A stretch of DNA of 64,000 bases from the IMG/VR virus record IMGVR_UViG_3300005613_000044, positions 1 through 64,000 of that record; one strand, written 5' to 3'. The position numbers and the translations under genes were made by a program. Positions within the stretch are counted from its first letter, which is position 1. Every line of letters begins with the position of its first letter. This DNA is from a virus. The notes below the pieces were generated by a model. The model made no database searches. It was not told the origin of the DNA and was given only the letters and a program-made list of their open reading frames with translations. Positions 1-64,000 of the stretch are shown here, in pieces.

Positions 1-1368
1 TGGGCAATTAGACACACTCGTGATTCAAGAACTGAGTTTCTTATTAATAATACTGAGTATGCTGAGATTAATACTGATTATTTAACTCACACATCAGATA
101 TTAGAACACCTATTTTCTATGATTCCAATAATACTGGTTATTATGTTGACCCTGCTTCTACTTCAAAATTAAATTACTTACATGTATCTGGGGGAACAGA
201 AGGCAGAATTGTTATTGGTGATACCAATAGTGCATTGGACACTTTTGATGCAAGTCGTCCAAGTTTATACTTTAATGGTGGGCAATATCCACATCTAACT
301 CTAGATTCAAGAAGTGGGGCAAGCAATGGTACTCACGGAGGCGTTATTAGTATTCTCAGTGCACTTACTTCTGGTTATAGAAGATGGTCAATGGGGACCG
401 CATCATTAAATCCAGGAAATCTTAATTTTGGATATTATGATAATCAAGCAAATCCACATTACGGTAATGGAAATACTGGATATGGTGTAAAAATGTGGAT
501 TGACACTGGAGGGCACTTATATTCCACCGGTTCAATGCGTTCTCCAATCTTCTATGACTCAGACGATACATCAAGATATGTAAATCCCGCAAATGGTGGA
601 TTTGATATGAAAGGAGGGTCTAGTAATCGTGTTCGATACTATACTAGTGATAGTGGTGTATTAGTTAACAATGCTGAGGGAGTTAATAATACTGTTCGTT
701 TAGGTGCTGCTTGGGGTAGATATGGTGTTTACAATGATGGCGTTCTCCAGTTGATGTCAGATAGTACTTCCGGTATATATTTTATTATTGATAACGCCCA
801 ATATGGAACATTAAATACGGATTATTTTACTCACACATCAGATATTAGAACACCTATTTTCTATGATTCTAATAATACTGCATATTACTTAAATCCCGGC
901 GATGCCACTGCTGCAAGAGTGTATGGTGGAATACATTTTGGTACAACATATTCACAATCAAAGAGTGGATTTATTGGTAGACATGGCAGTAATGCTGGAG
1001 GCTTAAATACTGACGCATATCCTGGAACAATATACTCTATCGGATATGATTACATGCCGAGTGGGACAGGACTATCAAATCACTATGGTATTGGATATAC
1101 TCACACCAATGCATCTTTTATTAGTTTTACAGGTGCAAGTGGGTGGGGAATGTATGTTTCTGCTGATGGTGATGCTAGGATTTATCTTTGTGGATCAAAT
1201 GGTGTAATTAGTTCAACTGGTCAACACTATGTGGGTAGTAATGTTGTCTGGAACGCAGGTAATGACGGATCTGGAAGTGGTCTTGATGCTGATACTCTTG
1301 ATGGACAACAAGGTTCTTATTATTCTACTACACCTAAATCAATCATTATGTCAATGATCTTTGGATGA
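1..1368 (+). CDS. Tail fibre / adhesin-like protein, 5' truncated
   Basis: The frame is open from base 1 with no start in view, so this is the C-terminal 455 residues of a longer protein. It carries the repeat THTSDIRTPIFYDSNNT followed by YY and NP, at about residues 28 and 276, and a degenerate copy (PIFYDSDDTSRYVNP) near residue 183. Close to the end is DADTLDGQ followed by YY. Such aromatic- and Gly/Asn-rich repeats are known from phage tail-fibre stalks. It is probably exposed on the virion and used in host recognition. Chaperone-type or receptor-binding ends cannot be assigned from this fragment. Confidence 0.75.
   Translation, partial: WAIRHTRDSRTEFLINNTEYAEINTDYLTHTSDIRTPIFYDSNNTGYYVDPASTSKLNYLHVSGGTEGRIVIGDTNSALDTFDASRPSLYFNGGQYPHLTLDSRSGASNGTHGGVISILSALTSGYRRWSMGTASLNPGNLNFGYYDNQANPHYGNGNTGYGVKMWIDTGGHLYSTGSMRSPIFYDSDDTSRYVNPANGGFDMKGGSSNRVRYYTSDSGVLVNNAEGVNNTVRLGAAWGRYGVYNDGVLQLMSDSTSGIYFIIDNAQYGTLNTDYFTHTSDIRTPIFYDSNNTAYYLNPGDATAARVYGGIHFGTTYSQSKSGFIGRHGSNAGGLNTDAYPGTIYSIGYDYMPSGTGLSNHYGIGYTHTNASFISFTGASGWGMYVSADGDARIYLCGSNGVISSTGQHYVGSNVVWNAGNDGSGSGLDADTLDGQQGSYYSTTPKSIIMSMIFG
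70..136 (+). repeat. Direct repeat, copy 1 (tail fibre gene)
   Basis: About 67 bases, nearly identical to 814-880. It encodes the THTSDIRTPIFYDSNNT unit. Copies are 744 bases apart in the same frame, so recombination between them would remove one stalk module without a frameshift. Confidence 0.85.
814..880 (+). repeat. Direct repeat, copy 2 (tail fibre gene)
   Basis: Second copy of the 67-base unit at 70-136, differing at only a few positions. Confidence 0.85.
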
Positions 1369-1376
1369 TCTAAATA
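1369..1376 (+). promoter_or_regulatory. Late-promoter-like octamer TCTAAATA
   Basis: T4-late-type -10 box variant, 24 bases before the ATG at 1401. It belongs to a set of similar octamers before virion genes in this window. Confidence 0.5.
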
Positions 1377-1400
1377 AAAAAACAGAAGTAATTACAAATA

Positions 1401-1913
1401 ATGGCAAATCCAAATCTTGCAAATGTGAGTAACATTTATGCAAAAAATTATACAATTGTGAAGGGACTTGCATCAAATGGATCAGTACCATCATCACAGG
1501 TTGGTACATTTAATTTAATTTCCAATCCTTCAAATAGTGGAAAGGTCTTTAAAATAAATCTTATCAATGTTAGTGCTGTCAGTAATACTTTCACTACACC
1601 TAGTGGATCTTCTAGGACTTATCTGACCAGCTCCGAAACGGTGCTGGCCCCTAAATATTCTATTTTGATTAACTCTGGAGGATATGATTATTACGTGATC
1701 AACGATAAACTTATAGAAAATGGTGTCGATAGTGGATTGACCAAAGAGAAATCATTATACTTAACAGAGGGTCAAACTCTTAAATTTTTCTCTTCAACAA
1801 ATAATGCATACTATAATTCTACTCAAACTGCAAGTTTTTATAGTGCTGTATATTACTATGAACATTTAACTTGGGGTTTAGCTTTCATAGTATCCTATGA
1901 GGAGTTATCCTAA
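1401..1913 (+). CDS. Hypothetical virion-associated protein (170 aa)
   Basis: No family recognised. Composition is Ser/Asn/Tyr-rich and probably beta-structured, as in tail-fibre accessory proteins. It lies directly after the fibre gene behind its own late-type octamer, and its last base overlaps the next start (TAATG). I infer a small structural or fibre-associated protein. No signal peptide or membrane segment is seen. Confidence 0.7.
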   Translation: MANPNLANVSNIYAKNYTIVKGLASNGSVPSSQVGTFNLISNPSNSGKVFKINLINVSAVSNTFTTPSGSSRTYLTSSETVLAPKYSILINSGGYDYYVINDKLIENGVDSGLTKEKSLYLTEGQTLKFFSSTNNAYYNSTQTASFYSAVYYYEHLTWGLAFIVSYEELS

Positions 1914-2251
1914 TGAATTACACATATAGTATTCTCGGTCTGAGAAAGAAAACCATTGGTGAACATTCTGATGTAGTCTGTGGTATTACATGGAGAAAAA
2001 TTGGTATTGACGATAATGGATATCAGGGGAAATGTGATACATACGACGATTTAGGAATTGATGAAACTAATGTTGATCAATTTGTAGGTAGTGGTTTTAT
2101 TAATTATTCCAATCTTACTGAATCAAATATAATTAGTTGGATTGAAACTAGTCGTTCTCAAGAAGAAATAAATTTAAAAATTGAAGAGGATATAAATTCA
2201 CAAATGATCAAAGGTATTGAAGTTTCTGATGGTAGTTTACCTTGGCAATAA
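1913..2251 (+). CDS. Small conserved cyanophage protein (112 aa), possible fibre accessory
   Basis: The start overlaps the previous stop (TAATG), implying translational coupling. It has a central W-R-K-I segment, a loop ending QFVGSGFINYSNLTES, then an amphipathic helix and a C-terminal LPWQ. This layout (beta-rich N-terminus, an I..WIE helix, terminal LPW) recalls a small protein family often found near cyanophage tail-fibre genes (DUF7936-like, from memory). Function is unknown. Confidence 0.7.
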   Translation: MNYTYSILGLRKKTIGEHSDVVCGITWRKIGIDDNGYQGKCDTYDDLGIDETNVDQFVGSGFINYSNLTESNIISWIETSRSQEEINLKIEEDINSQMIKGIEVSDGSLPWQ

Positions 2252-2270
2252 TGAATTAAAAATTACTCGA

Positions 2271-2278
2271 TCTAAATA
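2271..2278 (+). promoter_or_regulatory. Late-promoter-like octamer TCTAAATA
   Basis: 23 bases before the ATG at 2302; same motif as at 1369 and 7937. Confidence 0.5.
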
Positions 2279-2301
2279 GAAAGAGGTCTTTTAATTCCAA
2301 A

Positions 2302-3840
2302 ATGCAAGAAGGTTGGAGTGAAAAATATAAAGATTCTATTGATTGTTCCAACCCAAAAGGTTTCAGTCAAAAGGCTCATTGCCAAGGTAAAAAGAAAGAA
2401 GAAGTAAAAGAAGACCTTCGTAAATGGTTTGGAACTGGAGGAAAAGGTGGAGTTGGTGGAGGTGGTTGGGATCGTTACAACACCAAAGGTGAGAGAATTG
2501 GTAAATGTGCTCGTGAGCCTGGTGAACCAAAACCAAAGTGTCTTTCAAAAGAAAAAGCAGCAAAGATGTCAAAAGATGAAATTGCTGCAGCAGTAAGACG
2601 AAAAAGAAAAAAAGATCCTGTAGCAGATCGTCCAGGTAAAGGAGGAAAACCCAAAATGGTCTCTAATAAAATTAACGAAGCAAAGAAACAACCAGATCAT
2701 GAACATTCCATGATTCGTTCTGAACTTGAAACGATTAGAAAGGCAGTCGATCGTCTCAAGTCAAAAATGAAAGGTGAAGGTAATGTTGAGGCATGGGTTC
2801 AATCTAAAATAACAAAGGCAGCAGATTATATTGACTCTGCTGCAGATTATATTGAAAGTGGTGAACATAATGTTCATGGGTCTATGGATGAATCAAAAAA
2901 AGATCCCTGTTGGGACACTCACAAACAAGTGGGTATAAAGAAAAAAGGTAAGAAAATGGTTCCCAATTGTGTTCCTAAAGAAGAAGTAAGTCCTATCGTT
3001 GCAAGAGTTCTTGATAGACATTTTGCTACTGAAGAACTTGAAAGGATTGAAGAAGAGAACAAACCAACCAATCCAAAACTCTGGTCAAGAGCAAAAGCAC
3101 TTGCAAAGCAGAAGTTTGATGTTTATCCTTCAGCATATGCTAATGGATGGGCATCTAAATGGTATAAGTCAAAAGGTGGTGGTTGGAAATCAACTAAGTC
3201 TGAGGAAGTAGAACAGACTCAAGAGACCATTGAAGAAGCTACGAGAATTCCATCTCAAAGTGGAAACGTTTATCTCACTACCTTTATCTGGAGAGGTAAA
3301 CATATGGCGATGAAACTCTTCTTCCCAGAAGTCAAGAGACCATCAAGAGATGAAGTTCAAGATGCACTCGATAAAGTTTATCCTGGTTGCACACTTCAAA
3401 GATTTTATCCTACAACATTCCAACCTACAGATGCAGTTCTGAATGTTGGTGTAAAGGAGGGAAGTGAGTTAAAGTATTGTCCAAAGTGTAAGAAGATTGA
3501 AACCAGATCTGATTGTGCATATGGCGGTTCTTACTGGGATGATAATGCAAAAGAAGTAAGCACTGATGAAAATGGTTCTATGGAAGTTTCTGAAGGTGCA
3601 GCCTGGACTCGTAAAGAAGGGCAAAATAAAGAAGGTGGTCTCAATGAAAAAGGACGTAAATCTTATGAAAAAGAAAATCCTGGTTCTGACTTAAAGGCAC
3701 CAAGTAAGAAAGTTGGAAATCCTAGAAGAGCATCATTCTGCGCAAGAATGAAAGGCATGAAGAAAAAACTTACTTCAAAGAAAACTGCTAACGATCCCGA
3801 TAGCAGAATCAATAAGTCCCTTAGAGCTTGGAATTGCTGA
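2302..3840 (+). CDS. Mosaic Cys-motif structural/internal protein (512 aa, DUF5872-like module)
   Basis: This protein is built from short modules. The N-terminal IDCSNPKGFSQKAHCQG is followed by a Gly-rich WDRYNTKGERIGKC segment. Then come KKDPCWDTHKQVG..VPNCVPKEE, a segment of LWSRAKALAKQKF / YANGWASKWYKSKGGGWK type (DUF5872-like), a segment similar to the next gene product (about residues 317-378), a CPKC...C zinc-like patch, and a C-terminal SFCARMKGM...DPDSRINKSLRAWNC. These modules recur separately in cyanophage proteins of unknown role. It lies behind a late-type octamer, so I infer a virion or prohead role; no enzymatic motif is seen. Confidence 0.75.
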   Translation: MQEGWSEKYKDSIDCSNPKGFSQKAHCQGKKKEEVKEDLRKWFGTGGKGGVGGGGWDRYNTKGERIGKCAREPGEPKPKCLSKEKAAKMSKDEIAAAVRRKRKKDPVADRPGKGGKPKMVSNKINEAKKQPDHEHSMIRSELETIRKAVDRLKSKMKGEGNVEAWVQSKITKAADYIDSAADYIESGEHNVHGSMDESKKDPCWDTHKQVGIKKKGKKMVPNCVPKEEVSPIVARVLDRHFATEELERIEEENKPTNPKLWSRAKALAKQKFDVYPSAYANGWASKWYKSKGGGWKSTKSEEVEQTQETIEEATRIPSQSGNVYLTTFIWRGKHMAMKLFFPEVKRPSRDEVQDALDKVYPGCTLQRFYPTTFQPTDAVLNVGVKEGSELKYCPKCKKIETRSDCAYGGSYWDDNAKEVSTDENGSMEVSEGAAWTRKEGQNKEGGLNEKGRKSYEKENPGSDLKAPSKKVGNPRRASFCARMKGMKKKLTSKKTANDPDSRINKSLRAWNC

Positions 3841-3841
3841 T

Positions 3842-4162
3842 ATGAAAAATTTCAAACAATTCATTTCAGAGACAGTTAATATCTCTGGTGACTTCAACGG
3901 AAACTTATATGTAAACTCTCAACCCGAAGAACCAAAACAAGTTGGTGAAAATTATGTTGCAGATGTTACTTGGATGGGTAGCATCTATCGTCTTGAAATG
4001 GTGTCCAAGAATGGTATTCCAACCAAACAAGAACTTGGAGAACAACTGCAAAAAGATTATCCTGGAGCAATGGTTCAAAACATTTATCCAGTAGAAGAAA
4101 AGAATTTTAATATTAAAAACGCAAGAAGATATCATCCTTCAAAACTAGAATGGATTGACTAA
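3842..4162 (+). CDS. Small protein with capsid-targeting-like leader (106 aa)
   Basis: The N-terminus MKNFKQFISET closely resembles the T4 internal-protein capsid-targeting peptide (MKTYQEFIAEA), which the gp21 protease cleaves. The rest (residues about 35-90: YVADVTWMGSIYRLEM, then QKDYPGAMVQNIYPVE) matches a segment of the preceding 512-aa protein in spacing and residues (W.G / YPG / Q.IYP), so the two share a domain. One base separates the genes. I infer an internal capsid or virion protein; enzymatic function is unknown. Confidence 0.7.
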   Translation: MKNFKQFISETVNISGDFNGNLYVNSQPEEPKQVGENYVADVTWMGSIYRLEMVSKNGIPTKQELGEQLQKDYPGAMVQNIYPVEEKNFNIKNARRYHPSKLEWID

Positions 4163-4165
4163 ATT

Positions 4166-5530
4166 ATGGCTCAGTGGAATAAGAATACACAAGATTATCT
4201 AAATCAAGAGAGAACACTTCACGAAGTCTTTATGTGTGCCGATAGATATGGCAACATTGGAGATTGTGGAGTATCTACAGGAATAAGTGCTGGTGGTTAT
4301 GATGCTTTTGGTCGTTCTAGAACATCAGAACCCTTCACACTTGCAGACTATTCACATCAATATGGATTAAATGAAGAAATCCTCACTAAAAAAGTTGGAA
4401 CTGCATCTACAGTAGAATATCTCAGAAATAAAGCAGCAGCATCACTTGTAGTTGGAATTGGTTCCACTGATTATGTGATACATCAGTCTAGAATGTATCA
4501 CCACTACATGCCAGGCAAATCCCAGTTTGCTCTTTCTAGTTTTAACTTTAATGATGTCAGAGAGAATACTGTTAAAAGAACTGGATACTTTGATGATAGA
4601 AATGGAGTATTTGTTCAGCAGGAAGGTGATGGAACAGTTTCTTTGGTAAGAAGAGATTATGTCTCTGGTATTGCATCGGATACTGTTGTCAATCAATCCA
4701 GTTGGAGTTTAGATCCAATGAATGGTGTTGGTATTTCCAGCATCAGTCTTGACTTTACAAAGACTCAGTTATTTGCAACTGATTTTCAATGGTTAGGCGT
4801 TGGCAGAATTCGTTGTGGATTTGTCATTGGCGGAAGCCTTGTATATTGTCACGAATTCAATCATTCTAATGTAGAAGAAAATGTCTATTGGAGTCATCCA
4901 TCACTTCCCATTCGATGTGAAGTAAGAAATACGGATACTGCTGTTGGTATCACATCAATGCAACAGATTTGTTCTACTGTATTAAGTGAAGGTGGATATG
5001 AAGAAAGTGGATTTGAATTCTCACATGGAATATCAACTGCAATTTCTCTTCCTGGTTCTAATAGTGCTCCAAATCACATTAAGTGTGTAATGGCAATTCG
5101 TGCCAAAACAACTGTAAATGGATATCCAAATAGAACAACAATTCGTCTTTCAGATTTAGAACTTCTTTCTACTTCTGCACCTTGTAAGTTTGATGTTTAC
5201 AGAATGCCAGATAGTTCAAACATTACTGGGGGAACTTGGGTAGATTTTGATGATGATTACTCTGGTGTTCAGTATAATATCGATGTTGGCACTAACTTCA
5301 ATCTAACAAATGCATATCCAAAATCTACTGGATATGTAACAGGAAATAATCCATCAGGTAAACAAGCATCCGGTAATATCAATTTGAGCCCATCATCCGC
5401 AAAAAAATCATATCTTGCACAAAACATAGATAGTGATGATAGTAACATTTTTGCAGTAGTTGTTCAAAACTTAACTACAAATACTGCAAATGAAATTTAT
5501 GTTGCTATGCAATGGAGAGAAACACGATAG
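4166..5530 (+). CDS. Virion structural protein, tail fibre/baseplate-type (454 aa)
   Basis: A long beta-rich protein with SAGGYDAFGRSRTSEPFTLADY near residue 47 and a C-terminus ending NEIYVAMQWRETR. Both features recall a family widespread in T4-like cyanophages next to gp17 and commonly annotated as virion structural protein. It has no membrane segment or catalytic motif. It follows the previous gene by three bases, so it is likely in the same late transcript. The exact virion location cannot be told from sequence. Confidence 0.7.
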   Translation: MAQWNKNTQDYLNQERTLHEVFMCADRYGNIGDCGVSTGISAGGYDAFGRSRTSEPFTLADYSHQYGLNEEILTKKVGTASTVEYLRNKAAASLVVGIGSTDYVIHQSRMYHHYMPGKSQFALSSFNFNDVRENTVKRTGYFDDRNGVFVQQEGDGTVSLVRRDYVSGIASDTVVNQSSWSLDPMNGVGISSISLDFTKTQLFATDFQWLGVGRIRCGFVIGGSLVYCHEFNHSNVEENVYWSHPSLPIRCEVRNTDTAVGITSMQQICSTVLSEGGYEESGFEFSHGISTAISLPGSNSAPNHIKCVMAIRAKTTVNGYPNRTTIRLSDLELLSTSAPCKFDVYRMPDSSNITGGTWVDFDDDYSGVQYNIDVGTNFNLTNAYPKSTGYVTGNNPSGKQASGNINLSPSSAKKSYLAQNIDSDDSNIFAVVVQNLTTNTANEIYVAMQWRETR

Positions 5531-5539
5531 GTATTTTTT

Positions 5540-6025
5540 ATGAGTTCTGTAATAGTAAAAGTTCCAAAAGAAAAGTTAAATCCTACAGTCGTGCGAAATA
5601 TTGCTCGCAAACACTGGGGATTAACAAAGGAACAAATGGTAGGTATGCATGTCCATCATTTTCCACCAAGAAGTAAAGGTGGAAAAGATATTCCAGAACA
5701 TTTATATGTTTGTAGTGCAGAATTTCATAAAAAGGTGTGGCATGGTGATGAGTATTATATGAAAAATTTAATGAAGGCCGTAGAATATAATACTGGCAGA
5801 AAACAAAGTGAAGAAACGCAGGAAAAGAAGAGAAGAAAGTTAAAAGGTAAAAGATTTGGTAATAATATTCCAGGGGTTAGTAATAGTCATTTTAATAAAA
5901 AAGTTAAAATTAAAGATAGGACTTACGAATCATTGACTGATGCGGCAAAGCATTTAAATATATCTTTGCAGTGTCTACACTATAGAATGAAAAACTGGAA
6001 AAATAGGGGGTATGAATATGTCTGA
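5540..6025 (+). CDS. HNH-family homing endonuclease with C-terminal NUMOD-like domain (161 aa)
   Basis: Residues about 37-70 (VHHFPPRSKGGKDIPEHLYVC, then AEFHKKVWHG) fit an HNH nuclease core with His pairs. The last 40 residues (TYESLTDAAKHLNIS..CLHYRMKNW) fit the helix-turn-helix DNA-binding repeat (NUMOD1/IENR1) of intron-type homing endonucleases. The basic linker RRKLKGKRFGNN is typical of these. It is wedged between a structural gene and terminase gp17 and overlaps gp17 by a few bases, the usual position of a free-standing homing endonuclease. Target is presumably gp17 or its flank (inference). Confidence 0.75.
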   Translation: MSSVIVKVPKEKLNPTVVRNIARKHWGLTKEQMVGMHVHHFPPRSKGGKDIPEHLYVCSAEFHKKVWHGDEYYMKNLMKAVEYNTGRKQSEETQEKKRRKLKGKRFGNNIPGVSNSHFNKKVKIKDRTYESLTDAAKHLNISLQCLHYRMKNWKNRGYEYV

Positions 6026-7679
6026 TGTCTATTTGGGAAATCCTCTCCTGAAAAAAGCAAACACTCCTATTGAGTTCACTCAAGATCAGATTGAGGAATA
6101 TATCAAATGTAAAGACAATCCTGTATATTTTGCACAGAATTATGTTCAAATTGTGACTCTTGATCATGGTCTTCAACCATTTAAGACTTATGATTTTCAA
6201 GAAAAGTTAATTAGTCGATTTCATGAAAATCGATTTAATATTTGTAAGATGCCACGACAGACTGGTAAGTCAACTACCGTAGTATCATATCTGTTACATT
6301 ATGCTGTCTTTAATGACAGTGTAAATATTGGCATTCTGGCTAACAAAGCATCAACAGCTAGAGAACTTTTATCTAGACTTGCAACTGCTTATGAAAATCT
6401 TCCTAAGTGGATGCAACAGGGTGTCATTGCATGGAATAAAGGAAACATCGAATTAGAAAATGGAAGTAAAATATTGGCAGCTTCTACGTCTGCAAGTGCT
6501 GTCAGAGGTATGTCGTTTAACATCATCTTTCTCGACGAGTTCGCGTTCGTCCCAAATCACATTGCTGACTCGTTCTTTGCCTCTGTTTATCCTACTATTA
6601 CGTCTGGTAAATCGACGAAGGTAATTATCGTTTCTACTCCACACGGTATGAATCATTTCTACCGAATGTGGAATGATGCAGAAAAGAAAAAGAATGAATA
6701 TGTACCTACTGATGTTCACTGGTCTGAGGTTCCTGGTAGGGATGAAGTTTGGAAAGAACAGACTATTAAGAACACTTCAGAACAGCAGTTTAAAATTGAG
6801 TTTGAGTGCGAGTTTTTAGGTTCTGTTGATACTCTGATTGCTCCGAGTAAACTTAAAAGTCTTGTTTACGAAAATCCAATTCAAAAAAGTGCAAGTCTGG
6901 ATATTTATGAGAGTGTAATCAGTGGTCATGATTATATTATTACTGTTGACGTAGCGAGAGGAGTTGGTAATGACTATTCTGCATTTGTAGTTGTTGATAT
7001 TTCAAAGTTTCCACACAAACTTGTTGCAAAGTATAGAAATAATGAGATTAAACCAATGTTATTTCCAAATATAATTTGGGAAGTAGCAAAAAAATATAAC
7101 GATGCATTTATTTTGTGTGAGGTAAATGATATTGGAGATCAGGTAGCAAGTATTATTCAGTATGATCTTGAGTATCAGAATTTGTTAATGTGTTCTATGA
7201 GGGGTAGAGCAGGGCAGATTGTCGGTCAGGGTTTCTCTGGTAAAAAGACACAGTTAGGTGTCAAGATGTCTAAGACTGTGAAGAAAGTTGGTTCTCTCAA
7301 TCTCAAAACAATGATTGAAGAGGATAAAATTTTGTTATGTGATTATGACATCATATCGGAACTTACGACTTTCATTCAGAAAAAAAATTCTTTTGAAGCT
7401 GAAGAAGGTTGTAATGATGACTTGGCTATGTGTTTAGTCATCTATGCATGGTTAGTTGCTCAGGACTATTTTAAGGAACTCACTGATCAGGATGTCAGAA
7501 AAAGAATTTACGAGGAACAAAAAAATCAAATTGACCAGGATATGGCACCTTTTGGTTTTCTGAATGACGGTTTAGATGATACTACATTTGTTGATGCTGA
7601 TGGTGACAGATGGACGACTTCATCTACAATGGATGAATATGGAAATACCGCAGGTGGTTGGACTCTCTGGAATTATTAA
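6018..7679 (+). CDS. gp17: Terminase large subunit gp17
   Basis: DNA-packaging ATPase/nuclease. Walker A PRQTGKST lies near residue 80, Walker B IIFLDEFAF near 170, and the C-terminal RNase H-like nuclease has TVDVARGVGNDYSAF, CEVNDIGDQ and CNDDLAM, matching T4 gp17 motifs. The ATG at 6018 is preferred over the ATG at 6012 because the AGGGGG ribosome-binding site at 6005-6010 is seven bases from 6018 and abuts 6012. The 553-aa length is normal for cyanophages (T4: 610). It translocates DNA at the portal gp20 vertex. Confidence 0.95.
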   Translation: MSDVYLGNPLLKKANTPIEFTQDQIEEYIKCKDNPVYFAQNYVQIVTLDHGLQPFKTYDFQEKLISRFHENRFNICKMPRQTGKSTTVVSYLLHYAVFNDSVNIGILANKASTARELLSRLATAYENLPKWMQQGVIAWNKGNIELENGSKILAASTSASAVRGMSFNIIFLDEFAFVPNHIADSFFASVYPTITSGKSTKVIIVSTPHGMNHFYRMWNDAEKKKNEYVPTDVHWSEVPGRDEVWKEQTIKNTSEQQFKIEFECEFLGSVDTLIAPSKLKSLVYENPIQKSASLDIYESVISGHDYIITVDVARGVGNDYSAFVVVDISKFPHKLVAKYRNNEIKPMLFPNIIWEVAKKYNDAFILCEVNDIGDQVASIIQYDLEYQNLLMCSMRGRAGQIVGQGFSGKKTQLGVKMSKTVKKVGSLNLKTMIEEDKILLCDYDIISELTTFIQKKNSFEAEEGCNDDLAMCLVIYAWLVAQDYFKELTDQDVRKRIYEEQKNQIDQDMAPFGFLNDGLDDTTFVDADGDRWTTSSTMDEYGNTAGGWTLWNY

Positions 7680-7900
7680 TGGATTTAGATAAACAAATAA
7701 AGTTAGGTCACCTTCTACTCAATGATAGGAAATGTAGATCTTGCGGGGAAGAAAAAAATTTAATTGATGGTTTTTATCGAATTCGTAAAGATAGAGGACC
7801 AGTAGCATCTTCTTATTCTTATGAGTGTAAAGAGTGTACAAAGAAAAGGATAATACAGAATAGAAAGTGTAAAAATCATTGGGTTTATCCAGATTGGTAG
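7679..7900 (+). CDS. Small four-cysteine zinc-ribbon protein (73 aa)
   Basis: The ATG at 7679 overlaps the gp17 stop (TAATG), so it is likely translated by re-initiation. A longer TTG-started form is less likely. It has CRSCG near residue 23 and CKEC near residue 51, a classic CxxC...CxxC zinc site, with a basic tail KKRIIQNRKCKNHW. Such knuckles precede HNH/endonuclease VII-type nucleases in phages, but no HNH follows here. It may be a remnant of a mobile endonuclease or a small nucleic-acid-binding protein. Function is unknown. Confidence 0.65.
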   Translation: MDLDKQIKLGHLLLNDRKCRSCGEEKNLIDGFYRIRKDRGPVASSYSYECKECTKKRIIQNRKCKNHWVYPDW

Positions 7901-7936
7901 TTCATGTCACATTTCCCCACTGAAAGGTCTATTTTT

Positions 7937-7944
7937 TCTAAATA
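7937..7944 (+). promoter_or_regulatory. Late-promoter-like octamer TCTAAATA before gp18
   Basis: 35 bases before the gp18 ATG; a good AAAGGAG ribosome-binding site follows at about 7967. Confidence 0.5.
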
Positions 7945-7979
7945 TTTTTAGATAAACTGAGATCCTAAAGGAGAAAAAC

Positions 7980-10184
7980 ATGGCAACTCCTCAATTATCT
8001 CCAGGCGTACTCGTCAGAGAGGTTGATTTAACAGTTGGTAGAGGCAATAATGTCCTCGATAACATTGGTGCTATTGCTGGTCCCTTCAGAATTGGTCCTG
8101 TCGATGATCCAATTCAAGTTTCCAATCAGCAAGAGTTAATCAATACTTTTGGTACTCCCCTTTCCACTGACAGACAGTATGAGTACTGGATGAGTGCTTC
8201 TTCCTTCCTTTCATATGGAGGGGTTCTTAAGGTTGTAAGAACTAACGACGACAATCTTACAAACGGCAATGCTGGTGTTGGAATTGCTTCAACTTCAACA
8301 CTCAACATTACAAATTATGATGATTACGAGGCTAACCACACTAACGATACTACTTTTTACTGGGCAGCTAGAAATCCTGGTTCTTGGTCAAACTCAATGA
8401 GAGTTTGTATTATTGATGACGCAGCTGACCAAATTATTGGTATTACAACAGATAGTCTTGCTAGTGTAGGTGCTGCTGTTGGTTATGGTGTTACTTCACC
8501 ACTTTCAAGTACTATTCTTCCTGGTGCTGGTACAACATCAACATTTGATGGGTATCTGAAAGGTATTATTACTGGTGTTAGTACTGACTCCACAAATAGT
8601 AATAGTACTATTAATGTTAAAATTCTTTCTAGAGTTTCAACAGCTGGTACAGAATATCCAATTACTTATAGTGAGAATGATACAAATTCCTCTTTTGAAG
8701 TTAGTGACTCACTGACATTCTTGGGGAACGATGGATCAAACGCTGGATCAGCTACTGTAGCTACTGAAAAAGATTGGTATAACGAACAAACTCTTGGTCT
8801 TACCAATTCAACTGTTTATTGGAAGTCAATCGCTCCTAGACCAATCTCCTCAAATTACTCCACTTCTAGAAGTGGTAGAGGTGATTCGATTCACGTTGTA
8901 GTTTATGACGACACTGGATCAATTACAGGTATTCAAGGTAACATCTTAGAGAAGCATTTGTTCCTTTCTAAGGCAGTTGATGCTGGAGCAAACGCAGATT
9001 CTCCAACGAAGATTTACTACAAGGACTTTATTTCAAGAAATTCAACACAAGTCTTCCCTGGATATAATCCATCGAATGCAGCTGATTCATATTGGAATAC
9101 TGAACCTCTTTCTGTTGGTTTCTCCACCAACTATGTTAAGTATACAACTGCTGAAGGTCTTTGGGGTCAAACAGCTCAAGATACTGTATTCAGTGCTATT
9201 GGTAATGTTTCCTATGTCTTTGATGGTGGTAAAGACTATTCTGGAAATGTTCCAGAAATTGGTGGAAATGGTGGAATGGAGGCAACTTTAGGTAATCTGA
9301 ATACTTCATATAGATTGTTCTCGAATAGAGATGAAGAAGCTGTTGATTACCTGATAATGGGTCCTGGACTTTCAAACGAGAGTGAATCACAAGCTAAGGC
9401 AAATCTTTTGATTTCTATAGCTGAAGGTAGAAAGGACTGTGTTGCTACAGTTGGTCCACACAGAGCTAACATCGTTAACGTTACAAATTCAACAACTCAA
9501 ACAACAAATCTTCTGAGATTCTTTAGTCCATTACAATCTTCTTCATACGCTGTATTTGATAGTGGATATAAGTATACTTACGATAGATTCAATAATGAGT
9601 TCCGTTATATTCCAACTAACGGTGACGTTGCTGGTCTGATGGTTAGAACTGGAATTCTGGCTTATCCTTGGTTCTCACCAGCTGGATTACAAAGAGGTGT
9701 TCTGAATAACGCTGTTAAACTGGCATACAATCCAGATAAGTCTCAAAGAGACCTTCTCTATCCAGCAAGAGTTAATTCCATTATTAACAGAAAAGGTTCT
9801 GGAGTAGTTCTCTTCGGAGATAAGACAGCTCTTGGATACTCTTCGGCATTTGACAGAATCAATGTTAGAAGATTGTTCTTGACTGTTGAACAGGCTCTCG
9901 AAGAGGCAGCTCAAACTCAACTCTTCGAACTGAACGATGAGAACACAAGAGCAAACTTTGTTAACATCGTTGAACCTTACCTCCGTGATGTTCAGGCTAA
10001 GAGAGGTCTTTATGACTTCTTAGTTGTTTGTGATACTTCAAACAATACTCCTGAGGTTATTGATAATAATGAATTTAGAGCTGATATTTACTTGAAACCA
10101 ACCAAGTCTATCAACTACATCACACTGACCTTCGTAGCAACCCGTACTGGTGTTGCATTCGAAGAAGTTGTTGGTACTGTTTGA
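7980..10184 (+). CDS. gp18: Tail sheath protein gp18
   Basis: Contractile tail sheath subunit, 734 aa (T4: 659). The N-terminus SPGVLVREVDLT and the C-terminal domain (RDLLYPARVNSIINRKGSGVVLFGDKTALG, split here by description; then RRLFLTVEQALEEAAQTQLFE and YDFLVVCDTSNNT) match the conserved inner sheath domain. The middle is the variable outer part. Position between gp17 and gp19 and the late octamer plus strong ribosome-binding site fit high late expression. Confidence 0.97.
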   Translation: MATPQLSPGVLVREVDLTVGRGNNVLDNIGAIAGPFRIGPVDDPIQVSNQQELINTFGTPLSTDRQYEYWMSASSFLSYGGVLKVVRTNDDNLTNGNAGVGIASTSTLNITNYDDYEANHTNDTTFYWAARNPGSWSNSMRVCIIDDAADQIIGITTDSLASVGAAVGYGVTSPLSSTILPGAGTTSTFDGYLKGIITGVSTDSTNSNSTINVKILSRVSTAGTEYPITYSENDTNSSFEVSDSLTFLGNDGSNAGSATVATEKDWYNEQTLGLTNSTVYWKSIAPRPISSNYSTSRSGRGDSIHVVVYDDTGSITGIQGNILEKHLFLSKAVDAGANADSPTKIYYKDFISRNSTQVFPGYNPSNAADSYWNTEPLSVGFSTNYVKYTTAEGLWGQTAQDTVFSAIGNVSYVFDGGKDYSGNVPEIGGNGGMEATLGNLNTSYRLFSNRDEEAVDYLIMGPGLSNESESQAKANLLISIAEGRKDCVATVGPHRANIVNVTNSTTQTTNLLRFFSPLQSSSYAVFDSGYKYTYDRFNNEFRYIPTNGDVAGLMVRTGILAYPWFSPAGLQRGVLNNAVKLAYNPDKSQRDLLYPARVNSIINRKGSGVVLFGDKTALGYSSAFDRINVRRLFLTVEQALEEAAQTQLFELNDENTRANFVNIVEPYLRDVQAKRGLYDFLVVCDTSNNTPEVIDNNEFRADIYLKPTKSINYITLTFVATRTGVAFEEVVGTV

Positions 10185-10221
10185 TTTTTTAAATTATAAA
10201 AACATTTAGGAGGACCTAACA

Positions 10222-10806
10222 ATGCCAAACGCAAGTCTCGCAGATTTTAAATCAAAACTGGTGGGCGGTGGCGCCCGCCCCAATTTATTTGAGGTTTCAA
10301 TTCCAGCTCTTCCAGAAGCTGCTCAAACATCAATTAATGATGAAACCTTCAAGTTCTTATGTAAATCTTCTAATCTTCCAGCTTCAAATATCGCTGAAGT
10401 CATTGTTCCTTTTAGAGGAAGAAACTTCAAAGTCGCTGGTGACAGAACAGTTGATCCATGGACTGTAACTGTTATCAACGATGAAAACTTTGAGTTTAGA
10501 AGTGTATTTGAACAGTGGGCAAATGGATTGGGTAAACTTGATAATGGTACTGGTGCTACTGAACCAGCTTCATATATGACCAATGCTTATGTTAGACAAC
10601 TTGGTAGAGGTGATAGCCCCTCTGCTAGAACCAATGGTTCAAACATGGTCACTCTTAGAGAGTACAAGTTTGTTGACATCTGGCCAAGTTCAGTTAGTGA
10701 AATTTCTGTAAGTTATGATGAAGGAAACGCCATTGAACAGTTTGATGTAACCTTCCAGGTACAAACTTTTGAAGTTTCTGGTGGTGAAGGACCAACAATC
10801 TCCTGA
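10222..10806 (+). CDS. gp19: Tail tube protein gp19
   Basis: Inner tail tube subunit of 194 aa (T4: 163). It starts after a strong AGGAGG site. Motifs include GGARPNLFEV near residue 17, FLCKSSNLPASNIAEV and VPFRGRNFKVAGDRT, with the conserved WTVTVINDENFEFR segment. It assembles as stacked hexamers through which DNA passes. It is co-transcribed with gp18, with a 37-base gap. Confidence 0.95.
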   Translation: MPNASLADFKSKLVGGGARPNLFEVSIPALPEAAQTSINDETFKFLCKSSNLPASNIAEVIVPFRGRNFKVAGDRTVDPWTVTVINDENFEFRSVFEQWANGLGKLDNGTGATEPASYMTNAYVRQLGRGDSPSARTNGSNMVTLREYKFVDIWPSSVSEISVSYDEGNAIEQFDVTFQVQTFEVSGGEGPTIS

Positions 10807-10816
10807 TATCTAATCT

Positions 10817-10824
10817 CATAAATA
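10817..10824 (+). promoter_or_regulatory. Late-promoter-like octamer CATAAATA before gp20
   Basis: 27 bases before the gp20 ATG at 10852. Confidence 0.55.
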
Positions 10825-10851
10825 ACTAGAAGGATTTCTAGTATATTTGAA

Positions 10852-12513
10852 ATGGCGAGATTATTTGGTTTCTCAATTGAAGATAATGAACAAACGCCAC
10901 CTAGTGTAATTTCTCCGGTCCCTCCTAACAATCAGGATGGATCGGAGAATTATGTTAGTAGTGGTTTTTTTGGTAGCTATGTAGATATTGAAGGTGTCTA
11001 TAGAAATGAATCCGATTTAATTAGAAGATATAGAACTATGGCACTCTATCCAGAGTGTGATAGTGCTATTGAAGATATTGTTAATGAAGCTATCGTATCT
11101 GATACGAATGATTCCCCAGTTCAAATTGAACTTTCCAATTTAAACGCAAGTGATAATATCAAAAAGAAAGTAAGAGAAGAATTTAGATATATTCTTGAAC
11201 TTCTTGATTTTGATAAGAAGTCTCATGAAATTTTTAGAAATTGGTATATTGACGGAAGACTTTATTATAATAAAGTCATTGATCAAAAAAATCCTCAGGC
11301 TGGTATTCAAGAACTGAGATATATTGACGCGTCAAAGATACGTTATGTTCGTCAAATTAAAAAATCTGGAAAAGATAGTATTCAGTCAGCACAAAGTCAA
11401 TATCAGAATAGTGATCAATTAGGTTATAACTTTCCAGAAATAGAAGAATATTTCGTCTATACTCCTAATACTGGTGGGGGTGTATCTAGTTTTGGTTCTT
11501 CCAAAAAAGGAGTCAAGATGACTCGTGATTCTATCACTTATTGCACTTCTGGTCTAGTAGACAGAAATAAGGGTTTGACTCTTTCTTGGTTACATAAAGC
11601 AATTAAACCAATCAATCAACTAATGATGATTGAGGATTCTCTTGTCATCTACAGATTATCAAGAGCACCAGAAAGAAGAATTTTCTATATTGATGTCGGC
11701 AATCTTCCTAAGATCAAAGCGGAACAATATCTTCGTGATGTGATGACACGTTATAGAAATAAACTTGTCTATGATGCAAACACTGGAGAAGTTCGTGATG
11801 ATAAGAAGTTTATGTCCATGATGGAAGACTTCTGGCTTCCTAGAAGAGAAGGTGGTAGAGGAACAGAAATTACTACACTTCCTGGTGGACAAAATCTCGG
11901 AGAAATTACTGATATTAATTACTTCCAGAGAAAGTTGTACAGAGCTTTAAATGTTCCTGAAACTAGAATTCAAGGAGAGGGTGGATTTTCACTTGGTCGT
12001 TCTTCGGAAATTTTGAGAGATGAAATTAAATTCTCCAAGTTTGTTGGAAGAATGAGAAAGAGATTTTCTTCAATGTTCAATGATATGTTGAAGACTCAAC
12101 TTCTACTGAAAAATATTGTGACTCCTGAAGACTGGGAGTATATGGCAGATCACATTCAATATGATTTTGTTTATGATAATCACTTTGCAGAACTTAAGAA
12201 CGCAGAATTGACAACTGAAAGGCTCAATCTCGCTCAACTTGCAGAACCTTATGTAGGTAAATATTATTCACAAGATTATGTGAGAAGAAATATTCTCAGA
12301 CAAACTGATGAGGAAATTATTGAACAGGATATGAAGATTGAAAAGGAAATTGAGAATGGAGTAATTCCCGATCCAAATGCATTGGTCGATTCGGAAGGTG
12401 AAATACCTTCTGAAACATCTGTTCCCACTTCATCTACATCAGATGCAATTCAATCACCCACTTCACCTAAAGATCCCGAACCCCCAGAAACTCCAGCTGG
12501 TGGTGAAATCTAA
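10852..12513 (+). CDS. gp20: Portal vertex protein gp20
   Basis: Dodecameric portal through which DNA enters and leaves the capsid; 553 aa (T4: 524). Recognisable segments are LIRRYRTMALYPECDSAIEDIV near residue 60, LRYIDASKIRYVRQI, and RAPERRIFYIDVGNLPKIKAEQYLRD (conserved in cyanophage gp20, the usual diversity marker). A Pro/Ser-rich acidic tail ends the protein. Gene order gp18-gp19-gp20 supports the call. Confidence 0.97.
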   Translation: MARLFGFSIEDNEQTPPSVISPVPPNNQDGSENYVSSGFFGSYVDIEGVYRNESDLIRRYRTMALYPECDSAIEDIVNEAIVSDTNDSPVQIELSNLNASDNIKKKVREEFRYILELLDFDKKSHEIFRNWYIDGRLYYNKVIDQKNPQAGIQELRYIDASKIRYVRQIKKSGKDSIQSAQSQYQNSDQLGYNFPEIEEYFVYTPNTGGGVSSFGSSKKGVKMTRDSITYCTSGLVDRNKGLTLSWLHKAIKPINQLMMIEDSLVIYRLSRAPERRIFYIDVGNLPKIKAEQYLRDVMTRYRNKLVYDANTGEVRDDKKFMSMMEDFWLPRREGGRGTEITTLPGGQNLGEITDINYFQRKLYRALNVPETRIQGEGGFSLGRSSEILRDEIKFSKFVGRMRKRFSSMFNDMLKTQLLLKNIVTPEDWEYMADHIQYDFVYDNHFAELKNAELTTERLNLAQLAEPYVGKYYSQDYVRRNILRQTDEEIIEQDMKIEKEIENGVIPDPNALVDSEGEIPSETSVPTSSTSDAIQSPTSPKDPEPPETPAGGEI

Positions 12514-12516
12514 ATA
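12509..12516 (+). promoter_or_regulatory. Late-promoter-like octamer TCTAAATA
   Basis: Overlaps the end of gp20 and lies 25 bases before the ATG at 12542. Confidence 0.5.
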
Positions 12517-12541
12517 GATTAGAGTTATTTTTTTAATATCA

Positions 12542-12736
12542 ATGGAAGAATTAATGGACTTACTTGTGAAAGATGAATCTCCTTCACAAATCAGTGATAA
12601 AATTAAAGATATTCTTTTCTCAAAATCAGCTGAAAAAATTGAAGCAATTAGACCTCAAGTTGCAAATTCAATTTTTGATAGTGATGTAGAATCTGATCAA
12701 GAAACAGATTTCGAACAGGGAACTGAAGAAGAATAA
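12542..12736 (+). CDS. gp67: Prohead core protein gp67-like (64 aa)
   Basis: A very short acidic protein (MEELMDLLVKDESPSQISDK start, tail SDQETDFEQGTEEE) between gp20 and gp21, exactly where T4 places core protein gene 67. T4 gp67 is a scaffold component cut to peptides by gp21. Sequence is too short for certainty, so the name rests mainly on position, acidity and resemblance to cyanophage gp67 entries. Confidence 0.65.
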   Translation: MEELMDLLVKDESPSQISDKIKDILFSKSAEKIEAIRPQVANSIFDSDVESDQETDFEQGTEEE

Positions 12737-12742
12737 TAAATA
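12735..12742 (+). promoter_or_regulatory. Late-promoter-like octamer AATAAATA
   Basis: Overlaps the stop of the gp67-like gene; 32 bases before the ATG at 12775. Confidence 0.5.
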
Positions 12743-12774
12743 GATACTATAAGACTATTGTATAATTTAGAATA

Positions 12775-13323
12775 ATGGCCGCACTCAAACCAGTTGGTGA
12801 CAACCAAGTTATAGCTACAAGTGGTGTTTCAACACAGTCTTCTGCAATATCCCAACAATCTGACGCAATCAGAGTTGTAGCAGAGGGAGCTGGAGTTCAT
12901 GTTGCTATTGGAACAAATCCAACAGCAACTGCTACTGATTATTATGTTTCATCAAATGAGAATGATGTAATTACCGTAGGACCTATCACTTCACAAAGAG
13001 TTGTTGGTGTTACTACTGGTTCTACCACAACTATTCATTTTCCAGAAGGAACTGGTTGTCCATTTGATATTGGTGATGCGGTTACTTTGACGGTGAATGG
13101 CCAATCTTACTATGATTTTACTCACCAAATTCTTTCGGATATCAATACCACTTCGAATGTTGGTGGATATTTCAATACTAGAGTGACAATTAATTATAAT
13201 TCTACTGGAGTTGCAACCGCATTTAATGCACCTTATGCGGAATTGAGAAAGTCTATTAAAGTGGCAGTTAAAACAAATTCTGGAACTGGCACAGCATTCA
13301 TTCAACAAGTCCAAGATTCCTGA
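12775..13323 (+). CDS. Hypothetical head-region protein (182 aa)
   Basis: A Thr/Val/Ser-rich, beta-predicted protein with no charged coiled coil, unlike T4 gp68, which occupies this slot in T4. It sits between the gp67-like gene and protease gp21 behind its own late octamer. I infer a virion structural role, perhaps a capsid decoration or head protein, from context only. Composition resembles the 177-aa product at 46049-46582, though I see no clear alignment. Confidence 0.65.
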   Translation: MAALKPVGDNQVIATSGVSTQSSAISQQSDAIRVVAEGAGVHVAIGTNPTATATDYYVSSNENDVITVGPITSQRVVGVTTGSTTTIHFPEGTGCPFDIGDAVTLTVNGQSYYDFTHQILSDINTTSNVGGYFNTRVTINYNSTGVATAFNAPYAELRKSIKVAVKTNSGTGTAFIQQVQDS

Positions 13324-13331
13324 GAAAACCA

Positions 13332-13982
13332 ATGAAACTCATCAGAGAAGAAATCGAAACCGTTGACTTCATTATAGAAGAAAACAACGGTAAAAAGTCC
13401 ATGTTTATTGAGGGTATCTTTCTTCAAGGAGACCTTCAAAATAGAAATGGTCGTATGTATCCAATGAGTACTCTCCGTAAGGAAGTTCAAAGATACAACG
13501 AAAATCATATTCAGTCGGGAAGAGCTTTAGGAGAACTTGGTCATCCTGATGGACCTACTGTTAATCTCGACAGAGTTTCTCATAAAATTGTTTCACTGAA
13601 AGAAAGTGGAAACAATTTTATCGGAAAGGCAAAGATTCTCAATACACCTATGGGTAAGATTGCAGAATCACTTATTTCAGAGGGTGTAAAACTTGGTGTT
13701 TCATCAAGAGGCATTGGGTCATTGAGAGCCACAAGAGAGGGTGTCAATATTGTTGGTGATGATTTTATGTTGTCAACAGCAGCTGATATCGTAGCTGATC
13801 CTTCTGCCCCTGATGCATTTGTTGAAGGAATTATGGAAGGTAAAGAGTGGATATGGGAAGGAGGAATTCTGAGAGAACAACTGGCTAAGAAGACCTACAA
13901 ACATATTAACACTCTTGTCACTCAAAAACAACTTGATGAGCAGAAACTTGATTTATTTAATGACTTTTTAAATAATCTTTAA
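13332..13982 (+). CDS. gp21: Prohead core protease gp21
   Basis: Serine protease that matures the prohead by cutting scaffold and capsid proteins after (L/I)xE. Residues 25-44 (FIEGIFLQGDLQNRNGRMYP) and 66-74 (LGELGHPDG, with the candidate catalytic His71) match T4 gp21, and GVSSRGIGS near residue 122 supplies the Ser. 216 aa compares with 212 in T4. The C-terminal 50 residues are poorly conserved. Confidence 0.95.
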   Translation: MKLIREEIETVDFIIEENNGKKSMFIEGIFLQGDLQNRNGRMYPMSTLRKEVQRYNENHIQSGRALGELGHPDGPTVNLDRVSHKIVSLKESGNNFIGKAKILNTPMGKIAESLISEGVKLGVSSRGIGSLRATREGVNIVGDDFMLSTAADIVADPSAPDAFVEGIMEGKEWIWEGGILREQLAKKTYKHINTLVTQKQLDEQKLDLFNDFLNNL

Positions 13983-14002
13983 TTATAGTAAAATACACAA
14001 TT

Positions 14003-14010
14003 TATAAATA
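14003..14010 (+). promoter_or_regulatory. Late-promoter-like octamer TATAAATA before gp22
   Basis: Exact T4 late consensus, 37 bases before the gp22 ATG. gp23 has no octamer of its own in the 49-base gap, so this promoter probably serves both genes. Confidence 0.65.
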
Positions 14011-14047
14011 AATATAGATTAAAATAGGTTAATCGGAGCAACTTCAA

Positions 14048-15100
14048 ATGTCTCGTGGAGATTTACAAGAAATGGAGCAATCTAAAACTGCTGTGAACGC
14101 GAACGCAAAACCAGCTGAGCCAATGCAGCATGTCAATAACGTAACACCTGGTCAATCAGGTTCTTATGAAGATTTGGGTGGACCAACACCTGAAAATTAT
14201 AGACCTGATGATGATTCAGCAAAACTTAATGAGCCTAAGATTAAGACCGTTAAGGACGTTGTTAATCGTGGGGCTAAACCAGCTGAACCAATGAAGACTA
14301 CAAAAGAAGAAACTGAAACTGAAGAAGAAGTTATCGAAGAGGAAACTCTCGAAACTGAATCTGAAGTTGAAGAGTCTATCGATATTGAAGAAGATGTTAA
14401 CGCACTTCTTGGTGGTGAAGAACTCTCCGAGGAGTTCAGAGAAAAAGCTAAGATTATTTTTGAAGCGGCTCTGAATTCTAAAATTAAAGAAATCCAAGAA
14501 ACTCTTGAAGTTCAGTACGAAGAAAAACTGGACGAAGCAAAAGAGGGACTTAAAGAGTCTTTGACCGAAAGAGTTGACGCATATCTCGAATACGTCTGTG
14601 AAGAATGGATGACCGAGAATGAGTTAGCTGTAGAACATGGTCTTAAGACTGAAATGACCGAATCATTCCTTTCAGGAATGAAGGGTCTTTTTGAAGAACA
14701 TTATGTAACAATCCCTGAAGAGAAATATGATGTAGTTGAGAGCATGGTAGAAAAACTTGATGATATGGAGACAAAACTCAACGAGCAGATTGAGAAGAAT
14801 ATTGGACTGAACAAGAGACTCGCTGAGTCTGTTGCAGACAATATCTTGGATCAGATTTCTGAAGGTCTCGCAGAGACACAGAAAGAGAAGCTCGCTTCAC
14901 TTGCCGAAAGTGTTGAGTTTGAAAGTGAAGAAGAATATCGTGAAAAGCTGGAAACTCTGAAGGAGTCATACTTCTCCAGAACTCCCGCAAATAAGTCTGA
15001 AGCACCACAAACACTCTCAGAAGGAGTAGATTCTACTCCAGCTCCTGTTTCTACCGGCATGGATGCATATCTGAGAACCTTAGGTGCATTCAAGAAGTGA
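14048..15100 (+). CDS. gp22: Prohead scaffold core protein gp22
   Basis: Major scaffold, 350 aa (T4: 269). It is highly acidic, with a Glu-rich run near residues 88-115 and long coiled-coil helices between about 125 and 310. The N-terminal 80 residues contain a duplicated AKPAEPM motif (residues about 20 and 77). Location between gp21 and gp23 and composition make the call firm. It is expected to be degraded by gp21 during maturation. Confidence 0.9.
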   Translation: MSRGDLQEMEQSKTAVNANAKPAEPMQHVNNVTPGQSGSYEDLGGPTPENYRPDDDSAKLNEPKIKTVKDVVNRGAKPAEPMKTTKEETETEEEVIEEETLETESEVEESIDIEEDVNALLGGEELSEEFREKAKIIFEAALNSKIKEIQETLEVQYEEKLDEAKEGLKESLTERVDAYLEYVCEEWMTENELAVEHGLKTEMTESFLSGMKGLFEEHYVTIPEEKYDVVESMVEKLDDMETKLNEQIEKNIGLNKRLAESVADNILDQISEGLAETQKEKLASLAESVEFESEEEYREKLETLKESYFSRTPANKSEAPQTLSEGVDSTPAPVSTGMDAYLRTLGAFKK

Positions 15101-15149
15101 ATTTAATATTAATTCAAACAAACCACTAAACTTTTAAGAGGTAAAGCAA

Positions 15150-16580
15150 ATGTTCCAATCCGAACATCTGCAGGAAAAGTGGAGTCCTCTCCTCGACTAT
15201 GAGGGTCTTGATCCAATCAAAGATTCTCATCGTAGATCTGTCACCGCTGTCCTGCTCGAAAACCAAGAAAAATTCCTCCGTGAGGAGCAAGCATTCCAGT
15301 CAGGTATCAACCTGATGGAAACCCCAACCAATTCCGCTAACGCCGCTGGTGCAGATGGTGGTTTTGGTGCTGGTTCAGCTGCTGCTGGTCCTACCGCAGG
15401 TTTCGATCCCGTACTGATCTCCTTGATCAGACGTGCGATGCCTAACCTGGTTGCATATGACCTGGCAGGTGTCCAACCAATGAACGGTCCTACTGGACTG
15501 ATCTTCGCAATGAGATCCAGATATGAAAATCAGTCTGGAGACGAAGCATTCTATAACGAAGCTGATTCCGCGTTCTCTGGTCAGGACGATTCATTCAACC
15601 TTACCGCAGGTTTCTCTGATGTTACCGCTGGTCTGGGTACAACCGCTCAGTCTGGTACTAATCCTTCAGTTCTTAATCCTGTTGGTACTGCTACCTCAAC
15701 CGCCTATGACGTTGGTCAGGGTATGGTTACTGGTGACGCTGAAAATCTGGGTGTAGGTACTAACGACCACTTCAACCAGATGGCTTTCTCGATTGAGAAA
15801 GTTACCGTCACCGCTAAGTCAAGAGCACTCAAGGCTGAGTACTCCTTGGAACTGGCACAAGACCTTAAGGCAATCCACGGTCTGAACGCTGAAGCTGAGT
15901 TGGCAAACATCCTGTCAACTGAGATTCTGGCTGAAATCAACCGTGAGGTTATCAGAACCATCTATAAGGTTGCTGAACAGGGTGCTGTTTCTAACACCGC
16001 TACTGCTGGTGTATTTGACCTTGACGTTGACTCCAACGGTCGTTGGTCTGTTGAGAAGTTCAAAGGACTTCTTTTCCAAATCGAGAGAGACGCTAACGCG
16101 ATCGCACAAAGAACTCGTCGTGGAAAGGGCAACATGGTTCTGTGTTCCGCAGATGTTGCTTCCGCTCTGACCATGGCTGGTATCCTCGATTACACCCCAG
16201 CACTGAACGCTAACCTGAACGTTGACGACGCAGGTAACACCTTCGCCGGTACAATCAACGGTAAGTTCCGTGTTTACATTGACCCATACGCAGCTAACCT
16301 GAGTGCAGCCAATGCGGCTTCCAACTCTGGTAATCAGTACTACGTTGTTGGTTATAAGGGTTCTTCACCTTATGACGCAGGTCTGTTCTATTGTCCTTAT
16401 GTTCCTCTCCAGATGGTTCGTGCCGTCGGTGAGAACACCTTCCAGCCTAAGATCGGCTTCAAGACCAGATATGGTCTGGTCGCTAACCCATTCGCTGAAG
16501 GAACCGATCAGGGACTCGGTAGACTCCGTGTTAACTCCAACCGTTACTACAGAAGAGTTGCTGTTAAGAACCTCATGTGA
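15150..16580 (+). CDS. gp23: Major capsid protein gp23
   Basis: HK97-fold capsid subunit, 476 aa (T4: 521). The N-terminal 57 residues end in L-M-E, a gp21-type cleavage site (after Glu57). The mature arm begins with the Gly/Ala-rich stretch GGFGAGSAAAGPTAGFDPVL (residues 70-89), followed by the conserved RRAMPNLVAYDLAGVQPM. Codon use is noticeably more GC-rich than in neighbouring genes (many GCT/GAC/AAC/CTG codons), as expected for the most expressed gene. A strong terminator follows. Confidence 0.98.
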   Translation: MFQSEHLQEKWSPLLDYEGLDPIKDSHRRSVTAVLLENQEKFLREEQAFQSGINLMETPTNSANAAGADGGFGAGSAAAGPTAGFDPVLISLIRRAMPNLVAYDLAGVQPMNGPTGLIFAMRSRYENQSGDEAFYNEADSAFSGQDDSFNLTAGFSDVTAGLGTTAQSGTNPSVLNPVGTATSTAYDVGQGMVTGDAENLGVGTNDHFNQMAFSIEKVTVTAKSRALKAEYSLELAQDLKAIHGLNAEAELANILSTEILAEINREVIRTIYKVAEQGAVSNTATAGVFDLDVDSNGRWSVEKFKGLLFQIERDANAIAQRTRRGKGNMVLCSADVASALTMAGILDYTPALNANLNVDDAGNTFAGTINGKFRVYIDPYAANLSAANAASNSGNQYYVVGYKGSSPYDAGLFYCPYVPLQMVRAVGENTFQPKIGFKTRYGLVANPFAEGTDQGLGRLRVNSNRYYRRVAVKNLM

Positions 16581-16596
16581 TTCATCACATTGTCCC

Positions 16597-16622
16597 AAGA
16601 CCCCTTCGGGGGTCTTTTTTTA
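16597..16622 (+). terminator. Rho-independent terminator after gp23
   Basis: Perfect 8-bp stem AAGACCCC/GGGGTCTT with a TTCG tetraloop and an uninterrupted T run; 17 bases after the gp23 stop. Confidence 0.95.
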
Positions 16623-16630
16623 TGCCTATT

Positions 16631-16638
16631 CATAAATA
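16631..16638 (+). promoter_or_regulatory. Late-promoter-like octamer CATAAATA
   Basis: Just after the gp23 terminator, 19 bases before the ATG at 16658. Confidence 0.55.
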
Positions 16639-16657
16639 ACTAAAAATAATTGATTCA

Positions 16658-17224
16658 ATGGCATTACAAAAGCCTATAGCCACACAGATTGAAAATAGAA
16701 ACTTTTTACAACCAACAGGTTTTAGGTTTCAAGTCAATAGAGCACCAAAGATATCTTTTTTCGGTAAGTCTGTAAATATTCCTTCATTAGATTTAGGTGT
16801 TGCTGTTCAACCAAATTATCTGACACCAATACCTTTGCCAGGTGAAATTATTGAATTTGAAGATTTGACCTTTAGTTTCTTAGTTGATGAAGGTCTTGAA
16901 AACTATATGGAGATTCAAAACTGGATTCGTGGAATTGGATTTCCAGAAAGTCTTCAACAAATTTATGAATATCAAAGAGAAAATACACCAATTAAATCCA
17001 GAAGTGAAAATACAGAACAATTAAATTTATATTCTGATGGTACTTTAACTGTTCTCGATTCATCGAATCAACCTAAATTTAAGGTTAAGTTTCAGAATCT
17101 TTTCCCATATCGTCTTTCTACTCTTGAGTTTGACGCAACACAAACTAATGTAGAATACTTTACAGCTGTGGTATCTTTCAAGTATACTATCTACAATATA
17201 GATGAAATTACTTCTTGTTGCTAA
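16658..17224 (+). CDS. gp3: Tail completion/sheath stabiliser gp3-like protein
   Basis: 188 aa, in the cyanophage slot after gp23 and before uvsY where gp3 (tail terminator, 176 aa in T4) is usually annotated. The segment PLPGEIIEFEDLTFSFLVDE, then YMEIQNWIRGIGFPES, has the look of a tail-tube-fold protein (compare gp19 WTVTVINDENFEFR..FEQWANGLG). A tube-initiator (gp54-type) role is the main alternative. Stop and next start overlap (TAATG). Confidence 0.65.
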   Translation: MALQKPIATQIENRNFLQPTGFRFQVNRAPKISFFGKSVNIPSLDLGVAVQPNYLTPIPLPGEIIEFEDLTFSFLVDEGLENYMEIQNWIRGIGFPESLQQIYEYQRENTPIKSRSENTEQLNLYSDGTLTVLDSSNQPKFKVKFQNLFPYRLSTLEFDATQTNVEYFTAVVSFKYTIYNIDEITSCC

Positions 17225-17658
17225 TGATTGATCTTGATACGATTCAAAAGATGTGGGAAAAGGATTCGAATATTGATCCTGATAATTTACATACAGAATC
17301 TTTGAATATTCCAGTTCTACATTCCAAGTATTTTGATCTTTATAATAACATAAATCTTTTAAGAAAAAAGGCAGAACAACAAAAAAAGAATATAAGACAT
17401 GAAAGATATGAATACTACTCAGGAAAAGCAGACCCAGAAGTCTATGTCAAAGACCCCTTTCCAAAGAAGGTTAGGGATAAGTCAGCTATGGAAAAGTATC
17501 TGGATGCAGATACTAAACTCTCAGGAATTTCGTTGAAGATTGATTATTATATCACGATGCAAAACTATCTGGAAGAAATTCTAAAGATGATATCTCAAAG
17601 AACTTATCATATTAAGAATGCAATTGAGTTTATGAGATTCTCTTCGGGACTAGGATAA
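17224..17658 (+). CDS. uvsY: UvsY recombination mediator
   Basis: Loads UvsX recombinase onto gp32-coated ssDNA. The ATG at 17224 overlaps the preceding stop and gives 144 aa (T4: 137). A TTG three codons upstream is less likely. RHERYEYYSGKADPEVY matches T4 LKARLDYYSGRGDGDEF, and the C-terminus YHIKNAIEFMRFSSG matches T4 FAIKHIQDMRAFEAG. It neighbours uvsW, as in T4. Confidence 0.9.
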   Translation: MIDLDTIQKMWEKDSNIDPDNLHTESLNIPVLHSKYFDLYNNINLLRKKAEQQKKNIRHERYEYYSGKADPEVYVKDPFPKKVRDKSAMEKYLDADTKLSGISLKIDYYITMQNYLEEILKMISQRTYHIKNAIEFMRFSSGLG

Positions 17659-17663
17659 TTAGG

Positions 17664-17671
17664 AATAAATA
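17664..17671 (+). promoter_or_regulatory. Late-promoter-like octamer AATAAATA before uvsW
   Basis: 23 bases before the ATG at 17695. T4 uvsW is also a late gene, which supports the assignment. Confidence 0.55.
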
Positions 17672-17694
17672 CGTGTAGGTGAGAACCTATATGT

Positions 17695-19158
17695 ATGGCT
17701 GATTTGACGATTCAAAAGGTAAATGAGATTTACCTGAAGATTACAACGGAACCTCATATTGAATATGAGTTAAGAGACCGATTTACTTTTGAGGTTCCTA
17801 ATAAAAAATTCATGCCCCAGTATCGGAGTAAGTATTGGGATGGATTTGTTCATCTTTTTAACATGAAGACTAAAAGAATCTATGTTGGTCTTCTTGATAA
17901 AATTGTAGCTTTTTGTGAGAGTTCGGGATATTCCTATTCTTTTCAAGATAATAAGTTTTATGGTCCTCCATTTGAAGTCAATGAAATGATTTCAATGGAA
18001 GGTGTAAAGGATTATATGCATTCAATTACAGATCTCAAACCAAGAGATTATCAGATTGAAGCTGTTTATGATGCTTTAAGATATAATCGAAAACTTCTTA
18101 TTTCACCAACAGCTTCTGGTAAGTCGTTGATGATTTATTCGATCACAAGATATTTTGTATCCAAAGGTAAAAAGATACTTCTTGTCGTTCCAACAACATC
18201 ACTTGTAGAACAGATGTTTAAGGATTTCCAAGATTATGGATGGGATGCGGAAAATTATTGTCACAGAATTTATGCGGGTAGAGAAAGAATTAATACGAAT
18301 GAAGTGACAATCACAACTTGGCAGTCTGTTTATAAGTTAGATAGAAATTTCTTTGAAGAGTATGATGTAGTCATTGGTGATGAAGCACACTTGTTCAAAA
18401 GTAAGTCTCTTATCGGTATTATGGACAAGTTAGATCATGCAAAGTATAGATATGGGTTCACAGGAACTTTAGACGGCACACAGACCCATAAATGGGTCTT
18501 AGAGGGATTGTTTGGGCCATCATACAAAGTTACTCAAACTAAGAAGTTAATTGATGAGGGTCACTTAGCTACTTTAGATATTCAATGTTTAATTCTCAAA
18601 CACAAACCACAGAAGTTTGAAACTTATGAGGATGAGATTAAATATCTTATCAGTCATGAAAATAGAAACAAATTCATTTCAAATTTATCTGTTGATTTGA
18701 AGGGAAATACTCTTGTTCTTTATACGAGAGTAGAAACTCATGGAGCTATTCTTTATGAGATGATAAATAAAAAAGTATCTGATAAAAGAAAAGTCTTCTT
18801 CATCCATGGCGGTGTAGATGCAGAAGACAGGGAATTGGTTAGAAAAATTACTGAAAATGAAAAAGATGCTATCATTGTTGCATCTTTTGGGACATTTAGT
18901 ACTGGTATTAATATTAAAAACTTACATAATGTAATATTTGCCTCTCCATCAAAATCTAGAGTAAGAAATTTACAAAGTATTGGTAGAGTCCTAAGAAAAG
19001 GCAAAGATAAAGTGAAAGCAAAACTTTATGATATTGCTGATGATATTACTATTGGATCAAGAAAGAATTATACATTAAATCATTTTATTGAAAGAATTAA
19101 AATTTATGTTTCAGAACAATTTAACTATGACATTGTATCAATCAATTTAAAAGAATAG
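17695..19158 (+). CDS. uvsW: UvsW RNA-DNA / recombination helicase
   Basis: SF2 helicase, 487 aa (T4: 503). It has Q-like PRDYQIEAV near residue 117, Walker A SPTASGKS near 136, the DEAH box GDEAHLF near 230, motif III FTGTL, and C-terminal motif VI SIGRVLRKG near residue 428. It resolves R-loops and branched recombination intermediates and shuts off early replication origins. Only the in-frame ATG at 17695 fits; the ATG at 17691 is out of frame. Confidence 0.95.
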   Translation: MADLTIQKVNEIYLKITTEPHIEYELRDRFTFEVPNKKFMPQYRSKYWDGFVHLFNMKTKRIYVGLLDKIVAFCESSGYSYSFQDNKFYGPPFEVNEMISMEGVKDYMHSITDLKPRDYQIEAVYDALRYNRKLLISPTASGKSLMIYSITRYFVSKGKKILLVVPTTSLVEQMFKDFQDYGWDAENYCHRIYAGRERINTNEVTITTWQSVYKLDRNFFEEYDVVIGDEAHLFKSKSLIGIMDKLDHAKYRYGFTGTLDGTQTHKWVLEGLFGPSYKVTQTKKLIDEGHLATLDIQCLILKHKPQKFETYEDEIKYLISHENRNKFISNLSVDLKGNTLVLYTRVETHGAILYEMINKKVSDKRKVFFIHGGVDAEDRELVRKITENEKDAIIVASFGTFSTGINIKNLHNVIFASPSKSRVRNLQSIGRVLRKGKDKVKAKLYDIADDITIGSRKNYTLNHFIERIKIYVSEQFNYDIVSINLKE

Positions 19159-19169
19159 GAGGAGTTTGT

Positions 19170-19556
19170 ATGATTGAAGATGACTTTTATGCAACAATTA
19201 AACTAAAATGTGGTGATGAAATATTCTGTAAAGTAGCTGCTTCTGAAGAAGATAATAGAACAATGTTGATTATTTCAAATCCTATTATGATGGAAGAAAT
19301 TTCAATCAGAGGTCAAGTAACAGGATATAAATTTGAACCATGGTTAAAAACTTCTAAAGAAGACATGTTTATCATTAATATGGATGATGTCTTAACATTA
19401 TCTGAATCTAACGATATTGATATGATTCTCTATTACCAGGATTATATTCGCAAAGTAAATAAAAATAATTGTTCTAAACCAAGTAGAAAGATGGGGTATC
19501 TTGGTAGTGTCAATGAAACTAAAGAAGTCTTAGAGAAACTCTTTAATAAAAGCTAA
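19170..19556 (+). CDS. Sm-like (LSm-fold) protein, paralogue A (128 aa)
   Basis: Starts after a strong AGGAGGAG site. IKLKCGDEIFCKV (residues 10-22), then ISNPIMME, then YKFEPWL and MFIINMDDVLTL follow the pattern L..G-[DE]-E-[IV] / NP / PW / I...I shared with the products at 30587, 32785 and 33092. This fits the Sm-like fold described for a protein of putative cyanophage origin. Likely an oligomeric nucleic-acid-binding protein; partner unknown. A charged tail after residue 95 is unique to this copy. Confidence 0.65.
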   Translation: MIEDDFYATIKLKCGDEIFCKVAASEEDNRTMLIISNPIMMEEISIRGQVTGYKFEPWLKTSKEDMFIINMDDVLTLSESNDIDMILYYQDYIRKVNKNNCSKPSRKMGYLGSVNETKEVLEKLFNKS

Positions 19557-19616
19557 AGCCATCCCTTCAAACCAGACAAAGGTATTCTACTCATATTTTA
19601 AGTATCTGTCAAATAC

Positions 19617-19645
19617 TTGATAAGTATCAATATATCTGTTATACT
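19617..19645 (+). promoter_or_regulatory. Sigma70-type promoter before gp55
   Basis: TTGATA (19617-19622), 17-base spacer, TATACT (19640-19645). An imperfect AAGTAT/ATACTT inverted repeat lies just upstream. It is placed 24 bases before the first possible start of the late sigma factor, consistent with early or middle expression by host polymerase. Confidence 0.7.
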
Positions 19646-19669
19646 GATGTCAAGATATAAAACTATATT

Positions 19670-20176
19670 ATGGTAACCAATACAACTTCATATTCAAAAA
19701 TGGCTCGACCAAAGAAATCCGAACACTACGTTAATAATAAAGATTTTTTAAATGCACTTGAGAATTATTTTGCAGAGATTGAAAGAGCTAAATTAAATGA
19801 TAAACCGAAACCTCCAATTCCAAGATACATTGGTGAGTGTTTTCTAAAGATTGCAAATCATCTTTCATATAAACCAAATTTTGTGAACTATATGTTTAAA
19901 GATGATATGATTTGTGATGGTATTGAAAATTGTGTGAGATATATTCATAATTTTAATCCAGAGAAATCTAAAAATCCTTTTGCATATTTTACTCAAATTA
20001 TCTACTATGCATTTCTGAGAAGAATCTCTCAGGAGAAAAAACAACTTGAGATTAAGAATAAAATCCTTGAGAAGACTGGATTTGATGAAGTCTTCGATTC
20101 TAATGATCTTGACAGTGATAACTACTCCGATTATAATTCAATCAAAGATGCAGTACACACTAAGCTTAGATACTAA
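19670..20176 (+). CDS. gp55: Late transcription sigma factor gp55
   Basis: Sigma70-like subunit that directs host RNA polymerase to late octamers. 168 aa from the first ATG; the second ATG at 19700 (MARPKKSEHYVNNKDF) is a good alternative because cyanophage gp55 typically starts there. ENCVRYIHNFNPEKSKNPFAYFTQIIYYAFLRRI (given here as a region, residues about 82-115) is the sigma region 2 core. I do not see a clear hydrophobic sliding-clamp-binding motif at the C-terminus as in T4 gp55. Confidence 0.92.
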   Translation: MVTNTTSYSKMARPKKSEHYVNNKDFLNALENYFAEIERAKLNDKPKPPIPRYIGECFLKIANHLSYKPNFVNYMFKDDMICDGIENCVRYIHNFNPEKSKNPFAYFTQIIYYAFLRRISQEKKQLEIKNKILEKTGFDEVFDSNDLDSDNYSDYNSIKDAVHTKLRY

Positions 20177-20532
20177 TGATTGGAAATCTTGATCCTGAAG
20201 AACGTGTTATGAATGATATTCCTAAACATGATTGGACAAAAAACGAAGATGAGTTTTTTGCTTGGGAAGACAATGGAATTATGGATCGCATTCAAGATTA
20301 CCTTGAAGATCTTGGTTGGGAAGCATCTGATAAGATTGATGTAGAGATTGGTGGAACTCAAGTTTCGGGTATTGATGTTGGTGAAGAATATAATAAAAAG
20401 TGGCAATCACCAATTGGAACTCGTAAGTATAATAAAGACTCCTTTATTGTCATTAAAAATCAATCCCGTAGAGATTTGACTAAATCTCAACCAATGAAAG
20501 AATTCAAACCAAAGCATACAGATGCTCCATAA
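20176..20532 (+). CDS. Conserved cyanophage hypothetical protein (118 aa)
   Basis: The ATG overlaps the gp55 stop (TAATG), so it is probably coupled to gp55. Acidic N-terminal half, basic C-terminal tail, two Trp-containing turns (KHDWTKNEDEFFAWED; EDLGWEAS). No known family. A transcription-associated role is only a guess from its coupling to the late sigma factor. Confidence 0.65.
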   Translation: MIGNLDPEERVMNDIPKHDWTKNEDEFFAWEDNGIMDRIQDYLEDLGWEASDKIDVEIGGTQVSGIDVGEEYNKKWQSPIGTRKYNKDSFIVIKNQSRRDLTKSQPMKEFKPKHTDAP

Positions 20533-20572
20533 TGTGCTATAATTATATATAATATAGACACTATGGTGCTGT

Positions 20573-21100
20573 ATGGCTAATCAATATCCTGCTGAAAGTA
20601 AAAAGAACAGAGACCAAGCAATATCAGGGGGGAAGAAGAGATACCTCTCTGCCACTCCATGTAAGAAATGTGGAACATATGAGAGGTATGTTTCAACTTA
20701 TGGTTGCTGTAAGTGTGTGGTGGAAGCAGGATTAAAGAAACTTGCTGATAAGGAGTTGATGGCACCTTATAGAACAAAGGAGAATCAAGCAAAGAAACAA
20801 AAAGCCTGGAGGGAAAAGAACTACGAAAAGTTTCAGCAACAGTGGTTGAGATATCCAGAAAAGAGTAATGCCAGAGCCGCCAAGAGAAGGGCCGCAGTAA
20901 GAAATCAAACACCAGATTTGACTGAAGAACAAGTCAAACAAATATTGACAATATATGAAGAGTGTAGTAGAATTTCTGTTGAAACTGATATCCCTCACGA
21001 AGTGGACCACATTATTCCTATTTGTAAAGGTGGATTACACCATCCAGACAACCTACAAATTTTGACTATGAAAGAAAACCGTGAGAAGGGTGGAAAGTGA
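20573..21100 (+). CDS. HNH endonuclease with N-terminal zinc knuckle (175 aa)
   Basis: The C-terminal HEVDHIIPICKGGLHHPDNL (residues 138-157) followed by Q and KENREKGG is a textbook HNH motif (His-Asn-His with DH.IP). Near residue 30 lie CKKCG and CCKC, a zinc-binding module as in phage Endo VII-like/HNH nucleases. It sits between gp55 and the gp47/gp46 pair and overlaps gp47 by four bases, a typical intruder position for a free-standing homing endonuclease. Confidence 0.8.
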   Translation: MANQYPAESKKNRDQAISGGKKRYLSATPCKKCGTYERYVSTYGCCKCVVEAGLKKLADKELMAPYRTKENQAKKQKAWREKNYEKFQQQWLRYPEKSNARAAKRRAAVRNQTPDLTEEQVKQILTIYEECSRISVETDIPHEVDHIIPICKGGLHHPDNLQILTMKENREKGGK

Positions 21101-22143
21101 AGATAGGAATTATCAGCGACACACATTTCGGGGCTAGAAAGGGTTCTAAACTCTTTCATGATTATTTTGAGGAGTTTTATAAAAATATTTTCTTCCCAAC
21201 TCTAGATGAACAAGGTATTGATACTGTAGTTCATATGGGTGATGCTTTTGATAGTAGGAAAGGTATTGAATTTAAATCTCTTGACTGGTCAAAAAGAGTT
21301 GTTTTTAATCCTCTCAAACAAAGAGGAATTCAAGTTCACTTGATGGTTGGTAATCACGATGCCTACTATAAGAACACAAATGAAATTAATGCAATAAACC
21401 TTCTACTTAAAGAGTATGATAATGTTAAAGTCTACTCTTCTGCAACGGAAGTTGAACTTGGAAATCTGAAAACACTTTTTATTCCTTGGATTAATGAACA
21501 AAATCAAAATCAAACTGAAAAACTTATTCAAAAGACATCTTGCAAGTGTGCGATGGGGCACCTTGAGCTCCAGGGATTTAGAATTAATAAACAAATCACC
21601 ATGGATCATGGTATGGAGAGCAAACTATTTGACAAGTTCACCAAAGTCTTCAGCGGTCACTATCACACTAGATCGGACAACGGAAAAATATTCTACTTAG
21701 GAAATCCTTATGAGATTTATTGGACTGATGTGAATGATCTAAGAGGATTTACTATTTTTGATACAGAAACTCTAGAACATTATCCGGTAAATAATCCTTA
21801 TCGTATCTTTTACAATATCTATTACGAAGATCAAGATTATCAAATATTCGATACTTCAGAATATAAGAATAAAATTGTCAAACTTATTGTTCGTAAGAAG
21901 AGTGATATTAAAAAGTTTGAAAAGTTTATTGATAAACTTTATTCTTCCGGAATTGCTGATTTAAAGGTTGTAGAAAATTTTGACTTTTCTTCTCTTACTG
22001 AAGAACAAAGTGAAGTTTTTGAATCCGAAGATACACTTTCTATTCTTGATAGATATATACAAGAGGCTGATACTGAACTCGATAAATCCAACATCCAGTC
22101 AATTATCAGAGAAATTTATCAAGAAGCATGTGAATTAGGGTAA
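21097..22143 (+). CDS. gp47: Recombination nuclease subunit gp47 (SbcD/Mre11-like)
   Basis: Calcineurin-type phosphoesterase, 348 aa (T4: 339): ISDTHFGAR near the start, HMGDAFDSR near residue 46, VGNHDAYY near 87, GHLELQGF near 153, SGHYHTRSD near 187. With gp46 it resects DNA ends for recombination-dependent replication and degrades host DNA. It uses a GTG start overlapping the HNH stop (GTGA), which suggests the HNH gene was fitted exactly against it. Confidence 0.93.
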   Translation: MKIGIISDTHFGARKGSKLFHDYFEEFYKNIFFPTLDEQGIDTVVHMGDAFDSRKGIEFKSLDWSKRVVFNPLKQRGIQVHLMVGNHDAYYKNTNEINAINLLLKEYDNVKVYSSATEVELGNLKTLFIPWINEQNQNQTEKLIQKTSCKCAMGHLELQGFRINKQITMDHGMESKLFDKFTKVFSGHYHTRSDNGKIFYLGNPYEIYWTDVNDLRGFTIFDTETLEHYPVNNPYRIFYNIYYEDQDYQIFDTSEYKNKIVKLIVRKKSDIKKFEKFIDKLYSSGIADLKVVENFDFSSLTEEQSEVFESEDTLSILDRYIQEADTELDKSNIQSIIREIYQEACELG

Positions 22144-22421
22144 TGTATATTATTACAGTTGCTGGTAAAGAAAAGAAGGGGGCTTATTCTCTTATCGATG
22201 AGGATAACGAAGAAGTTCTTTTTATTTTTGAAGAAGAAGATGATGCTACCAGATATGTAATGCAACTGGAAGATATGGGTTATCCTAAAATGAAAGTTCT
22301 TGAAATTGAAGATGAAGTAATGATAAAAACTTGTGAAATACATGGGCACAGATATACTGTTATAACTTCTAATGACATTGTAATTCCTCCTGATACTGAC
22401 ACCTCTCATGATTACATTTAA
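22143..22421 (+). CDS. DUF3110-like protein (92 aa) between gp47 and gp46
   Basis: FEEEDDATRYVMQLEDMGYP (residues 29-48) is the core of DUF3110, a small family otherwise known from cyanobacteria. Function is unknown. It overlaps both neighbours (TAATG with gp47, 14 bases with gp46), so it is translated with the nuclease pair. Presence fits acquisition from a cyanobacterial host. Confidence 0.7.
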   Translation: MYIITVAGKEKKGAYSLIDEDNEEVLFIFEEEDDATRYVMQLEDMGYPKMKVLEIEDEVMIKTCEIHGHRYTVITSNDIVIPPDTDTSHDYI

Positions 22422-24144
22422 AAATATTCGTTGGCGTAATTTTCTTTCTACCGGAAATCAATTTACTAAAGTATCTCTGGATAAAACTTCTACAACTCTT
22501 ATTATCGGAACAAATGGAGCTGGCAAGTCAACTATTCTTGATGCATTGACCTTTTCTTTGTATGGAAAGTCATTTCGTAAGATTAATAAAAATCAACTTA
22601 TCAATACTACCAATGAGAAGAATTGTTTGGTAGAAATTGAATTTGATTTGAATGGAACTGAGTGGAAAATTGAGAGAGGAATTAAGCCTAATATTTTTAA
22701 AATTCATAGAGATGGTGAAGAGTTAGATCAATCACACTCTGCCATTGATCAACAAAAGTGGTTGGAACAGAATGTCTTAAAGATGAACTATAAAAGTTTT
22801 ACTCAAATTGTAATTCTTGGTTCTTCCACTTTTGTTCCTTTTATGCAACTTCCTGTTTCGAGTAGAAGAGAAGTTGTGGAAGATCTTTTGGATATTAAGA
22901 TTTTTTCATCGATGAATACTCTCATCAAGGAAAAGATTCGAACAATTCGAGATGAAATTAAAACCTTTGAATTAAAAAAAGAATCACTTAAAGATAAAGT
23001 TGAAATGCAAAAAAACTTTATTGATGAGATTCTGAGTGAAGGTAAGAAGAATATTGAGGAAAAGTGTCAAGTTATTAGTGATCTCAATGTAGAAATTGAA
23101 AAGTATACACAAGATAATGATCATCTTCGTGAAGAGGTAGATACTCAATCATCAATTGTCAGTGAGTTTGAAAATGCTTCTTCTAAATTAAAGGAGTATG
23201 GGAATTGTAAAGGTAAAATCACCCAAAAAATCAGTAATATTGTAAAAGAACACAAATTTTTTACTGAAAACACTGTCTGCCCTACCTGTGATCAAGATAT
23301 CGAAGAATCATTCCGTGTAAATAGAATTAAGGACTCTCAAGATAAAGCACAAGAATTGCAGAAGGGATTTCAAGAACTTCAAGAAGCAATTAAAAAGGAA
23401 GAGTTGAGAGAGTCAAAATTTAATACTATTTCGGGAGTTATTCGAAATTTACTTAATGACGTTAATCAAAACAATACTAACATCTCTGGATGTCAGAAAC
23501 AAATCAAGAGACTGGAATCGGAAATTCAAACTACTGCCAGCAGACTTGAAAATAGAAATTCTGAACATGAGAAGCTAGAGTCTTTCAGAGAAAAGTTGGA
23601 AGATACTTATCAACAACTTGCTGATTTAAAGGAAAAAATTTCATATTATGATTTTTCTTACAATCTTCTGAAAGATGGCGGAGTAAAATCTTTAATCGTC
23701 AAAAAGTATCTTCCACTGATTAATCAATCGGTGAACAAGTATCTCCAGTTAATGGATTTTTATATTAATTTTAAACTCGATGATGAGTTTAATGAAACAA
23801 TTGAATCTCCAATTCATGAAGACTTTTCATATTCTTCTTTTTCTGAAGGAGAGAAAATGAGAATTGATTTAGCTCTTCTTTTTACTTGGAGAGAGATTGC
23901 AAGATTTAAAAATTCTGTCAATACAAATCTTTTGATTATGGATGAAGTTTTTGATTCTTCCCTTGATGGATTTGGAACTGAAGAATTCTTAAAAATCATT
24001 AGATATGTGATTAAAGATGCTAACATCTTTGTCATTTCTCATAAAAATGGTCTTGAAGATAAGTTTGATGATGTAATAAAATTTGAAAAAGTCAAAGGAT
24101 TCTCAAGGATGGTGACAGAAGATGGTTCTCAAGTGGACACATGA
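22408..24144 (+). CDS. gp46: Recombination ATPase subunit gp46 (SbcC/Rad50-like)
   Basis: SMC-type ATPase, 578 aa (T4: 560). Walker A GTNGAGKST near residue 35; two coiled-coil arms (about 165-280 and 300-410) around a zinc hook CPTC near residue 290; ABC signature FSEGEKMRID near 478; Walker B LLIMDEVFD near 511. It is the partner of gp47. The gene order 47-(small ORF)-46 resembles T4, where 46 and 47 are also separated by a small gene. Confidence 0.95.
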   Translation: MITFKNIRWRNFLSTGNQFTKVSLDKTSTTLIIGTNGAGKSTILDALTFSLYGKSFRKINKNQLINTTNEKNCLVEIEFDLNGTEWKIERGIKPNIFKIHRDGEELDQSHSAIDQQKWLEQNVLKMNYKSFTQIVILGSSTFVPFMQLPVSSRREVVEDLLDIKIFSSMNTLIKEKIRTIRDEIKTFELKKESLKDKVEMQKNFIDEILSEGKKNIEEKCQVISDLNVEIEKYTQDNDHLREEVDTQSSIVSEFENASSKLKEYGNCKGKITQKISNIVKEHKFFTENTVCPTCDQDIEESFRVNRIKDSQDKAQELQKGFQELQEAIKKEELRESKFNTISGVIRNLLNDVNQNNTNISGCQKQIKRLESEIQTTASRLENRNSEHEKLESFREKLEDTYQQLADLKEKISYYDFSYNLLKDGGVKSLIVKKYLPLINQSVNKYLQLMDFYINFKLDDEFNETIESPIHEDFSYSSFSEGEKMRIDLALLFTWREIARFKNSVNTNLLIMDEVFDSSLDGFGTEEFLKIIRYVIKDANIFVISHKNGLEDKFDDVIKFEKVKGFSRMVTEDGSQVDT

Positions 24145-24191
24145 AAAACTGTCACTGGTAACTCCCAGCAGGATCTGAAGTTTGGTATTAT

Positions 24192-24216
24192 ATGGGTAAC
24201 GGAGAAAACTACCCAT
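24192..24216 (+). promoter_or_regulatory. Hairpin over the ribosome-binding site and start codon
   Basis: ATGGGTA (24192-24198) pairs perfectly with TACCCAT (24210-24216). The loop ACGGAGAAAAC holds the GGAG site, and the first two bases of the start ATG (24215-24217) are in the 3' arm. This could limit or time translation of the metalloprotease-VWA gene. Confidence 0.5.
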
Positions 24217-26350
24217 GCCGATCAATTACGAAATCAAGTCCCAGCTGGCTAAACTTCTTGCAACTGAAGATCTAATTGTAGAAAATCGTAATGTTGAAAC
24301 GGCACAGTTTGATGTTGAACGTCGTATTTTGACTCTTCCTATGTGGAAACGAGCCAGTAATGATGTTTATGATATGCTTGTAGGTCATGAAGTTGGTCAT
24401 GCACTTTACACCCCCAATGACTGGTCTTTTGAGGGTAAGATTCCTAAACAGTTTGTCAATGTGACCGAAGATGCTCGTATTGAGAAACTGATGAAACGTC
24501 GGTATTCTGGTATCTCAAAAACCTTTTATAGGGGTTATGAAGAACTTTCTGAAAAAGATTTCTTTGGTATTGAAGGAGAAGATCTGTCTAAAAAGAATCT
24601 TGCAGATCGTGTAAATCTTTGGTTCAAGATTGGTAACTTTATTGACATTCCTATCCAAAGTGGTGAGGAGATGGAAATTGTCAATATGATTTCTGAATGT
24701 GAAACTTTTTCAGATGCGGTTCTTGCAGCTGAGGTTCTATACAAGTATTGTAAATCGGAACAACAGAAAGTTTCAGATATTGAAACTCCTGACCAAAAAT
24801 CTGGTGAAGGTAAAAGTGGGGATGATATGACCCATGAAGAAATGATTGAGGAAGCGAAAAGGAGAGAGGAAGAGAATTTAGAATCAAGTAGTGGTGGTGA
24901 TAATAATTCAAATGTAGACAGTTCCAATGACATTGATAGTGAACCAGAGGTTGAAACTGATAGCACTTTTAGTGATGGTGTTCAGGAACTGAACGGAAAT
25001 GAAAGTTCTAATGAGTCGGTTTATTTTGAAGTTCCTAAAGTGAATCTTGGAGAAATTGTAATTTCTAACAATAAAGTTTATTCTGAATTACATGATTTCT
25101 TTATCGACCAGACAACTTCTAAAGAATATTGGGATTCATATTTTGAAGAATATCGTTGGTCTAAACCTGTAGATTATAGTCTTTCTGATAATGACTATAA
25201 AAAATTCAAATCTTCTGCTCAAAAAGAAGTGAATTACTTGGTGAAAGAATTTGAATCCAAAAAATCTGCAGATTCTTATTCACGAGCTACGACTTCAAGA
25301 ACTGGTGTTTTGGATTGTTCTAAACTTCATACTTATAAGTATAATGAAGATTTATTCAAGAAAGTTACTACTCTTGCTGATGGTAAAAATCATGGATTGA
25401 TTTTTATTCTTGATTGGTCTGGTTCAATGTCAAATACTCTTCTTGATACTGTTAAACAACTCTACAATCTGATTATTTTTTGTAATAAAGTAAAAATTCC
25501 CTTTGATGTTTATGCTTTTACTAATAATTACATCGACAAAAATTGCTCAAGGTATAATAAAAAATGGAAAGACATCACCTATCAGGAGTTTGGTGAATAT
25601 AAGTTGAATATTGGTAGAGATGTAAATCTTATTCATTTTTTCACTAGTGATGTGAGAAAGAGTGAACTTGAAAAACAGATGATTTATTTTTGGAGATTGG
25701 CTTACTCTAATTCTGGTATGGGTTACTATGACGTTCCTTCAAATTATTCTCTAAGTGGAACTCCTTTGAACGAATCTATTATTTGTCTTCATGAGATTAT
25801 TCCTCAATTTCAAAAGAAGAATAAAGTTCAAAAAGTTCAATGTATTATTTTGACAGATGGGGAAGCTAATTCTGTTCCGATTTTTAGTCCCTATACTTAT
25901 AATGGTGTTACGGAAATTGGAAATCATTATCCCAGAACAGGAAGTTATCTTCGAAATCGAAAGACTGGACATACTTATCGGATTGAATATGAATTCTATA
26001 AGTTTACTGAAGTTTTATTGAAAGATTTGAAACAGAAATTTCCACAGGTAAATTTTATTGGAATTCGTATTCTTACAAATAGTGAATTTAGTAAATTTGT
26101 TCATAGGTATGAATCTTGTATTGGTGAAGATAAATATAAAAAAATGAAAAAAGAAAAATTCTGTAACATTAAAAATTCTGGATATACTTCTTACTTTGGT
26201 ATGTTAAATTCTTCTTTGAATGTTGATACGAATTTTGATGTTGAAGATGGAGCTTCTAAATCAAAAATCAAGTCAGCTTTTATCAAGAATTTGAAGTCTA
26301 AATCAATGAACAAAAAGGTTCTAAATCAGTTCGTCGATCTGATCTGTTGA
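24215..26350 (+). CDS. Metalloprotease-VWA protein, CobT-like (711 aa)
   Basis: The N-terminal part has a zincin motif HEVGH (residues 58-62). The middle (about 190-270) is a low-complexity acidic/Ser-Asn linker. The C-terminal half is a von Willebrand A domain with a MIDAS DWSGSMS near residue 400 and TDGEAN near 547. CobT of the aerobic cobaltochelatase has the same acidic-linker-plus-VWA plan and works with CobS; a CobS-like gene follows here. The HExxH part also suggests a peptidase. Cobalt chelation, virion assembly and proteolysis all remain possible. Confidence 0.75.
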   Translation: MPINYEIKSQLAKLLATEDLIVENRNVETAQFDVERRILTLPMWKRASNDVYDMLVGHEVGHALYTPNDWSFEGKIPKQFVNVTEDARIEKLMKRRYSGISKTFYRGYEELSEKDFFGIEGEDLSKKNLADRVNLWFKIGNFIDIPIQSGEEMEIVNMISECETFSDAVLAAEVLYKYCKSEQQKVSDIETPDQKSGEGKSGDDMTHEEMIEEAKRREEENLESSSGGDNNSNVDSSNDIDSEPEVETDSTFSDGVQELNGNESSNESVYFEVPKVNLGEIVISNNKVYSELHDFFIDQTTSKEYWDSYFEEYRWSKPVDYSLSDNDYKKFKSSAQKEVNYLVKEFESKKSADSYSRATTSRTGVLDCSKLHTYKYNEDLFKKVTTLADGKNHGLIFILDWSGSMSNTLLDTVKQLYNLIIFCNKVKIPFDVYAFTNNYIDKNCSRYNKKWKDITYQEFGEYKLNIGRDVNLIHFFTSDVRKSELEKQMIYFWRLAYSNSGMGYYDVPSNYSLSGTPLNESIICLHEIIPQFQKKNKVQKVQCIILTDGEANSVPIFSPYTYNGVTEIGNHYPRTGSYLRNRKTGHTYRIEYEFYKFTEVLLKDLKQKFPQVNFIGIRILTNSEFSKFVHRYESCIGEDKYKKMKKEKFCNIKNSGYTSYFGMLNSSLNVDTNFDVEDGASKSKIKSAFIKNLKSKSMNKKVLNQFVDLIC

Positions 26351-26355
26351 TCACT

Positions 26356-26405
26356 TTGACAAGTGTCATAGGAGGAAGATCCATCTCCCTCCTCTAGGTT
26401 ATAAT
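26356..26405 (+). promoter_or_regulatory. Intergenic regulatory stretch before cobS
   Basis: Holds TGACA-AG-TGTCA (26357-26368), a hairpin AGGAGG/CCTCCT (26370-26393) and a TATAAT box (26400-26405). No -35 at proper spacing is seen: TTGACA at 26356 is 38 bases away. The hairpin has no T run, so it is not a clear terminator. A weak promoter or attenuator is possible. Confidence 0.35.
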
Positions 26406-26435
26406 ATACTTGTAGGACAAAACCACTACTTCATC

Positions 26436-27542
26436 ATGTCTATCTCTTCTGAATACATTGTCACCTCACTTCAAAATCTTTATGGAGAAAATGTTACATC
26501 TGGTGATATTCGTGCCTGGTGTGCAATGAATGGATCTAACTATCAAACGGTTACCAATAAACTAACTCAATACAAAGTGGGTCGTGGCAAGTGGAATCTT
26601 GAAGTGACTCAAGAAAAAGTGGAAGAGATCGAACGTACTTATCAAGCACCTGCTTCTCTTCCTTCAATCGAACAAAACCTTATTCCCGAGAAAGATGATA
26701 CCTTCGTCAAGTTTGGTAATTTTGGTGACATTAAAAAGATTATTCAATCCAATCTTTTCTACCCTACATTCATTACGGGCCTTTCTGGAAACGGTAAAAC
26801 CTTTCTGGTTGAGCAATCATGTGCACAACTCAAGAGGGAGTTAATCCGTGTCAACATTACCATCGAAACTGATGAAGATGATCTTATTGGTGGTTTCCGT
26901 CTTGTTAATGGTGAAACTGTGTGGCATAACGGGCCTGTCATTGAAGCACTTGAACGGGGAGCTGTGTTGCTTCTAGATGAGGTTGACTTAGCATCCAATA
27001 AGATTCTGTGTCTTCAGTCTATCCTTGAAGGTAAAGGTGTGTTTCTGAAGAAGATTGGCAAGTTTGTTCAACCAAAAGATGGCTTCAATATTATTGCAAC
27101 TGCAAATACTAAGGGTAAAGGTTCGGATGATGGTCGTTTCATTGGCACCAACGTTCTGAACGAAGCATTCCTTGAACGTTTCTGTGTCACCTTTGAACAA
27201 GAATATCCCACTCCTGCTAATGAGGCAAAGATCTTGATGAAGGTTGCTGAGTCTCTTGGTGTTAATGATGATAATTTCATCACTCGTCTTGTAGATTGGG
27301 GTGACATTATTCGTAAGACCTTCTATGATGGTGGTATTGACGAGATTATCAGTACTCGTCGTTTGGTACATATCATTAAAGCATTTCAAATCTTTGGTGA
27401 TAAGGCAAAGGCAATTCAAGTATGTTTGAATCGTTTTGATGATGAAACTAAACAAGTTTTTATGGAACTTTATGATAAAGTAGATTCTGAGTTCCAAATG
27501 CCTTCTAACAAAGAATCTCTTGACTCTGAAAACTTCTCTTGA
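26436..27542 (+). CDS. cobS: CobS-like AAA+ ATPase (368 aa)
   Basis: MoxR/CobS-type AAA+: Walker A GLSGNGKT near residues 115-122, Walker B VLLLDEVDL near 178-186, and sensor region IIATANTKGKGSDDGRF near residue 221. It is a core cyanomyovirus gene named after the cobaltochelatase subunit CobS. The first 55 residues are an extra small domain. It lies next to the VWA/metalloprotease gene, repeating the known MoxR-VWA pairing. Actual cobalamin role is not shown by sequence. Confidence 0.88.
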   Translation: MSISSEYIVTSLQNLYGENVTSGDIRAWCAMNGSNYQTVTNKLTQYKVGRGKWNLEVTQEKVEEIERTYQAPASLPSIEQNLIPEKDDTFVKFGNFGDIKKIIQSNLFYPTFITGLSGNGKTFLVEQSCAQLKRELIRVNITIETDEDDLIGGFRLVNGETVWHNGPVIEALERGAVLLLDEVDLASNKILCLQSILEGKGVFLKKIGKFVQPKDGFNIIATANTKGKGSDDGRFIGTNVLNEAFLERFCVTFEQEYPTPANEAKILMKVAESLGVNDDNFITRLVDWGDIIRKTFYDGGIDEIISTRRLVHIIKAFQIFGDKAKAIQVCLNRFDDETKQVFMELYDKVDSEFQMPSNKESLDSENFS

Positions 27543-27548
27543 TATAAT
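27520..27548 (+). promoter_or_regulatory. Sigma70-type promoter at the end of cobS
   Basis: TTGACT (27520-27525), 17-base spacer, TATAAT (27543-27548). The next ATG is at 27554, so transcription from this promoter would start at about that codon, giving a nearly leaderless mRNA for the next gene and supplying gp45. Confidence 0.6.
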
Positions 27549-27553
27549 CTAAT

Positions 27554-27967
27554 ATGGAAAACTTTGAATCTACTGATCGGGGTGACTTTTGGGACACTTA
27601 CTATGGTGATGATTACTTACAAATTATTGGAAATGCAATGAACGAAAATGATTATGTTAATGGAGAATCAAATCCTCCAAATCAATGGAAGTATAATGAA
27701 GAGGAGATTGTAAAAGAACTCCTTGAATATATTCGAGGAACTTACAGTCAGCATTATTCTGCTGGTGATGATAAAGTCCAAACACTGGATTTGATTGAGG
27801 CATGTGGTGATGGTGAAGCATTTTGCAGATCTAACATTCTGAAGTATGCTTCTAGATATGATAAAAAAGGCACTGCTCGTATGGATATCATGAAGGTTCT
27901 GCATTATGCAGTTCTTCTCATGAATTACAACGATCGTAATGCACAACGTGAAACTTACAACCAATGA
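27554..27967 (+). CDS. DUF3310 (SaV-like) family protein (137 aa)
   Basis: The C-terminal 75 residues (SAGDDKVQTLDLIEACGDGE, then FCRSNILKYASRYDKKGTARMD and KVLHYAVLLMN) match the DUF3310 pattern DLI...F..GN..KY..R...K....D..K...Y. This small phage family is sometimes called nucleotide-kinase-like without good proof. The N-terminal 45 residues are acidic and unmatched. It overlaps gp45 by four bases or ends just before it, depending on the gp45 start. Confidence 0.65.
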   Translation: MENFESTDRGDFWDTYYGDDYLQIIGNAMNENDYVNGESNPPNQWKYNEEEIVKELLEYIRGTYSQHYSAGDDKVQTLDLIEACGDGEAFCRSNILKYASRYDKKGTARMDIMKVLHYAVLLMNYNDRNAQRETYNQ

Positions 27968-27969
27968 AC

Positions 27970-28635
27970 ATGAAACTGTCTGAAACTACTGTCAATTTCC
28001 TCAAAAACTTTTCTTCTATCAATCAATCGATTCTTTTCAAAGAAGGTAACAAACTGAGATCTATTTCTGTTATGAAGAATATTCTTGCAGAAGCAACAAT
28101 CACAGAAGATATTCCTAAAGACTTTGGTATCTATGATCTTAATCAGTTTTTGAATGGTCTGAGTCTCCACTCAAATCCAGATCTTGATTTTACAAATAAT
28201 GAGTACGTTCTCATCAAAGAAGGAAAGATGAGATCCAAGTACTTCTTTGCGGATCCCACAGTAATTGTTTCTCCTCCCGAAAAAGAAATTTCACTTCCTA
28301 CTGAAGATGTAAGTTTCGTAATTACAAGTCAACAGCTTGAGAAACTTAAGAAAGCATCTTCTATTTACCAACTTCCAGATATTTCTGTTATTGGTGAAGA
28401 TGGCATTGTGAAACTGGTTGTTCGTGATAAGAAGAACGATACCTCTCACAAATTTGATATCGAAGTTGGTGAAACTGATTCTGACTTTGTATTTAATTTC
28501 AAAGAGGAGAATTTGAAGATTCTTCCAGGAACCTATGATGTTGTAGTTTCTTCCAAACTTCTTTCTAGGTTTACGAGTCAAAATCACGATCTTTGTTATT
28601 ATATCGCTCTCGAACCAGATTCCACTTTTGGGTGA
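27970..28635 (+). CDS. gp45: Sliding clamp gp45
   Basis: Trimeric DNA polymerase processivity clamp, also a mobile enhancer for late transcription in T4. The preferred start is the ATG at 27970 (MKLSETTVNFLKNFSSIN); an ATG two codons earlier (27964) is possible. About 221 aa (T4: 228). FNFKEENLKILPGTYDVVVS near residue 178 is characteristic. It lies upstream of gp44/gp62/regA/gp43 as in T4, with extra small genes between. Confidence 0.92.
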   Translation: MKLSETTVNFLKNFSSINQSILFKEGNKLRSISVMKNILAEATITEDIPKDFGIYDLNQFLNGLSLHSNPDLDFTNNEYVLIKEGKMRSKYFFADPTVIVSPPEKEISLPTEDVSFVITSQQLEKLKKASSIYQLPDISVIGEDGIVKLVVRDKKNDTSHKFDIEVGETDSDFVFNFKEENLKILPGTYDVVVSSKLLSRFTSQNHDLCYYIALEPDSTFG

Positions 28636-28970
28636 TGAAACATATACTCTTCACATTAAAAGGTTGTCCTTTTGAGTTATTGGATGATGAGGCACATATT
28701 CGTAATGTCCTTACAAATGCTGCCTTATTATCTGAGAGTACACTTCTAGGTATTCAATCTCATAAATTTCAACCTCAAGGAGTTACTGCTGTTGCTCTTC
28801 TCGCAGAGTCTCACATCTCAATCCACACATGGCCTGAGAACGGTATGGCAGTATGTGATGTGTTCACTTGTGGTGATCATACTAATCCAAGAGCTGGTGC
28901 TACTTATATGTACGAAGCAATGGGTGCAACTGATTTAGTTTCTGAAACTTTTAAGAGACCTTTGGAATGA
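28635..28970 (+). CDS. speD: S-adenosylmethionine decarboxylase SpeD
   Basis: Auxiliary metabolic gene of polyamine synthesis. The ATG at 28635 overlaps the gp45 stop (TGATG) and gives 111 aa, the short prokaryotic class. Self-cleavage would fall between Glu58 and Ser59 in AESHISIHTWPE, giving the pyruvoyl group on Ser59. His64 and Cys79 (FTCGDH) are the other conserved catalytic residues. All key residues are present, so it should be active. Confidence 0.93.
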   Translation: MKHILFTLKGCPFELLDDEAHIRNVLTNAALLSESTLLGIQSHKFQPQGVTAVALLAESHISIHTWPENGMAVCDVFTCGDHTNPRAGATYMYEAMGATDLVSETFKRPLE

Positions 28971-29494
28971 ATATTTTTGTTACTTCTCCTGACCCTTGGG
29001 AGTCTGCAAGGGTTCTTCCTGACAAACACATTGTTAAGATGCCTTTAGAGACCTGTCAGATGCTCGCCATCGTGTGTTCTGAGAAATGGGGTCACGGGTT
29101 TGGAACCCTCCCTAAGGTCGATGGAACCCCCTACAAGACCGATAAAGGGTCTTTTAGGAACCATCCCTGTACCATATGGGCAAACGATTTTGTGATGAAC
29201 TGGCAGTGGTTACTCTCTCATGGATTTGCTCTTTGTGCTGAGTACGCTGCTCGTTATGGTAAGGTTCATACATGTTTCACAACTCTGAATGCTGCAAAGG
29301 AAATTCTTCCTACTGGAGATCCTACAGGACGTTCTGGGAAGGGTCCTAAATCGTTTGTGTTCGCTGGACCTGATGAATTCAAGTATGATGAGAATCTGGA
29401 TATCTATACAAAATATAAGATGTACATTGCATCTAAACCTTGGGTAAAGGATAATTACCTTCGATTACCTAACCGTAAACCTGAATGGGTATGA
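28967..29494 (+). CDS. Pyrimidine-dimer-excision-like (Pyr_excise) protein, tentative (175 aa)
   Basis: The N-terminus MNIFVTSPDPWESARVLPDK with HIVKMPLETCQML, then NHPCTIWA and N.QWLLSHGFALCAEY, fits a phage family I associate with Pyr_excise/DenV-like entries (C/PDKH-VKM-E--QML). T4 DenV itself aligns poorly, so enzymatic function is uncertain. UV repair would suit a phage of a sunlit ocean host. ATGA overlap with speD shows coupling. Confidence 0.55.
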   Translation: MNIFVTSPDPWESARVLPDKHIVKMPLETCQMLAIVCSEKWGHGFGTLPKVDGTPYKTDKGSFRNHPCTIWANDFVMNWQWLLSHGFALCAEYAARYGKVHTCFTTLNAAKEILPTGDPTGRSGKGPKSFVFAGPDEFKYDENLDIYTKYKMYIASKPWVKDNYLRLPNRKPEWV

Positions 29495-29640
29495 AAACAA
29501 CATTGACTATTGGTGATGATGGAGTATTGACATTTTCTGATGAAATCCTCCAAGAAACTGGATGGAAAGAAGGAGATGTGTTAGAATGGATTGACTGTAA
29601 AGACGGTTCTTTTGAATTGAGGAAAACTGATGAGTCGTAA
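29491..29640 (+). CDS. AbrB/MazE-like small protein (49 aa)
   Basis: Reads MKTTLTIGDDGVLTFSDEIL, then QETGWKEGDVLEW and a short end FELRK. The pattern (beta strand, L.F..E.L...GW.EGD.LEW, short end) is that of the SpoVT/AbrB swapped-hairpin fold. It overlaps the previous stop and gp44 (by 11 bases), so it is embedded in the replication operon. Role could be DNA binding or an orphan antitoxin; no partner toxin is seen. Confidence 0.65.
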   Translation: MKTTLTIGDDGVLTFSDEILQETGWKEGDVLEWIDCKDGSFELRKTDES

Positions 29641-30577
29641 TGAATTCGTTTGGGTCGAAAAATACAGACCACAAACTATTGAAGAATGTATCCTTCCAGA
29701 GGGTATTAAAAAGACATTTCAGGATTTTCTTCAGAGGGGTGAAGTTCCTAATCTTCTTCTTTCTGGGCCTCCTGGATGTGGTAAAACTACCGTAGCTAAA
29801 GCACTTTGTAATGAACTTGGAGTAGATGTTTATGTCATTAATGGATCCGACGAAGGTAGATTCATTGATACTGTCAGAAACAATGCGAAGAATTTCGCTT
29901 CGACCGTATCACTTTCATCAGATGCTAAACACAAAGTCATCATCATTGATGAGGCAGATAACACAACCCCGGATGTACAACTCGCACTTAGGGCGTTTAC
30001 AGAGGAATTTGTTGGTAATTGTAGATTCATCTTTACATGTAACTACAAAAACAAAATCATTGAACCTCTCCACTCCCGTTGTGCCGTCATTGACTTCTCC
30101 CTCAAAGGAAAAGAACGACAAGAACTCGCAGCGAAGTTTTTCAACCGTCTCCGGTCTATACTTGAGACGGAGAGTGTGGAATATGATCCAAAAGTTCTCG
30201 TAGAACTTATCAACAAACACTTCCCAGATTGGAGACGTGTTCTTAACGAGTGTCAAAGATATTCTGTTAGTGGTAAAATTGACACCGGAATTCTAGCAAC
30301 CTTTAGTGATGTAAAAACAGATGATCTCTTTAAAAACCTCAAAGAAAAAAACTTTCCTGAAGTACGGAAGTGGGTTGTTAATAACTTGGATAATGATCCT
30401 TCTTTACTTCTTCGCCGCATTTATGATGGTTGTTATAATGCCTTGGACGGCCCTGGTATTGCTGCTGCTGTTCTTATTATTGCTAAGTACCAGTATCAAA
30501 TTGCGTTCGTCGCAGATCAAGAAATTAATCTTCTGGCGGCGTTGACGGAAATTATGGTTGAATGTAATTTTAAATAA
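29630..30577 (+). CDS. gp44: Clamp loader large subunit gp44
   Basis: AAA+ ATPase that loads gp45; 315 aa (T4: 319). WVEKYRPQTIEECILP at the N-terminus, Walker A SGPPGCGKTT near residue 44, Walker B VIIIDEADN near 103, sensor 1 FIFTCNYKNKI near 128, SRC arginine finger near 145. Forms the loader with gp62, encoded shortly downstream. Confidence 0.95.
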   Translation: MSRNEFVWVEKYRPQTIEECILPEGIKKTFQDFLQRGEVPNLLLSGPPGCGKTTVAKALCNELGVDVYVINGSDEGRFIDTVRNNAKNFASTVSLSSDAKHKVIIIDEADNTTPDVQLALRAFTEEFVGNCRFIFTCNYKNKIIEPLHSRCAVIDFSLKGKERQELAAKFFNRLRSILETESVEYDPKVLVELINKHFPDWRRVLNECQRYSVSGKIDTGILATFSDVKTDDLFKNLKEKNFPEVRKWVVNNLDNDPSLLLRRIYDGCYNALDGPGIAAAVLIIAKYQYQIAFVADQEINLLAALTEIMVECNFK

Positions 30578-30586
30578 TTTATTAAA

Positions 30587-30871
30587 ATGAACGTTAAAGT
30601 ATTTCGTATGAACACGGGTGAAGAAGTTATCTTTACCCTCATCAATGAAGATGAAAACACTATTGAGATTGAGAACCCACTTGTAGCAATTCCTAATGCA
30701 TCTGGACAAGTTGGTTTTGGGCCCTGGTCTATTCTTCAAAAAGATAAGACAACATTGACAATTGACAAACAATTTATTGTTTATCAATGTGATGCCAGAG
30801 ATGATGTAGTGGAGAATTATGAAAAGATTTTTTCTCCAATTGCAACACCTAATAAAAAGTTGATTCTTTGA
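30587..30871 (+). CDS. Sm-like protein, paralogue B (94 aa)
   Basis: KVFRMNTGEEVIFTLI (residues 3-18), IENPLVAIP, FGPWSI and the terminal helix are the Sm-like core shared with 19170, 32785 and 33092. It lies between the two clamp loader genes. Shortest of the set and nearest to a bare domain. Probably oligomeric and RNA- or DNA-binding (inference from fold). Confidence 0.7.
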   Translation: MNVKVFRMNTGEEVIFTLINEDENTIEIENPLVAIPNASGQVGFGPWSILQKDKTTLTIDKQFIVYQCDARDDVVENYEKIFSPIATPNKKLIL

Positions 30872-30872
30872 T

Positions 30873-31253
30873 ATGGAACTTAAGGATTGGTTAAACTCAA
30901 TTAATTTTACAAAGAAAAATCTTTTGGAGGAGGATCCATCTCTCAAGAAGGATTATCCTCCTTTTATTGTAAATAAATGCCTGTCAGGTCATCTTGACTG
31001 TATTCTCTTTGCTAATGAAATGAATAAGTATCATTTCTTAGATAAAGATATACAATATAATTTTTATATAAATATTCTGAGAAAGAAGAAAAGGTTCTCT
31101 CCTTGGATTCGAAAGGATAAGATCACAGATCTTGAATATGTAAAGAGTTACTATGGTTATAGTAATGAAAAAGCATCTCAGGTAATGAAAATTTTATCTC
31201 ATGAACAAATTGAATTTATAAAGAAACGACTTGACACTGGTGGAAAAAAATGA
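30873..31253 (+). CDS. gp62: Clamp loader small subunit gp62
   Basis: 126 aa, shorter than T4 gp62 (187). NKCLSGHLDCILFANEMNKY and YNFYINILRKKKRFSPWIRK match T4 gp62 (ALSYHPDTILYANEMN..; ..KKRFAKWVKK). DLEYVKSYYGYSNEKA is also conserved. Its stop overlaps the regA start (ATGA). It bridges gp44 to the clamp. Confidence 0.88.
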   Translation: MELKDWLNSINFTKKNLLEEDPSLKKDYPPFIVNKCLSGHLDCILFANEMNKYHFLDKDIQYNFYINILRKKKRFSPWIRKDKITDLEYVKSYYGYSNEKASQVMKILSHEQIEFIKKRLDTGGKK

Positions 31254-31687
31254 ATCAAACTGTTGAACCTCAGGTTAATTGGTCTCAAGAGAAAATGGTC
31301 GAGGTTAGGTTAAATGAACCTGATGATTTTCTTAAGGTCCGTGAAACACTCACAAGAATTGGTGTAGCTTCTCGTAAGGAAAAGAAACTCTATCAATCTT
31401 GCCATATCCTTCATAAACAAGGTAAGTATTATATTGTTCACTTCAAAGAACTATTTGCACTTGATGGTAAGTATGCAAATCTTACAGTGAATGATGTTCA
31501 GAGAAGAAACCGTATTACCAGACTTCTTGTTGACTGGGGTTTGATTCAAGTTGTTAAAGAAGATTTGATTCTTGATATTGCACCATTAAATCAGATTAAA
31601 GTTCTTCCTTACAGAGATAAGAGTGAGTGGAATCTGCAACAAAAGTACAACATCGGTAAGAAAGGAAAGACTCAGGAAACCGAATAA
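31250..31687 (+). CDS. regA: Translational repressor RegA
   Basis: RNA-binding repressor of early phage mRNAs. VEVRLNEPDDFLKVRETLTRIG, then LYQSCHILHKQGKYYIVHFKE (regions from residues about 17 and 47) align closely with T4 RegA. The 15-residue N-terminal extension before MVEVRL depends on the start; the ATG at 31295 would give a T4-sized protein. The 31250 ATG has GGTGGA before it and a coupled ATGA, so I keep it. Confidence 0.93.
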   Translation: MNQTVEPQVNWSQEKMVEVRLNEPDDFLKVRETLTRIGVASRKEKKLYQSCHILHKQGKYYIVHFKELFALDGKYANLTVNDVQRRNRITRLLVDWGLIQVVKEDLILDIAPLNQIKVLPYRDKSEWNLQQKYNIGKKGKTQETE

Positions 31688-31737
31688 ATAATATTGCGAT
31701 CTTTTGTGCGGTCGCTTCAAAAGTCGGAAACCCATAT

Positions 31738-31772
31738 AAGATGGTGTGGTTATTACTACACCATCTTTTTTT
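31738..31772 (+). terminator. Rho-independent terminator after regA
   Basis: Perfect 10-bp stem AAGATGGTGT/ACACCATCTT (31738-31747, 31758-31767) followed by a T run. A TATAAT box (31781-31786) follows without a good -35. Confidence 0.95.
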
Positions 31773-31846
31773 GTATCGTGTATAATTAGTATTGGACGCC
31801 TTCGGGGTCTACACAATCAAATCTCGCTTTAAAAGGGGAAGTAAAG

Positions 31847-32281
31847 ATGAACAATCTTACAAGGTACAATGCTGCCAACTTGGATCAGCTACTAGACCGT
31901 ATAAATAGAAACAGTATTGGTATGGACGAATACTTTGATCGTCTGTTTAAACTACACGAAACGACATCAAATTATCCACCTTACAATCTAGTTACGGTCA
32001 GCAACTTAGAATCGAGACTAGAACTAGCACTTGCTGGATTTAAAAAAACACAAGTAAATGTCTACACACAAGACGGAAAACTCTTTGTCGAAGGACAACG
32101 AGAAGATGGAGAAACCAACACAGATTACGTCCATAGAGGAGTGGCTCAACGATCTTTCACAAGGTGCTGGACACTCAGTGACGAGACGGAAGTTAGATCA
32201 GTTAGCTTTGAGGATGGGCTTCTGAGTATTACACTCGGTAAGATTGTCCCAGAGCATCATCAAAGGAAAGATTATCTCTAA
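31847..32281 (+). CDS. hsp20: Small heat-shock protein Hsp20
   Basis: Alpha-crystallin-domain chaperone of 144 aa, a cyanomyovirus hallmark. N-terminal MDEYFDRLFKLHETT, then YPPYNLV, the crystallin core LALAGFKKTQVNVYTQDGKL, GQRED, R.FTRCW.L and the C-terminal EDGLLSITL. Preceded by an AAGGGGAAG ribosome-binding site and flanked by terminators on both sides, so it appears to be a single-gene transcript. Confidence 0.93.
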   Translation: MNNLTRYNAANLDQLLDRINRNSIGMDEYFDRLFKLHETTSNYPPYNLVTVSNLESRLELALAGFKKTQVNVYTQDGKLFVEGQREDGETNTDYVHRGVAQRSFTRCWTLSDETEVRSVSFEDGLLSITLGKIVPEHHQRKDYL

Positions 32282-32303
32282 ATAAGATGTATCGTCGCCA
32301 CAT

Positions 32304-32343
32304 GGGAGATCCTGGCAAAATCCAGGAATCTCCCTATTTTTTT
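32304..32343 (+). terminator. Rho-independent terminator after hsp20
   Basis: GGGAGATCCTGG (32304-32315) pairs with CCAGG-A-ATCTCCC (32322-32334, one bulged A), followed by TATTTTTTT. Confidence 0.93.
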
Positions 32344-32344
32344 C

Positions 32345-32352
32345 CCTAAATA
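32345..32352 (+). promoter_or_regulatory. Possible late-promoter-like octamer CCTAAATA
   Basis: 30 bases before the ATG at 32383, right after the hsp20 terminator. Weaker match than the others. Confidence 0.35.
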
Positions 32353-32382
32353 TCGATGACTGGAGGCAAAGGAACTGAACTC

Positions 32383-32622
32383 ATGAGAGTAGTTTTGTAT
32401 ACGAATGGGAACCAAGAATCGGAAAGAGCTAAAAGTCTTTTTGAATCTTTGAAGTCAGATATTTTAGAATACAAATTAAATAATCATTTCAGTCAAAGGT
32501 CATTTGAATCTGAGTTTGGTGAGAATGCTGAATATCCACAAATATCAATAGGGTATACTCATATTGGCAGTTTGAAAGATACTCTTAAGTTTCTTGAAAA
32601 AAACAGTGTTTTTGTGGTATAA
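32383..32622 (+). CDS. Glutaredoxin-like small protein (79 aa)
   Basis: MRVVLYTNGNQESERAKSLF opens like a thioredoxin-fold/glutaredoxin strand-helix, and YPQISIGYTHIGSLKDTLKF resembles the glutaredoxin P-Q-I-x-I...IG region with the usual cis-Pro. The active CxxC site is missing (NGNQES at that position), so redox activity is doubtful. The ATG at 32383 is preferred: AAAGGAA lies 9-15 bases upstream, whereas the ATG at 32356 has no site. Confidence 0.6.
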   Translation: MRVVLYTNGNQESERAKSLFESLKSDILEYKLNNHFSQRSFESEFGENAEYPQISIGYTHIGSLKDTLKFLEKNSVFVV

Positions 32623-32623
32623 T
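32594..32623 (+). promoter_or_regulatory. Sigma70-type promoter
   Basis: TTGAAA (32594-32599), 18-base spacer, TATAAT (32618-32623), at the end of the glutaredoxin-like gene; 24 bases before the ATG at 32648. It would start the transcript for the small gene, the Sm-like genes, the polymerase and uvsX. Confidence 0.6.
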
Positions 32624-32647
32624 ACAATCGAGGAATTTTTATAAAAA

Positions 32648-32788
32648 ATGACCATAAAGAAATTTGAAAAAATTGATAAGAAAGGAAGAACCGAAGAGTG
32701 GTCTTGGGTAGAAACTCCTGAGACTTTGAAAGCTTTGGAAATCTATCATGAAGTTGTAAGACTTAATAAGGAGAAATTGGGAGAATGA
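32648..32788 (+). CDS. Very small protein (46 aa)
   Basis: MTIKKFEKIDKKGRTEEWSW opens a 46-residue product with a C-terminal helix (TLKALEIYHEVVRLNKEKLG). A GAGGAA site lies at about 32630 and the stop overlaps the next ATG (ATGA), so it fits the coupled gene chain. No family recognised; rather charged, possibly a small binding partner. Confidence 0.6.
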   Translation: MTIKKFEKIDKKGRTEEWSWVETPETLKALEIYHEVVRLNKEKLGE

Positions 32789-33150
32789 CTATTAAACTTG
32801 TAATGCTTAAGTCTGGTGAAGACGTTATTGCTGATGTTAAAGAAATGACAGTTCCTGGAACTGATGGTGAAGATAAAGTAGTTGGTTATTTCTTTGGATT
32901 CCCGTGTAGAGTAAAACTCTTTGGAGATATCTCATCTGAAAGTGGAAGTCAAAATCCATTTAAGATGCAATTAGTTCCATGGGCTCCTCTCAGTCAAGAT
33001 CACTATATCCCTGTAGTATCTGATTGGATTATTGGTATGGTTGAACCAATTGAAAAACTTAAAGAAACATATGTAAAAGGATTGGAAAAGTATGAAAAAT
33101 CTAAAACTTCTAGTACTGATGAACAATCAGATTCTGATAACACAGATTGA
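32785..33150 (+). CDS. Sm-like protein, paralogue C (121 aa)
   Basis: IKLVMLKSGEDVIADV (residues 3-18), FPCRVKL, QLVPWAPLSQD, IPVVSDWI with a following helix: the same G-E-[DE]-V / PW / I core as the products at 19170, 30587 and 33092. A Ser/Asp-rich disordered tail follows residue 105. Directly upstream of paralogue D and the polymerase gene. Confidence 0.7.
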   Translation: MTIKLVMLKSGEDVIADVKEMTVPGTDGEDKVVGYFFGFPCRVKLFGDISSESGSQNPFKMQLVPWAPLSQDHYIPVVSDWIIGMVEPIEKLKETYVKGLEKYEKSKTSSTDEQSDSDNTD

Positions 33151-33349
33151 AGAAGTATCAACTGAGCTTGGAGAACCTGATTGTAAATTAGTGGAACCTT
33201 TTATTTTAAATCAATCCAATCTTTCTCTTTCTCCCTGGCTGGTTGATTATTCAACTCAAAACACATTCATGATTCATTCGGATAAGATCTTGACGATTGC
33301 AGATCCAAACAGTAAACTTAAAGACAAGTATGAAAGCCTAGTTGAATAA
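33092..33349 (+). CDS. Sm-like protein, paralogue D (85 aa)
   Basis: LLVLMNNQILITQIEEV near the start, VEPFIL, LSPWLV, MIHSDKILTIADP and the final helix KDKYESLVE match the Sm-like core, but the usual Gly-Glu turn is replaced by NNQ. It overlaps paralogue C in another frame by 59 bases, and its stop overlaps the polymerase ATG (TAATG). The start at 33092 is assumed from the ATG; no good ribosome-binding site is seen. Confidence 0.6.
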   Translation: MKNLKLLVLMNNQILITQIEEVSTELGEPDCKLVEPFILNQSNLSLSPWLVDYSTQNTFMIHSDKILTIADPNSKLKDKYESLVE

Positions 33350-34812
33350 TGCGTTATTATACGAATGTCCAGATGGTTGGTAACAACTTTTTGGTCCGTG
33401 GATATGAAAATGGGAAAAGCGTCATCTTCAAAGAGGAATTTCAACCAACTCTTTATGTGAAATCAAATAAAGAAACCGGATGGAAAACTCTTGATGGTGA
33501 GAATGTAGAACCTATTCAACCAGGTACAGTAAAGGATTGTAGAGAATTCTATAGGAAGTATGAAAATGTAGATGGATTCAAAATCTATGGTAATGAAAGG
33601 TACATCTATCAGTATATTTCTGATAAGTATCCTGAAAGTGAGATCAAGTTTGACATTAAGAAAATTAATCTTGTGACCATTGATATTGAGGTCAAATCTG
33701 AACAAGGATTCCCTGATCCGGATTCTTGTTCAGAGGAGATGCTCACTATCTCCATGCAAGATTATGCTACTAAAAAAATTAAGACTTGGGGAAGAAAACC
33801 TTATACTCCTACTCAGGATAATGTAACTTATTATCATTATGATGATGAAGTCGATATGCTTAATTCTTTCATCTATCATTGGAATAAAAATCCCCCTGAG
33901 GTTGTGACTGGTTGGAATTGTCGTCTTTATGATATTCCATATCTTTGTGGCCGTATTGATAGAATTATGGGTCAGAAGAAACTTAAACTTCTTTCACCAT
34001 GGGGGCTGGTAAGTCATGAAGAGATCTATATCTCGGGTAGAAAGTTCAATGTTTATGATATTGCTGGAACAACTACTCTTGATTATTTGGAATTGTATAA
34101 GAAGTTTACTTATACAAATCAAGAGAGTTATCGACTGGACTATATTGCTGATATTGAACTTGGCCAGAAAAAGTTGGATCACTCCGAGTTTGATACTTTC
34201 AAGGACTTCTATAACGGGAACTGGAAAAAGTTTGTAGACTACAACATTATTGACGTGGAACTTGTTGATCGTCTGGAAGACAAGTTGAGATTGATTGAAC
34301 TTGCTATTACAATGGCATATGATGGTAAGGTCAATTACACAGATGTGATGTTTCAAGTGAGATTGTGGGATACTATTATCTACAATTATTTGAAAAAGAA
34401 GAAAATTGTAGTTCCTCAAAAAGATAGAAGTGAGAAAGATTCTAAGTTTGCCGGAGCTTATGTTAAAGAACCTAAACCAGGTCTTTATGATTATGTGGTT
34501 TCTTTTGACCTTAACTCCCTATATCCTCACTTAATCATGCAATACAATATCTCACCAGAAACACTTTTGGATGAGAAACATCCAAATGTGAGTGTGGATA
34601 AACTTCTTAATGAAGAAGTTGCATTTGAGATGTATAAGGACTATGCGGTTTGTGCTAATGGTGCAATGTATAGAAAGGATGAAAGGGGATTTCTACCTGA
34701 ATTGATGGAGAAGATGTATGCTGAACGTAAGGCCTTTAAGAAGGAGATGTTGAAGAGTAAACAGAAACTAGTTGATATTGAATCGGAGATGAAGAGAAGG
34801 GGTCTTAAGTAA
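33349..34812 (+). CDS. gp43A: DNA polymerase gp43, N-terminal part (gp43A)
   Basis: Family B polymerase, first 487 residues: N-terminal domain, 3'-5' exonuclease (Exo I VTIDIEVKSE near 107; Exo II TGWNCRLYDIP near 186; Exo III YNIIDVELVDRL near 299) and palm motif A SFDLNSLYPHLIMQYN near residue 385. It stops inside the fingers, before motif B. The rest is encoded by the next ORF, whose ATG overlaps this stop (TAATG). T4 gp43 is one 898-aa chain. Confidence 0.95.
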   Translation: MRYYTNVQMVGNNFLVRGYENGKSVIFKEEFQPTLYVKSNKETGWKTLDGENVEPIQPGTVKDCREFYRKYENVDGFKIYGNERYIYQYISDKYPESEIKFDIKKINLVTIDIEVKSEQGFPDPDSCSEEMLTISMQDYATKKIKTWGRKPYTPTQDNVTYYHYDDEVDMLNSFIYHWNKNPPEVVTGWNCRLYDIPYLCGRIDRIMGQKKLKLLSPWGLVSHEEIYISGRKFNVYDIAGTTTLDYLELYKKFTYTNQESYRLDYIADIELGQKKLDHSEFDTFKDFYNGNWKKFVDYNIIDVELVDRLEDKLRLIELAITMAYDGKVNYTDVMFQVRLWDTIIYNYLKKKKIVVPQKDRSEKDSKFAGAYVKEPKPGLYDYVVSFDLNSLYPHLIMQYNISPETLLDEKHPNVSVDKLLNEEVAFEMYKDYAVCANGAMYRKDERGFLPELMEKMYAERKAFKKEMLKSKQKLVDIESEMKRRGLK

Positions 34813-35975
34813 TGGGTTATTTGATTGGTGGTGCAGGAGAAGGTGCACAAAAGGAGATAGTGGTATCAGATAAGGACTATTCTAAATTGACTGATACACA
34901 ACTTCTGAAACTTCGTGATCAGACTGTGAAAGATATTGCAAAGTTCAATAACTTTCAAATGGTTAGAAAGATTACACTGAACTCAGCTTATGGTGCGGTT
35001 GGTAATCAGTACTTCAGATATTACAAACTTGCAAATGCAGAAGCTATCACATTGAGTGGTCAGGTATCTATTCGGTGGATTGAAAACCGTATGAATGGTT
35101 ATCTAAATAATCTATTACAAACGGAGGGGATTGATTATGTCATTGCATCTGACACTGATTCAATCTATCTTAATTTTGGACCTCTTGTTAATAAATTTTT
35201 TAGTAATAAGCTTGACGATAAGAATAAGATTGTTACGATCATTGACCAGATCTGTAAGGACAAGTTGGAACCGTTCATCGATTCCTCTTATCAAAATCTT
35301 GCGTCGTATGTAAATGCATATGATCAGAAGATGCAGATGAAACGGGAGAACATTGCAGACCGTGGAATCTGGACAGCAAAGAAACGATACATTCTAAATG
35401 TCTGGGATAGTGAGGGGGTTAGATATGAAGACCCTAAACTCAAGATTATGGGTATAGAAGCCGTAAAGTCTTCTACTCCAGCTCCATGTAGGTCAATGAT
35501 TAAAGACGCTCTCAAACTTATGATGAAAGCGACTGAAGATGAATTAATTGATTTTATTGAAAATTGTAGAACAAAATTCAAAAATCTTTCTCCAGAAGAG
35601 ATTGCATTTCCTCGAATGGTTTCCGATGTAAATAAGTATAAGTCTCACTCTTCAATTTATATAAAAGGAACACCAATTCATGCTAGAGGTGCTCTTCTTT
35701 TCAATTACTATATTAAAGAGAAGAATCTTCAAAACAAATATTCCCTTATCAATAATGGTGAAAAGATTAAGTTTGTTTACCTGAAAAAAGCTAACCCTAT
35801 CAGAGAGAATGTGATTTCTTTCATCTCAGACTTTCCTGTTGAAACTGGTCTTGACAAATACATTGATTACGAACTACAATTTGAAAAGGCATTCTTAGAA
35901 CCAGTCAAGACTATTCTTGATTCTATTGGGTGGAACGTTGAAAAAACTGTAAATCTAGAATTATTTTTTGGATAA
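34812..35975 (+). CDS. gp43B: DNA polymerase gp43, C-terminal part (gp43B)
   Basis: 387 aa with fingers motif B KITLNSAYGAVGNQYFRYY near residue 53, palm motif C SDTDSIYL near 113 and thumb motif KKRYILNVW near residue 190. It ends in LELFFG, which fits a clamp-binding peptide for gp45. The first 35 residues have no obvious counterpart in unsplit cyanophage polymerases. The frame is blocked by TAA at 34806-34808 just upstream, so it must start near 34812. Confidence 0.95.
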   Translation: MGYLIGGAGEGAQKEIVVSDKDYSKLTDTQLLKLRDQTVKDIAKFNNFQMVRKITLNSAYGAVGNQYFRYYKLANAEAITLSGQVSIRWIENRMNGYLNNLLQTEGIDYVIASDTDSIYLNFGPLVNKFFSNKLDDKNKIVTIIDQICKDKLEPFIDSSYQNLASYVNAYDQKMQMKRENIADRGIWTAKKRYILNVWDSEGVRYEDPKLKIMGIEAVKSSTPAPCRSMIKDALKLMMKATEDELIDFIENCRTKFKNLSPEEIAFPRMVSDVNKYKSHSSIYIKGTPIHARGALLFNYYIKEKNLQNKYSLINNGEKIKFVYLKKANPIRENVISFISDFPVETGLDKYIDYELQFEKAFLEPVKTILDSIGWNVEKTVNLELFFG

Positions 35976-36988
35976 TGGACTTCTTAAAAGATATTGTAAA
36001 AGAGATTGGTGATGACTATACCAAACTTGCCTCCGACATCGATGAAACCGAAACTTACGTGGACACAGGTTCGTACATTTTTAACGGACTTGTTTCAGGT
36101 AGTATATTTGGCGGTGTATCTGGGAATAAGATTACTGCCATTGCTGGTGAGTCTAGTACTGGAAAAACTTTTTTTAGCCTCGCAGTGGTTAAGAATTTTC
36201 TGGACTCTAATCCTGATGGATATTGCTTGTATTTTGATACTGAGGCAGCTGTCAATAAGTCACTCCTAGAAAATCGTGGTGTTGATTTGAATCGACTCGT
36301 TGTTGTCAATGTTGTGACGATTGAAGAGTTTCGTAGTAAAGCACTCAAGGCTGTAGATATATACTTAAAAAAACCTGAAGATGAACGTAAACCTTGTATG
36401 TTTGTGTTAGACTCTTTAGGGATGCTCTCTACAGAGAAAGAAATTACTGACGCACTGAATGACAAACAAGTTCGTGACATGACTAAATCTCAACTAGTCA
36501 AAGGTGCTTTTAGGATGTTAACTCTGAAGTTGGGTCAGGCAAACATTCCAATGATTGTAACCAATCATACCTATGATGTCATCGGTTCTTATGTTCCTAC
36601 GAAAGAAATGGGTGGAGGTAGTGGTCTCAAATATGCTGCGTCTACAATTATCTATTTGTCTAAGAAAAAGGAGAAGGATGGAACGGAAGTTATTGGAAAT
36701 CTTATCAAGGCAAAGACTGCTAAGTCACGTTTAAGTAAGGAGAATAAAGAAGTTACTATTCGTCTTTTCTATGATGAAAGAGGACTTGACAAATATTATG
36801 GTCTCTTGGAACTTGGTGAACTCGGTGGGATGTGGAAAAATGTTGCCGGACGATATGATCTTGGAGACGGAAAGAAAATTTACGCCAAGGCTATTATGAA
36901 AGATCCGGAACAATATTTCACACCAGAAGTGATGGAGAAACTGGATCAAATTGCGAGAGAGGAGTTTAGTTATGGTTCAGGTGTATGA
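35975..36988 (+). CDS. uvsX: RecA-like recombinase UvsX
   Basis: Strand-exchange protein, 337 aa (T4: 393). Walker A GESSTGKT at residues 59-66, CLYFDTEAAV near 83, Walker B CMFVLDSLGML near 140, and an L2-like loop EMGGGSGLKYAASTIIYLS near 208. Works with UvsY (17224) and gp46/47. Starts at a TAATG overlap with gp43B. Confidence 0.95.
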   Translation: MDFLKDIVKEIGDDYTKLASDIDETETYVDTGSYIFNGLVSGSIFGGVSGNKITAIAGESSTGKTFFSLAVVKNFLDSNPDGYCLYFDTEAAVNKSLLENRGVDLNRLVVVNVVTIEEFRSKALKAVDIYLKKPEDERKPCMFVLDSLGMLSTEKEITDALNDKQVRDMTKSQLVKGAFRMLTLKLGQANIPMIVTNHTYDVIGSYVPTKEMGGGSGLKYAASTIIYLSKKKEKDGTEVIGNLIKAKTAKSRLSKENKEVTIRLFYDERGLDKYYGLLELGELGGMWKNVAGRYDLGDGKKIYAKAIMKDPEQYFTPEVMEKLDQIAREEFSYGSGV

Positions 36989-37487
36989 TAGTTTACTTCC
37001 TAAAGAAGTATGTCATTATTTGATTGAATTGATTGATAAGAGTGAGAATCAAGAGTTTGTAAATGAAGATTATAAGCCCTGTTTCACACAACTCAATATC
37101 AATAATCATCACCCAGAGGTAGTTAAATCATTAATACCTTATGTTAGAAATGTATATCAGAAATATATTGATGATACCAAAAGTAAATATCTTCCAAAAT
37201 TAAAGTTTTTGGAAGAATTTCGTATCAAAAGGTATAATGTTGGTGGAGAGGAGAGGTTTGATGAACATGTTGATGTTATAGATCACGCATCAGCTAGAAG
37301 AGTCGTTGCTTTCCTTTTCTATCTCAACGATAATGATGGATTAACAAAGTTTACCGATAGATTTGAGGTGACTCCTAAAGAAGGTAGAGTTGTTGTATTT
37401 CCACCCACTTGGGAATATCCACATTCTGGACTACCACCAAAAAATAAAACCAAGTACATCATGAGCACTTATATTCACTATGGATAA
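36972..37487 (+). CDS. 2-oxoglutarate/Fe(II) oxygenase (171 aa)
   Basis: Prolyl-4-hydroxylase-like fold with iron ligands H99-x-D101 (FDEHVDVID) and distal His151 (YPHSG), and a C-terminal TKYIMSTYIHY strand carrying the basic residue for 2-oxoglutarate. Such enzymes are common in cyanomyoviruses; the substrate is unknown. The start is ATG 36972, with GAGGAG about 8 bases upstream; a TTG at 36951 is unlikely. It overlaps uvsX by 17 bases. Confidence 0.85.
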   Translation: MVQVYDSLLPKEVCHYLIELIDKSENQEFVNEDYKPCFTQLNINNHHPEVVKSLIPYVRNVYQKYIDDTKSKYLPKLKFLEEFRIKRYNVGGEERFDEHVDVIDHASARRVVAFLFYLNDNDGLTKFTDRFEVTPKEGRVVVFPPTWEYPHSGLPPKNKTKYIMSTYIHYG

Positions 37488-38856
37488 AATCGAGTTTCTT
37501 GTTCTTAAGAATCTTTTACACAATGAGGAATATCTTCGTAAAGTTATTCCCTTTTTGAAGAGTGAATATTTTCAGGATTATAATCAAAAGATTGTCTACG
37601 AAGAAATTTTTGATTTTGTATCTCAATACAATGAAGTTCCCACAAAAGAAATTTTATCTATTGAGATTGAAAAGAGAAAGGATATTAATGAGACTTCATT
37701 CAAAGAACTTTGTCATCTTATTGATAATCTTGATGATCAACCAGTAGAATTTGAATGGTTGGTCGATACAACTGAAAAATGGTGTAGAGATAGAGCAATC
37801 TATATTGCTCTTCTCGAATCAATTTCAATCGCTGATGGTAATGTAAAAGAAAAAACTCCCGATTCTATTCCATCTATTCTTTCAGATGCTCTCGCTGTTG
37901 GTTTTGATAATCATGTTGGTCATGATTATCTTGAAGACTATGAAAATCGATTCCGAGTATATACTACCAAAGAAGAGAGAGTTGAATTTGATCTAGACTA
38001 CTTTAATAAGATCACAAAAGGTGGACTTCCAAAAAAGACATTGAATATTGCACTTGCTGGAACTGGTGTAGGTAAATCTCTTTTCATGTGTCATGTTGCA
38101 TCATCTGTATTGATGCAAGGAAAAAATGTTCTCTACATTACTATGGAAATGGCAGAGGAAAAGATTGCTGAACGTATTGACGCTAATCTCTTGAATGTAA
38201 ATATTCAAGAGATATCAGAACTTCCCAAACAAGTTTTTGAGACTAAGGTTAATAACTTAGCTAAGAAAACTCAAGGAACTCTAATTATCAAAGAATATCC
38301 AACAGCATCTGCACACAGTGGACACTTTAAGTCACTTCTCAATGAACTTGCACTTAAGAAGTCATTTAGACCTGATATTATTTTCATTGATTACCTTAAT
38401 ATTTGTGCTTCCAGCAGGTATAGGGGAAACAGCACTGTCAATTCATATAGCTATATTAAAGCTATTGCTGAAGAACTTAGAGGCCTGGCTGTCGAGTTTC
38501 AAGTTCCTATCGTATCTGCCACCCAGACCACTCGTTCTGGTTTTGGTAACTCTGATGTTGACCTTACTGACACTAGTGAGTCCTTTGGTCTCCCTGCTAC
38601 TGCTGATCTTATGTTTGCCCTTATTTCGACTGATGAGCTCGAGTCCTTGGGACAGATACTTGTAAAACAATTGAAGAATCGTTATAATGACCCCACAACA
38701 TATAAAAGATTTGTAATCGGTATTGATCGAGCAAAGATGAGATTATATGATTGTGAACAGTCTGCTCAAGAAGATCTTCTTGACAATAAGAAGGAAGAGG
38801 AGTATTCTTATGAAGAGCAAAAACCTAAAAAATCATTTGAGGGATTTAAATTCTAA
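37480..38856 (+). CDS. gp41: Replicative helicase gp41
   Basis: DnaB-type hexameric 5'-3' helicase, 458 aa (T4: 475). Walker A ALAGTGVGKS at residues 191-200; Walker B PDIIFIDYLNI near 300; VPIVSATQTTRSGFG near 344; C-terminal DRAKMRLYDCEQ. Works with primase gp61 encoded at 47654. Overlaps the oxygenase by eight bases. Confidence 0.95.
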   Translation: MDKIEFLVLKNLLHNEEYLRKVIPFLKSEYFQDYNQKIVYEEIFDFVSQYNEVPTKEILSIEIEKRKDINETSFKELCHLIDNLDDQPVEFEWLVDTTEKWCRDRAIYIALLESISIADGNVKEKTPDSIPSILSDALAVGFDNHVGHDYLEDYENRFRVYTTKEERVEFDLDYFNKITKGGLPKKTLNIALAGTGVGKSLFMCHVASSVLMQGKNVLYITMEMAEEKIAERIDANLLNVNIQEISELPKQVFETKVNNLAKKTQGTLIIKEYPTASAHSGHFKSLLNELALKKSFRPDIIFIDYLNICASSRYRGNSTVNSYSYIKAIAEELRGLAVEFQVPIVSATQTTRSGFGNSDVDLTDTSESFGLPATADLMFALISTDELESLGQILVKQLKNRYNDPTTYKRFVIGIDRAKMRLYDCEQSAQEDLLDNKKEEEYSYEEQKPKKSFEGFKF

Positions 38857-39263
38857 TGAGTAATGTTGACACACAAAAATACGTTGAGTTTGTCGATGCG
38901 GTCACGTCTCAACCATCGAAAAATCACGAAGCATTTATCTATCGTCTTCAAGAACTTGAAGGTCAAGGATTTCCTACCGAGCGACTGCTTACTGCTGCTG
39001 TAGGAATGTCCGCGGAAGCAGGTGAGTTTACTGAAATTATCAAAAAGATGATTTTCCAAGGCAAACCTGTAACTGAAGAAAATCTGTTTCATTTGAAGCG
39101 TGAGCTGGGTGACATCATGTGGTATGTTGCTCAGGCATGTATTGGACTGAATATTAGTCTTGATGAAGTACTCGTTATGAATGTAGAGAAACTCTCTGCT
39201 CGTTATCCTGAAGGAACATTTGACGTTTACTTCTCCGAAAATCGTAAGGAGGGAGACCTGTGA
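38856..39263 (+). CDS. mazG: MazG-like nucleotide pyrophosphohydrolase
   Basis: 135 aa. All-alpha MazG core with metal-binding AEAGE (E54, E57) and HLKRELGDIMWY (E83, D86). Typical cyanophage auxiliary gene, proposed to act on (d)NTPs or alarmones. TAATG overlap with gp41. Confidence 0.92.
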   Translation: MSNVDTQKYVEFVDAVTSQPSKNHEAFIYRLQELEGQGFPTERLLTAAVGMSAEAGEFTEIIKKMIFQGKPVTEENLFHLKRELGDIMWYVAQACIGLNISLDEVLVMNVEKLSARYPEGTFDVYFSENRKEGDL

Positions 39264-39448
39264 ATAAAGAACAAAAAGTAACACTAGAAATGTCTGTATA
39301 TCAGGCAGCTGCAATTCGTGAATCATTATTTCAAGACACAAAGGGATATACATACGATGTAACTTGTGTTCCGGAAAGAGTTGTTCAAATTCGTGAAGCA
39401 ATTGTTAGTATCGATAATCAACTTGAAGAGATTTTTAAAGAGGACTAA
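39260..39448 (+). CDS. Small hypothetical protein (62 aa)
   Basis: GTG start inside the mazG stop (GTGA), with a strong AAGGAGGGAG site at 39246-39255, so the start is well supported. It is mainly helical (EMSVYQAAAIRESLF; VQIREAIVSIDNQLEEIF). No family recognised; coupled to mazG. Confidence 0.65.
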   Translation: MNKEQKVTLEMSVYQAAAIRESLFQDTKGYTYDVTCVPERVVQIREAIVSIDNQLEEIFKED

Positions 39449-40152
39449 TGGCAGCACTTGTTTGTAACTTACCTTCTGTTGAGGTCTGGGTAAGAAAAGA
39501 ATATCTAACCGATCATCAAAGTGGCCACGGTGAGTTTGTAAAGGGTGTATGGGTTTCTGCAAAGTCTATTCCCGGAAGAGCATTTTATTTTGAAACATAT
39601 CTTCCTGAGTATGGTGCAATGTATGATAAATTACCTATCAGTGCATTTTTGTCAGACCCAGAAACACCTGATCCTGATATGAGTTTACATAATCTTCAGT
39701 TCTGGAACTGTATGGATTATGGTGTAGTCGCTGTTCAAAAACAGTTTATCGGATCTATGGATTATGTGGTTTATACTAGAGATTATGGAACTGTTCGAGG
39801 AACTTATATCTGTACTCTAGATAATTATCATCAAGATCCTGATGTTATAGATTATGCGACATCAGAGAATCCTGCGGAACACAAGTCTCATAATCTAATT
39901 GAACTTGTGAACGGTCAGTATTGTCTGTATCCTAATAACAGAACTAGGATTTATGATAATAGTTTGACACCATCAGAGCCTAAGACCCCAGACTTCAGAG
40001 TTTCAACCAAATACTATCAGGTTGAGAATGGGTATGATAGAATGGGACTTGGAGATCAGGACTCTTATTTTTGGAAAACTTCTAAAGAAGTTGCTGAAGA
40101 AACAATTAAAGACCTTGAATCAAATGCACCTGATTATGGAGTAGGAAAATGA
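39448..40152 (+). CDS. Conserved cyanophage hypothetical protein (234 aa)
   Basis: Starts at a TAATG overlap. Aromatic-rich (Trp, Tyr) N-terminal half (VEVWVRKEYLTDHQSGHGEF; FETYLPEYG) and a C-terminal helix EVAEETIKDLE. No catalytic motif, signal or membrane segment. Context is a string of replication and metabolic genes; function unknown. Confidence 0.7.
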   Translation: MAALVCNLPSVEVWVRKEYLTDHQSGHGEFVKGVWVSAKSIPGRAFYFETYLPEYGAMYDKLPISAFLSDPETPDPDMSLHNLQFWNCMDYGVVAVQKQFIGSMDYVVYTRDYGTVRGTYICTLDNYHQDPDVIDYATSENPAEHKSHNLIELVNGQYCLYPNNRTRIYDNSLTPSEPKTPDFRVSTKYYQVENGYDRMGLGDQDSYFWKTSKEVAEETIKDLESNAPDYGVGK

Positions 40153-40373
40153 AATTTGAGATTACAGTAGAAGATTATCAAAAAGCAGGAGAGGAGTTTT
40201 GGCCTAAGTATTGGTATGTTGCCAAAGAACTAGGTGAAAATGCTAAAGCCGAAGAAATTTTAAAAGTTATGGAATCTCTTGCTGGTGTTGCGATGAAACA
40301 AAAATCTGAAGATAAGATTGGTCCATTCGGATTTAATAAAAAAAATGATACGGTAGATTCTGATGAGTGCTGA
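40149..40373 (+). CDS. Small hypothetical protein (74 aa)
   Basis: ATGA overlap with the previous gene. Helical and acidic (YWYVAKELGENAKAEEILKV) with a GPFGFN turn. No known family. Confidence 0.6.
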   Translation: MKFEITVEDYQKAGEEFWPKYWYVAKELGENAKAEEILKVMESLAGVAMKQKSEDKIGPFGFNKKNDTVDSDEC

Positions 40374-40662
40374 GCCTGAAAATAAACGAAAGCCAAAACT
40401 ATCTGATTCTTTTGGTGGTACAGTAGAAAAAAATATTCCTGATGATGTTGAGTGGATTGATGATATTTTCTATATCAAGAAGACAAGATTTGGTCTTTAT
40501 ACATCCATTTTGAAAGAACCTCTTGGTCAACATTTTATTACTGGTCCAACATATGAATCAGTATTAAATGTTTCTCGTTGGCATCTCAAGTGTTTGGAGG
40601 AGGGTACACTTCATCTATACACTAGAGTTGTAAATTCTGGTGTTGTTGGTGGCAAGTTGTAA
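40363..40662 (+). CDS. Hypothetical protein (99 aa)
   Basis: Overlaps the preceding ORF by 11 bases. Contains WIDDIFYIKKTRFGLYTSIL and a GPTYESVLNVSRWHLKCLEEG helix. No family recognised. Last gene before a late-type octamer and a switch to virion-type genes. Confidence 0.6.
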   Translation: MSAEPENKRKPKLSDSFGGTVEKNIPDDVEWIDDIFYIKKTRFGLYTSILKEPLGQHFITGPTYESVLNVSRWHLKCLEEGTLHLYTRVVNSGVVGGKL

Positions 40663-40696
40663 TATATGATTTGAATGACTGGGAGAGAAGAGATTA

Positions 40697-40704
40697 TATA
40701 AATA
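40697..40704 (+). promoter_or_regulatory. Late-promoter-like octamer TATAAATA
   Basis: Exact consensus, 26 bases before the ATG at 40731; marks the start of a late block. Confidence 0.65.
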
Positions 40705-40730
40705 AGAAAAGGTAATCGTGTAGTAAGAAA

Positions 40731-41999
40731 ATGTCTGCAGATCTTCGTAGTATTCTTGAAGCCTATAGTGCTGTCTATGACAACGATGTAAAAGAAACTC
40801 TGAATTCATTTCATGATGAAATTACAGACATGGATCTCTCACTGATTAGTGAAAGAGAATTATCTGATATTGCAGAGGAAGCACTTCAGGAACTTTTTGA
40901 AGAAGGATATTCATTGTTTGAATCGGAGATCATTCTTGAGGATGTAATTGTTGAAGCTAATTCTTATATGACCGCTATGATGAAAGGTCAGAATAAGTAT
41001 AGAAAACAACAGAAGAGACAAGAAAAGATTGATAGGGTTAAGGGTGCTATCAAGGGTGCCCTTGATATGGCAAAGATGAAAGCATCTACTGGAGCTGTTA
41101 AGACATACGGAGCTTACAGAAAGGCTAAACAAGCAGCTGATGATAAAGCTAGAAGAACATCTCAAACAGCTAAGAATTTTTCAGCACAAACTTCTAAAAA
41201 GGCTTCTGAGGCTAAGGCTCAAGTTAAGTCTGGACTGAAAGGAATGATTCGTAAGGCATCTGAGAGAGTTGCTTCTGGAGCTTCTAAAGTTGCTAAGAGA
41301 ATGACTGAAGGTAAAGATTCTTCATATCTTGAGACTAATATGAAGAAGAGACAGAAGAATAATGAAAAGGCTCGTAAGGATATGGAGAAGATGGGGACTC
41401 CAATGAAGAATCCTCATTTCGAAGAAGTGTCCAAGATTAGAAAGGATTGGGGAGATGCTTACAGATCTATCTACGAAAAGAAACTTGATCCCGTAGGTAA
41501 GGAAGATGGTGATATAGATAATGACGGTGACATCGATAAGACTGATAAGTATCTCCACAAACGTCGTAAGGCCATTGGTAAGGCAATGGGCAAGAAAGAC
41601 GAAGATGATCAAAATGGTGATATTGAAGAAGGTGTAGGTATGCACCGTGACGCTAAGACCGGTGAGGTAGTGAATAAGGCAGAAGTGGGTAAGACCTACT
41701 ATCCAAATATGCCCAGAAAGAAGTCTTCCGTAGCCCTTCGTAAGGAGAAGGAATCATTGAAGAAAGAGGGTTACACACCCATGACTCCTGAGAGAACTGC
41801 TCGTGTAGAGAAGGCAAAGAAAAAGGCATATGATGATGATCAACGAGCTCAATATAAGGGTGATGCCAAAGAGTCAGATAAACAGTTCAAGCGTCGTATG
41901 GCAATGGATTCCAAAACCAAAATGAAGAAGGAAGAGGTTCAGTTCTCTGATGCTGAACTGGAAGCCATTCAGGCAAAGGTTGACTCTTGGGAAGATTGA
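40731..41999 (+). CDS. Internal virion-type protein with EF-hand-like loop (422 aa)
   Basis: The N-terminus (LRSILEAYSAVYD) resembles N-termini of other cyanophage virion proteins. The middle (about 85-225) is Lys/Ala-rich helix, suited to DNA or scaffold contact. Near residue 258 is KEDGDIDNDGDIDKTDKYLH, an EF-hand/dockerin-like D-x-D-x-D-G loop followed by a basic helix, a module that recurs in cyanophage proteins. No enzyme motif. I infer a DNA-associated or core protein injected or packed in the head. Confidence 0.65.
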   Translation: MSADLRSILEAYSAVYDNDVKETLNSFHDEITDMDLSLISERELSDIAEEALQELFEEGYSLFESEIILEDVIVEANSYMTAMMKGQNKYRKQQKRQEKIDRVKGAIKGALDMAKMKASTGAVKTYGAYRKAKQAADDKARRTSQTAKNFSAQTSKKASEAKAQVKSGLKGMIRKASERVASGASKVAKRMTEGKDSSYLETNMKKRQKNNEKARKDMEKMGTPMKNPHFEEVSKIRKDWGDAYRSIYEKKLDPVGKEDGDIDNDGDIDKTDKYLHKRRKAIGKAMGKKDEDDQNGDIEEGVGMHRDAKTGEVVNKAEVGKTYYPNMPRKKSSVALRKEKESLKKEGYTPMTPERTARVEKAKKKAYDDDQRAQYKGDAKESDKQFKRRMAMDSKTKMKKEEVQFSDAELEAIQAKVDSWED

Positions 42000-42028
42000 T
42001 AATTGATTTCTTGAATGAAATATAAAAA

Positions 42029-43390
42029 ATGAGTATACTCTCTCCCGAAGCAAAGAACGCCATGACGGCAGTAATTTCTGCCATGGGAGGTGAAGATTAT
42101 AATTACTACTCTGATTTTAGTACCACTGTTGCTAGTTCTGGTAAATCTCGTATCATTGCTACATTTAGAGTAGTAGTTCCTCAAGTTCAGAGACAAAGAG
42201 CTACATCTAATCTCCAGAAAAATATTAGTAACAACTATGTTGTTAATGTTAATAATAATCAAATTGATGTTCTGATTACTGGAACTAATAAGAAAATTAG
42301 AATTAATGTAAAACCACCAGTGGGTGGTACATATTCAGCAGCTAAAAAAACAGCTATTGCTGAATCTGGTCAAGCAGTTTATGCTCAGTATGTTGTTGAT
42401 AATCCAGGAGTTACTGTTGATAGTGTCATAGATTCATCAAAATTGAAAAAGGCATATGACAAGTGTGTTACTACAGGTGCCTCTTTTGAGGAAATTGAGT
42501 CGATGGATCCTGATTGGAAGAAGTCATCAATTATGGGAGCACTTAAACTCAAAACAAAATATGGTCGGGGGTATAAGTATCTTCGAGGTGGAGATATGGT
42601 TGAAAAAGTTAGTAAAGCTTTTTCAAAAGTGAAAAAATCTCAGGGTTGGTATGGTGATCTGAATAAGTGGTCACCAGCTGACATCTACATTGCTAAGAGT
42701 GGATTCACTACTCAACAATTACAAAATGAACTGGATGGTATCACAACATGGGAAACTCTAAATGCTAGAATGTTTGAATTATTGACAGAAAATAAATTTA
42801 TTGGAGTTTCCCTCAAAAAGATGGAGAGGTCAGCAAACCTCACAGATGTGAATTTTCCTACTGATAAATCGACAGTTGATTTCAAATATGAAAAGATGGA
42901 GTCACCCATGAATTCAACTAGTGGTTATCTTATTATGAAGAAAGGTAGTCAATCAATTAAAGTTAACTTCAGAACTTTTACTAGTTCTGGTGGTTTCTCT
43001 GGTGAAGTTCTTGGTGGTTCGGCTAGACATGGAAAGATCGGTCATGGGGCAGTGATTAATATTTTGAAATCTCATGGTCTCCCAGAACTTCCAGATAATC
43101 AAACTTCTAGGAGGATTGCTGTTCAGGGAGATGAAAAGATGGCTGAGTGGGTAGGTAAAACATCTAAGGATCTTGGACTTGTTAATTCAAATCAAGAAAC
43201 AGAAGCTGAGACGAAATGGTTACAAGGAGATACGAATTATAGACAATCGAAGTATCTTACAATAAAATTGTTTGAGATCATCAATGATATCAATGATATG
43301 AAAAAGAAAAATATGTTGATGGAGGACATGTACAGGTACGCTTCTTCCACTACTAAAGGAGTATCGGGGCCATATATCAAACTCTCTTGA
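42029..43390 (+). CDS. Large hypothetical protein, possible nuclease fold (453 aa)
   Basis: No signal or membrane segment. Residues about 215-285 contain WSPADIYIAK, then a helix-rich stretch, then FIGVSLKKM, an order reminiscent of PD-(D/E)xK enzymes (D..., then strand with K), but the acidic residue before Lys is Ser here. The Gly-rich GEVLGGSARHGKIGHGAVIN near residue 328 is also notable. It lies between two virion-type genes. Function unresolved; the nuclease idea is weak. Confidence 0.6.
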   Translation: MSILSPEAKNAMTAVISAMGGEDYNYYSDFSTTVASSGKSRIIATFRVVVPQVQRQRATSNLQKNISNNYVVNVNNNQIDVLITGTNKKIRINVKPPVGGTYSAAKKTAIAESGQAVYAQYVVDNPGVTVDSVIDSSKLKKAYDKCVTTGASFEEIESMDPDWKKSSIMGALKLKTKYGRGYKYLRGGDMVEKVSKAFSKVKKSQGWYGDLNKWSPADIYIAKSGFTTQQLQNELDGITTWETLNARMFELLTENKFIGVSLKKMERSANLTDVNFPTDKSTVDFKYEKMESPMNSTSGYLIMKKGSQSIKVNFRTFTSSGGFSGEVLGGSARHGKIGHGAVINILKSHGLPELPDNQTSRRIAVQGDEKMAEWVGKTSKDLGLVNSNQETEAETKWLQGDTNYRQSKYLTIKLFEIINDINDMKKKNMLMEDMYRYASSTTKGVSGPYIKLS

Positions 43391-43412
43391 TTCTATCTAG
43401 ATACATTTGTCT

Positions 43413-43420
43413 AATAAATA
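43413..43420 (+). promoter_or_regulatory. Late-promoter-like octamer AATAAATA
   Basis: 21 bases before the ATG at 43442. Confidence 0.55.
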
Positions 43421-43441
43421 TTATTATAAGATAATAGAGTA

Positions 43442-44731
43442 ATGAAAAATTTCTTCAACTTTTTAAGTGAAGCACGTAAAACCAAAGCGTCTGAAAAAGC
43501 AAGACAACTTGGTTTAACTGGTGATGGAAAAGGCAACTGGGTCAATAAACTCGGAAATGTTGTAGCCAGAACTGAAGGTGGAGAATTAGTATTTACTCAA
43601 AGAAAATCAAAGAAAGCTGAAAGAGAATCCTCAAAGGGAAGTAAGTATAAGACACCAGATCAAGAAACTCGGAAAAAATCATCTGAACCAGAAGATGTAA
43701 GAAGGGGAAGAGAAATTGGTGATGAGGAAGAACAACAACAAGAAAAGACTGGTGATACTTTGACATTGGTATTTGGTAGATTTAATCCACCTACAGTAGG
43801 ACACAAAAAACTTTTAGATAACGCAAGACAAGTTGCATCTGATGGTGATCTGAGAATTTATCCTTCAAGGTCATTCGATCCAAAGAAGAACCCACTGGAT
43901 CCTGATCAGAAGACGAAGTTAATGAGAAAAATGTTCCCCGATCATTCTGATAACATAATTAATGATTCTGGTGTTAGGACTATTTTTGATGCTTTAAAGA
44001 TCGCTAGTAACGATGGATATTCAAATATCAAGATTGTAGTAGGATCTGATCGTGTCTCGGAATTTGATAGTCTGGCACAAAAATATAATGGTGAACTCTA
44101 TAACTTCGATGAGATTGAAACAATTTCTGCAGGTCAGAGAGATGATGAAGCATCTGATGTTACTGGTATGTCCGCATCTAAGTTAAGAAAGGCTGCGGCT
44201 GAGAATGACTTTGAAAGTTTCAGAAAGGGTATTCCTGATAATATTGATGATAAGACTGCTAAAACCATTATGAATACTGTTCGTAAGGGTATGCAGATTG
44301 CAACAGAATCTTGGAGTTTGTGGGAGATTGCTCCTAAATTTGATTGGAAGAACTTAAGAGAAAACTATGTAACTGGTAAAATCTTTAAGATGGATCAGTT
44401 GGTTGAAAATCTGAATACTGGATTAGTTGGTAAAGTTATTCGTAGAGGAACCAATTACTTGATTTGTGTGACCGAAGAGGGTATGATGTTTAAGTCCTGG
44501 ATTCGTGATCTTCGTGAGTACACTGAGGTGAAAATGAGTAAGATCATGAGAACTCCTAATAAACCAAATACTTTGTCTGGAACTAATGGATACTTTAAGT
44601 ATGCATCTAAGATGACACCTGGATTTGAGAAAGGAGATAAGACTAATCTTCAAGATGGTGGAAAACCATATAAAGGGCCTAAGACAAATTTTAGGGAATT
44701 TATAAATAAGTATAAGAATAGAAGTATCTGA
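43442..44731 (+). CDS. Nucleotidyltransferase with capsid-targeting-like leader (429 aa)
   Basis: The N-terminus MKNFFNFLSEARKTKASEKA matches the T4 internal-protein leader pattern (MKxYxxFxxEA). Residues about 103-280 form an HxGH-type nucleotidyltransferase domain: LVFGRFNPPTVGHKKLL (TxGH), IVVGSDRVSEFD and GMSASKLRKAA. The C-terminal part (about 300-370) looks like a small beta domain (LNTGLVGKVIRRGTNYLICV). NMN/cofactor adenylyltransferase-type activity is likely but the substrate is unknown. A packaged enzyme is the simplest reading. Confidence 0.75.
   Translation: MKNFFNFLSEARKTKASEKARQLGLTGDGKGNWVNKLGNVVARTEGGELVFTQRKSKKAERESSKGSKYKTPDQETRKKSSEPEDVRRGREIGDEEEQQQEKTGDTLTLVFGRFNPPTVGHKKLLDNARQVASDGDLRIYPSRSFDPKKNPLDPDQKTKLMRKMFPDHSDNIINDSGVRTIFDALKIASNDGYSNIKIVVGSDRVSEFDSLAQKYNGELYNFDEIETISAGQRDDEASDVTGMSASKLRKAAAENDFESFRKGIPDNIDDKTAKTIMNTVRKGMQIATESWSLWEIAPKFDWKNLRENYVTGKIFKMDQLVENLNTGLVGKVIRRGTNYLICVTEEGMMFKSWIRDLREYTEVKMSKIMRTPNKPNTLSGTNGYFKYASKMTPGFEKGDKTNLQDGGKPYKGPKTNFREFINKYKNRSI
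44701..44708 (+). promoter_or_regulatory. Late-promoter-like octamer TATAAATA
   Basis: Exact consensus inside the 3' end of the previous gene, 32 bases before the ATG at 44741. Confidence 0.55.
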
Positions 44732-44740
44732 TTTACTGCA

Positions 44741-45625
44741 ATGAAAAGAAATTCATATTCAAACTGGAGAGAAGATCTTCGTGAAGTTATGGATACCATT
44801 AATCCAGATACTAACGATTCTGAAAGAGGTGTTAAGGATAAGAAAGTAAAAAACAAAGTTGTCATCAACCCTGAACTCAAGGAAGCTTTTGAAGAAATTG
44901 GTGCAACTGTCCTTGAGGTTTTTGAACTTGATGAAAAGATTGATCTTAAAAAAGCTGATATGGGTGACGTTGTAAAAGACTTTTATAAGTCAGATGCCCC
45001 TCAGTTCAAAGGTAAGACCAAGAAGGAACGTCAGAAAATGGCTATCGCCGCCAAGTTAACTGCAGAACGTGGTGGTAGAAAACTTGGTGAGGAAGTTGAG
45101 AATGTTGATGAAGCAGTCTATGGTGACACTCCATCAAAGAAAAAAGATACCCGTCTGACTGTCACTGATGCTGATAAGAAAGGAAACACTCTTGCATATC
45201 AGAGATACAAATCGGGTGATAAAAGATACAAAGCTGCTGGTCACATGGATGAAGAGGCATCAATGTCTCAACAAGAACTCATGCTTCAGAAAAAGAAAGC
45301 AAGAATTGATAAAATGATTGCTATGAGAAGGGAACAAGAATTGAAAAAGTCAAAGAGTGGTGGTCAATCTCAACCTGCAAAGGCAATGGGTGAAGAGTTT
45401 TTTGGAGAGGAAGAATCTGATCGTTTGAAAGACCGTCATCTAGAACGTGGTGGTATGGGTGCTCGAACCGATTACACTAAACCACCTAAGGGCATAAAGA
45501 CTGGCCCTATGACTGATGCTGAAAAGGAAAAATCTAGAAAGGCATCTCAGTCTGCAATGGATTTTGTTAAATCACAGTTGAGATCAAAATATGGATCAAA
45601 GTCAATTATCGATACAAAAAAATAA
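44741..45625 (+). CDS. Internal virion-type Lys/Glu-rich protein (294 aa)
   Basis: Charged, largely disordered. Contains KSDAPQFKGKTKKERQKMAI near residue 86, a short module met in several cyanophage proteins, an SMSQQELMLQKKKARIDKMI coiled helix near 173, and a GGMGARTDYTKPPKG turn. Behind a perfect late octamer. No enzymatic motif; I infer a core or internal head protein. Confidence 0.65.
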   Translation: MKRNSYSNWREDLREVMDTINPDTNDSERGVKDKKVKNKVVINPELKEAFEEIGATVLEVFELDEKIDLKKADMGDVVKDFYKSDAPQFKGKTKKERQKMAIAAKLTAERGGRKLGEEVENVDEAVYGDTPSKKKDTRLTVTDADKKGNTLAYQRYKSGDKRYKAAGHMDEEASMSQQELMLQKKKARIDKMIAMRREQELKKSKSGGQSQPAKAMGEEFFGEEESDRLKDRHLERGGMGARTDYTKPPKGIKTGPMTDAEKEKSRKASQSAMDFVKSQLRSKYGSKSIIDTKK

Positions 45626-45731
45626 TAAGGAATTTTACGAAAAATTAGAGGCACCTTTATTTGTTTGTTGTCCTGGTCATTTCACTCAAGGCTATGGTTG
45701 GCTTGGAAGGCATGATTGTAGAAAAAAATGA
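45591..45731 (+). CDS. Possible small protein (46 aa)
   Basis: Overlaps the previous gene by 35 bases in another frame. MDQSQLSIQKNNKEFYEKLE leads into APLFVCCPGHFTQGYGWLG, which looks protein-like (Cys pair, aromatic turn). No clear ribosome-binding site. Kept as tentative because otherwise 45626-45765 would be empty. Confidence 0.4.
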   Translation: MDQSQLSIQKNNKEFYEKLEAPLFVCCPGHFTQGYGWLGRHDCRKK

Positions 45732-45765
45732 TATATAGATTAGATACCTTTATTGGGAACTAATC

Positions 45766-45969
45766 ATGTTATCATTCTTACTTCCATTTGCTTACAAAAT
45801 TGTAGATTCTACAGTTTCTAAAATTCCTGAAAACGAGGAACTTGGTGAAAAATTGATTGAAATCTGTCTCGTCATTCTTGGTAAAGCTGTTAAATTGACC
45901 AAGACTGATATGGATGATCAGCTACTTGAAGCTGTATCTAAGGCTATTAGAGCTAGAGAAGAGGGTTGA
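45766..45969 (+). CDS. Small amphipathic/hydrophobic protein (67 aa)
   Basis: N-terminal MLSFLLPFAYKIVDSTVSKI is a short hydrophobic or amphipathic helix, followed by two charged helices (ENEELGEKLIEICLVILGKAV). Conserved type in cyanophages, function unknown. A membrane-active role is conceivable, but the first helix is short for a full transmembrane span. Ends just before a strong terminator. Confidence 0.65.
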   Translation: MLSFLLPFAYKIVDSTVSKIPENEELGEKLIEICLVILGKAVKLTKTDMDDQLLEAVSKAIRAREEG

Positions 45970-45976
45970 TTTTTCA

Positions 45977-46008
45977 ATAGGAGGTCTTTATTAAGTCCTC
46001 CTATTTTT
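45977..46008 (+). terminator. Rho-independent terminator
   Basis: Perfect 8-bp stem ATAGGAGG/CCTCCTAT (45977-45984, 45997-46004) then a T run. The next late octamer begins at its last bases. Confidence 0.9.
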
Positions 46009-46015
46009 ATAAATA
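46008..46015 (+). promoter_or_regulatory. Late-promoter-like octamer TATAAATA
   Basis: Exact consensus immediately after the terminator, 33 bases before the ATG at 46049. Confidence 0.65.
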
Positions 46016-46048
46016 TTAGTATCATGGAAATTTATCTAAGGCAAAGAC

Positions 46049-46582
46049 ATGGCACTCTGGGGTAATAATGACGCTGTAGGGTCTACAGGAACAGTATCTC
46101 TCAACTATTCTACAGGCGTTGTAACAGGAAGTGGAACAACTTTCGGTCAAGTTGGTGCTGCAGCAACCGGCGACGTAATGAGATTTGGTATTCGTGGTTC
46201 TGGTGGAACTTATTTTGGTGATGCTGTTATTGTTGGTATTGCAAGTACCACCCAGTTAACTATTGGATCTACTGCTGGTCTGAGTGGGGCATCTATTGCA
46301 TCTACCGACTTCACAGTATCTCAACTTCCAAAATCTACTATTCTTGATAGTTCTTTCAGTCAGACAATAACTTCTCATGATAGATATGTTTTTGGTGTAG
46401 CTGAAGGTGGAGCCGATTCGGCATCTGGAACGGCATATGAGACTGGTGTAGGTTGGGTCGGAGTTACTACTTACATTGACAATTCTGGTTCTTTAAGAGT
46501 TAAGAAAGAGATTCTAGTGGCTATGTCTGGTATTACTACTGGTAATACTCCTCTTTATAACGGTGATCCAGATCTTTCCTGA
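46049..46582 (+). CDS. Virion structural protein (177 aa)
   Basis: Gly/Thr/Ser-rich beta-type protein (NYSTGVVTGSGTTFGQVGAA; GIASTTQLTIGSTAGLSG). Own late octamer and insulated by a terminator upstream, so probably well expressed late. Similar composition to the head-region protein at 12775. Capsid decoration or tail accessory role inferred; no named family. Confidence 0.7.
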   Translation: MALWGNNDAVGSTGTVSLNYSTGVVTGSGTTFGQVGAAATGDVMRFGIRGSGGTYFGDAVIVGIASTTQLTIGSTAGLSGASIASTDFTVSQLPKSTILDSSFSQTITSHDRYVFGVAEGGADSASGTAYETGVGWVGVTTYIDNSGSLRVKKEILVAMSGITTGNTPLYNGDPDLS

Positions 46583-46585
46583 TAA

Positions 46586-46972
46586 ATGATTTTTACTGAG
46601 TTGAACGAGGATAATTTTCTATTATTCGCTATTAAAAACTATGAAAATCCTCAATCGGTAACGAGAGAGGATTTTGAAAAAGATCTAAATCATTTTAGAT
46701 ATATCAAAAGACTTCTTAAGAGATATAAGAGTGGTGGTGAATTAAAAATTCACTTATTGATAAATCATTTTATCATTCTTTATAATATTTTTGATGACGC
46801 TGCCACTCCTATGTTATTTTTTAAGATTGATAGATCTCTTTGGTCTACGGTAAAAACATTCATTGTTTTTCTCAATAGACTACCTGAATATCCAAGATGT
46901 TATATTCACGAAATCGAAGATGATCAATTTTGTTTAAGAGAATTGCAGAGGATTACCGATGGAGAAGACTAA
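46586..46972 (+). CDS. Conserved cyanophage hypothetical protein (128 aa)
   Basis: Helical, aromatic-rich (FRYIKRLLKRYKSGGELKIH; NHFIILYNIFDD; FFKIDRSLWSTVKTF). Resembles a small family common next to gp61 in cyanophages; function unknown. Overlaps the next gene by 14 bases. Confidence 0.65.
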   Translation: MIFTELNEDNFLLFAIKNYENPQSVTREDFEKDLNHFRYIKRLLKRYKSGGELKIHLLINHFIILYNIFDDAATPMLFFKIDRSLWSTVKTFIVFLNRLPEYPRCYIHEIEDDQFCLRELQRITDGED

Positions 46973-47270
46973 GATTGATAGGATTATCGATGCATTTCGT
47001 TCCGCAATGTATAGTGAATTCAGTGTCTCTGAGGAAGGAATGGTAGCAAATCCTCCTGGAGGATCTGGTGGATTTAGTGGTTCCTCTGATTCCGCTGGCC
47101 CTACTGCTGGTTATGATTCGGTTATAAAATTTGATGGTAGAAATAAGTATGTTAAAAAATACATAAATGACCTTTTAAAGAGAAGAGAAAAGAGATCTCA
47201 GAAAAAGGCAATGAAGACGGCATTAAATTTTAATCCTTACTTCAAACCCCACAATGGAAAATCAAGTTAA
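46959..47270 (+). CDS. Small protein copying the gp23 N-arm motif (103 aa)
   Basis: N-terminal helix (KIDRIIDAFRSAMYSEF), then a Gly/Ser/Pro segment GGFSGSSDSAGPTAGYDSVI at residues 37-56, which lines up without gaps with gp23 residues 70-89 (GGFGAGSAAAGPTAGFDPVL). The C-terminal third is basic (LLKRREKRSQKKAMKT). The match suggests capsid interaction or mimicry. Overlaps both neighbours. Confidence 0.7.
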   Translation: MEKTKIDRIIDAFRSAMYSEFSVSEEGMVANPPGGSGGFSGSSDSAGPTAGYDSVIKFDGRNKYVKKYINDLLKRREKRSQKKAMKTALNFNPYFKPHNGKSS

Positions 47271-47652
47271 AATAGCTGTAATAGAGCAAAAACTAGAAGA
47301 TTTAAAACCTATTATTCTTAGAATTGATACTGCCATTGAGAAGATGAGTGAGGTAAATACTAGTGTGAGTAGAATGCTTGCCATTCATGAAGAAAGAATA
47401 TCAAAACAGGAAGAAGTTGACGTTGTATTATTTTCAAAGGTTGACAAACTCCGTGATAAAATGGACATCAATCATAACTGTGTGCTTGCAAGAATACAGA
47501 GATTAGAGAAAAAAGTTTGGATTATGATAGGTTGTGCCACTGCTTTATCATTTTTACTAAACAGTCCATTTTATCAAAATAATAACAATTTTAAAAAAAT
47601 CTTGACATCCTATAAATCAACTCCTATAATAACTGGTAGTCGTCTTAGTTAA
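47254..47652 (+). CDS. Coiled-coil protein with C-terminal membrane helix (132 aa), holin/XhlA-like candidate
   Basis: Residues 1-105 are heptad-rich coiled coil (VIEQKLEDLKPIILRIDTAI; VDKLRDKMDINHNCVLARIQ), followed by one hydrophobic helix VWIMIGCATALSFLL (about 107-121). This plan is that of XhlA/haemolysin-type phage membrane proteins. It could take part in lysis with the lysozyme at 53026; direct evidence is lacking. Confidence 0.6.
   Translation: MENQVKIAVIEQKLEDLKPIILRIDTAIEKMSEVNTSVSRMLAIHEERISKQEEVDVVLFSKVDKLRDKMDINHNCVLARIQRLEKKVWIMIGCATALSFLLNSPFYQNNNNFKKILTSYKSTPIITGSRLS
47602..47630 (+). promoter_or_regulatory. Perfect sigma70 promoter before gp61
   Basis: TTGACA (47602-47607), exactly 17 bases, TATAAT (47625-47630), 23 bases before the gp61 ATG. 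Lies inside the 3' end of the coiled-coil gene. Would drive gp61 and nrdA/nrdB. Confidence 0.85.
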
Positions 47653-47653
47653 C

Positions 47654-48646
47654 ATGGATTATATTGATGTAAAATACATCAATTTGATTTCCTCAAGACT
47701 TTCAAAATTCAAAAAGATTAAACCATATCTTTATAATTTTCGATGCCCTATTTGTGGAGATTCTAAAAAGAATAAAACCAAAGCAAGAGGTTTTCTTTAT
47801 AGGGTAAAGAATAATAGTAATTACAAGTGCCATAATTGTGGTATCAGTATTTCTTTCAATTCTTTTCTCAAAGATTTGGATACTGAAATTCATAAACAAT
47901 ATACCTTTGAGAAGTTTAAAGAAGGGCATACCGGAAAAAACTTTGTGGCTAAAACACCAGAAAGTATTTTTGATCAAGTTAAAACTTCAAAACCAACTTT
48001 TATAACAGAAGTGAAAATTGAACTGCCAAAAGCTTTTGACATTGATGTATCTAAAAGTTATTTGGAGTCAAGAGCAATTTTCAGTGGTGAATTTTATTAT
48101 GCAAAAAACTTTAAAGAGTTTGTTAATTTTATTAAACCAGGAACATTCGATTCTACCAAGTATGGTGAAGAAAGAATTGTAATTCCACTTATTAGAAATA
48201 AAAAACTTATTGGGGTTCAGGGGAGAGCACTATCTTCTAACCCTGTTAAATACTTAACCATCATGTTAGATGAAGATGAACCAAAAATCTATGGGATTGA
48301 TCGAGTTAATAAAGAACTTCCCGTCTATATCGTTGAAGGACCCTTTGACAGCACTTTCCTCCCTAATAGTGTGGCTTTGTGTGGTAGTGACGGTCAAGTT
48401 AGTGATCTTGAAGGAAGCGACAAAGTTTTTGTATATGATAATGAACCCCGTAATAAAGAAATTGTTAATCGAATTGAACAGTGTATTGAACGGGGAGAAA
48501 GTGTCGTCATCTGGCCATCAAACATAATTCAAAAAGATATTAATGATATGATTTTGGGTGGACATAATGTTCAAAATTTGGTAAAATTGAATACTTACAA
48601 AGGATTGGAAGCAAAACTAAAATTTACTATTTGGAAAAAGGTATGA
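47654..48646 (+). CDS. gp61: DNA primase gp61
   Basis: 330 aa (T4: 342). N-terminal zinc-binding CPICGDSKKNKTKARGFLY with CHNCG (from residue 31 on), TOPRIM-type PVYIVEGPFDSTFLPNSVAL near 222 and DNEPRNKEIV. Partner of helicase gp41. Overlaps nrdA (ATGA). Confidence 0.92.
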   Translation: MDYIDVKYINLISSRLSKFKKIKPYLYNFRCPICGDSKKNKTKARGFLYRVKNNSNYKCHNCGISISFNSFLKDLDTEIHKQYTFEKFKEGHTGKNFVAKTPESIFDQVKTSKPTFITEVKIELPKAFDIDVSKSYLESRAIFSGEFYYAKNFKEFVNFIKPGTFDSTKYGEERIVIPLIRNKKLIGVQGRALSSNPVKYLTIMLDEDEPKIYGIDRVNKELPVYIVEGPFDSTFLPNSVALCGSDGQVSDLEGSDKVFVYDNEPRNKEIVNRIEQCIERGESVVIWPSNIIQKDINDMILGGHNVQNLVKLNTYKGLEAKLKFTIWKKV

Positions 48647-50940
48647 CTAACGGTACAAAAGTTGTTAAGAGAAATGGTAATATTCAGTCTCTTGACCTGG
48701 ATAAGATGCACTTGATGGTTTCGGAGGCTTGTAGGGGTCTTGCAGGGGTCTCTGCAAGTCAAGTAGAGATGACTTCTGGTATTCAGTTTTATGATGGAAT
48801 TACCACGAGAGAAATTCAGGAGATCTTGATTAAGAGTGCGAGTGATCTGATTGATCTGGAACATCCAAATTATCAATATGTTGCTGCTCGACTTCTCTTG
48901 TTTTCTCTGAGAAAACAACTTTATGGTGTTATGAGAGATCATCCTTCACTTGTTGATCATATTCAAAAACTTTGTTATGATAACATTTATGATAAGGAAA
49001 TATTTTCCAAATATTCTTTGGAAGAAATTGAAAAGGTAGAATCTTTTATTGATCATGATCGTGACTACCTGTTCACATATGCGGGATTACGGCAGGTATC
49101 CGATAAATACTTAGTGCAGGATAGGAGCACTGGAGAGGTTTACGAAACTCCTCAGTTCATGTACATCATGATTGCTCTGACTATTTTTCAAGAGTATCCT
49201 AAGGAGACAAGACTTTTTTACGTTAAGAAGTATTATGACGCAATCTCCAAACATAAACTCAACATCCCGACACCAATCATGGCAGGGGTCAGAACACCCC
49301 TTCGTCAATTTGCATCTTGTGTTCTCGTTGATGTTGATGACACCCTCGATAGTATCTTTAGCAGTGATATGGCTATTGGTAGGTATGTCGCACAGAGGGC
49401 TGGTATCGGCATTAACGCTGGCAGAATCCGTGGTATCAACAGCAAAATACGAGGTGGCGAGGTACAACATACAGGTGTGGTCCCCTTCCTTAAAAAGTTT
49501 GAATCAACTGTCCGATGCTGTACACAAAACGGCATCAGAGGTGGTTCTGCTACAGTTCACTTTCCTATCTGGCACAAAGAGATAGAGGACATTCTTGTTC
49601 TTAAAAACAACAAAGGAACTGAAGATAACCGAGTTCGTAAACTAGATTATAGTATTCAAATCAGTAAACTCTTCTATGAACGTTTCATCCAAAACGGAGA
49701 AGTCTCACTCTTCTCTCCACACGATGTTCCTGGTTTGTATGATGCTTTTGGTACTGATCGATTTGATGAGTTGTATGTGGCTTATGAACGAACTGAGTCT
49801 ATTCCAAGAAAGACTATCGGAGCTCAAGAACTCATTCTGGACCTTCTGAAAGAAAGAGCAGAAACAGGTCGAATTTATATCATGAATATCGATCATTGTA
49901 ACTCTCACTCCTCCTTTAAGGATAAGGTTTATATGAGTAACCTCTGTCAAGAAATTACATTACCGACTCATCCTCTTCAACATATTGATGATGAATATGG
50001 AGAGATTGCACTTTGTATTCTTTCTGCTATTAATGTTGGTAAGGTCAAGTCTGATGAAGAACTGGAAGAACTTTGTGATCTTTCTGTTCGTAGTCTCGAA
50101 GAACTCATCGACTATCAAGAGTATCCTGTAAAGTCTGCAGAACTTGCCACAAAGGCTCGTAGGTCTCTTGGAGTAGGTTTTATTGGTTTAGCTCATTATT
50201 TGGCTAAATTGGGATATAGTTATGAATCTCAAGAGGCATGGGATGCTGTTCATGGACTTTCTGAGTCTTTCCAATATTATCTTTTGAAATCCTCTAACCA
50301 AATTGCTAAGGAAAAAGGTCATTGTGAATACTTTGGTAGAACCAAGTATTCTGATGGTATTCTTCCCATTGATACATATAAAAAAGATGTAGACGAACTT
50401 TGCTCACAGGATTTGAAACATGATTGGGAAGGTCTTAGAGAATCTATCTTGGAACACGGTCTTAGGCACTCAACACTGTCCGCACAGATGCCATCAGAGA
50501 GCAGTTCCGTTGTTTCAAATGCAACCAACGGAATCGAACCACCTAGAGACTACCTGTCCATTAAAAAGTCGAAGAAAGGACCTCTTAAGCAGATTGTTCC
50601 ACAGTATAATACACTGAAGAATAACTACACTTTGTTGTGGGAAATGCAAAGCAATAGAGGTTATATTAATATTGTTGCTGTGATTCAAAAGTTTTTCGAT
50701 CAAGCTATTAGTGGTAACTGGAGTTATAACCCTGAAAATTATCCAGATAATGAGGTTCCAGTCTCACAAATGGCAAATGATTTTCTAACTACATATAAGT
50801 ATGGGTGGAAGACTTCCTACTATCAGAATACTTACGATATTAAAACTGATGAAGTTGTTGAAGAGAAGTCAGATTTACAAAACCTATTAGAGGAATTAGA
50901 AAACACAGAGGAGGAAGCTTGTGACAGCTGTTCAATTTAA
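48643..50940 (+). CDS. nrdA: Ribonucleotide reductase class I, large subunit NrdA
   Basis: 765 aa from the ATG at 48643, which has an AAAAAGG site; an upstream TTG is less likely. ATP-cone N-terminus (KVVKRNGNIQSLDLDKM), FASCVLVDVDDTLDSIFSSD, NLCQEITLPTHPL, CILSAINVG, and PSESSSVVSNATNGIEPPRD are classical class Ia active-site and loop segments. The C-terminus ends EEACDSCSI with the expected Cys pair for reduction. Makes dNTPs; marine picocyanobacteria mostly use class II. Confidence 0.96.
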   Translation: MTNGTKVVKRNGNIQSLDLDKMHLMVSEACRGLAGVSASQVEMTSGIQFYDGITTREIQEILIKSASDLIDLEHPNYQYVAARLLLFSLRKQLYGVMRDHPSLVDHIQKLCYDNIYDKEIFSKYSLEEIEKVESFIDHDRDYLFTYAGLRQVSDKYLVQDRSTGEVYETPQFMYIMIALTIFQEYPKETRLFYVKKYYDAISKHKLNIPTPIMAGVRTPLRQFASCVLVDVDDTLDSIFSSDMAIGRYVAQRAGIGINAGRIRGINSKIRGGEVQHTGVVPFLKKFESTVRCCTQNGIRGGSATVHFPIWHKEIEDILVLKNNKGTEDNRVRKLDYSIQISKLFYERFIQNGEVSLFSPHDVPGLYDAFGTDRFDELYVAYERTESIPRKTIGAQELILDLLKERAETGRIYIMNIDHCNSHSSFKDKVYMSNLCQEITLPTHPLQHIDDEYGEIALCILSAINVGKVKSDEELEELCDLSVRSLEELIDYQEYPVKSAELATKARRSLGVGFIGLAHYLAKLGYSYESQEAWDAVHGLSESFQYYLLKSSNQIAKEKGHCEYFGRTKYSDGILPIDTYKKDVDELCSQDLKHDWEGLRESILEHGLRHSTLSAQMPSESSSVVSNATNGIEPPRDYLSIKKSKKGPLKQIVPQYNTLKNNYTLLWEMQSNRGYINIVAVIQKFFDQAISGNWSYNPENYPDNEVPVSQMANDFLTTYKYGWKTSYYQNTYDIKTDEVVEEKSDLQNLLEELENTEEEACDSCSI

Positions 50941-52117
50941 GGTTCCATTTTTTGATGATAGTAATAAAAATACTAATGTGAAAGGAATGACAGTATTTAA
51001 CTCCGATTCTTATGATGTTAAAAAACAACCAATGTTTTTTGGTAGACCATTAGGAATTCAAAGATATGATTCTTACAAGTATCCTGTTTTTGATAAACTA
51101 ACTAACCAACAACTTGGGTACTTCTGGAGACCAGAAGAAGTTTCATTACAGAAAGATCGTGGAGATTATCAAACACTTCGTCCTGAACAAAAACATATCT
51201 ATACAAGTAACCTCAAATATCAGATTATGCTTGACTCCATACAAGGGCGTGGTCCTGGGATGGCTTTTATACCTTATTGCAGCCTACCCGAGTTAGAAGC
51301 GTGTATGGAAGTTTGGGGGTTCATGGAAATGATCCATAGTCGTTCTTATACTTATATCATTAAGAACGTCTATGCAGATCCCTCTGAAGTCTTTGATACT
51401 ATTATTACTGATGAGAGAATTCTGGAACGTGCTAGTAGCGTTACAGAATCTTATGACAATTTTATCCAAACAGCTCAAAATTATTCAAGTGGTAATGATT
51501 GGATTCATCGTTTAGAAGATGTTACACACGCACAACAATCATTAAAAGATGTCAAACGAAAATTATACAGGGCAGTCGCCAACGTTAACATTCTTGAAGG
51601 TATTAGGTTCTACGTTAGTTTTGCTTGTAGTTTCGCCTTCGGTGAACTTAAGCTTATGGAAGGATCAGCTAAAATCATCTCTCTCATCGCAAGAGACGAA
51701 AATCAACACTTAGCAATCACTCAGAACATTCTGAACAAGTGGAAGAATGGTGATGATCCTGAAATGAAACAGATCATGAAAGAAGAGGAAGAGTGGACTT
51801 ATAAGATGTTTGATCGTGCTGTAAATGAGGAGAAACGTTGGGCAGATTATCTGTTCAAAGATGGAAGTATGATTGGTCTAAATGACAAACTTCTTCAACA
51901 ATATGTTGAATGGGTAGCTAATCGTAGGTTGAAGGCCATTGGTCTTAAACCAGTATATGATATTTCTGCTAAGAATAATCCACTCCCTTGGACACAACAT
52001 TGGATCTCTTCTAAGGGATTACAGGTTGCACCACAAGAGACTGAGGTTGAAAGTTATGTAGTTGGTGGTATTAAACAAGATGTCAAAAAAGATACCTTTT
52101 CAGGATTTCAGTTATGA
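50921..52117 (+). CDS. nrdB: Ribonucleotide reductase class I, small subunit NrdB
   Basis: 398 aa di-iron radical subunit. GTG start at 50921 with a strong GAGGAGGAAG site; overlaps nrdA by 20 bases. Iron ligands lie in LEACMEVWGFMEMIHSRSY near residue 126 and IARDENQHLAI near 255. Forms the active enzyme with NrdA. Confidence 0.95.
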   Translation: MTAVQFKVPFFDDSNKNTNVKGMTVFNSDSYDVKKQPMFFGRPLGIQRYDSYKYPVFDKLTNQQLGYFWRPEEVSLQKDRGDYQTLRPEQKHIYTSNLKYQIMLDSIQGRGPGMAFIPYCSLPELEACMEVWGFMEMIHSRSYTYIIKNVYADPSEVFDTIITDERILERASSVTESYDNFIQTAQNYSSGNDWIHRLEDVTHAQQSLKDVKRKLYRAVANVNILEGIRFYVSFACSFAFGELKLMEGSAKIISLIARDENQHLAITQNILNKWKNGDDPEMKQIMKEEEEWTYKMFDRAVNEEKRWADYLFKDGSMIGLNDKLLQQYVEWVANRRLKAIGLKPVYDISAKNNPLPWTQHWISSKGLQVAPQETEVESYVVGGIKQDVKKDTFSGFQL

Positions 52118-52532
52118 ATTTGAGGTAGTTTTCGACAAAGAGAAGGAAACTACCATACAAAAAATTAAGAGGTGGATATCCAAGAGAAAACCACCTCTTA
52201 ATATTATTTTTATGCACTTATTTTCTTATGTGGAAATGTGGTATTGGGAGGGTAAACTAAAACAAACTATGTCTGATGTTGATAATCAGATAGAAGATTT
52301 ACATGAATTGTGGGACAATGAGCACTCCATCAAAAGAAATACTGCAGTGGAGATTGAACCATCTGAAGTTCCTCACCTTCCAACTCTTAGAATTAAAAAT
52401 GAAGTTGTTGATCGAGGATCTGAAGAACCTATTTCAAGCGTGGAAACTACAATTCCTAAAAATTTGTTTCCTGACCCATGGGATGGAGATTGGAATGATG
52501 GAGCATATATACATCTGGAAAGAAATAAATAA
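52080..52532 (+). CDS. Hypothetical protein (150 aa)
   Basis: The ATG at 52080 is preferred over an earlier in-frame non-ATG start at 52062; it overlaps nrdB by 38 bases. Basic N-terminal region (IQKIKRWISKRKPPLN), hydrophobic/aromatic IIFMHLFSYVEMWYWEG, coiled helix, and an acidic tail. A short membrane-associating helix is possible. No known family. Confidence 0.6.
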   Translation: MSKKIPFQDFSYEFEVVFDKEKETTIQKIKRWISKRKPPLNIIFMHLFSYVEMWYWEGKLKQTMSDVDNQIEDLHELWDNEHSIKRNTAVEIEPSEVPHLPTLRIKNEVVDRGSEEPISSVETTIPKNLFPDPWDGDWNDGAYIHLERNK

Positions 52533-52552
52533 GGACATAATGTTATAATTAT

Positions 52553-53020
52553 GTGGAAAAGAGTAAAGATTATTCAAATCCTTGGACTTACATGGAACGA
52601 ACTTTTGATAGTATTGATGTTGGGGATTACTTTGGTTTTGTTTACCTCATTACCAATCTCACAAACCAACGACAGTACATTGGGAGAAAATACTTTTGGT
52701 CGTTTAGGACTCCTAAAGGAAAAAAGAGAAAAGTAAAACAAGAATCGGATTGGAAAAAATATTATGGATCTTGTCCAGAATTAAAGGAGGATGTGAAAAA
52801 ATTTGGAGAAGAGAACTTTAAAAGAGAAATTCTTTCTTTGCATGAAACTAAAGGGAGAACAAACTTTGAGGAGACTCGACAATTATTTGTAAATAATGTC
52901 TTGAGTGAATCTCTTGACAATGGGGAACCGAAGTATTATAATAGCAACATCCTCGGTCGTTACTACCGCAAGGATTACTTTGAGTCGTGTGAAGGATTAA
53001 ATCCTTGTGACGAATGTTGA
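52553..53020 (+). CDS. GIY-YIG-like endonuclease (155 aa)
   Basis: FGFVYLITNLTNQRQYIGRK (residues 27-46) is a GIY-YIG core in the degenerate V-Y-L...Y-I-G form. The rest has WKKYYGSCPELKEDVKKFGE, often seen in phage Seg-like enzymes. Likely GTG start at 52553; an ATG at 52592 is an alternative. It lies between nrdB and the lysozyme, a usual homing location, and a perfect sigma70 promoter lies inside its 3' end. Confidence 0.7.
   Translation: MEKSKDYSNPWTYMERTFDSIDVGDYFGFVYLITNLTNQRQYIGRKYFWSFRTPKGKKRKVKQESDWKKYYGSCPELKEDVKKFGEENFKREILSLHETKGRTNFEETRQLFVNNVLSESLDNGEPKYYNSNILGRYYRKDYFESCEGLNPCDEC
52914..52942 (+). promoter_or_regulatory. Perfect sigma70 promoter inside the GIY-YIG gene
   Basis: TTGACA (52914-52919), 17 bases, TATAAT (52937-52942). 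Lies 83 bases before the lysozyme ATG at 53026. Confidence 0.85.
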
Positions 53021-53025
53021 GTTCT

Positions 53026-53649
53026 ATGAATTACGTGTTTACTAAGTTTCTACCACTTGCTTTGGTATCTATTATTCCTGCTGCTTGTGCTTATCCAAGT
53101 ATCAGTGAGATCAAAAACCCACCTGAAGTTGATGTAACTGTCAACATGGAGAAGACAGTTCCTATTGAGGTGGTAGAATATAAGGAACCAACATGGAAGT
53201 GTCCTGATTGCACACCAAATGAAAAGTATGTCCTTGCACAACTCCAAGAACACACCAAGATCTCCGATCGTAATGCTCTCGCAACGATTATGGGTAACAT
53301 TAAACAAGAGAGCAAATTCATTTCCAACATATGCGAGGGAGGGGCTAGAGTTCCTTACAACTCTTGCCATCGTGGGGGTTATGGTCTTATTCAATGGACC
53401 ACAGTAGGACGTTATAATGGTCTTGGTAAGTTTTGTTCTAAATATGGTTGTGATCCAAGCAGTTTAGAAGGTCAAACTCGCTGGATGATTAACGAACCTA
53501 TCTTCCAGAAGTATCTTCCTATGTTTGAAGGACCTGGACAAACAGTTAGACAATATATGGTCCCAGCATACTACTGGTTGGGGTGGGGTATCAAAGGCAA
53601 CAGAGAAGTCTACGCTTGGGACTACACTAAAAGAATCATCCTAGCTTGA
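53026..53649 (+). CDS. Exported lysozyme-like protein (207 aa)
   Basis: The N-terminus MNYVFTKFLPLALVSIIPAA has a basic residue then a hydrophobic core, with a signal-peptidase-I-type A-C-A cut near residues 24-26 (a lipobox is imperfect because Pro is at -3). From residue 72 on, ISDRNALATIMGNIKQESKF then GGYGLIQWTTVGRYNGL is the phage tail-lysozyme (Phage_lysozyme2) core; Glu in KQES is the probable catalytic acid. A secreted or membrane-tethered cell-wall hydrolase for lysis is most likely; a virion role is possible. Start chosen at the ATG; an upstream in-frame start at 53014 is also possible. Confidence 0.75.
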   Translation: MNYVFTKFLPLALVSIIPAACAYPSISEIKNPPEVDVTVNMEKTVPIEVVEYKEPTWKCPDCTPNEKYVLAQLQEHTKISDRNALATIMGNIKQESKFISNICEGGARVPYNSCHRGGYGLIQWTTVGRYNGLGKFCSKYGCDPSSLEGQTRWMINEPIFQKYLPMFEGPGQTVRQYMVPAYYWLGWGIKGNREVYAWDYTKRIILA

Positions 53650-53674
53650 CGAAGATGTCCACATATCTTATAAT
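53646..53674 (+). promoter_or_regulatory. Sigma70 promoter with palindrome, tRNA cluster
   Basis: TTGACG (53646-53651), 17 bases, TATAAT (53669-53674). The -10 box lies within the inverted repeat CCACATAT-N6-ATATGTGG (53659-53680), a possible operator. Would transcribe the tRNA-Arg and following genes. Confidence 0.75.
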
Positions 53675-53688
53675 ATGTGGGTATTCAA

Positions 53689-53762
53689 GACTCAGTAGCT
53701 CAGTGGAATAGAGCATCGCTCTTCTAAAGCGTTGGTCGTAGGTTCGAATCCTACCTGAGTCG
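53689..53762 (+). tRNA. tRNA-Arg (TCT)
   Basis: Full cloverleaf: acceptor GACTCAG/CTGAGTC, D arm GCTC/GAGC, anticodon loop CTTCTAA (TCT), T arm GTAGG-TTCGAAT-CCTAC. Reads AGA, a codon frequent in this phage. Confidence 0.95.
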
Positions 53763-53890
53763 TTACGGATTGGCGACATCCGTGCTCACATCTCCGAGAG
53801 AAAAAGAATCGGAACACCAACCCATGTGAGAGAGAGGTGGGATCCCTCTTGAGCCCGTCAGTGTTATTCTGCAGGATAATATTGACGTAT
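53763..53890 (+). ncRNA. Candidate structured non-coding RNA between tRNAs
   Basis: No ORF. Four successive hairpins: ACGGAT/ATCCGT (53765-53783); CTCACAT/ATGTGAG (53785-53830) enclosing TCCGA/TCGGA; AGAGG/CCTCT (53833-53849); and CGTCAGTGTTAT/ATAATATTGACG (53856-53887), a 12-bp stem with two G-U pairs and an 8-base loop. Far too much complementarity for a spacer. It is not a tRNA. It recalls T4 stable RNAs C and D only in position (within a tRNA cluster). Confidence 0.65.
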
Positions 53891-53897
53891 TCTTATT

Positions 53898-53968
53898 GCC
53901 TCTAAAGCATTGTGGTGATGCAGCTGTTTTGTAAGCAGCAGAGGTTGGTTCAATTCCGACTAGAGGCT
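53898..53968 (+). tRNA. tRNA-Thr (TGT)
   Basis: Acceptor GCCTCTA/TAGAGGC, anticodon loop TTTGTAA (TGT), T arm GTTGG-TTCAATT-CCGAC. Reads ACA. Confidence 0.93.
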
Positions 53969-53972
53969 CCTT

Positions 53973-54043
53973 GCGAGATTAGTTCAGTGGTAGAACGCCA
54001 TCCTTCCAAGTTGGATGTCACCGGTTCGAATCCGGTATCTCGC
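53973..54043 (+). tRNA. tRNA-Gly (TCC)
   Basis: Acceptor GCGAGAT/ATCTCGC, anticodon loop CTTCCAA (TCC), T arm ACCGG-TTCGAAT-CCGGT. The anticodon stem has one mismatch (T-T). Confidence 0.93.
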
Positions 54044-54077
54044 TTTTCCTTTTCTTAAGGAATAAATGGATGATTGT

Positions 54078-54148
54078 GGGTGAATAACTCAGCGGTAGAG
54101 TGTCTCGTTTACACCGAGGTTGTCGGGGGTTCGATCCCCTCTTCACCC
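54078..54148 (+). tRNA. tRNA-Val (TAC)
   Basis: Acceptor GGGTGAA/TTCACCC, D arm ACTC/GAGT, anticodon loop TTTACAC (TAC), T arm GGGGG-TTCGATC-CCCTC. Confidence 0.95.
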
Positions 54149-54167
54149 ATTTGCAATAATAATTAAT

Positions 54168-54392
54168 ATGAAAAATAAAAAGTTCCGTAAAATGATTCAA
54201 AAACCTTTAAGGTTTCATCATCAAGACATTCATGAGGAATTGGAAGAAATAAAGGAGATGTTGAAAGATGTTATCTTACAGATGCAAACAATGCAACAAA
54301 GAGTTGACCAGCAACACGAAAATACAATGTTGCGGTTGTCCGAACATGATGACAATCACGGAGAACAAAGTTTCAGCCTTGGATCTAAGTGA
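54168..54392 (+). CDS. Small helical protein (74 aa)
   Basis: The ATG at 54168 follows tRNA-Val. Basic N-terminus (KNKKFRKMIQKPLRFHHQDI) then a long amphipathic coiled helix (EELEEIKEMLKDVILQMQTM). No clear ribosome-binding site. Its last 125 bases overlap the zinc-ribbon gene in another frame. Function unknown. Confidence 0.5.
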   Translation: MKNKKFRKMIQKPLRFHHQDIHEELEEIKEMLKDVILQMQTMQQRVDQQHENTMLRLSEHDDNHGEQSFSLGSK

Positions 54393-54516
54393 AGTAATAT
54401 TACTAAATTCTAAAAAGATTGTAAATAATCATGATGTCCTGACAAAAAATGATTTAGAATATCAGGAGAACAGAAGAAAACGTAAAATTCGTAAATTAGA
54501 CTTCGAGGTACGATAA
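54268..54516 (+). CDS. Zinc-ribbon-like small protein (82 aa)
   Basis: YRCKQCNKEL, then CCGCPNMM make a CxxC...CCxC zinc site at residues 5-25, followed by SALDLSEVILL and a basic tail ENRRKRKIRKL. I recognise this as a recurrent small cyanophage protein type. AAGGAG lies about ten bases before the ATG, supporting the start. Stop overlaps the next ATG (TAATG). Probably binds nucleic acid. Confidence 0.7.
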   Translation: MLSYRCKQCNKELTSNTKIQCCGCPNMMTITENKVSALDLSEVILLNSKKIVNNHDVLTKNDLEYQENRRKRKIRKLDFEVR

Positions 54517-54713
54517 TGATTAATCTGGATACTCGATATCATGACTACTTACATACTAATAAATGTTTTAATATTAATGGCAAATGTGAAAAAGTAGTTG
54601 GGTATGGGTGGACAGATGATGGAAAAGACATTACTGGTTACTATGTCTTGACAAAAAACTACAAATTACATTATAATCTTAAAGAAGAGTTCCGACAAAT
54701 GGAAGAACTCTAA
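54516..54713 (+). CDS. Small hypothetical protein (65 aa)
   Basis: Coupled start (TAATG). Mixed beta/aromatic sequence (CEKVVGYGWTDDGKDITGYY). Ends four bases before tRNA-Ser; its 3' end contains the tRNA promoter. Confidence 0.6.
   Translation: MINLDTRYHDYLHTNKCFNINGKCEKVVGYGWTDDGKDITGYYVLTKNYKLHYNLKEEFRQMEEL
54648..54677 (+). promoter_or_regulatory. Sigma70 promoter for tRNA-Ser, tRNA-Pro and talC
   Basis: TTGACA (54648-54653), 18 bases, TATAAT (54672-54677), 39 bases before tRNA-Ser. Confidence 0.8.
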
Positions 54714-54716
54714 TAT

Positions 54717-54804
54717 GGAAGAGTGGCCGAGTGGTTTAAGGCGTTTGTCTTGAAAACAAAAGTAGGTAACACTACCGGAGGTTCGAATCCTCTCTCTTCC
54801 GCCA
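54717..54804 (+). tRNA. tRNA-Ser (TGA), CCA encoded
   Basis: Acceptor GGAAGAG/CTCTTCC, anticodon loop CTTGAAA (TGA), long variable arm GTAGG-TAACA-CTACC, T arm GGAGG-TTCGAAT-CCTCT, and encoded GCCA end. Directly abuts tRNA-Pro. Confidence 0.95.
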
Positions 54805-54877
54805 CGGAATGTAGCTCAGTTTGGTAGAGCACTGCTTTTGGGAAGCAGGAGTCGCACGTTCGAATCGTGTCATTCCG
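54805..54877 (+). tRNA. tRNA-Pro (TGG)
   Basis: Acceptor CGGAATG/CATTCCG, D arm GCTC/GAGC, anticodon loop TTTGGGA (TGG), T arm GCACG-TTCGAAT-CGTGT. Confidence 0.95.
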
Positions 54878-54924
54878 ACTAGGATTTAAATCCTTAACAC
54901 TTATACGAATTGGAAATTTGTTCA

Positions 54925-55572
54925 ATGAAAATCTTTTTGGACACCGCTGATTACAACGCCATTGCCGAACGTTATGCTACTGGTTTGGTAGATGGTATTA
55001 CAACTAACCCGACACTAGTTCGTAAGTCTGGTGTGAATTATCTTGATTTTATCAAGACACTAGCGAATGATTTTGCTTTTGAAAGTATCTCTGCTGAAGT
55101 CGATGGTGAGACTTATGATGTGATGCTCGAAAATGCAAATCAGTTCCTTAATATTGATCCTTCTATTACTATTAAACTGCCTCTCACTAAGGAAGGTTTA
55201 ATTGCTTGTCGTGATCTTGCTTTGGGTGGTATCAAGACTAATGTCACCCTCTGTTTCTCTGCTGCTCAGGCAGTGATGGCCGCTAAGGCAGGTGCCACAT
55301 ACATCTCCCCATTTGTGGGTCGTATGAACGATAATAGTTTTAGTGGAGTCGAACTGGTACGTGCTATCTCTGGTTTATACTGTACTCATGGTGTTGAGAC
55401 TAAAGTTCTTGCAGCATCTCTTCGTGATGTCCACCATGTTTCCCGTTGTCTGTTGTATGGTGCTAATGTTGTAACACTTCCTCCAGCAGTCTTTGATAAG
55501 ATGTATAATCATGTGTTGACAGACTCTGGTCTGGCAATTTTTGAAAAAGATTTCAAGGAAATTAATGGTTGA
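54925..55572 (+). CDS. talC: Transaldolase TalC
   Basis: Short fructose-6-phosphate aldolase/TalC type of 215 aa, an auxiliary gene thought to redirect carbon from the Calvin cycle to the pentose phosphate pathway. MKIFLDTADYN, DGITTNPTLVRKSG, the Schiff-base Lys in SITIKLPLTKEGL, NVTLCFSAAQA and YISPFVGRM are all present. The ATG at 54925 is preferred over an upstream TTG at 54910. Confidence 0.96.
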   Translation: MKIFLDTADYNAIAERYATGLVDGITTNPTLVRKSGVNYLDFIKTLANDFAFESISAEVDGETYDVMLENANQFLNIDPSITIKLPLTKEGLIACRDLALGGIKTNVTLCFSAAQAVMAAKAGATYISPFVGRMNDNSFSGVELVRAISGLYCTHGVETKVLAASLRDVHHVSRCLLYGANVVTLPPAVFDKMYNHVLTDSGLAIFEKDFKEING

Positions 55573-55578
55573 AAGGGG

Positions 55579-55607
55579 TTGACACACTTGAAAATTTGAT
55601 ATAGTAT
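55579..55607 (+). promoter_or_regulatory. Sigma70-type promoter before the Phd-like gene
   Basis: TTGACA (55579-55584) with TAGTAT at 17 bases (55602-55607) or TATAGT at 15 bases (55600-55605). Placed 21 bases before the ATG at 55629. Confidence 0.55.
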
Positions 55608-55628
55608 TCTCTTATACATACTCTAACT

Positions 55629-55802
55629 ATGGATTTTTACTCGGTGGAATATTGGGAAGAAAACTGGGAAACATTGATCGAAAGAGTTGAAAATGGAGAA
55701 CATATAGGAATTGAAAACAAAGATGGAAATAAAGCAGTTATGATACCTGCAGATGATGAACTGGTTCGAATACACACTGAGTTAAATAACGACGCTCAGT
55801 AG
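55629..55802 (+). CDS. Phd/YefM-like antitoxin-fold protein (57 aa)
   Basis: MDFYSVEYWEENWETLIERV, then ENGEHIGIENKDGNKAVMIP. The order helix-[L-I-E-R-V-E-N-G-E]-I-x-I-x3-DGNKAVMIP is the N-terminal DNA-binding half of Phd/YefM antitoxins. Length fits a bare DNA-binding domain; no toxin ORF follows (tRNA-Ile begins nine bases later). Possibly a transcription regulator or anti-TA decoy. Confidence 0.65.
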   Translation: MDFYSVEYWEENWETLIERVENGEHIGIENKDGNKAVMIPADDELVRIHTELNNDAQ

Positions 55803-55811
55803 TGTATTCAA

Positions 55812-55882
55812 GGGACTATCGCATATTGGTTAATGCCCATTCCTTATAAGAGTGTGAACCGGGTTCAATTCCCGGTAGTCCC
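55812..55882 (+). tRNA. tRNA-Ile (TAT)
   Basis: Acceptor GGGACTA/TAGTCCC, anticodon loop CTTATAA (TAT), T arm CCGGG-TTCAATT-CCCGG. TAT is rare in bacteria, where AUA is usually read by a lysidine-modified CAT tRNA. Confidence 0.9.
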
Positions 55883-55887
55883 ACTTT

Positions 55888-55959
55888 GGAGGATTAGCAA
55901 TCTGGTGAATGCAGCAAACTCATAATTTGCCTAAGGCGAGTTCGATCCTCGCATCCTCT
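55888..55959 (+). tRNA. tRNA-Met (CAT), Ile2 alternative
   Basis: Acceptor GGAGGAT/ATCCTCT (first pair G-U), anticodon loop CTCATAA (CAT), T arm GCGAG-TTCGATC-CTCGC. Elongator Met is likely, but a lysidine-modified Ile tRNA cannot be excluded from sequence. Confidence 0.88.
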
Positions 55960-55960
55960 A

Positions 55961-55990
55961 TTGACAGAACCCCTGTCAAACCCTTATAAT
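55961..55990 (+). promoter_or_regulatory. Sigma70 promoter overlapped by an inverted repeat
   Basis: TTGACA (55961-55966), 18 bases, TATAAT (55985-55990). The -35 box is one arm of TTGACAG-AACCC-CTGTCAA (55961-55979). It could act as an operator or as the 3' hairpin of the tRNA transcript. The next ATG is at 56013. Confidence 0.7.
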
Positions 55991-56012
55991 ACTAAGGTCA
56001 ACATTCAAGACA

Positions 56013-56228
56013 ATGACTATCACTTCTAAATTCAAAAAAGACATTTCTACCCTTCGTTCCGCAGTTGACGGAGACTTCTTTCTTGATGTAAAGAATCCGA
56101 AACTTTACAAAAAAGTTCGTAGGTTTTACGAAAATGGTGGAGTAGCTTTTTCTGGTGATCCTCTTGATGATTATGACATTCTTCTTGACTGTCTTGCTGA
56201 AGATCTGAAATCGTTTGAGGTTGCTTGA
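56013..56228 (+). CDS. Conserved small cyanophage protein (71 aa)
   Basis: MTITSKFKKDISTLRSAVDG, then FFLDVKNPKLYKKVRRFYEN and DPLDDYDILLDCLAEDL. I recognise it as a recurrent small protein of cyanomyoviruses without function. Compact, helical, no signal. Confidence 0.7.
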   Translation: MTITSKFKKDISTLRSAVDGDFFLDVKNPKLYKKVRRFYENGGVAFSGDPLDDYDILLDCLAEDLKSFEVA

Positions 56229-56230
56229 AC

Positions 56231-56464
56231 ATGAAAGTTCTTCTTGAAAGATTTCCTTATCGTTATGTTGAGAGTGGTGTTCTAGAGAATGGAAACCCAG
56301 ATTATCGTATTCAAAAAGCAAATGAATATACTAATCGTTACTCTGACATGTACCTTCTTGACAATCAGATGCAACTTCTGACTGCTATGGAAGACTTTGA
56401 ATATACGAAATGGCTTGATCCAGATCGTATCCCATGTTATATCAGGGATAAAGTTTCTAAATAA
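56231..56464 (+). CDS. Small hypothetical protein (77 aa)
   Basis: The ATG at 56231 is preferred over the TTG at 56225. Contains RFPYRYVESGVLENGNPDYR and an acidic/aromatic C-terminal half ending WLDPDRIPCYIRDKVSK. No family recognised; likely co-transcribed with the previous gene. Confidence 0.6.
   Translation: MKVLLERFPYRYVESGVLENGNPDYRIQKANEYTNRYSDMYLLDNQMQLLTAMEDFEYTKWLDPDRIPCYIRDKVSK
56456..56463 (+). promoter_or_regulatory. Possible late-promoter-like octamer TCTAAATA
   Basis: Overlaps the stop of the preceding gene; 21 bases before the ATG at 56485. Confidence 0.35.
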
Positions 56465-56484
56465 ATCTAGAATTGGAAATTTTC

Positions 56485-56769
56485 ATGGCAACAACAAGAA
56501 GAAAATCTTCTACAACTTCTGAAAGTGGGGCATATATGTCTCAGTATGATCAAGAAGTAGAACAGAGACTGAAAGTTATTGAGGCAAAACTTGAAGAACT
56601 TTCAAAACTGAAAGTTATTGAGTCAAAACTTGAAGAACTTTCAAATCAAAAATCAGAATCTTCAACTTCAGATACTTCTGAATTAGAAAAAAAGTTTGAT
56701 GTTTTGATTAAAGCTCTTAAGAAAACCCCTTCCCTAAATATTGGAAAACTTTCAAAAGGTCTTCTTTGA
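56485..56769 (+). CDS. Small coiled-coil protein with internal duplication (94 aa)
   Basis: Basic Ser/Thr-rich start (MATTRRKSSTTSESGAYMSQ), then LKVIEAKLEELSK repeated as LKVIESKLEELSN, encoded by a 39-bp tandem duplication. The C-terminal KKTPSLNIGKLSKGLL is basic. The ATG at 56485 is chosen over an upstream start at 56473. Function unknown. Confidence 0.6.
   Translation: MATTRRKSSTTSESGAYMSQYDQEVEQRLKVIEAKLEELSKLKVIESKLEELSNQKSESSTSDTSELEKKFDVLIKALKKTPSLNIGKLSKGLL
56569..56646 (+). repeat. Tandem repeat, 39 bp x 2
   Basis: Copies at 56569-56607 and 56608-56646, nearly identical, in frame, encoding one 13-residue coiled-coil unit each. Looks like a recent duplication. Confidence 0.9.
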
Positions 56770-56863
56770 ATCTCGGAAAGATTTAAAACCTGCCCTGGTC
56801 GGTGAAGGATCCCCTTCAATCCCGAAGTCATGGAGAGACTTTAAAAATCCTGGTGGAGTCATT

Positions 56864-56980
56864 ATGACCCTATTAATAGTTTCTTGTTTCAATAAAACAA
56901 GTGGTGCGGATGGAGATAACACTCCCGCTCAGTTTCTTACTTCTGGTCAAAGAGTAAGTGGCGTGCATGAAAAAACCTAA
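56864..56980 (+). CDS. Possible very small protein (38 aa), lipoprotein-like start
   Basis: MTLLIVSCFNKTSGADGDNT with a hydrophobic MTLLIVSC start resembling a minimal lipobox. GGTGGAG lies seven bases upstream. The frame is open further upstream without an ATG, so a longer product starting at a TTG (56741) is also possible. Ends seven bases before a strong terminator. Region 56770-56863 otherwise shows nothing definite. Confidence 0.35.
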   Translation: MTLLIVSCFNKTSGADGDNTPAQFLTSGQRVSGVHEKT

Positions 56981-56987
56981 GTTTATG

Positions 56988-57019
56988 AAGAGGGGTTGTC
57001 ATAACCCCTCTTTTTTTGT
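56988..57019 (+). terminator. Rho-independent terminator before the glycan operon
   Basis: Perfect 10-bp stem AAGAGGGGTT/AACCCCTCTT (56988-56997, 57003-57012) and a T run. Confidence 0.95.
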
Positions 57020-57024
57020 ATAAT
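56996..57024 (+). promoter_or_regulatory. Sigma70 promoter of the glycan operon, embedded in a terminator
   Basis: TTGTCA (56996-57001) is in the loop and stem of the terminator; 17 bases; TATAAT (57019-57024). Start site would be near 57031, 20 bases before the ATG at 57051. Confidence 0.75.
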
Positions 57025-57050
57025 ACATATTGTGTGAGATTTAAAATTTA

Positions 57051-58109
57051 ATGTCTGATTATAAAAAGACAGCACTTGTACTTGGTGCTGGTGGTTTTAT
57101 TGGAAGTCACATGGTGAAGAGACTTCGATCTGAAGGATATTGGGTGAGGGGTGTTGATCTTAAGCGTCCTGAGTTTTCTGAAACTGAAGCAAACGAATTC
57201 ATTCAGGGTGATCTACGTGACGTAGATTTCGTGTCTCGTTGTCTTGAATATAAAGGTGAAAGAGGAAATTTCTATAATTCAGTTCCTTATCTTTATATTC
57301 AACCATTTAATGAAATTTATCAGTTTGCTGCTGATATGGGTGGTGCTGGATTTGTATTCACTGGTGAAAATGATGCAGATATTATGCACAACTCTGTTTC
57401 TATCAACCTCAATGTTCTTGAACAACAACGTATTTTTAATGATAGATATGGAGTGAATAGAACTAAGATCTTCTATTCTGGTTCTGCGTGTATGTATCCA
57501 GAACATAATCAACTCGATCCTGATAATCCAGACTGTCGTGAAGGATCAGCATACCCTGCAAATCCAGATTCTGAATATGGATGGGAAAAACTCTTCAGTG
57601 AGAGACTCTATCTTGCATACAATCGCAATCATGGTATCCCTGTTCGTATTGCTAGGTATCACAACATTTTTGGGCCTGAGGGAACTTGGGAAGGGGGAAG
57701 AGAGAAAGCACCTGCAGCAATTTGCAGAAAGATAGCTTCTGTTCCTGATGTTGGTGGTGCAATTGAGGTTTGGGGAGATGGTGAACAGACTAGATCGTTC
57801 CTTTATATTGACGAATGTATTGAAGCTACTAGAAGATTGATGGATTCCGACTTCATGGGACCTGTGAATATTGGTTCTGAGGAAATGGTATCTATTAATG
57901 AATTAGTTCGTGTTATCTCTAAGGTTTCTGGTAAAATAATTCAGAGAAGGCATAGACTTGATGCACCTCTTGGTGTTCGTGGACGTAATTCCAATAATGA
58001 CTTAATTCGTGAGAAACTTAACTGGGATTATGAGATGACACTTGAAGAAGGAATTGCTAAAACTTATGAATGGATTAATGAACAGTTAAGAATTAAAATG
58101 AAACTATGA
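57051..58109 (+). CDS. GDP-mannose 3,5-epimerase-like NAD-dependent epimerase (352 aa)
   Basis: Extended SDR: GAGGFIGSH NAD-binding at residues 13-21, catalytic SGSACMYPE near 143, and Y-G-W-E-K (YxxxK) near 178. The segment GTWEGGREKAPAAICRK near residue 210 is diagnostic of plant-type GDP-mannose 3,5-epimerase, which makes GDP-L-galactose/GDP-L-gulose. First gene of the coupled operon, behind its own promoter. Confidence 0.85.
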   Translation: MSDYKKTALVLGAGGFIGSHMVKRLRSEGYWVRGVDLKRPEFSETEANEFIQGDLRDVDFVSRCLEYKGERGNFYNSVPYLYIQPFNEIYQFAADMGGAGFVFTGENDADIMHNSVSINLNVLEQQRIFNDRYGVNRTKIFYSGSACMYPEHNQLDPDNPDCREGSAYPANPDSEYGWEKLFSERLYLAYNRNHGIPVRIARYHNIFGPEGTWEGGREKAPAAICRKIASVPDVGGAIEVWGDGEQTRSFLYIDECIEATRRLMDSDFMGPVNIGSEEMVSINELVRVISKVSGKIIQRRHRLDAPLGVRGRNSNNDLIREKLNWDYEMTLEEGIAKTYEWINEQLRIKMKL

Positions 58110-58903
58110 CTATAGGATTTAATTACTTAGGAAAATTGGGACAACTGGGAAACCAGATGTTCCAATATGCTTCTACAAAAGGTATTGCATCATATCATGG
58201 AGTTCCTTTTATGATTCCTAATCATGATGAAGTTTTGGTTGATGTTTTAGGAAATAAACTTCATATTGAGTTGTTTAATTGTTTTAAAATCGAACTTCTT
58301 AATGAAGGTTTTATAAATGGAGAGGAACTTCGTGAGGAGGGATTTGAAGTAAACCGTAAATTTTTTAGTTTTGATAAAAGATTTGACTATAATCTGGTTG
58401 GATTTTTTCAATCGGAGAAATATTTCAAATATATTAAGGATGAAATTAGAAAAGATTTTACATTTAAGGATGATATTGTTGTAGAGTGTTTGGATATTAT
58501 AGATTCTCATTATGATAATCCTATCGCCTTACATGTTCGAAGAGGAGATTTTTTAAAGAACTCTGGTAATCATCACAATCTTTCAATCGACTATTATAAA
58601 GAGGCTTTAAGTAAGTTTGATTCGAATCGACAAGTCATAGTGTTTACAGATGATCCTCGATGGGCTATGGAAGAACCATTATTTGATGATAGGTTTATTG
58701 TTTCTACTGGAAATAGTTCTTATCATGATCTATATTTGATGTCTCAATGTAATGATTTTATTATTGCAAATTCTACTTTTTCTTGGTGGGGTGCTTGGTT
58801 GGCAAATAAAGGTAAAGTGATTGCACCATCTAAATGGTTTGGTCCTAACAATTCACACCTGAATACTAAAGATTTATATCCCGATGAGTGGGAAGTTATA
58901 TGA
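58106..58903 (+). CDS. Alpha-1,2-fucosyltransferase-like (GT11) glycosyltransferase (265 aa)
   Basis: GT11 features: LGQLGNQMFQYASTKGIA near residue 9, ALHVRRGDFL (HxRRxD) near 144, and FIIANSTFSWWGAWLAN near 219. GT11 enzymes use GDP-linked L-sugars, normally GDP-fucose; the preceding epimerase suggests GDP-L-galactose as a possible donor. ATGA overlap with the epimerase. Confidence 0.88.
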   Translation: MTIGFNYLGKLGQLGNQMFQYASTKGIASYHGVPFMIPNHDEVLVDVLGNKLHIELFNCFKIELLNEGFINGEELREEGFEVNRKFFSFDKRFDYNLVGFFQSEKYFKYIKDEIRKDFTFKDDIVVECLDIIDSHYDNPIALHVRRGDFLKNSGNHHNLSIDYYKEALSKFDSNRQVIVFTDDPRWAMEEPLFDDRFIVSTGNSSYHDLYLMSQCNDFIIANSTFSWWGAWLANKGKVIAPSKWFGPNNSHLNTKDLYPDEWEVI

Positions 58904-59601
58904 AAATTTCTATTGCAATTCCAACATGGGAATCTTATGGAAAAGGTTCTGAATTTCTTGATGATCTTTTGAGAACTATTGAAATACAGACATTCAAAGA
59001 TTTTGAAGTTTGTATCTCTGATCACAGTAAAGATAATGAAGTTCTCAATAAGATCAAAGAATTTGAGAATAAATTTGATATTGTCTATTCGAGAAACGAA
59101 GAGAACAGAGGAAATGGACCATCTAATACAAATAAATCAATAGAGATGTGTTCTGGTGATATTATTAAAGTAATGTTCCAAGATGATTTTTTCTATGATG
59201 ATGAGTCACTAGAAAAGATTCATAATGAATTTGAAAATAGTGATAAAATGTGGTTGGTGAATGGATGTAACCATACTCAAGATGATGGCCATTCTTTTTA
59301 CTGGGAAATGTACCCTACTTGGAACAATAAGTTACTTGAGGGTGTAAATACGATCAGCTCTCCATCTGTTCTATCTTTCAGAAAAGAAGTTGAGAATAGA
59401 TTTGATGAAACTCTTGTCTACTTTATGGACTGTGAATTTTATTATGGAATGAATGATAATTATGGTCAACCAATCTTTTTAAATGATATATTGATATCGA
59501 ATAGAGTTGGAGATCATCAGATTTCTTCTCAAGTTAATAAACGTAGAGAAGAATATGTTTCTAGAGAAACTGAATATTGTATAAAAAAATATAAATTATG
59601 A
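58900..59601 (+). CDS. GT2-family glycosyltransferase (233 aa)
   Basis: GT-A fold: MKISIAIPTWESYGKG start, NRGNGPSNTNKSIEMCSGDI, and the metal-binding FQDDFFYDDE near residue 92. The ATG at 58900 overlaps the previous stop and has a GGAAG site. Acceptor unknown. Confidence 0.85.
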   Translation: MKISIAIPTWESYGKGSEFLDDLLRTIEIQTFKDFEVCISDHSKDNEVLNKIKEFENKFDIVYSRNEENRGNGPSNTNKSIEMCSGDIIKVMFQDDFFYDDESLEKIHNEFENSDKMWLVNGCNHTQDDGHSFYWEMYPTWNNKLLEGVNTISSPSVLSFRKEVENRFDETLVYFMDCEFYYGMNDNYGQPIFLNDILISNRVGDHQISSQVNKRREEYVSRETEYCIKKYKL

Positions 59602-60272
59602 GAATCGCTGTAGTAACATCTTCTATTGGATCTAATGAATTAATCACCCCATTTTCTTTTGAGGGAGTTGACTATCATGCATTTGTGGATGATACAAGTA
59701 AACCAAATGGGTGGAATGTACATTCTGTAATTCCATTTTCAAGTGATCTAAGATATAAAAATCGTAGGAACGCTAAGGTTTATAAAATTCTTCCTTTTGC
59801 ATTCCTCCCCGAGTATGATTATTTCTTCTGGGTAGATTCTACTCACCGATTAGAAACTGATCCCTATGAAGTGGTGAATAAATATTTGAAAGAAACTGAT
59901 GTTGCAGTATTCAAACACCCCAGTCAGAACTGTGTATATGATGAAGGGAAAGAAGTCATAAGAATCAATTTCGATCATCAAAACTTGGTAGAAGATCAGC
60001 TTTCATTCTATCAGGATATGAAGTACCCGAGAAAGAATGGTTTATATGAATTACCAGTTAGAATACAGAGAAACACTCCATTGACCCAGAGAATGGGATG
60101 GATGTGGTGGGAACAGATATGTATGTTCTCCTCTAGAGATCAAATTAGTTTTCCTTTTGTTTGCCATCAACTTGGAATTAAACCATCAATTCTTCCAGGA
60201 AGAGCAAACACAATCAGAGGTAATGATATTATGCCTCAAATCGTTTATTCAAATCATAGTCGTACAACATGA
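59598..60272 (+). CDS. DUF616 (TOD1/MUCI70-like) putative glycosyltransferase (224 aa)
   Basis: MRIAVVTSSIG start, YHAFVDD, NAKVYKILPFAFLPEYDYFF then WVDSTHRLE (a DxT/D metal-type motif) and FKHP..NCVYDEG are DUF616 hallmarks. The family is linked to glycosyl transfer in plants. ATGA-coupled. Confidence 0.75.
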   Translation: MRIAVVTSSIGSNELITPFSFEGVDYHAFVDDTSKPNGWNVHSVIPFSSDLRYKNRRNAKVYKILPFAFLPEYDYFFWVDSTHRLETDPYEVVNKYLKETDVAVFKHPSQNCVYDEGKEVIRINFDHQNLVEDQLSFYQDMKYPRKNGLYELPVRIQRNTPLTQRMGWMWWEQICMFSSRDQISFPFVCHQLGIKPSILPGRANTIRGNDIMPQIVYSNHSRTT

Positions 60273-60847
60273 ACATTTTAGAACAGATTGCAGCAAAAGC
60301 AGAAAGAGGTGACACAGGAATGTCTCTTCACTATGGATTTCTGTATTCATGTGTGAGAGGTTTGGAGTCTAAACAAGTCTTTGAATTTGGATCAGGATTT
60401 TCGACTCATGTAATTCTCCATGCATTAGAAGAGACTGGTGGTGTATTGACAAGTTGTGATATCACTAATTATAGTGACAATCCAAATGTGACTGAGTATA
60501 CAAAATCCAGTAATCGATGGAACTTTTATCATGGAAACAGTACGGAGATCTTTGATGATATTGAGTTTGAACAGTATGATTTAATTCTTCATGACGGTTC
60601 TCATATTGGAGAAGAAGTTTTAGTTGACTTGAATAACATCTATCCTTATCTGAAACATGATGGAATTCTCATCACTCACGATACAAGACATCATTCTCTT
60701 GGAGAAGGTATGTCTAAAGCAGTAGAAGAATTTGCTAAAGATAAGGATATTGAGATGTGTACTCTTCCCTATGGTTATGGTCTTACATTCTTTAGAAATA
60801 AGGGAAACCTTGACAATAAAGTCAACTTGACCTGGAAAAAACGATGA
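60269..60847 (+). CDS. Class I SAM-dependent methyltransferase-like protein (192 aa)
   Basis: Motif I VFEFGSGFSTHVI near residue 33; acidic SCDITN strand; YDLILHDGSHIGEEVL near 109; GILITHDTRHH near 137. Methyltransf_24-like. Likely methylates or otherwise modifies a sugar made by the operon (inference). Confidence 0.75.
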   Translation: MNILEQIAAKAERGDTGMSLHYGFLYSCVRGLESKQVFEFGSGFSTHVILHALEETGGVLTSCDITNYSDNPNVTEYTKSSNRWNFYHGNSTEIFDDIEFEQYDLILHDGSHIGEEVLVDLNNIYPYLKHDGILITHDTRHHSLGEGMSKAVEEFAKDKDIEMCTLPYGYGLTFFRNKGNLDNKVNLTWKKR

Positions 60848-61770
60848 AGGTATTATTTTGTGAACATCCCAATAAACCATTAAGAGGTGGATATTGTTCT
60901 TACTATAGTGAAATCTTTCACGCACTGAAAAGTGAGTTTGATATTGAATTCAAAAACTTTATTCCAAGAAAGACTAGTGAGTTTGATGGATATGATGCCG
61001 TGTTTCTTGGATTTGGACATACTGATTGTGGGGAAGGTAAACCACAAACTCTTATCAGAGATAGTGATATTAAGTTATTTCCAATTCTCAATAAAGAATA
61101 TACAGGATTGAAGAATAAACTTGATTGGATTAAAGAGATGAGAGCAACTGCTACTTTGAGTGTCCATCATGATGTTGATAAATTCATGTCTCAGACTTCT
61201 ATTCCATTTCATAGAATTATGTGGTCTGCTAATGAAAAACAGTTCAGAGACTATGGTGGAGATTACAAACATGATCTATTCTTTTCCGGTGTAACTAGAC
61301 CTGAACAGTCAGAGAATCTTAGAGAAAGAGTTTTATCTGAATTGGATAGACTCAATGGTGAACTTGGAAACTTTATCAATGCAAGGTCACATAAAAACAA
61401 TTATGTTGGCACTATGTTTACTGATGATGAGTATGCTCGTCACCTTTCCAACTCAAAACTATGTCTTGTAACTACTGGACCTGCTGATCTTGTTGGTACA
61501 AGATTTTTTGAGATCTTTGCTGGTAATAGAAGTCTTGTGATCTGCAATAGAATGAATGAAAAAATCTATGGTGATATAATCATTGATGAAGTAAACTGTG
61601 TCATGTTCTCTACTGTAGATGAATTTTATGAGAAGGCACAATACTACCTCGACAATGAAGATGAGAGAATCAAGATCATCAATCGAGCTTATGAATATTT
61701 CAAAGAAAAACAGACCTGGAATGTAAGATCAAAAGAAATCAAAGAAATTATTGAAGGGTATCTAAAATGA
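60844..61770 (+). CDS. GT-B-fold glycosyltransferase (CgeB/Glyco_trans_1_2-like, 308 aa)
   Basis: N-terminal Rossmann start MKVLFCEHPN, DLFFSGVTRPEQSENLRERV near 143, C-terminal donor domain SKLCLVTTGPADLVGTRFFE near 212 with E-x7-E-like spacing, and a final helix VRSKEIKEIIEGYL. ATGA-coupled to the methyltransferase. Confidence 0.78.
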   Translation: MKVLFCEHPNKPLRGGYCSYYSEIFHALKSEFDIEFKNFIPRKTSEFDGYDAVFLGFGHTDCGEGKPQTLIRDSDIKLFPILNKEYTGLKNKLDWIKEMRATATLSVHHDVDKFMSQTSIPFHRIMWSANEKQFRDYGGDYKHDLFFSGVTRPEQSENLRERVLSELDRLNGELGNFINARSHKNNYVGTMFTDDEYARHLSNSKLCLVTTGPADLVGTRFFEIFAGNRSLVICNRMNEKIYGDIIIDEVNCVMFSTVDEFYEKAQYYLDNEDERIKIINRAYEYFKEKQTWNVRSKEIKEIIEGYLK

Positions 61771-62621
61771 AAAGGGGATGTATATTTTTAATTTCTGCTC
61801 GTAAAAACTTACTGAAAGAATGTCTTGAATCTCTTGATAAAAATTATAACTCAAGATATAATTACCCAATTCTTATCTTCTATCATGGTGATAGATATGA
61901 TGATGAACAATACCGAAACACTATAAGGGAAATTAATCCTGATACGGAGTATCGGTTCCATAGTATAGAAGGGAAGATTCCTGAACACCTTGAAGACAAG
62001 GATTTGTTCTGGAACTATCCAAATAACTATGCAAGATCATTTAGTAGACAGAGAGTTGGTTATCTTCATGCCAATTACTTCTGGAATAACTTCATGAATT
62101 ACAAAGAGTTGGATGAATTTGACTATCTTCACAGAATTGATGATGACTCTTGGTTTAAGGAAGAAATACCTTTTAACTTCTTTGATGAGTTAGATAAGAA
62201 TGATTGTTATTTTGGTACAGGTCTAACCTGGAATCACTTCCATCCCAATCATCTTGACACAAGATCCAACCTATTTGACTGGATTAAATATTATGTCAAC
62301 AAATACAATGTCGATGTTAAAAATGAACAACTTCGACAAAGTTTAGATGGAAAAGTAGATAATGAAATGTTCCATACACTGAGATGGAACTGTGGAAACT
62401 GTAACATCTATAATAGAAAGATGTTTGAAACTCAGGAGTGGAGACAATATCTTCAAGAGTTTAATGATTTGGCAGGTGGATATAGATATCGATGGGGTGA
62501 CATTGAAGTCATCGGATTGTTTGCTTATATTCATCTCGATAATCCAATCTTAGATTTCAAACTAAAAGAAAAAGGAATTTATCAAGGTAAAATTCCTCAC
62601 GCACAAATGGTATTTTCGTAA
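61767..62621 (+). CDS. GT15-like (Kre2/Mnt1-type) mannosyltransferase (284 aa)
   Basis: Two stretches recall fungal GT15: FDYLHRIDDDSWF near residue 118, in the place of the yeast YYWRIEPD motif, and WNCGNCNIYNRKMFETQEWR with AGGYRYRWGDIEVIGLFAYI near 210-255, in the place of yeast NFEI...AGGF..ERWGDAPVHS. GT15 enzymes transfer alpha-1,2-mannose from GDP-mannose. No Golgi membrane anchor is present, as expected for a phage. Resemblance is by eye. Confidence 0.7.
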   Translation: MKRGCIFLISARKNLLKECLESLDKNYNSRYNYPILIFYHGDRYDDEQYRNTIREINPDTEYRFHSIEGKIPEHLEDKDLFWNYPNNYARSFSRQRVGYLHANYFWNNFMNYKELDEFDYLHRIDDDSWFKEEIPFNFFDELDKNDCYFGTGLTWNHFHPNHLDTRSNLFDWIKYYVNKYNVDVKNEQLRQSLDGKVDNEMFHTLRWNCGNCNIYNRKMFETQEWRQYLQEFNDLAGGYRYRWGDIEVIGLFAYIHLDNPILDFKLKEKGIYQGKIPHAQMVFS

Positions 62622-62622
62622 A

Positions 62623-63282
62623 ATGAATGATTTAAAGAAAATCTTTGACAAGTATGGTACAGATAAATCAACCTTTCATGAGTATTATGGACCATATGAT
62701 GAAAACTTCTCATATAGAAGGGAACACAAAATCAATCTTTTAGAAATTGGAGTAAGAGATTGTAAAAGTTTACGATCTTGGAAAGAATATTTTTCAAAGG
62801 GTAAGATTTATGGAATGGACATCGATCCATCATGTAAAAGTTATGAATCTGAAGGATTTAAGATAGTCATCGGTGATCAAGGAAATGAAAATGACTTGAA
62901 AAAATTTGGTGATACGAAATTTGATATCATCATCGATGATGGAAGTCACTTTACCGAACACATGGTAAGTACTTTTAGATATATGTTCGAACACCATCTC
63001 AAATCTGGTGGTGTTTATGTGATTGAAGATCTTGGATGTTCTTACATTAGAGATTTTCATTCTACAACAAAGACTATGAGTAATTCAAAAGGTCAAAGTC
63101 TAAACAAGGATGGCATGATTAATGAACGTCATCATATTACAGATCTTTTTGAAAGTATTCATCAAAATATGGACATCCATGATTGGAACAGTCGTTATGG
63201 ATATAACAAAGATGGTCCAAAAAAACTTCTTTATGATAGGATGGTCAGCTACAGAAGAATGGTTTTTATTTACAAGTCATGA
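62623..63282 (+). CDS. Class I methyltransferase, MycE/cephalosporin-hydroxylase-like (219 aa)
   Basis: KIFDKYGTDKSTFHEYYGPY start is typical of this group (acts on sugars in macrolide pathways). Motif I NLLEIGVRDCKSLRSW near 38, YGMDIDPS near 63, FDIIIDDGSHFTEHM near 99, GGVYVIEDLG near 126. Supports methylated sugars as products. Confidence 0.78.
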   Translation: MNDLKKIFDKYGTDKSTFHEYYGPYDENFSYRREHKINLLEIGVRDCKSLRSWKEYFSKGKIYGMDIDPSCKSYESEGFKIVIGDQGNENDLKKFGDTKFDIIIDDGSHFTEHMVSTFRYMFEHHLKSGGVYVIEDLGCSYIRDFHSTTKTMSNSKGQSLNKDGMINERHHITDLFESIHQNMDIHDWNSRYGYNKDGPKKLLYDRMVSYRRMVFIYKS

Positions 63283-63977
63283 ACGCATACATTACTTACA
63301 GTTGTAGTGATTCTTACATTCCTGGAATCGTTGCACTTTATAAATCTCTAAGACATTCTGGTAATACAAAAGATCTTATTGTTATGGTGACAGATGATGT
63401 CACTGATAAAGGAAAAGAACTTTTAAAAGACTTTGATATTAAGTTCTTTGATGTAGATAAGATTCACTACAAGGGCGGTGGTAAAGTATTAAGTCGATAT
63501 AAAGACAATGCTTGGAAGATGTTTACTAAGTTAAACATCTGGAAACAAACTGATTATGAAAAACTTGTCTATCTTGATGCAGATACACTGATTCTCAAAA
63601 ATATCGATGATTTATTTGAGTATGATGAGTTATCTGCAGTGCATGGTGGATCACAAATGTTAGGATACAGTGGTATCGAAGGTGGAATCTTAGTTATTAA
63701 ACCCAGTGAAGAAACATTTGATAAGCTTATCGAATCACTAGATAGTGATGAGTATGACATTAGAATGTCTGATCAATCATTCCTAAATGATTACTTCACA
63801 AGACACGGAAAGATAACTCATCTTCCAGAAACTTATAATAGAAGGTGGAAAAAGAGAAAGGACTTTGACACCTGTCACATTTATCATTTCAATGCAGATA
63901 AACCTTGGATATGTCCCGAACGTATTGATCAGAATTCTCTTTCACTTTGGAATTATTACTTTAATTTAGAATTATGA
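63279..63977 (+). CDS. GT8 (glycogenin-like) glycosyltransferase (232 aa)
   Basis: MNAYITYSCSDSYIPGIVAL start, KLNIWKQTDYEKLVYLDADT (DxD) near residue 87, GIEGGILVIKPS near 138, DQSFLNDYF near 164, HIYHFNADKPW near 203. Transfers a hexose from a nucleotide sugar. Coupled by ATGA on both sides. Confidence 0.88.
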   Translation: MNAYITYSCSDSYIPGIVALYKSLRHSGNTKDLIVMVTDDVTDKGKELLKDFDIKFFDVDKIHYKGGGKVLSRYKDNAWKMFTKLNIWKQTDYEKLVYLDADTLILKNIDDLFEYDELSAVHGGSQMLGYSGIEGGILVIKPSEETFDKLIESLDSDEYDIRMSDQSFLNDYFTRHGKITHLPETYNRRWKKRKDFDTCHIYHFNADKPWICPERIDQNSLSLWNYYFNLEL

Positions 63978-64000
63978 AAACTTCTCTTGTAACTGGTGGT
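63974..64000 (+). CDS. Start of an SDR/epimerase gene, truncated by window end
   Basis: Only nine codons: MKTSLVTGG. The ATGA overlap with the GT8 stop and the beta1-TGG start of a Rossmann NAD(P)-binding fold suggest another sugar-nucleotide epimerase or dehydratase. The exact enzyme cannot be told. Confidence 0.55.

Follow-up and report, generated by a model that had tools for sequence, protein, structure and literature searches.

Locus and predicted fold

The window, the whole 64,000-nucleotide stretch of DNA analyzed here, comes from a virus record of 73 kb, and the annotated records closest to it are those of Synechococcus T4-like myoviruses. According to ARAGORN, a tRNA-Arg ends at 53762 and a tRNA-Thr starts at 53898, which leaves a 135-nt gap (53763-53897) with no plausible ORF. 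A preliminary description made from the sequence had proposed that four hairpins occupy this space, and we could confirm the fold as described. We refer to the predicted RNA as type A, and the features of the locus are as follows.

53646..53674 (+): sigma-70-type promoter, TTGACG-17-TATAAT, upstream of tRNA-Arg; consensus match at 11/12 positions
53689..53762 (+): tRNA-Arg(TCT), directly 5' of the type A RNA, with no encoded CCA before that RNA
53763..53897 (+): type A RNA, the predicted mature RNA between both tRNA ends
53765..53783 (+): helix P1 (ACGGA/UCCGU) with loop UUGGCGACA; double-sided changes at 3/5 pairs
53785..53830 (+): helix P2 (CUCACAU/AUGUGAG), closing an internal loop with conserved CAACCC
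53793..53813 (+): inner hairpin P2b (UCCGA/UCGGA) with a conserved A-rich loop; UCCAG/CUGGA in some relatives
53833..53849 (+): helix P3 (AGAGG/CCUCU) with conserved loop UGGGAUC; 100% paired, double-sided changes at 4/5 pairs
53856..53887 (+): 3' hairpin P4, 14 bp, then UAUUCUUAUU; the hairpin is kept across relatives, its sequence is not
53898..53970 (+): tRNA-Thr(TGT), directly 3' of the type A RNA

P4 forms 14 pairs, including three G-U pairs; the 12-bp stem with two G-U wobbles given in the preliminary description is the same helix with the inner two pairs omitted. The folding energy of the whole element (z = -2.7 to -3.1) lies below that of nearly all shuffled sequences, with P4 as the main cause: P4 alone reaches z = -6.2, whereas the core alone is unremarkable (z = -1.4). 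The folding energy is moderately unusual, and because the excess comes mostly from P4, it is insufficient alone as proof of structure. Together with its U-rich tail (UAUUCUUAUU), P4 scored as terminator-like, but 4/14 pairs are GC; two such sites were found compared to 0.5 in shuffled sequence. The promoter at 53646-53674 would transcribe tRNA-Arg and the type A RNA jointly. Co-transcription with the tRNAs had been suggested, and this predicted promoter before tRNA-Arg agrees with it, although it is a consensus match of which about as many occur in shuffled sequence (2 sites found versus 1.6 expected).

Covariation and conservation

In an alignment of 83 distinct type A sequences (A1), 98.2% of cells in the proposed 22 pairs are standard pairs compared to 93.3% in shuffled alignments, and double-sided changes number 97 compared to 21.5. 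When the pairing is slid by 1 to 3 columns, only 22 to 55% of cells remain paired. P2 is 99.8% paired, with double-sided changes at 3/7 pairs. Because the sequences of A1 were mostly chosen by a pattern that fixes P2b, the invariance of P2b in this alignment is partly a selection effect; among sequences collected with a second, P2b-independent pattern, UCCGA/UCGGA is replaced by UCCAG/CUGGA, which amounts to two compensated pairs.

A structure-blind scan of all column pairs among 114 sequences ranked pairs of P3, P1, P2, and P2b highest. The P3 pairs 53836:53846 and 53835:53847 were top-ranked, the P1 pairs 53769:53779 and 53766:53782 were among the top covarying pairs, and covariation was also detected for the P2 pair 53790:53825 and the P2b pairs 53796:53810 and 53797:53809; the scan ranked some nonpairing neighbors as well, as expected from common ancestry. 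P4 sequences fall into several unrelated classes, and the stem is formed in nearly all relatives. Of 105 distinct type A tails, 88 contain a perfect stem with 7 or more bp, versus 13% of shuffled tails, and most tails lacking one have a single mismatch. The loops are as strictly conserved as the stems, and the element is 86 to 97% identical between phage records and the window, compared to mostly 76 to 79% for the best-matching flanking regions.

The strong covariation and an identity above that of flanking genes imply selection on the type A RNA product. Judged from these alignments, the type A fold is proven by covariation, and the element is a genuine RNA gene under base-pairing selection. 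The selection on RNA structure that had been proposed for this locus is borne out by covariation in every core helix and by P4-like stems in nearly all relatives, and the covariance comparison that the preliminary description had named as its check was passed decisively, with compensatory changes found in homologous loci.

Distribution among phages

Using a sensitive DNA search, we found type A in 17 phage records representing 11 distinct Synechococcus myoviruses (approximately 80 to 118 nt matched), present as a single copy per record and without annotation in all phage regions examined. Cultured carriers include Bellamy, S-CAM3, S-SCSM1, and S-H34. S-CREM2, which was reported with two tRNAs and wcaG (PMC10665884), carries the element as well. 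Well over 100 IMG/VR contigs carry type A: the P2b pattern matched at least 119 viral-contig stretches and the second pattern matched 96, and 163 instances were collected in total. We encountered no account of the element in the literature that we searched.

A broken copy, located after tRNA-Arg in L095 (6223-6318, +) and in L158, is missing P4 entirely as well as the 3' side of P3.

The P2b pattern matched six times in 84,980 prokaryote genomes; four of these matches had a chance-level score with the type A model and one (L213) had none. The sole match scoring with the model, L212 (NZAX01000079.1), lies on a contig labeled Flavobacteriaceae. By eye, the ORFs of this contig are phage-like and include a PhoH-like ATPase and a prolyl hydroxylase-like protein; the Flavobacteriaceae MAG sequence is probably a misbinned cyanophage contig. 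On this pattern search, we rejected a host-derived origin of type A, although diverged copies may exist in hosts.

Genomic context and predicted RNA ends

We examined the context of 130 distinct type A loci with enough upstream sequence. The start of the element adjoins a tRNA 3' end in 105 of these, typically at a distance of ≤2 nt, and in 21 others it is preceded by TATAAT at 5 to 9 nt (mostly 7 to 8), with TTGAC further upstream in 18 of the 21. The remaining four loci are unassigned, although three of them visibly end in tRNA sequence upstream. In sigma-70 promoters, the spacing of TATAAT sets the transcription start, which by this geometry is predicted to fall at the base of P1. Transcription initiation and tRNA 3' processing, which are unrelated routes, would give one predicted 5' end.

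Downstream, a tRNA begins 98 to 176 nt from the type A start in 112 of the 120 loci having one, and no tRNA follows closely in 10 of 107 loci. The element follows 0 to 3 contiguous tRNAs and precedes 0 to 4, ranks anywhere from first to fourth in the array, and is last in some arrays; six tRNA species are found upstream and eight downstream. Because its tRNA neighbors differ between loci and some copies open or close the array, type A looks autonomous. Its context looks like that expected of an independent RNA gene within a tRNA array and is hard to square with a leader of one tRNA. What stands of the preliminary description is a structured RNA under pairing selection within a tRNA transcript, but its suggestion of a tRNA-processing leader has lost support, given the 0 to 3 preceding tRNAs, the many different neighbors, and the loci without a close downstream tRNA.

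A second RNA in the same slot

Two contigs, L001 and L002, match the window in two flanking segments at approximately 96% and 92% identity but do not contain type A. Instead, they carry tRNA-Asn and a second RNA, which we call type B, where the window has type A. Type B is unannotated and present in 32 phage records, including S-TIM5, S-SM2, Syn1, S-RIM44, S-CAM9, and S-T4, and a type B pattern matched 69 viral-contig stretches. The RNA is approximately 145 to 180 nt and sometimes longer, and its helices covary. It adjoins tRNAs, whose place is taken by a TATAAT promoter in L268 and L269. Hypothetical proteins are annotated across type B in S-TIM5 (L217:764-1048), S-SM2 (L222:731-937), and Syn1 (L223:741-923), and these are probably spurious gene calls.

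Type B resembles type A in occupying the same slot between tRNAs and in the order of its parts, namely P1, a P2 stem with CAACCC or CAGCCC, and P3 with a loop of the GGUGG-AUCC type. It differs in being longer and in having a conserved 3' domain in place of the simple P4. In two separate unfiltered searches, the best match of the type A model in type B loci fell exactly at B and in register, and the type B model, applied to type A loci, likewise matched best exactly at A, in register. Since these cross-matches are weak (E of about 0.05 to 0.4), shared descent of types A and B is probable but short of proof. A third 5' half (GACGGGGGAUGAGUCCGCCC...) is joined to the same 3' domain in L225 (732-873) and also in L236, L248, L252, L270, and L271; on this comparison, type B RNAs are modular, with an exchanged 5' half on the same 3' domain.

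We found no overlap between the type B records and the 17 type A records among the matches listed. In the contigs, which are partial, type A was found in 0 of 81 type B loci and type B in no type A locus. These observations are suggestive of mutual exclusion, although the record counts alone are not strong. In the genus Kanaloavirus, the position flanked by tRNA-Asn and tRNA-Val is occupied by A in S-8S53 and by B in the sister phages S-8S55 and S-CAM9.

Comparison with known RNA families

In the window, no Rfam 15 family matched type A at the gathering threshold, and none fell inside the element at E values up to 10; a scan of L055 returned chance eukaryotic lncRNA matches only. Type B matched no Rfam family at the gathering threshold or at E values up to 10. 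On these results, a known ribozyme, riboswitch, or sRNA was rejected as the identity of either RNA.

A parallel without sequence similarity to the stable RNAs of T4 had been drawn earlier, and it holds in both respects. The T4 RNAs rnaC and rnaD (species 1 and 2 stable RNAs) are, like type A, small structured RNAs in the tRNA cluster of a T4-type phage, and rnaD lies 1 nt after tRNA-Arg, just as type A directly follows tRNA-Arg in the window. However, they share no sequence similarity with type A and have a different predicted fold, and the type A model gave only chance-level matches in the T4 region. ROOL and GOLLD are structured phage or prophage RNAs of unknown function often found near tRNA islands (PMC12286853). 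They are similar to type A in being structured phage RNAs near tRNAs but are several hundred nucleotides long with elaborate folds, whereas type A has approximately 125 nt and four simple hairpins, and their Rfam models did not match it. The wcaG RNA (RF01761) is another structured cyanophage RNA and is also present in the window, but it has another sequence and fold and is classed in Rfam as cis-regulatory. With covariation in P1, P2/P2b, and P3, conserved loops, and a position adjoining a tRNA or a promoter, type A constitutes a new RNA family within a loosely known category, the unexplained structured RNAs of phage tRNA clusters.

Proposed role and alternative explanations

The comparative evidence shows that type A is a gene for a small structured noncoding RNA, which cyanobacterial T4-like phages carry in their tRNA arrays as a cassette. 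We consider it reasonably probable that its product is a stable RNA that acts in trans during infection. This RNA would be made as part of the tRNA transcript or from a separate promoter. At the base of P1, either 3' processing of the preceding tRNA or the start of transcription would generate the 5' end. The 3' end would come from RNase P cutting at the 5' end of the tRNA that follows, or it would lie at the P4 hairpin. The predicted mature RNA of approximately 125 nt, folded as P1, P2/P2b, P3, and P4, may bind a host or phage protein or the ribosome in trans through the conserved loops GAGAAAAAAGAA, CAACCC, and GUGGGAUC. It could thereby belong to a set of phage RNAs, along with tRNAs and sometimes a tmRNA, for the takeover of translation, and type B may fill its role in other phages.

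Two specific activities were considered. A mimic of the Shine-Dalgarno complement (GAGGUG..AUCC in P3) was rejected because changes in the stem keep pairing but lose the match (GAAGUG, GGGAUG), and a CsrA-type decoy with a GGA loop is unsupported, as the P3 loops of type B do not all retain GGA (L253). As speculation, CAACCC and GUGGG might form a pseudoknot; both sides are nearly invariant, and they change jointly in only two sequences (L096 and L131).

The main competitor of a trans-acting RNA is a cis-acting element of the tRNA precursor that aids processing, stability, or antitermination in the manner of put or nut sites and has no function once excised. It would account for the fact that type A is nearly always found within or next to a tRNA array and in most loci is immediately followed by a tRNA, and that in 21 loci a promoter-driven transcript would begin with it, and the terminator-like P4 and U-rich tail make attenuation of downstream tRNAs a possible cis role. 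Such an element is difficult to reconcile with anywhere from 0 to 3 tRNAs before type A and any of eight tRNA species after it, with the 10 of 107 loci that have no close downstream tRNA, and with a single copy per phage record whose loops are conserved as strictly as its stems, and we think it unlikely, though a serious contender. We give a poorer chance still to a mobile or selfish RNA cassette that spreads among tRNA genes through recombination and brings the phage no benefit. Type A does occur at varied genome positions beside varied tRNAs, A and B are swapped at one locus, and cyanophage tRNA genes coincide with nonsyntenic regions (PMC3037559). However, we noticed no protein gene, end repeats, or target duplication at type A, the element is again single copy, and its strong covariation and a level of identity exceeding that of flanking genes imply that the RNA product is under selection. 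A decayed tRNA, an intron remnant, or chance hairpins in a spacer could be read into four hairpins within 135 nt and a core folding energy that is not exceptional, but covariation across 83 to 114 sequences contradicts this, as do conservation above the flanking genes and the absence of a tRNA or intron match in Rfam, which makes such an origin extremely improbable.

Beyond the trans-acting role of type A itself, we tentatively propose a broader scheme, which we hold to be possible rather than likely. Types A and B may be interchangeable modular members of one unrecognized RNA superfamily of marine T4-like phages, with a shared 5' architecture and exchangeable 3' modules, which would be matured by tRNA-processing enzymes and act in trans to redirect the host translation or RNA decay machinery as a functional counterpart of T4 rnaC/rnaD.

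For cyanomyovirus genomes, tRNAscan and Rfam have long been the annotation tools, and the papers describing carriers list known RNAs only. A conserved and possibly abundant RNA has been overlooked, along with a second RNA that replaces it. The question of what stable RNAs do in phage tRNA clusters is now testable through natural A/B swaps, predicted ends, and cultured carriers, and two covariance models, one each for A and B, would allow a common class of marine viral RNAs to be annotated.

Other RNAs near the arrays

The wcaG RNA of the window (88.4 bits) lies at 56875-56972 (+), shortly upstream of an ORF (57051-58109) that is nucleotide-sugar epimerase-like. In L006, a wcaG RNA (8658-8756, +) is located between tRNA-Thr and tRNA-Leu and not before a wcaG-like gene, a placement that would be unexpected if its role were purely cis-regulatory. 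The cyanophage contig L060 encodes, in the tRNA array that also contains type A, a permuted cyanobacterial-type tmRNA (RF01851, 169.9 bits) at 3316-3603 (minus strand), and four loci share a gap of this kind.
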